The notes under the pieces were generated by a model. The model had not been told where the DNA came from. It searched no databases and worked only from the letters and a program-made list of their open reading frames with translations. 15,812 nt of DNA from Verrucomicrobiota bacterium (GTDB lineage Bacteria; Verrucomicrobiota; Verrucomicrobiia; Verrucomicrobiales; DEV007), in NCBI GenBank assembly GCA_020630835.1, contig JAHDIL010000005.1, forward strand, positions 1 through 15,812, written 5' to 3'. The position numbers and the translations under genes are program-made. Of the stretch, positions 1-15,812 are shown one piece after another. Within the stretch, counting starts at the first letter, position 1. Every line of letters begins with the position of its first letter.

Positions 1-21
1 GTTGTTTGGTAGAAATAAAGA

Positions 22-804
22 CTAATGAGCTTTTAACCACTCGAGCACACGGGGGTTGAAATCCTCCAGCTGCTCCCAGTGGAAGGCGTGACCCGCATCG
101 TCGTAGAAATGGCTATCGCAATTAGGAATTGCTTCCGCCACCTCTTGCCCCATCCAGAGGGGAGTGAAGATGTCGTCCTTACCGCCAATAACGAGGCAAG
201 GAGCCTCGATTTTGCCCAGCTCATCCTGCACATCGTGATTCACACACGCGGCGGCTTGACCTTTCAACCCGTGGAGCGGCTGCGGAATAGGGCTAGCATC
301 AAAATCCTCGCGCCCGTCGACGAGACTCGCATAAGCTCCATCGTTATCCCAAAAGGGCTTCGTAAAGATGAGAAGCTGGATGAACTCCAAAAACTGCTTA
401 TTATCGAGGTGCGCCTTGCAGTCGATCATGTGCTGAAAGACAGATTTGGCGTAGCGATCACAGCGCGCCCAAGGGCACATGAGGACGGCACTCTCCACCT
501 TATCAGGATGGCGCAGGCAAAGCTGCTGGGCAATAATCGACCCCATAGAGACACCGACTATGCGTGCTTTAGCGATGCCCAGAGAGTCTAGAAGGCCGGC
601 ATAGTCATCTGCCATCATCTCACTGGAATAGTCGCCAGAGGGTTTATCGGTAAGTCCCACTACCCGAAACGATTCTCCCCAACAGCTTGAGTGCGCCTCC
701 CAGACTTCCCCCCGTGCGGTGATACCCATGATGAGGAGCAGTGGGTCTCCGGAGCCTCGCTCCTCGTAAAACATTTGAATGCCGTTGGTCTCGACGTAAG
801 CCAT
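22..804 (-). CDS. alpha/beta hydrolase with shortened core
   Basis: A 260-residue, probably cytoplasmic alpha/beta hydrolase with no signal peptide. The triad is visible: nucleophile elbow GVSMG with Ser86, acid Asp211 in GGKDDIFTP, and His239 in DDAGHAF. The oxyanion region is LLLIMGI near residues 22-28. Substrate cannot be predicted; relatives include esterases, epoxide or enol-lactone hydrolases and lipases. Oddity: in related proteins the strand before the cap carries a DNRG-type turn (about F-R-V-x-x-x-D-N-R-G-x-G-L-S-D), but here FRVV at residues 46-49 runs straight into GLTDKP. About seven residues seem to be missing, in frame. The ATG at 804 has no clear Shine-Dalgarno. It is the only - strand gene and is divergent from the porin. 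Fold assignment is firm; whether the protein is active is uncertain. Confidence 0.85.
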   Translation of the reverse strand: MAYVETNGIQMFYEERGSGDPLLLIMGITARGEVWEAHSSCWGESFRVVGLTDKPSGDYSSEMMADDYAGLLDSLGIAKARIVGVSMGSIIAQQLCLRHPDKVESAVLMCPWARCDRYAKSVFQHMIDCKAHLDNKQFLEFIQLLIFTKPFWDNDGAYASLVDGREDFDASPIPQPLHGLKGQAAACVNHDVQDELGKIEAPCLVIGGKDDIFTPLWMGQEVAEAIPNCDSHFYDDAGHAFHWEQLEDFNPRVLEWLKAH

Positions 805-1192
805 TTGAAGTAATCGTTAAAGTAGATGTGAAACAAAGAAGGTAGAGCAGCAGCTGCCACCACAAACCAAGAAAAACCTGCCAAGCCACCGCCCCTAAGT
901 CGAGACGAAAAAACAGCGCGATGCCTCAATCTTGTGTCAGATCCGGCAGACCGAACTGAGGTAAAGGATCTGAAAAAAACGCGATCAACGGGCGTCAACG
1001 AAAAACCTTAGGAAAAATGAAAATTGTCACATTAAAAAAGTTGCAGCCCTTGAGCCTTCGCTAAGGTAGAGTCGGGAAATGGCCATTCGTTCATTCCGCA
1101 GTAAGTCCTTCGTGACCAAGCTGTAACAATTGAGCACTGGCTAGCTTTCTCATTCAGCGGGAACATCCCGTCACAAAGATTTATCTTACATC
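805..1192. other. 388-nt divergent intergenic region
   Basis: This gap separates the divergent hydrolase and porin starts and must hold both promoters. I see no convincing sigma70 pair. For the porin, TATCTT at 1182-1187 resembles a -10 box but sits only 5 nt before the ATG. TTGTCA at 1024-1029 resembles a -35 box without a matching -10. CTGTAAC at 1121-1127 is a weak Pho-box-like half-site without a good partner at 11 nt. An open frame reading into the gap on the - strand does not look like a protein. No RNA gene was recognised. Confidence 0.5.
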
Positions 1193-2392
1193 ATGAGACA
1201 AAACAACAAACTGAAGACCCTAGTAGCCAGTGCCGCTTTGGCCGCAGCTGGTTCTGCAATGGCAGGTGATTACACACCAGTCATCAACGACAAGATGCCA
1301 ATCGAACCTCCAGCAGCTTGGAGCTTCTGCGACATTTTTGATTACGGAACACTGTATGAAGGTGAAGGCTTCATACGCGAAATTGCCCTCAACGGTCGCT
1401 ATCATGGTCAATACATCGACCAGAGTGAGGAAATCGTTGGCGGCAACAACGGATTCCACCAGTGGCAGCACAGACGCGCCCGCCTTGGTCTCGACATCAA
1501 ATTCGCTAACAACATTAAGTTCTCCTCATCCTTGAACTACTCCGATGGCTCCGGAACTAACGGCGCCCTCACTGAAGGACGGTTTTTCAACAACTTCGAT
1601 GAACTTTACTTGAAGTGGGCTCCATCGAAAAAGCAGTATGTAACTGTCGGTAAGCAGAAGCAGAAAATTACTCGCGAGTTTTCCACCTCTTCTAAGCGCA
1701 TCAAGACAATCGAGCGTTCACACATCGTGAATGAAGTTGCTGATCAAAAGCCTTGGGGTGTCACTGTTGGCTTCGAAGGAGCAGGCGCTGCGCATGAAGT
1801 CGGAGCTTGGTTGACAGGTCACGACGGTGATTGGAACACTCCGCGTTTCGACTCACGCCTCTCGCTGTCATACCGCTACGAGAAAGGCATCACTGATGCT
1901 ACTGACTTTCACTTCGATTACGTCTTCACGAACAATTCGGGTGGAACAGTCAACGGACGCGGAAGCGCTCCTGGTGGTAATGACTCTCCTTACGAGCATG
2001 TTCTCGCTATCGGAACAGACTCAGACTTCGGCCGATTTGACTTGGTCACTGACCTGATCGTCGGATTGAACCGCGAATCAAGTGGTGCGATTGCTGCCGG
2101 TGATGATACCTGGGGTTTCGTGATCATGCCTACGTATGAAATCACTGAAAAGCTCGAGTTCGTGGCAAAATACGCCTACATGGACCAGGGTCGCAACCAG
2201 CGCACCCAGCGTTTCCCTTCTCGTCAGCGCGTTGAGAACTACCACACCTTCTATGCTGGGTTCAACTACTACCTTTGCGGCGATAACCTCAAGCTGATGG
2301 CAGGTTACGAGTATGCAACAGGCAGCGAACTTGGAACAGGCAACGATATCAGCTCAGACTCTCTCCTCTTTGGAGTTCGTGCCTACTTCTAG
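1193..2392 (+). CDS. OprP/OprO-type outer-membrane porin
   Basis: A 399-residue outer-membrane beta-barrel of the phosphate-selective porin O/P family (Porin_O_P). A Sec signal peptide has a basic n-region (RQNNKLK), an Ala-rich core and likely cleavage after SAMA (residue 24). The mature chain is rich in alternating aromatic and polar strands and ends in RAYF, the terminal Phe expected for BAM-dependent insertion. The stretch VTVGKQKQK...ERS near residues 150-176 matches the family's conserved segment and holds eight Lys/Arg, consistent with anion preference; real substrate specificity is unproven. Two cysteines (Cys46 and one near the C-terminus in YYLCGD) could form a disulfide. The ATG lacks a Shine-Dalgarno. 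The gene appears monocistronic, ending at a strong terminator. Confidence 0.88.
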   Translation: MRQNNKLKTLVASAALAAAGSAMAGDYTPVINDKMPIEPPAAWSFCDIFDYGTLYEGEGFIREIALNGRYHGQYIDQSEEIVGGNNGFHQWQHRRARLGLDIKFANNIKFSSSLNYSDGSGTNGALTEGRFFNNFDELYLKWAPSKKQYVTVGKQKQKITREFSTSSKRIKTIERSHIVNEVADQKPWGVTVGFEGAGAAHEVGAWLTGHDGDWNTPRFDSRLSLSYRYEKGITDATDFHFDYVFTNNSGGTVNGRGSAPGGNDSPYEHVLAIGTDSDFGRFDLVTDLIVGLNRESSGAIAAGDDTWGFVIMPTYEITEKLEFVAKYAYMDQGRNQRTQRFPSRQRVENYHTFYAGFNYYLCGDNLKLMAGYEYATGSELGTGNDISSDSLLFGVRAYF

Positions 2393-2441
2393 GCCACCAA
2401 CACACTTTTGTTTCGCTTCATACTGAAACAACCTAGAACTG

Positions 2442-2470
2442 AAAGGCAGGGCGCAAGCCCTGCCTTTTTT
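2442..2470 (+). terminator. rho-independent terminator of the porin
   Basis: A perfect 8-bp GC-rich stem, GGCAGGGC (2445-2452) and GCCCTGCC (2457-2464), closes a GCAA tetraloop and is followed by six T (2465-2470). AAA just before the stem can pair with the T run. It lies 50 nt past the porin stop and isolates the porin from hprK. Confidence 0.95.
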
Positions 2471-2529
2471 CGTTTGGGGCGCCCCGTCTCCATGCTACAG
2501 GTTACCCCTAGCCTCTACTGACTCACTCC

Positions 2530-3513
2530 ATGATCACTATCTCACCCCTCAATGACGAACGCCCCGGTAATTCCATCACGGTGGGAGATTTCATGGAGCG
2601 CCACCAAGACGACCTCTGCATGAAGCTACTTGGCGAAACTGTGGGGATGGATCGACTCATCCAGGAACCTACGATCAACCGTCCCGGACTAGCTTTCACC
2701 GGTTTCTACGACTACCTTGCCGTGTATCGTATACAGACGGTAGGGAATGCCGAGCTCGCCTACCTTGCTCATTTGAAACCGGAAAACGCCATCAAGCGCT
2801 TTCGTGACTTCTGCCGCCAGCCCATCCCCTGCATTGTCGTCAGTCGCAGTTACGCCCTGCCAGAAGAGATGCTTAAGATCGCCAACGAGGCCGGTATTGC
2901 CGTCATCCAAACCTGCCTAGTTACCATGGAGTTTATCAACGCTGCCACCGTCCGACTCGATTGGGACTTCGCCCCCACCTCTACCGAACATGGCTGCATG
3001 GTCGACGTCATGGGAATCGGCATCCTCGTCAAAGGAAACAGTGGCACCGGTAAGAGCGAGACCGTGCTGTCCCTCCTTCGCCGCGGCGCGAGTTTGGTCG
3101 CCGACGATATGGTGCGCATCCGCAACATAGAAGATCGCGAACTCATCGCCACGGCTCCAGATCTCGGAAAAAGCCATATGGAGGTCCGAGGACTGGGCAT
3201 CATCAATGTGGCAGCCATTTTCGGCGTCGGAACCTTTCGCACCGAAAAACGACTGGATCTCGTGGTCCGACTGACACGAGAAGAGAACATTAATAATATG
3301 GAACGCGTGGGACTAGACAAACAGCACGTTGATGTGCTGGGCATGAAAATCCCGCTCATCGAGTTACCCGTAGCTCCGGGTCGAGACATGGCACAACTGA
3401 TCGAGGTCGCTGCTCTAGACCAAAAGCTAAAAAGCCTGGGCCACGATACCGCCGTTGAGTTTAATAAAAAACTCCTTCAGGCTATGCGCGATCAGCGTAA
3501 GGCAGTTGTCTAG
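2530..3513 (+). CDS. hprK: HPr kinase/phosphorylase
   Basis: A 327-residue bifunctional HPr kinase/phosphorylase, which phosphorylates HPr on Ser46 and reverses this by phosphorolysis. It has the N-terminal HprK domain (about 1-130) and the C-terminal kinase domain. Visible motifs: HGCMVDV with the conserved His154, Walker A GNSGTGKS (169-176), the Asp pair at 192-193 in ADDMVRI, the family signature MEVRGLGIINV (217-227), and the conserved APGRD loop (282-286). Length is slightly above the roughly 310 residues typical of Firmicutes enzymes. The ATG is preceded by a pyrimidine-rich stretch without Shine-Dalgarno. HPr follows after 79 nt, so kinase and substrate are linked. No enzyme I or EII gene lies in the window, so the role (carbon or nitrogen/PTS-like regulation) is open. 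Confidence 0.96.
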   Translation: MITISPLNDERPGNSITVGDFMERHQDDLCMKLLGETVGMDRLIQEPTINRPGLAFTGFYDYLAVYRIQTVGNAELAYLAHLKPENAIKRFRDFCRQPIPCIVVSRSYALPEEMLKIANEAGIAVIQTCLVTMEFINAATVRLDWDFAPTSTEHGCMVDVMGIGILVKGNSGTGKSETVLSLLRRGASLVADDMVRIRNIEDRELIATAPDLGKSHMEVRGLGIINVAAIFGVGTFRTEKRLDLVVRLTREENINNMERVGLDKQHVDVLGMKIPLIELPVAPGRDMAQLIEVAALDQKLKSLGHDTAVEFNKKLLQAMRDQRKAVV

Positions 3514-3592
3514 TGGGAAAAAAATTACTAGTGACTCGCCGACTGATTTCTGCTACACCCCTGGCTGCCCCACTCTTCTGACCCCCTATTTC

Positions 3593-3856
3593 ATGGCTTC
3601 ACGACAAGTAACAATTTGCAACGACGACGGCCTCCATGCCCGTCCGGCTGCAAAATTTGTTAAGCTCGCTAGCGAGTTCTCCTGCGAAATCTATGTGGAA
3701 AAAGATGGCGAGGAAATCAACGGAAAGAGCATCATGGGCCTCATGATGATCGCGGCAGCCCAGGGCACTGTTCTTACGCTAACCGCCGAGGGGGAAGATG
3801 AGGAAAAAGCCCTGACGGTCCTCGCCGAGCTAGTGGAATCCGGCTTCGGCGAGTGA
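3593..3856 (+). CDS. ptsH: HPr phosphocarrier protein
   Basis: An 87-residue HPr protein. The phosphate-accepting His15 lies in DDGLHARPAA (11-20) and the regulatory Ser46 in NGKSIMGLMM (43-52), exactly at the numbering of classical HPr, so it should serve both enzyme I and the neighbouring HPr kinase. The open frame extends upstream to 3455, but the ATG at 3593 gives the standard HPr N-terminus and length; the extension would overlap the end of hprK. No Shine-Dalgarno precedes the start (leader ends CCCCCTATTTC). Likely transcribed with hprK and the downstream hydrolase. A perfect palindrome CTCGCTAGCGAG at 3665-3676 lies inside the gene and is probably incidental. Confidence 0.95.
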   Translation: MASRQVTICNDDGLHARPAAKFVKLASEFSCEIYVEKDGEEINGKSIMGLMMIAAAQGTVLTLTAEGEDEEKALTVLAELVESGFGE

Positions 3857-3892
3857 GTCCGGGCACGCCCTCTTTTCTTTTGAAAGACTTCC

Positions 3893-3921
3893 CCGCCCGT
3901 TCTCGTAGGGGGGGCGGTATG
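3893..3921 (+). promoter_or_regulatory. G-rich ribosome binding site in a possible hairpin
   Basis: The run of seven G at 3908-3914 lies 4 nt before the ATG at 3919 and is one of the few Shine-Dalgarno-like sites in the window; it decides the start of the membrane hydrolase. CCGCCC at 3893-3898 can pair with GGGCGG at 3912-3917 and would mask part of it. HPr translation stops only 37 nt upstream, so coupling is conceivable. The pairing is seen; the regulation is inferred. Confidence 0.45.
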
Positions 3922-4986
3922 AAAGTCTTCTTTCCCCTGTTCCGCATTCTCATGCTCGTCGCTATAGTTGCCTTCGCCACTGTCGGGGCCATTATCGCTC
4001 TCGTCATACAAACAGGCACACACGCCATACTCGTGCCACCGGACCGAGAGCTAGAAGAACGTCATCACCGCTTCTTGGCAGATCCCAACAACTACGGCGT
4101 CACCCTAACGCCACACGATCTCACCCTTGCCGATGGCGTTCTGCTAAAGGGATACCTCGTCGAGCGGGCTCAACGACTAGGCACCGCCGCAAAAACACGC
4201 GACATGGAGCGCCGGCTTGGCCTCGAGTCTGAGCATGCGACAGGATCCCAAGGAACGGTGATCCTACTTCACGGTCGAGGCGGGATAAAAGAGAACATGC
4301 TGAGCATTACGCAAAGGCTGGTTGCAGCAGAGTTCCGCTGCTTTATCTATGATGCCCGTGCCCACGGGAGCAGTGGGGGAAAATACAGCCTCTACGGAGC
4401 CAAAGAGGTGGATGATTTAACCACTGTCCTAGATTCACTAGAACGACGGCTGGAGATAACTCAGCAGGAGATCGGGCCGGTTTTTCTCCTCGGATTGTCA
4501 CAGGGCGGAGCCGTTGGCAATCTAGCCATGGCTATGGACAACCGCATTCGAGCCCATGTTTGCATCTCCTCGTTCTCCGACCTAGAGACCATCATCATCG
4601 AAACAGCCCGTAAGCGATATGGGCCGCTCGTCAGACCCCAGCTCATACGGGCAGCGATGGCTGCAGCTGGCCGGAAAGCTGGAGTAGATTTACGGGAGAT
4701 ACGCCCAGCAGATGCTCTCGCCCTGTCACAGAAACCCGTATTTCTCGTTCACGGCTCTAATGATAGCCTGATTGATCAGGGACATTCCGAGCGCCTCCTA
4801 CTAGCCTCCACCAATGCGCGGTCCGAATTGCATATTATCCCAAACGCCGGACACAGCAACGCCCTGGGACTCGGCGGCGATGATCTCTATGAGAAAATTG
4901 TGCGTTTTCTTATCCGTGAGCGCGCCTTGGCCAGCAAAACGCTAGCCAAGGATTCACAGGAAACCCCACTACTGAAAAGGTCTTGA
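3919..4986 (+). CDS. membrane-anchored alpha/beta hydrolase
   Basis: A 355-residue alpha/beta hydrolase (serine aminopeptidase/S33-like) with one N-terminal hydrophobic segment at about residues 8-31, acting as signal anchor or uncleaved signal. The catalytic parts are probably outside the cytoplasm. Visible elements: oxyanion loop LLHGRGG (116-122), YDARAHGSSGG (144-154), nucleophile elbow GLSQG with Ser194, Asp282 in HGSNDSLI, and His312 in PNAGHSN. The frame is also open from a GTG at 3853 overlapping the HPr stop (GTGA), but the ATG at 3919 has a purine-rich ribosome site and places the hydrophobic segment at the N-terminus, so I chose it. Substrate unknown. It sits 62 nt behind HPr and is probably co-transcribed; a functional tie to HPr kinase signalling is speculative. 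Confidence 0.85.
   Translation: MKVFFPLFRILMLVAIVAFATVGAIIALVIQTGTHAILVPPDRELEERHHRFLADPNNYGVTLTPHDLTLADGVLLKGYLVERAQRLGTAAKTRDMERRLGLESEHATGSQGTVILLHGRGGIKENMLSITQRLVAAEFRCFIYDARAHGSSGGKYSLYGAKEVDDLTTVLDSLERRLEITQQEIGPVFLLGLSQGGAVGNLAMAMDNRIRAHVCISSFSDLETIIIETARKRYGPLVRPQLIRAAMAAAGRKAGVDLREIRPADALALSQKPVFLVHGSNDSLIDQGHSERLLLASTNARSELHIIPNAGHSNALGLGGDDLYEKIVRFLIRERALASKTLAKDSQETPLLKRS
4925..4951 (+). repeat. long hairpin inside the hydrolase 3' end
   Basis: CCTTGGC (4925-4931) pairs with GCCAAGG (4945-4951). After one C/A mismatch, AGC (4933-4935) pairs with GCT (4941-4943), closing an AAAAC loop. That is 10 pairs over 11 positions, 33 nt before the stop. No T run follows, so it is not a canonical terminator. 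It may stabilise the mRNA 3' end or be a coding coincidence. Confidence 0.4.
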
Positions 4987-5043
4987 AATTCGACTAAAAC
5001 AGGCGAGCCTCCTCCCCCTCTCTAACCCAGCATAAAAAAGGTA

Positions 5044-5646
5044 ATGGCACTGCAAAAAATCGATCAAGTTTCAGGCAAAGGCATTTTTGTCCCCGGTTCC
5101 GACATTGATACCGACCGGATCATCCCCGCTCGCTTCATGAAGTGTGTGACCTTCGATGGACTGGGTGAATACTTTTTCTTTGATGCCCGCCATGATGAAA
5201 ATGGGACCCCGCGCCCCCATCCTCTAAACGACGAGCGATTCTCCGAGGCGAGCATCCTCCTCTCCGGTATCAACTTCGGTTGCGGTAGCTCTCGTGAGCA
5301 CGCCCCGCAGGCCTTGGCTAAGGCCGGCTTCACCGCAGTCATCGCCCAGAGCTTCGCTGAAATCTTTTTCGGCAACTGCGCTACACTCGGCATTCCTTGC
5401 GTGATGGCCAGCGCTGAAGATATTGATCTCATCGCTGCCGCTATCGAGGCCGACCCAAGCACTGAAATCACTATCGACGTCGAGAAATGCGAGGTGCGCT
5501 TCGGTTCCAAATCCATCTCTGTGCAAATCAAAGACACCGCCCGTGATGGCTTCCTCGCTGCCAAATGGGATCCCATTGGCGAGTTAGTCGATGCATCAGC
5601 TGAGATCGAAACTACCGCCGGCGCCCTGCCTTACTTTCAGGGATAA
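5044..5646 (+). CDS. leuD: 3-isopropylmalate dehydratase small subunit
   Basis: A 200-residue LeuD, the small (swivelling) subunit of isopropylmalate isomerase, which with LeuC converts 2-isopropylmalate to 3-isopropylmalate in leucine synthesis in the cytoplasm. Clear family motifs are DIDTDRIIPARFM (20-32), NFGCGSSREHAP (77-88) and QSFAEIFFGNC (102-112). Length is normal for the two-subunit enzyme (about 200). The ATG follows AAAAAAGGTA, a plausible weak Shine-Dalgarno. leuC, which often adjoins leuD, is on neither side: a membrane hydrolase lies 57 nt upstream and a lipoprotein gene downstream. LeuC must therefore be encoded elsewhere. A homoaconitase-type small subunit is possible but less likely. 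Confidence 0.94.
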   Translation: MALQKIDQVSGKGIFVPGSDIDTDRIIPARFMKCVTFDGLGEYFFFDARHDENGTPRPHPLNDERFSEASILLSGINFGCGSSREHAPQALAKAGFTAVIAQSFAEIFFGNCATLGIPCVMASAEDIDLIAAAIEADPSTEITIDVEKCEVRFGSKSISVQIKDTARDGFLAAKWDPIGELVDASAEIETTAGALPYFQG

Positions 5647-5650
5647 AAAG

Positions 5651-5698
5651 GCCTCAGATCTTGCCTACAACACCTGAAAGGCTTGAGGCGTGCGTCTT
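5651..5698 (+). terminator. possible terminator after leuD
   Basis: Nested inverted repeat: GCCTCA (5651-5656) pairs with TGAGGC (5684-5689), and GCCT (5663-5666) pairs with AGGC (5679-5682). It begins 4 nt after the leuD stop. The trailing sequence GTGCGTCTTTC is only weakly T-rich, so termination would be inefficient if it occurs. Confidence 0.4.
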
Positions 5699-5716
5699 TC
5701 TGGGCGACTCATATTT

Positions 5717-6559
5717 ATGAAGATCCCATTTCGCCTACTTCTTCTAGCCTGCCTCGTGCCCGTGCCCGGCTGCGTTTCCATGGATGGAGATAGTGGCCCA
5801 ACCTATGCTACTGGTGCTCAAGCTTCGTCCATTCAGCTGAGCGAAGCCGACGCCAACGCCATTGGGCGCAAGATTTGGCAAAACGAATGCGCGGGAACGG
5901 TGGAAGGACTGACTACGTGGAACAAAGGAGAAGATTTTCCCTCCCTTGGGATCGGTCACTTCATCTGGTATGTGGAAGGGCGCCCCGGACCTTTCGATGA
6001 GAGTTTCCCAAAGCTGATTCAGTTTATGGGCGCCCGCGGAGTAGCGATGCCTAGGTGGTTGGGGGAAGCCAACGGCAGCCCATGGCGCAGCAAGGCAGAG
6101 TTCGACGCCGCAAAATCGAGCCCACAGATGCGAGAGCTGCGGAGCTTTCTAGCCAATACCGTCTCCCACCAAACCTCTTTCATCGTGCAACGACTGGAAC
6201 AGGCTCTCCCAAAAATGAAGCAAGCCACGCCAAGTCCTGCTGACAAAAATCGACTGCATGAGAACTTTTACCGCGTCGCTTCATCACCAGCTGGGGTTTA
6301 TGCGCTGATCGATTATGTGAATTTCAAAGGGGAAGGCATCAAAGCCTCTGAGTCTTACAGAGGTCAAGGCTGGGGCCTGAGGCAAGTCTTGTTAGGGATG
6401 CAGCCAGGCCCAAATGGCATAGCAGCGGCAACAGAGTTCAGCGAGTCGGCCAAACGAGTATTAAATCAACGGATTGCCAACTCCCCCTCAAACCGAGGAG
6501 AAAGCCGGTGGAGAGCGGGATGGATGAACCGTTGTGAGACTTACAAGCGCGGACTGTAA
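5717..6559 (+). CDS. lipoprotein with lysozyme-like motif, function unknown
   Basis: A 280-residue predicted lipoprotein. From the ATG at 5717 the N-terminus is a short basic region, an LLLLACLV core and a lipobox-like VPGC with Cys19; an earlier GTG at 5690 would add nine residues before the signal and is less likely. A flexible stretch (20-40) leads to a globular domain. Its best conserved-looking part is WQNECAG (54-60), VEGLTTWNKGEDF (62-74) and SLGIGHFIWY (76-85). The last resembles the TIGIGH segment of T4-type (GH24) lysozyme, with Glu58 or Glu63 upstream where a catalytic Glu would lie. A later segment DYVNFKGEG (199-207) also looks conserved. I do not recognise a named family; peptidoglycan-directed activity is inference only. 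It lies between leuD and the sulfatase with its own spacing on each side. Confidence 0.8.
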   Translation: MKIPFRLLLLACLVPVPGCVSMDGDSGPTYATGAQASSIQLSEADANAIGRKIWQNECAGTVEGLTTWNKGEDFPSLGIGHFIWYVEGRPGPFDESFPKLIQFMGARGVAMPRWLGEANGSPWRSKAEFDAAKSSPQMRELRSFLANTVSHQTSFIVQRLEQALPKMKQATPSPADKNRLHENFYRVASSPAGVYALIDYVNFKGEGIKASESYRGQGWGLRQVLLGMQPGPNGIAAATEFSESAKRVLNQRIANSPSNRGESRWRAGWMNRCETYKRGL

Positions 6560-6571
6560 GGCCTTCCTGAG

Positions 6572-6600
6572 ATCAGGGGCACAGAGCCCTGCGCCCCGAT
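6572..6600 (+). other. GC-rich hairpin downstream of the lipoprotein gene
   Basis: ATC (6572-6574) and GGGGC (6576-6580) pair with GCCCC (6593-6597) and GAT (6598-6600), with one bulged A and a 12-nt loop, starting 12 nt after the lipoprotein stop. No T tract follows, so it is not a standard terminator; 3'-end protection or weak termination are possible. Confidence 0.35.
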
Positions 6601-6630
6601 GCATCTGCTCGTCTAGACACGTGAAAACAG

Positions 6631-6657
6631 GATGGTGACCTTACGGAATTCACCATC
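6631..6657. promoter_or_regulatory. 8-bp inverted repeat upstream of the sulfatase
   Basis: A perfect inverted repeat, GATGGTGA (6631-6638) and TCACCATC (6650-6657), with an 11-nt spacer. Centre-to-centre spacing of 19 nt is near two helical turns, as expected for a dimeric regulator. It lies 37 nt upstream of the candidate -35 region of the sulfatase gene. It could be an operator or an RNA hairpin; no T run follows. Confidence 0.4.
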
Positions 6658-6693
6658 ACGAGATTTCGGGACACAAGACGACTCAATCGCGGA

Positions 6694-6722
6694 TTATGAA
6701 GTAGAGAGATTCTCCTTATAAT
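6694..6722 (+). promoter_or_regulatory. candidate sulfatase promoter
   Basis: A perfect -10 hexamer TATAAT at 6717-6722 with a poor -35 (TTATGA, 6694-6699) at 17-nt spacing. The -10 ends 6 nt before the ATG, so transcription would begin at or within a base or two of the start codon, giving a leaderless or nearly leaderless mRNA. The weak -35 would fit activator dependence. AT-richness alone could also produce this hexamer. Confidence 0.4.
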
Positions 6723-6728
6723 TAAAGC

Positions 6729-8102
6729 ATGAATTTAGCCTTTGCAGTCTGTGCGCTTGCCCTACTCACCGCTTCTACCCTTGCTTCGAAACCCCCAAAT
6801 TTAGTGGTCATCTTTACCGATGACCAAGTCCACGACGCGATCGGTTACAGCAACCCTCATGTAAAAACACCAAATCTCGACGCTCTGGCAGCCCGGGGCG
6901 TCATCTTCGATCGCGCCTACGTCTCCAGCCCGATTTGCGCGGCAAGCCGAGCCTCTCTCATGTCAGGCACATTTCCGCAAGAGAATGGAGTCGTAGGTCT
7001 AGCTCAGGAGAATTTCACGGCCTACCGTAAAGGCGGGGAAAAAGCGCATCTCACGCTGCCTTCACAACTAAACCAGCTCGGCTATCATACCGTCCTCCAC
7101 GGGAAATCTCACCTCAAGAACCCCCTGCACTATGGCTTCCAAGCAGGCCTCGAATCTGGTCCACACGATGACGTTAAGACATTCGCCAACGTTAAGAGGT
7201 TCCTGGAGACCTACGAAAAGAATGCCCCTTTCTTTCTCTGGCTGGCACCTCACCAGCCCCATATGCCGCTCCTGCCCTCGCAAGAGTGGTTAGATCTATA
7301 CCCCCTTGGATCCATTGCGCTACCCTCAAACTTTCGGATCGAGCCGCTCCCTAACAGCATCTTCAATCAGGGTGTTCCGGGTGAACTATTCTACCGCGAC
7401 TCAAATTACTCAAAGAATGCAAAAAAGCTTTCTGGAGGGCCGCCCCGCTCCGCTGATGTAATGAAGGAGTTTATCCAATATTACTATGCAGTCGTTAGTC
7501 ATCTGGATCATCAGATAGGTAACTTCATAACTCAGCTGCAAGAGGCTGGCGAAGTCGATAACACATGGATTTTTTTCCTCTCTGACAACGGCTATCACTT
7601 GGGGGATCACGGGCTGGGAAACAAAATTACCATGCATGAGGAGAGCGTTCGTGTCCCTATGTTTGCCGTCCCTCCAAAGAACCATCCGGAGGCAAAATAT
7701 AAAACCCGGACCGAGTCTCTGGTTTCCTCGCTGGATATTTACCCCACTCTACTTGAGCTAGCAGGCGGTAAGGCACCTGATAAAACTCGCGGAAAAAGCC
7801 TTGTTCCACTGCTCAATAGCCCGACCAGCGAGCATCACCCCTATATCTTCAGCGAATGCGTAGGAGTTCGAGGAAAGCCTAGAGAAGGGCATCGCATGGT
7901 ATTTAACGGAACCCTGAAGCTCGTTCTAACAGACGCCGATGAATATCATCTCTACAACCTGAAAACTGATCCTGATGAGCTGAAAAATATATTCCCCACT
8001 AAAAACTCGTTTCCCGAAGAGCTCCGAAGATTACACTCGGAACTTACCGTCTGGATGAGATCAATCGGTGATCGCTCGGCACCTCCCCTCCCTCAGCAGT
8101 AG
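6729..8102 (+). CDS. secreted S1-family sulfatase
   Basis: A 457-residue type I sulfatase that hydrolyses sulfate esters, probably outside the cytoplasm. The formylglycine site is CAASR (70-74) followed by ASLMSG, with Cys70 as the residue to be converted. Metal and sulfate ligands are visible: Asp31-Asp32 in FTDDQ, Lys126 in HGKSH, His175/His178 in APHQPHMP, Asp286-Asn287 in SDNGYH, and Lys299 in GNKIT. The LYNLKTDPDELKN segment near the C-terminus is typical of choline- and iduronate-sulfatase-like members. Substrate is unknown; a sulfated polysaccharide would fit the inferred lineage. The hydrophobic N-terminus (1-19) has no Lys or Arg before its core, and an in-frame TAA at 6723-6725 excludes an upstream start. 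No maturase gene is in the window. It may have its own promoter. Confidence 0.93.
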   Translation: MNLAFAVCALALLTASTLASKPPNLVVIFTDDQVHDAIGYSNPHVKTPNLDALAARGVIFDRAYVSSPICAASRASLMSGTFPQENGVVGLAQENFTAYRKGGEKAHLTLPSQLNQLGYHTVLHGKSHLKNPLHYGFQAGLESGPHDDVKTFANVKRFLETYEKNAPFFLWLAPHQPHMPLLPSQEWLDLYPLGSIALPSNFRIEPLPNSIFNQGVPGELFYRDSNYSKNAKKLSGGPPRSADVMKEFIQYYYAVVSHLDHQIGNFITQLQEAGEVDNTWIFFLSDNGYHLGDHGLGNKITMHEESVRVPMFAVPPKNHPEAKYKTRTESLVSSLDIYPTLLELAGGKAPDKTRGKSLVPLLNSPTSEHHPYIFSECVGVRGKPREGHRMVFNGTLKLVLTDADEYHLYNLKTDPDELKNIFPTKNSFPEELRRLHSELTVWMRSIGDRSAPPLPQQ

Positions 8103-8111
8103 CGAACCTTA

Positions 8112-8155
8112 CTGACATTTTTCTGACATCTTCTTTACGGTCTGCTGACACATCC
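8112..8155. promoter_or_regulatory. Pho-box-like 11-nt direct repeats
   Basis: CTGACAT occurs at 8112-8118 and 8123-8129, exactly 11 nt apart, each followed by a T/C-rich 4-mer. CTGACAC at 8145-8151 lies a further 22 nt on, so all three share one 11-nt grid, with a degenerate unit (TTTACGG) at 8134. PhoB boxes are 11-nt repeats of CTGTCAT plus an AT-rich 4-mer; these units differ at one base. The block lies between the sulfatase stop and the VWA start, upstream of an operon encoding an OmpR/PhoB-type regulator. The repeats are seen; binding and autoregulation are inferred. Confidence 0.6.
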
Positions 8156-8182
8156 GCCGCAAGTGTTGCGTAGGGTGGAGTC

Positions 8183-9553
8183 ATGACGAAAATATCGTTT
8201 CTCTCCAAGTCAGTGCTCGCAGGATCTTTCCTTGCCGGCAGCCTCTTCAGTTCTGCTCCAGCTAACGCCGCAGAGTCACTCGTGTCCGTGCAGACGAAAG
8301 TGGATCGACCCATTCTCTCCGCTAACGGTGGCCGACAGGATGTCGTCATTCAGCTCAAGGTAGGCGGTGGTAAAATCGTCTCACCTGAGAAAAGACCACC
8401 TTTGAATGTCGCTGTCGTCCTTGACCGAAGCAGCTCCATGAAGGGGAAAAAGCTTCAACAGGCGAAAACCGCCACGCACTCCGTCATCGAGAAGCTTGGT
8501 CCAAATGATAATTTCTCCCTGATCAGCTACAGCGACGAGGCGAGAGTCATGGTTCCTTCTGAGCCTATCGGAAATCGCAAAAAATTCCTTCGCCGCCAAG
8601 TCGACCGACTCAACGCCAGTGGCTACACCGCTCTCTACGCCGGGGTTGAGATGGGCGGCGAGCAAGTGGAGGAATGGGCTAGCGAAAACAAAATCTCGCG
8701 CGTCATCCTCTTATCTGATGGACAAGCTAACCGAGGCCCAACAAGCCATAGTGAAATCTCACAACTTGGCGTCAAATTGGCCAAGAAAGGCATCTCCGTC
8801 ACTACCATTGGTCTGGGCGACGGATTTAACGAACAACTAATGGCAGCACTCGCCAACGCCAGTGATGCGAATTACTATTACGTGGCCGATGTCGAGGATC
8901 TCGATGAGATTTTCCGCAGCGAGCTAGGAGAACTGCAGAGCATCGTAGCCCGAGATCTGAAAATTAAAATCGAGCTTCCAAAGGGCGTTTCCCCTATCCG
9001 CCTTATCGGGAGTGACGTGCCCGTTTCGGAAAACCTAGTGACTCTCGATTTCAACACCTTATCCTCTGAGCAGCAAAGAAATTTCCTGCTCCAATGCACG
9101 GTCGACCCAAAGCAGGCCAACCTAGCTAGCACCCTAGCTGATGTGCAGGTAACCTATGCCACGGCAGACGGCGCTGCCACGAAGGAAGCAAACAACTCCC
9201 CTCTCTTGGTGACCACCAACGATAACGAAGAAATCGCGGCAGCAGCCGAAGATAAAGAGATTCGCGCTCAAGCAATTGTTTTCGAGAACCGCGCCCGTCT
9301 CACGCAAGCCGTAGCCCAAAATGACAAAGGTGATACTTTCGCCTCAAGACAGATCTTAGATCAGCAATCAGCTGTCGTCGGGAAGGCCTTAGCAGCAGCA
9401 CCAGCTTCCTCGAAACCTGCCCTACGTGAGGAGCTCAATCTCCTCAGAAAAGCAAAGTCACAAATAGAATCTACCAGCGGTCTAAAGAAGCGCGAACGAA
9501 AGTCGATCCTCAATCGCCTAAACTGGCAAAAAAGTGGCAAGGACATTAAATAG
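8183..9553 (+). CDS. secreted von Willebrand factor A domain protein
   Basis: A 456-residue exported VWA protein. A signal peptide (basic n-region, core 9-24, cleavage near ANAA at 27-30) precedes a beta-rich stretch (31-72), a VWA domain (about 74-250) and a tail ending in basic, helical-looking sequence (about 350-456). The metal-ion-dependent adhesion site is complete: DRSSS (Asp81, Ser83, Ser85), Thr149 in SGYTAL and Asp179 in LLSDGQ. Such domains bind protein partners through a divalent cation. The ATG follows GGTGGAG at 8174-8180, a purine-rich ribosome site that is rather close. It is first in a probable operon, 51 nt before a sensor kinase, behind Pho-box-like repeats. I infer a periplasmic or surface partner, possibly a ligand or modulator of the kinase; direct evidence is absent. 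Confidence 0.88.
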   Translation: MTKISFLSKSVLAGSFLAGSLFSSAPANAAESLVSVQTKVDRPILSANGGRQDVVIQLKVGGGKIVSPEKRPPLNVAVVLDRSSSMKGKKLQQAKTATHSVIEKLGPNDNFSLISYSDEARVMVPSEPIGNRKKFLRRQVDRLNASGYTALYAGVEMGGEQVEEWASENKISRVILLSDGQANRGPTSHSEISQLGVKLAKKGISVTTIGLGDGFNEQLMAALANASDANYYYVADVEDLDEIFRSELGELQSIVARDLKIKIELPKGVSPIRLIGSDVPVSENLVTLDFNTLSSEQQRNFLLQCTVDPKQANLASTLADVQVTYATADGAATKEANNSPLLVTTNDNEEIAAAAEDKEIRAQAIVFENRARLTQAVAQNDKGDTFASRQILDQQSAVVGKALAAAPASSKPALREELNLLRKAKSQIESTSGLKKRERKSILNRLNWQKSGKDIK

Positions 9554-9576
9554 AGATCGCCGATGCCAACGGATTC

Positions 9577-9595
9577 ATGCTAGCCTTATGCTAGC
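9577..9595. repeat. 11-nt-period direct repeat ATGCTAGC before the kinase
   Basis: ATGCTAGC at 9577-9584 recurs at 9588-9595, giving an 11-nt period with core GCTAGC itself palindromic. It ends 9 nt before the kinase ATG and occupies the region where a ribosome site would be. The period equals that of the repeats before the VWA gene, but the sequence differs. It could be a regulator site for internal control or a local duplication. Confidence 0.45.
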
Positions 9596-9604
9596 TTTCT
9601 CCGA

Positions 9605-11431
9605 ATGAAACGCATCAGCTTAACCTTTCTCTTTGCCATCATCCTGCCAGCCATCGTGCTGGCGGGATTTGGGCTATATGCGGTCAGGGCACAAAACCAA
9701 ATCCTTACACTCCAAGAGGAGGAAATCCTTCTCAACAAAGCAGAAGGTATCGCAACAGAGGTAGACGGGTTTTTCGATGATCTTCGCGTCTTCTATGGAG
9801 AAGAGTTAGACCAATTCCTGAACGACTATAACGGGTCTAAGATCGAAGATGACTTTTCAAATCAGTTTCCGGAAAGATGGAACCAAATCAGTTCCGCCGC
9901 CGCCATCGCTGCAGGGCAAGAGACTGTAAAAATGGGGAAAGACTCGGAGAATGACACGTCCTTCTTCCAAAAAAACTCCGACCTATGGAAACAAGCAGAC
10001 TCTCCCGTCGTCAGCCAGGCTCCCGCTCTTATCCTGAATAGGGCAGCGGAAGCCCTTGGGAAAACAAAGCAGAACCTCCCAGAAACCAAAAAAAAAGTCG
10101 CCTTAAACAGCATAGAGCCTCAGCAGCGCCAACGGGGCGCGCTACTCAATGAAGGCATGCTGGATATATCCAAATCTACAATACCACCGGCACCCTCGTC
10201 ATCAAAACCAAGCAGAGAAACGCAGAGCGCAAGCCTGCCCTCTCGACCGATGGCCACCCCTTTCTCGCTTGCTCTCACGCAGCGCGATCCAGAGGGCGCT
10301 TTCACACGAATGCACGACGGTGAAATACACACTCTCTTCTGGCGTAACCACCCCAACTACCCTGAGCTAACCTTCTGGGTAGAGGTCGACCAACAAGCCA
10401 TCATCGAAGGAATCGAGCGAATTGTCTCCTTCGTCCCCTTCAGCAAATTAGAGCACGCTGCCCCGATCGCTACGCAGGTGCACAATATCCGCGGCCAGCT
10501 CGTAGCACATTCCGCCTACGCCGAGCCGAACGCTACCTCTCGAGCCCAGACCTCACTCAGCCCCCTTTTACCAAACTGGACAGTCACAGCCATCGGCTCT
10601 CCCGCCCCATTCTGGGCACGCTTCTCCCAGCAGCTTTCCCTCATAACCATTTTGTTTTTTCTCGCTCTCGTTCTTCTCGCCTCATGGCTCCTTATCCGCA
10701 GCATGAGAGCCGAAATGCGGCTAGCCGCCCAAAAGACCGACTTCGTGGGAAATGTCAGCCACGAGCTAAAAACCCCACTAACATCCATCCGCATGTTCTC
10801 TGAGATGCTACAACAAAACTCTGGTGCCGATGCTGAAAAGGTGAGTAGCTACGCCGGGGTAATCGAGAAGGAGTCACGCCGCCTAGGGCGCCTCATTCAT
10901 CGATTACTCGACTTTTCCCAACTCGACAGGGGAACCATGAAACTGGATACCTCGCGAGTGGACCTTCGCACCATCACAGAATCGGCTATCAAGCTGTGCC
11001 GCGCAGACCTCGAGAAAACAGGTATGGAGACAACGCTCGAATGGGGCAGTCCCTCGTCACTCACGATCGATGGAGATGAAGACCTCCTAACGCAGGTCAT
11101 CGTCAACCTCCTGACAAATGCTTGCAAGTATGCTGCGCAAGGCAGGGTCATCCACATCTCCTCACGGGAAGAAGAGACGGGTAAAAAGTTGACCCTAACC
11201 GTCGCCGATAGAGGCCCGGGTATACCCAAAAATGCTTTGCGTAAAGTTTTCGAAAAATTCCACCGCCTTGACAACTCTCTCACCTCTGAGCAAAGCGGAG
11301 CAGGTATAGGACTAGCTCTTTGTCAGGAAATTATTCAACTACATGGAGGCAGCATCTCCGCTCGCAATCGACATGGTGGTGGCGCTGCTTTTGAGGTTCA
11401 CCTCCCAATAGCTACGCAAGAGACATCATGA
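9605..11431 (+). CDS. membrane sensor histidine kinase, PhoR-like
   Basis: A 608-residue inner-membrane histidine kinase. TM1 is at about 5-24, a long periplasmic region spans about 27-340, and TM2 is at about 344-365. The cytoplasmic part holds HisKA with the H-box FVGNVSHELKTPL (His386 is the phosphorylated residue), then HATPase_c with N-box NLLTNACKYA (501-510), G1 DRGPGIP (535-541), F-box EKFHRLD (550-556) and G2 GAGIGLALC (565-573). Only about 20 residues separate TM2 from the H-box, too few for a HAMP domain. The periplasmic part has no sensor fold I recognise; it includes acidic amphipathic stretches (35-90) and a Pro/Ser-rich linker (190-220). It follows the VWA gene by 51 nt and overlaps the regulator start by 4 nt (ATGA). 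Signal unknown; phosphate or envelope stress are candidates. Confidence 0.94.
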   Translation: MKRISLTFLFAIILPAIVLAGFGLYAVRAQNQILTLQEEEILLNKAEGIATEVDGFFDDLRVFYGEELDQFLNDYNGSKIEDDFSNQFPERWNQISSAAAIAAGQETVKMGKDSENDTSFFQKNSDLWKQADSPVVSQAPALILNRAAEALGKTKQNLPETKKKVALNSIEPQQRQRGALLNEGMLDISKSTIPPAPSSSKPSRETQSASLPSRPMATPFSLALTQRDPEGAFTRMHDGEIHTLFWRNHPNYPELTFWVEVDQQAIIEGIERIVSFVPFSKLEHAAPIATQVHNIRGQLVAHSAYAEPNATSRAQTSLSPLLPNWTVTAIGSPAPFWARFSQQLSLITILFFLALVLLASWLLIRSMRAEMRLAAQKTDFVGNVSHELKTPLTSIRMFSEMLQQNSGADAEKVSSYAGVIEKESRRLGRLIHRLLDFSQLDRGTMKLDTSRVDLRTITESAIKLCRADLEKTGMETTLEWGSPSSLTIDGDEDLLTQVIVNLLTNACKYAAQGRVIHISSREEETGKKLTLTVADRGPGIPKNALRKVFEKFHRLDNSLTSEQSGAGIGLALCQEIIQLHGGSISARNRHGGGAAFEVHLPIATQETS

Positions 11432-12138
11432 GCCAGACCGCTACCAGTATCCTCATCGTCGAAGACGACGATAGTATCCGATTAGGGCTGAGTGAGGTGC
11501 TTACTCATCACGGCTTTCAGACATCGGCTCTTTCAGATGGCCTCGACACCGTCGAAACCGTCTGCGCTAACAAACCTGATCTCATCATTCTCGATGTCAT
11601 GCTACCGCACGCCAGCGGTTATGATATTGCTAAGGCTCTTCGGGCGAAACAAATCTTCACCCCTATCCTAATGCTAACGGCAAAAGGACAGGAGTTAGAC
11701 AAAGTAATCGGCCTACAAGCTGGTGCCGACGATTACCTAACAAAGCCTTTCGGACTAGAGGAACTCCTCGCCCGCGTCAATGCACTTCTGAGACGGACCC
11801 AACAGTGGACAAATGCAGAGGCACCGCAGCAACCAGCCATTCTTACCGCTGGCAACATCACCATCAACGCCACCAATCACACTATCGCGCACAAGGATGG
11901 CCCAACCTATCCGATCACTCCCAAAGAAATGGACCTACTCGGATGCCTCTACGCTCGGCGAAATACAGCTGTCCCTCGAGATGTAATCCTCAACGATGTG
12001 TGGGGATACGACTACATGGGCACAACGAGAGCCTTAGATCAATGCGTAGCACAACTGCGTAAGAAGCTAAAAAGCGACGAGGCGCAGTCTTTCGTGATCG
12101 AAACGGTGCATGGAGTGGGTTACCGACTATTGTCGTAA
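11428..12138 (+). CDS. OmpR/PhoB-family response regulator
   Basis: A 236-residue DNA-binding response regulator. The receiver domain (1-125) has the acidic pocket EDDD (12-15), phospho-acceptor Asp56 in LIILDVMLP, Thr84 in LTAKG and Lys106 in LTKPFG. The C-terminal winged helix (about 140-236) shows the family pattern: PITPKEMDLLGCLYAR, then VPRDVILNDVWGYDY, the recognition-helix region with RALDQCVAQLRKKL, and the wing IETVHGVGYRLLS. The ATG overlaps the kinase stop (ATGA), indicating translational coupling and cognate pairing. PhoB-type members bind head-to-tail 11-nt repeats, the arrangement found before the VWA gene, so autoregulation is likely. The next gene, mscL, is 100 nt downstream; I saw no clear terminator between them. 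Confidence 0.95.
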   Translation: MSQTATSILIVEDDDSIRLGLSEVLTHHGFQTSALSDGLDTVETVCANKPDLIILDVMLPHASGYDIAKALRAKQIFTPILMLTAKGQELDKVIGLQAGADDYLTKPFGLEELLARVNALLRRTQQWTNAEAPQQPAILTAGNITINATNHTIAHKDGPTYPITPKEMDLLGCLYARRNTAVPRDVILNDVWGYDYMGTTRALDQCVAQLRKKLKSDEAQSFVIETVHGVGYRLLS

Positions 12139-12238
12139 TAATCTTCCTAGCCACCAACCGGCTTGGAGTTGGCACAATTTAGAGGTTGACGAATCAATGC
12201 CCGGTAGAGCAACATGGTCACACAACCCCCATCTAATT

Positions 12239-12676
12239 ATGCTAAAAGACTTCAAAGAATTCGCGTTCAAAGGAAACCTAGTCGACATGGCTGTCGGCAT
12301 CATCATCGGAGGTGCTTTCGCCACCGTTGTCAAAAGCCTCGTTGACGACGTAATCATGCCGCTTGTTGGACTAGTTACTGGTGGCGTTGATTTCAGCGAG
12401 AAATACGCCGCGCTTGGCGGAGAGATCCCCGAAGGGCTGAGCGTCGAAAAGGCCAAAGAAGCGGCTGCTGAATCTGGCGTTGCCCTTTTAACCTACGGAA
12501 ACTTTATCACAGCTCTGATCAGCTTCCTCATCCTCGCTTTTGTCCTTTTCTTAGTGATCAAGAAATTTGTTGGTGCCATGAAAAAGGCAGAAGAGGAGCC
12601 TAAAGAGGATCCCAAGCCATCAGAGGACATCCTGCTGTTGCAGGAGATCCGCGACCTCTTGTCCAAGCAGAGCTAG
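12239..12676 (+). CDS. mscL: large-conductance mechanosensitive channel
   Basis: A 145-residue MscL, the homopentameric inner-membrane valve that opens under membrane tension to release solutes during hypo-osmotic shock. It begins LKDFKEFAFKGNLVDMAVG, with the amphipathic N-helix, TM1 (about 15-45), a periplasmic loop (about 48-86), TM2 (about 87-108) and a charged C-terminal helix whose EDILLLQEIRDLL (129-141) is the usual bundle. The loop contains an acidic/Ala-rich insert (62-80) that explains its being slightly longer than the E. coli protein (136). The frame is open from 12110, but that start would add 43 residues overlapping the regulator gene; the ATG at 12239 gives the conserved N-terminus. 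No Shine-Dalgarno precedes it. The gene may be read through from the two-component operon or have its own promoter. Confidence 0.96.
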   Translation: MLKDFKEFAFKGNLVDMAVGIIIGGAFATVVKSLVDDVIMPLVGLVTGGVDFSEKYAALGGEIPEGLSVEKAKEAAAESGVALLTYGNFITALISFLILAFVLFLVIKKFVGAMKKAEEEPKEDPKPSEDILLLQEIRDLLSKQS

Positions 12677-12703
12677 TTGCGTATTTCAATTTCATCCATT
12701 GCA

Positions 12704-12737
12704 GGGATTGCCAGATCATTCTGGCAGTCCCTTTTTT
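12704..12737 (+). terminator. rho-independent terminator after mscL
   Basis: A 12-bp stem, GGGATTGCCAGA (12704-12715) with TCTGGCAGTCCC (12720-12731), one G-U pair, a TCAT loop and six T (12732-12737). It lies 27 nt after the mscL stop and separates the upstream genes from the oxidase biogenesis cluster. Confidence 0.95.
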
Positions 12738-12819
12738 CTGCTCACCTGCGTAAAGCTTAGTTGCTTTCCGAGGACTTTTGACTAGCTCTTGGCCAGCCTA
12801 CGTTTTGTTTCAACCAGCC

Positions 12820-13950
12820 ATGCCATCGTCGACCATTGCCCGCTCAACGGCCTTTCAGCGATTTTCCATTGCCGTAGTTGTTTGCGCCGTCCTCCTTATC
12901 TGGTGGGGCGCGGCTACCACGACGACAGATGCCGGCATGGCGTTCCATGATTGGCCGCTAAGTCTCGGCTCGGTCAATCCTGAAGGGTGGCTAAGCTACG
13001 CTATTCCTTTCTGGGAACACTCTCACCGCCTCCTGGCAACCCTCGTGGGCGTGCTCGTGCTCGTTCAGTTCTGCTGGAGCTACATTCGCTCCGGAAAACA
13101 GGCTATCGAGTGCGTCCTCATCACTCTGCTGCTCGGCTTCGTGTTTTCGGCCTATGTGAAAGCGGGTGCCGAGCGGGTAGATCCTGAAGTTAAGGCAGCA
13201 TTGATGGATCGAGCCTACCTGCTCAGCCTACTCCCCCTGGCGTGGCTAATCTGGGGGTTCTTTCGCCAATCCTGGGATTTTCTGGTCAAATGTTGCGCGC
13301 TGGCCCTCATTATGGTGACGACACAAGCCATATTCGGGGGACTACGGGTCACTGAGATCTCGGATGCTCTCGCAGTGGTTCACGGTTGCTTCGGTCAGCT
13401 ATTTTTCTGCCTGCTCGTCCTTATTGCGCTTTCCTCTCGACCGTCTTGGGCAGCCTTAGGCTTCACCTTTTCACAGCGATCGAAAAAATGGATCCGCATA
13501 AGTTCCGTTATCCTCTTCGGGTCTGTCGTCATGCAGCTTATTTGGGGAGCCTCGATGCGGCACCACCACCGCTACGGATTAGCTGACGAGGGCCTGCTAC
13601 TGACCCGCGGACAGCTTATCCCGCCGCTCGATGACGGGATTATCGCTCTTATGTTTCTGCATAAATCGACCGGCTTCCTACTAGGTTTCTTTATCTTGGG
13701 TATCTTCCTACTCACCCGCTCCTTCGGGCAGCTCGGAGCCGGAAAGCCCTCACGGCGGCTGAGCCAGGCGCTGTTGATCATGGTCGCCGTGCAGATTTCT
13801 CTGGGTCTCGGCGTCATCGCTTCCTCGAAAGAGTTCTGGGTGACCAATGTCCATGTCCTCAATGGTCTCGGCATCCTCGCCGTGAGTTTTGTGTTTGCTG
13901 TGCGCGCCCTTCGGTCTAAAGCATCTGCCCCCGAGAGTGCTACGGTCTGA
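12820..13950 (+). CDS. ctaA: heme A synthase (CtaA/COX15)
   Basis: A 376-residue multi-pass membrane protein of the CtaA/COX15 family, which oxidises the C8 methyl of heme O to make heme A for aa3-type oxidases. Conserved features are TTTDAGMAFHDWPLS (34-48), EHSHR with His67 and His69 (66-70), GGLRV (173-177), VHGCFGQ with His188, LHKSTG with His281 and VHVLNG with His345, covering the heme-ligand histidines of both half-domains. Between EHSHR/TM2 (to about 88) and the TM3 segment before GGLRV (about 155-172) lies an extra region with two hydrophobic helices (about 97-113 and 130-148) not usual in the family. The frame is open from a TTG at 12778, but the ATG at 12820 gives a normal N-terminus, and TTGACT there resembles a -35 box instead. 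ctaB follows after 84 nt. Confidence 0.9.
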   Translation: MPSSTIARSTAFQRFSIAVVVCAVLLIWWGAATTTTDAGMAFHDWPLSLGSVNPEGWLSYAIPFWEHSHRLLATLVGVLVLVQFCWSYIRSGKQAIECVLITLLLGFVFSAYVKAGAERVDPEVKAALMDRAYLLSLLPLAWLIWGFFRQSWDFLVKCCALALIMVTTQAIFGGLRVTEISDALAVVHGCFGQLFFCLLVLIALSSRPSWAALGFTFSQRSKKWIRISSVILFGSVVMQLIWGASMRHHHRYGLADEGLLLTRGQLIPPLDDGIIALMFLHKSTGFLLGFFILGIFLLTRSFGQLGAGKPSRRLSQALLIMVAVQISLGLGVIASSKEFWVTNVHVLNGLGILAVSFVFAVRALRSKASAPESATV

Positions 13951-14034
13951 GTAAGGCTACACGTCCTCGGTGATCGAGCGATGAATCTTCCATGGCATTC
14001 TTTTCGATTCTTTTTAAACTAGTGGCTGCGCCCT

Positions 14035-14961
14035 ATGAGCGAGACCGACACAACTAAGACCTCCCCAGAAGCGTCCCTACGCACTGCCCAGCAGCTCAAA
14101 GAAGATCTTTTCACGCTGACAAAAGCGCGACTAAGCCTTCTTGTCGTAATCACGTCTGTGTTCGGCTACCTCTTAGCAGCGAAGAGCCTAGACAGCTTTG
14201 CTTGGCCCCAGCTGCTCCACATGCTCTTCGGCACCATCTTGGCCGCCTTTGCTGCCGCAATCTTTAACCAGATCATGGAGGTCGATGCCGATGCCAAGAT
14301 GAGACGAACCAGCGATCGTCCTCTACCTGCCAATCGCATCCCCAAACCCGCTGCCTTTATCCTCGGATGGATCCTCGCCGCCTTCGGACTGATCCACCTA
14401 GGGATGAAAGTGAGCACGCTATCATCCATCATGGCAGGCCTCACTCTCATTTCCTATCTCTTCATCTACACACCGATGAAGCAGAAGTCGTCCGCCAACA
14501 CTCTGATTGGAGCTGTATCCGGCGCCTTTCCGCCTCTCATCGGCTGGACGGCTGGTGGCGGAAACTGGATGGATGGAGGCGCGCTCTTTCTCTTCCTCCT
14601 GCTCTTCTTTTGGCAGCTGCCCCACTTCGCAGCCATCAACTGGATGTATCGAGAGGAATACATCCGCGGCGGCTTCGTCATGTGGTCTAACAAAGATGAA
14701 TCAGGCCACTACACCGCTAAACTGGCCATTGTCTTTAGTGTCTGCTTATTACTCTGCACGACAGTTCTTCCTGCCGCCTCTGGCCTTATCAGTTGGGTGG
14801 GGGCTTTACCTCTAGGCCTACCCGCCTTAGCCATGCTAGTCCTGTCCCTAAAATTCTTGTCCTCACTCGAACGTTCCGCTGCGCGTAAGCTCTTCTTTTT
14901 CACCCTTCTATACTTACCGGTAGCAATGGTGATCGCTCACCTCTTCTGGAATCAAAATTAA
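14035..14961 (+). CDS. ctaB: protoheme IX farnesyltransferase (heme O synthase)
   Basis: A 308-residue UbiA-superfamily prenyltransferase of the inner membrane that adds a farnesyl group to protoheme to form heme O, the substrate of CtaA. The first Asp-rich motif is FNQIMEVDADAKMRRTSDRPLP (residues 78 onward, key Asn79, Asp84, Asp86, Asp94). The characteristic YTPMKQKSSANTLIGAVSGA begins near 155 and WQLPHFAAINW near 198. Eight to nine hydrophobic segments are visible, and the N-terminal 25 residues are polar. The ATG has no Shine-Dalgarno (leader ends GGCTGCGCCCT). It lies between heme A synthase and the SCO gene, as expected for an oxidase assembly operon. Length is normal for the family. 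Confidence 0.95.
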   Translation: MSETDTTKTSPEASLRTAQQLKEDLFTLTKARLSLLVVITSVFGYLLAAKSLDSFAWPQLLHMLFGTILAAFAAAIFNQIMEVDADAKMRRTSDRPLPANRIPKPAAFILGWILAAFGLIHLGMKVSTLSSIMAGLTLISYLFIYTPMKQKSSANTLIGAVSGAFPPLIGWTAGGGNWMDGGALFLFLLLFFWQLPHFAAINWMYREEYIRGGFVMWSNKDESGHYTAKLAIVFSVCLLLCTTVLPAASGLISWVGALPLGLPALAMLVLSLKFLSSLERSAARKLFFFTLLYLPVAMVIAHLFWNQN

Positions 14962-14986
14962 TCGTCAGAACGTTTCCCCTACTGCC

Positions 14987-15727
14987 ATGGAAGAACCCTC
15001 TCCTCTAAAACCCCTTTCAGACCGCGCCAAGATCATCACTTGGTGGGGAACCATTGTTGCCATTATCGCCGTCGTTGTCTTCGGCTCTGTTTTTGTAACC
15101 CTTTCCTACCGAAATCGACAGGTCTACGAAATGGAAAACTGGCGCCCCCCCTTTGTAGGCAAAGTCGAGACAGATATGTTCTTCACCAATCGCACCGGGG
15201 AGACGGTCCGTCTTGAGCAGCTGAAAGACCGCGTCTACCTAACGGGCTACCAATACACCGACTGCCCCGTTGGCTGTCTCGGCATGGCTGCGATCATGAA
15301 AGACCTCTACGAAACCTTCCACTCAGAGCATGAGGAATTCGGCCTCGTATCGATCAGTGTCAACCCTGCTGGGGATACGCCAGAAAAGATGAACGAATGG
15401 GTGAAACGCCAAGGACTGGACACTGAGGACTGGTGGTTCCTAACCGGCGATCCTGAGCGCATTGCCAGTTATATGCTCTCTGAGTTCAAATTCTTTGCCA
15501 CAGAACGCAACACTGACCCAGCCGTTATCGCTACTCAGGGCGAATTTGCTCATGACCAGCGTATCGCCCTTGTGGATGGAGGAGCCAATATCCGGGGCTA
15601 CTACGATGTCCTCAACCCCCAGCGCGGCGAGCTAGAGATCGCACGCCTCGAGCGCGACCTCAAACTTGTGCTCAACCCCGATCTGTCGCTCAGCGACGTC
15701 ATGCCAGAACCAAATACCCGTAAATAA
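14987..15727 (+). CDS. SCO1/SenC copper chaperone
   Basis: A 246-residue SCO-family protein with one N-terminal membrane anchor (about 17-40) and a thioredoxin-like domain in the periplasm. It supplies copper, or reduces the cysteines, of the CuA site of cytochrome oxidase. The metal site is intact: Cys93 and Cys97 in TDCPVGC and the distal His189 in GEFAHDQRIALVD. SVNPAGDTPEKM (124-135) matches the usual SCO SVDPxxDTP segment. The start lacks a Shine-Dalgarno and follows ctaB by 25 nt, so co-transcription is likely. The C-terminal tail after about 225 (LNPDLSLSDVMPEPNTRK) is polar and not part of the fold. Confidence 0.93.
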   Translation: MEEPSPLKPLSDRAKIITWWGTIVAIIAVVVFGSVFVTLSYRNRQVYEMENWRPPFVGKVETDMFFTNRTGETVRLEQLKDRVYLTGYQYTDCPVGCLGMAAIMKDLYETFHSEHEEFGLVSISVNPAGDTPEKMNEWVKRQGLDTEDWWFLTGDPERIASYMLSEFKFFATERNTDPAVIATQGEFAHDQRIALVDGGANIRGYYDVLNPQRGELEIARLERDLKLVLNPDLSLSDVMPEPNTRK

Positions 15728-15750
15728 CTCCAGCCATCACCTTCAACCCG

Positions 15751-15812
15751 ATGAACTACGAACTCTTTCCCCCCATCAACGCGGGACTCAACTCCCTCAG
15801 CACTATCCTCCT
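15751..15812 (+). CDS. DUF420 membrane protein, 5' fragment
   Basis: The first 20 codons of a gene cut by the window end; the track of the frame reads MNYELFPPINAGLNSLSTIL with a further partial Leu codon. The F-P-x-[IL]-N-A-x-L-N-x-L-x-x-x-L pattern is that of the start of DUF420 proteins (Bacillus YozB/CtaM), which are required for assembly of haem-copper oxidases in some bacteria. It starts 23 nt after the SCO stop, without a Shine-Dalgarno, in the right genomic context. The assignment rests on a short stretch and on context. Confidence 0.6.
   Translation, partial: MNYELFPPINAGLNSLSTIL

Follow-up and report, generated by a model that had tools for sequence, protein, structure and literature searches.

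A four-copy array of 11-nt repeats conserved across Verrucomicrobiota is a probable autoregulatory operator of a VWA-kinase-regulator operon

We analyzed a 15,812-nt stretch of Verrucomicrobiota DNA (the window) and found an array of four direct repeats in front of an operon that codes for a VWA-domain protein, a histidine kinase, and a response regulator (Table 1). The array is conserved across the phylum and linked to this operon, and in part of the relatives it stands at a constant distance from a -10-like hexamer. Very probably, the array at 8112-8155 serves this operon as its operator, with the regulator encoded there (11428-12138) as the binding protein; that regulator would activate transcription in a positive feedback loop. 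The most likely arrangement is an autoregulatory operator that overlaps the -35 region of the operon promoter. Control of an operon by its own two-component regulator, through tandem 11-nt repeats in front of it, is a known principle. The open-licence papers we searched describe neither array nor operon in a title or abstract, which is no proof of absence from print; within that literature the system appears to lack a description, as do its consensus and its targets. Regulators of Verrucomicrobiota are scarcely characterized; the array offers a specific DNA handle on a widely retained two-component system and points to further targets.

Table 1. Coordinates of the array and neighboring features in the window, with the small-RNA loci predicted in relatives.
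Feature	Position	Strand	Evidence or remark
Sulfatase gene	6729-8102		Upstream of gap 8103-8182
Copy 1, CTGACATTTTT	8112..8122	+	Sequence; slot kept in 40/40 loci
Copy 2, CTGACATCTTC	8123..8133	+	Sequence; slot kept in 40/40 loci
Copy 3, TTTACGGTCTG	8134..8144	+	Sequence; alignment columns T24 and A26 invariant
Copy 4, CTGACACATCC	8145..8155	+	Sequence; TGAC invariant in 40/40; would cover the -35 position
Putative -10 hexamer, TAGGGT	8171..8176	+	26 nt after start of copy 4; block TGCGTAGGGTGG identical in nearest relative, stretch before it changed
Secreted-type VWA-domain protein, first gene of operon	8183..9553	+	PF00092, 82 bits
Membrane histidine kinase	9605..11431	+	PF00512 and PF02518
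OmpR/PhoB-family response regulator, proposed ligand of array	11428..12138	+	PF00072 and PF00486; helix signature TRALDQCVAQLR
Predicted small-RNA loci, genus g24	L128, L130-L133, L135, L138-L140, L142, L215, L218, L220, L222, L223		

A first-pass annotation of the window had reported CTGACAT at 8112 and 8123 and CTGACAC at 8145 on one 11-nt grid in the 80-nt gap 8103-8182. We confirmed these three repeats and their register, and found a fourth copy that had been overlooked. The heptamer TTTACGG at 8134-8140 completes four 11-nt units, giving a 44-nt array. We regard the 8134 slot as a true copy because relatives show TTTACAG, TTTACGG, CTGACG, and similar sequences there; it is the weakest slot of the window array, which counts against our preferred reading. 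The array consensus is a YTKACA hexamer in four head-to-tail slots on an 11-nt grid, and the window array scored 23/24 against this degenerate hexamer in the four slots.

We examined the conservation of the array at loci for the VWA protein. A search of 114 related genomes gave some match in 105, mostly weak paralogues. Forty loci were fetched around the best matches and joined with the window to make 41; one (L083) was dropped, as its contig ends at the gene and leaves no upstream sequence. The array was present in 40/40 VWA loci with upstream sequence, window included. Scores were 24 (n=2), 23 (n=21), 22 (n=15), and 21 (n=2), with a selection effect because the best grid within 300 nt was taken for each locus. 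Spacing was exactly 11 nt in every one of these loci, and 14 of the 44 array columns were invariant. The commonest base of a column had a mean share of 0.86 across the hexamers and 0.58 across the spacers, compared with 0.38 over the 30 nt that precede the array. In the nearest relative, whose VWA protein is 73% identical, the array and the block TGCGTAGGGTGG are kept and the stretch between them is altered. Among named records (metagenome assemblies of Verrucomicrobiales and Akkermansiaceae), 21/24 loci carried the array, and in the remaining three the upstream sequence is missing or almost entirely so; this set is not independent because it consists mostly of the same genomes. The annotation had held that absence of the repeats from relatives would speak against an operator, and they were instead kept throughout the 40 VWA loci. 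This conservation is stronger proof of the array than the shuffle statistics given below. In eight loci (L063, L064, L070, L073, L074, L082, L085, and L088) a GC-rich hairpin and T-run of the upstream gene runs into copy 1, whose TTTACA begins within the T-run.

We built a sequence-only model (R1) from the 40 arrays and ran it on the 114 relatives and on a phylum-wide sample of 194 genomes. Forty-six of the relatives have a VWA match at E <= 1e-50, and the best R1 match reached E <= 1e-4 in 43 of them, 40 of which are training genomes. It did so in 8 of the other 68 relatives. At E <= 1e-5 we counted 50 sites in the relatives, made up of 35 training sites and 15 others. These 15 preceded a VWA orthologue (3), a kinase without VWA (2), a giant protein (2), a small-RNA gene (5), a 2330-aa protein (1), an 811-aa VWA-domain paralogue (1), or a small uncharacterized gene (1). 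In the phylum sample, R1 matched at E <= 1e-3 in 25/194 genomes, with 27 sites outside the first genome set. We examined 24 of these, leaving out two without a locus and L302, which overlaps L320. Seventeen of the 24 lie directly upstream of a VWA orthologue with 30 to 39% identity; no VWA orthologue lies downstream of the remaining seven (L301, L308, L315, L317, L320, L321, and L323). We extended the 17 loci already known to carry the VWA gene, and the VWA-kinase-regulator set was complete in 16, while the contig of the 17th ends. A single transcript is uncertain in L383 and L389 because the gaps between their VWA, kinase, and regulator genes are larger than elsewhere. We regard the linkage of the array to the VWA-kinase-regulator operon in the phylum sample as the decisive result.

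The window site is the sole strong R1 site of its own genome, which is 52% complete. A second R1 match there (G000, C159, E 0.04) has two copies, a matrix score of -9.0, and a position at a contig end, and we rejected it as a chance match. Seven weak R1 sites (L217, L219, L225-L228, and L231) also look like chance, with two or three copies and no common gene.

The regulator gene overlaps the kinase gene by 4 nt, and a gene for an MscL-type channel comes next. Both domains of the regulator exceed their cut-offs (receiver PF00072, 102.7 bits; winged helix PF00486, 79.8 bits). Operators of the OmpR/PhoB superfamily are expected to have direct repeats on a helical-turn period of 10-11 nt, and the array forms a strict 11-nt grid in 40/40 loci. 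The earlier proposal of an 11-nt direct-repeat operator of the OmpR/PhoB kind before this operon is strengthened by its conservation in relatives, as a prediction from sequence. The recognition helix carries Asp-Gln (DQ) in 33/33 array-linked regulators in which that part is complete, and LDQ in 16/16 array-linked regulators at the phylum level. The linked regulator is the likely ligand because the array tracks the two-component genes as well as the VWA gene and because these regulators share a recognition-helix signature. Autoregulation, which the first-pass annotation had suggested, is likewise the reading best favored by the linkage of the array to the VWA-kinase-regulator operon.

Variants of the operon also carry the array. 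It precedes a kinase-regulator pair without VWA in L108; a 435-aa gene, kinase, and regulator in L120; and kinases without VWA in L136, L145, and L146. We did not find the regulator gene in the available sequence of these last three loci, which counts against binding by the linked regulator. Five paralogous operons for a secreted protein, a kinase, and a regulator (L208-L212) have looser upstream arrays of the form TTGACA-N5-TTTACA, with R1 scores of 2 to 16. Operator and regulator of these paralogues may have diverged together, although five cases are suggestive only. The VWA protein of the window scored 62 bits over part of the marine sortase target model TIGR03788, below its cut-off of 551.65.

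The spacing of the array from the putative sigma-70 -10 hexamer recurs in part of the relatives. In 21 phylum-level loci a -10-like hexamer of the TATnnT type starts 26 nt after the start of copy 4, with the first T in 17/21 and the last T in 20/21. The 15 small-RNA loci described below have a -10-like hexamer at 25 nt (xAxxxT in 14/15). The pattern was weaker in the 40 VWA loci, where offset 26 ranked third by mean score and xAxxxT occurred in 20/40, which counts against our reading. We infer activation rather than repression because copy 4 sits at the -35 place with a -10-like hexamer at 25-26 nt. In the proposed mechanism, the four half-sites would seat two regulator dimers. The position of copy 4 at the -35 place suggests that the phosphorylated regulator would most likely bring RNA polymerase to a promoter whose -10 is at 8171-8176 and switch on the operon, which would in this way raise its own expression. 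Judging from the kind of genes that are linked, the signal probably arises at the cell envelope. A -10 at this position predicts a transcript start at about the ATG at 8183 and therefore an mRNA without a leader. By eye, there is no obvious Shine-Dalgarno sequence at 8177-8183 of the window or at the same place in relatives, and the distance from array to ATG is nearly constant in the window's genus; both features suggest a leaderless mRNA.

We found the array before several other genes in relatives. In nine genomes (L102-L107, L121, L126, and L129) it stands before a gene for a giant protein, roughly 1000 to 1300 aa long and cut by its contig in L106. This first giant is mostly followed by a second, whose later part matches the PilQ model of Akkermansia in L122 and partly in L107. 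In five genomes (L109, L112, L113, L147, and L232) the array stands before a 2330-aa-type protein located behind a VWA gene. The two kinds of giant resemble each other distantly, at 20 to 23% identity, and Pfam gave no match for any of them. L104:2883-6500, L104:6530-10000, and L122:12-4682 appear to be tandem giant envelope proteins, the second with a secretin part resembling Amuc_1098, the type IV pilus secretin PilQ of Akkermansia (PMC4960237). The match of this giant-secretin fusion to the NCBIfam model for Akkermansia PilQ (NF042912) reached 419 bits in L122, below the cut-off of 750. The second giant behind some arrays contains stretches matching Amuc_1098 and differs from it in its far greater size and in a long additional region at the N-terminus; these proteins belong to the relatives, not to the window.

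In genus g24, 15 array sites in nine genomes are followed by a conserved stretch of 109-130 nt instead of an open frame. The stretch contains an intrinsic-terminator hairpin of 12 pairs, five of them changed on both sides. It is a predicted multicopy small RNA with the invariant core CTTC-TGGCTGTTGG. A model of this RNA found 22 places at E <= 1e-8, all in the same nine g24 genomes, including the 15 used for training. Ten loci submitted to Rfam gave no match at the gathering threshold. Among the matches listed, exact antisense matches to the invariant core fell only on the small RNA's own loci, and those with one mismatch showed no recurrent target gene by inspection. In both G103 and G100 a copy of this RNA sits immediately before the orthologous kinase gene, and in L207 the predicted small RNA lies between array and kinase. 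The g24 genomes have a kinase and a regulator, the latter sharing 67 to 69% identity with the G072 regulator, and VWA is absent. L207 is the only case among the nine g24 genomes in which the kinase-regulator pair has a recognizable array, a further point against our preferred reading.

These additional sites bear on the identity of the ligand. Another regulator of the same specificity is conceivable because some array sites have no two-component gene nearby. An unlinked OmpR/PhoB-family regulator might bind the array and control a wider envelope regulon in which the operon is one target, and the arrays before giants (nine genomes), 2330-aa-type proteins (five), and the g24 small RNA, none with an adjacent two-component pair, are what such a regulon would contain. 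We nevertheless consider this unlikely: the one linkage that recurs across the phylum is to the VWA-kinase-regulator operon, and the linked regulators share their recognition-helix signature. We tentatively suggest a phylum-wide envelope circuit in which the operon regulates itself, the same array governs the secretin-linked giants and the g24 small RNA, and the operon mRNA is nearly leaderless in the window's family. If this circuit exists, the operon mRNA of that family should start at the VWA start codon or within a few bases of it.

The first-pass annotation had read the array as a Pho box with a one-base-shifted consensus in this lineage, bound by a PhoB-class regulator. Such a box for the global phosphate regulator would share much with the array. 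The E. coli PhoB box consists of CTGTCAT units of 11 nt, as described in PMC4415409, and CTGACAT is one base from this core. Both are head-to-tail 11-nt repeats with seven conserved and four loose bases, and the array, like the E. coli box, would lie at the -35 region. The linked kinase and regulator belong to the PhoR/PhoB superfamily, and the family assignment of the regulator stands. The assignment to PhoB proper is not supported, since the regulator scored 175.4 bits against the NCBIfam PhoB model TIGR02154 (cut-off 296.2), 130 bits against PRK10161 (cut-off 471), and 154 bits against the Bacteroidota PhoB model (cut-off 270).

The phosphate genes of the lineage also argue against a Pho box. 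The array was present in 0/30 phoU loci with 1.5-kb flanks (best R1 matrix score -0.5) and in 0/30 pstS loci over up to 600 nt upstream (best score 6.8); the training minimum is 27.7. Four of the 30 pstS loci had less than 600 nt upstream, and start positions for minus-strand pstS genes assume full flanks. The window contains a Porin_O_P gene (PF07396) at 1193-2392 with no array nearby. In the 300 nt before pstS (30 loci) we counted TGTCAC 15 times and GTGACA 17 times, compared with means of 2.4 and 1.8 and a maximum of 8 each in shuffled sequence; 17/30 loci lack both words, and several positive loci are near relatives. Some of these words form pairs 11 nt apart, and those before pstS in L234, L246, L250, L253, and L255 are candidate true Pho boxes of the lineage. 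The enrichment of words close to CTGTCAT suggests that the lineage keeps a classical-looking phosphate box and that the array belongs elsewhere. The recognition helix of two phoU-linked regulators also differs from that of the array-linked ones, with Asp-Ser (DS) and Asp-Thr (DT).

We rejected the Pho-box reading on the 30 phoU and 30 pstS loci, with their limited flanks, and on the pstS word enrichment, and regard it as highly improbable; the one-base likeness to the E. coli box is no evidence for a shifted consensus. The array core is YTKACA rather than CTGTCA, in four copies with a fixed register, without a link to pst or phoU, and with a regulator far under the PhoB cut-off. The geometry differs as well. 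In E. coli phoA the -10 lies about 17 nt after the start of the last pho-box copy, whereas the putative -10 of the array starts 25-26 nt after the start of its last copy. These distinctions separate the two-component system from the phosphate box for which it would be mistaken.

We also compared the array with background sequence. Twenty thousand Markov shuffles, drawn from the window's local sequence only and scored by the same best-grid rule, reached at best 19/24, and did so 13 times. Outside the array, the highest-scoring places of the window reached 17 (+ strand) and 18 (- strand). Exact CTGACA occurs eight times on the + strand of the window, three of them in the array. Across the 114 related genomes, a three-copy pattern gave 80 matches in 39 genomes, and the reversed pattern, used as a control, gave 13 matches in five genomes, with 5 of the 13 in G052. 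In one stretch of that genome (G052:C347:4552-4623) perfect CTGACATTTAT units follow one another at least seven times; this simple tandem repeat mimics the array and is matched by the true pattern too. We rejected a chance origin, as shuffles reached at most 19/24 against the 21-24 observed and the reversed pattern was far rarer. The -35 consensus is TTGACA, one base off CTGACA, and yet it is hardly credible that the array reflects chance, sequence bias, or plain promoter elements, given that the four copies keep strict register and 14 columns are invariant across genera, that the shuffles did not reach the scores, that a single -35 element has no need of an 11-nt array, and that there are phylum-level sites outside the training set, 17/24 of those examined standing before a VWA orthologue.

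We compared the array and its regulator to other OmpR-type systems. KdpE is described as binding the half-sites TTTATA and TTTACA, 5 bp apart (PMC3264566), which resemble the TTTACA copies of the array in a near-identical hexamer and the same 11-nt period. KdpE differs in having two half-sites and in controlling a potassium pump, and its kinase and target genes are unrelated. The cyanobacterial HLR1 element of RpaB, given in PMC9241938 as two repeats of (G/T)TTACA(T/A)(T/A) spaced 2 nt apart, shares the TTACA core, the direct repeats, and the OmpR type of regulator; as described there it has a period of 10 and two copies, unlike the array with its period of 11 and four copies. The window regulator scored 181 against the RpaB model, with a cut-off of 330. 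Its closest named model relative was MtrA of actinobacteria, at 196 bits and below the cut-off of 300, and the nearest solved structures were RegX3 (163 bits) and MtrA (153 bits), both from actinobacteria, from whose systems the window operon differs in its kinase and neighborhood.
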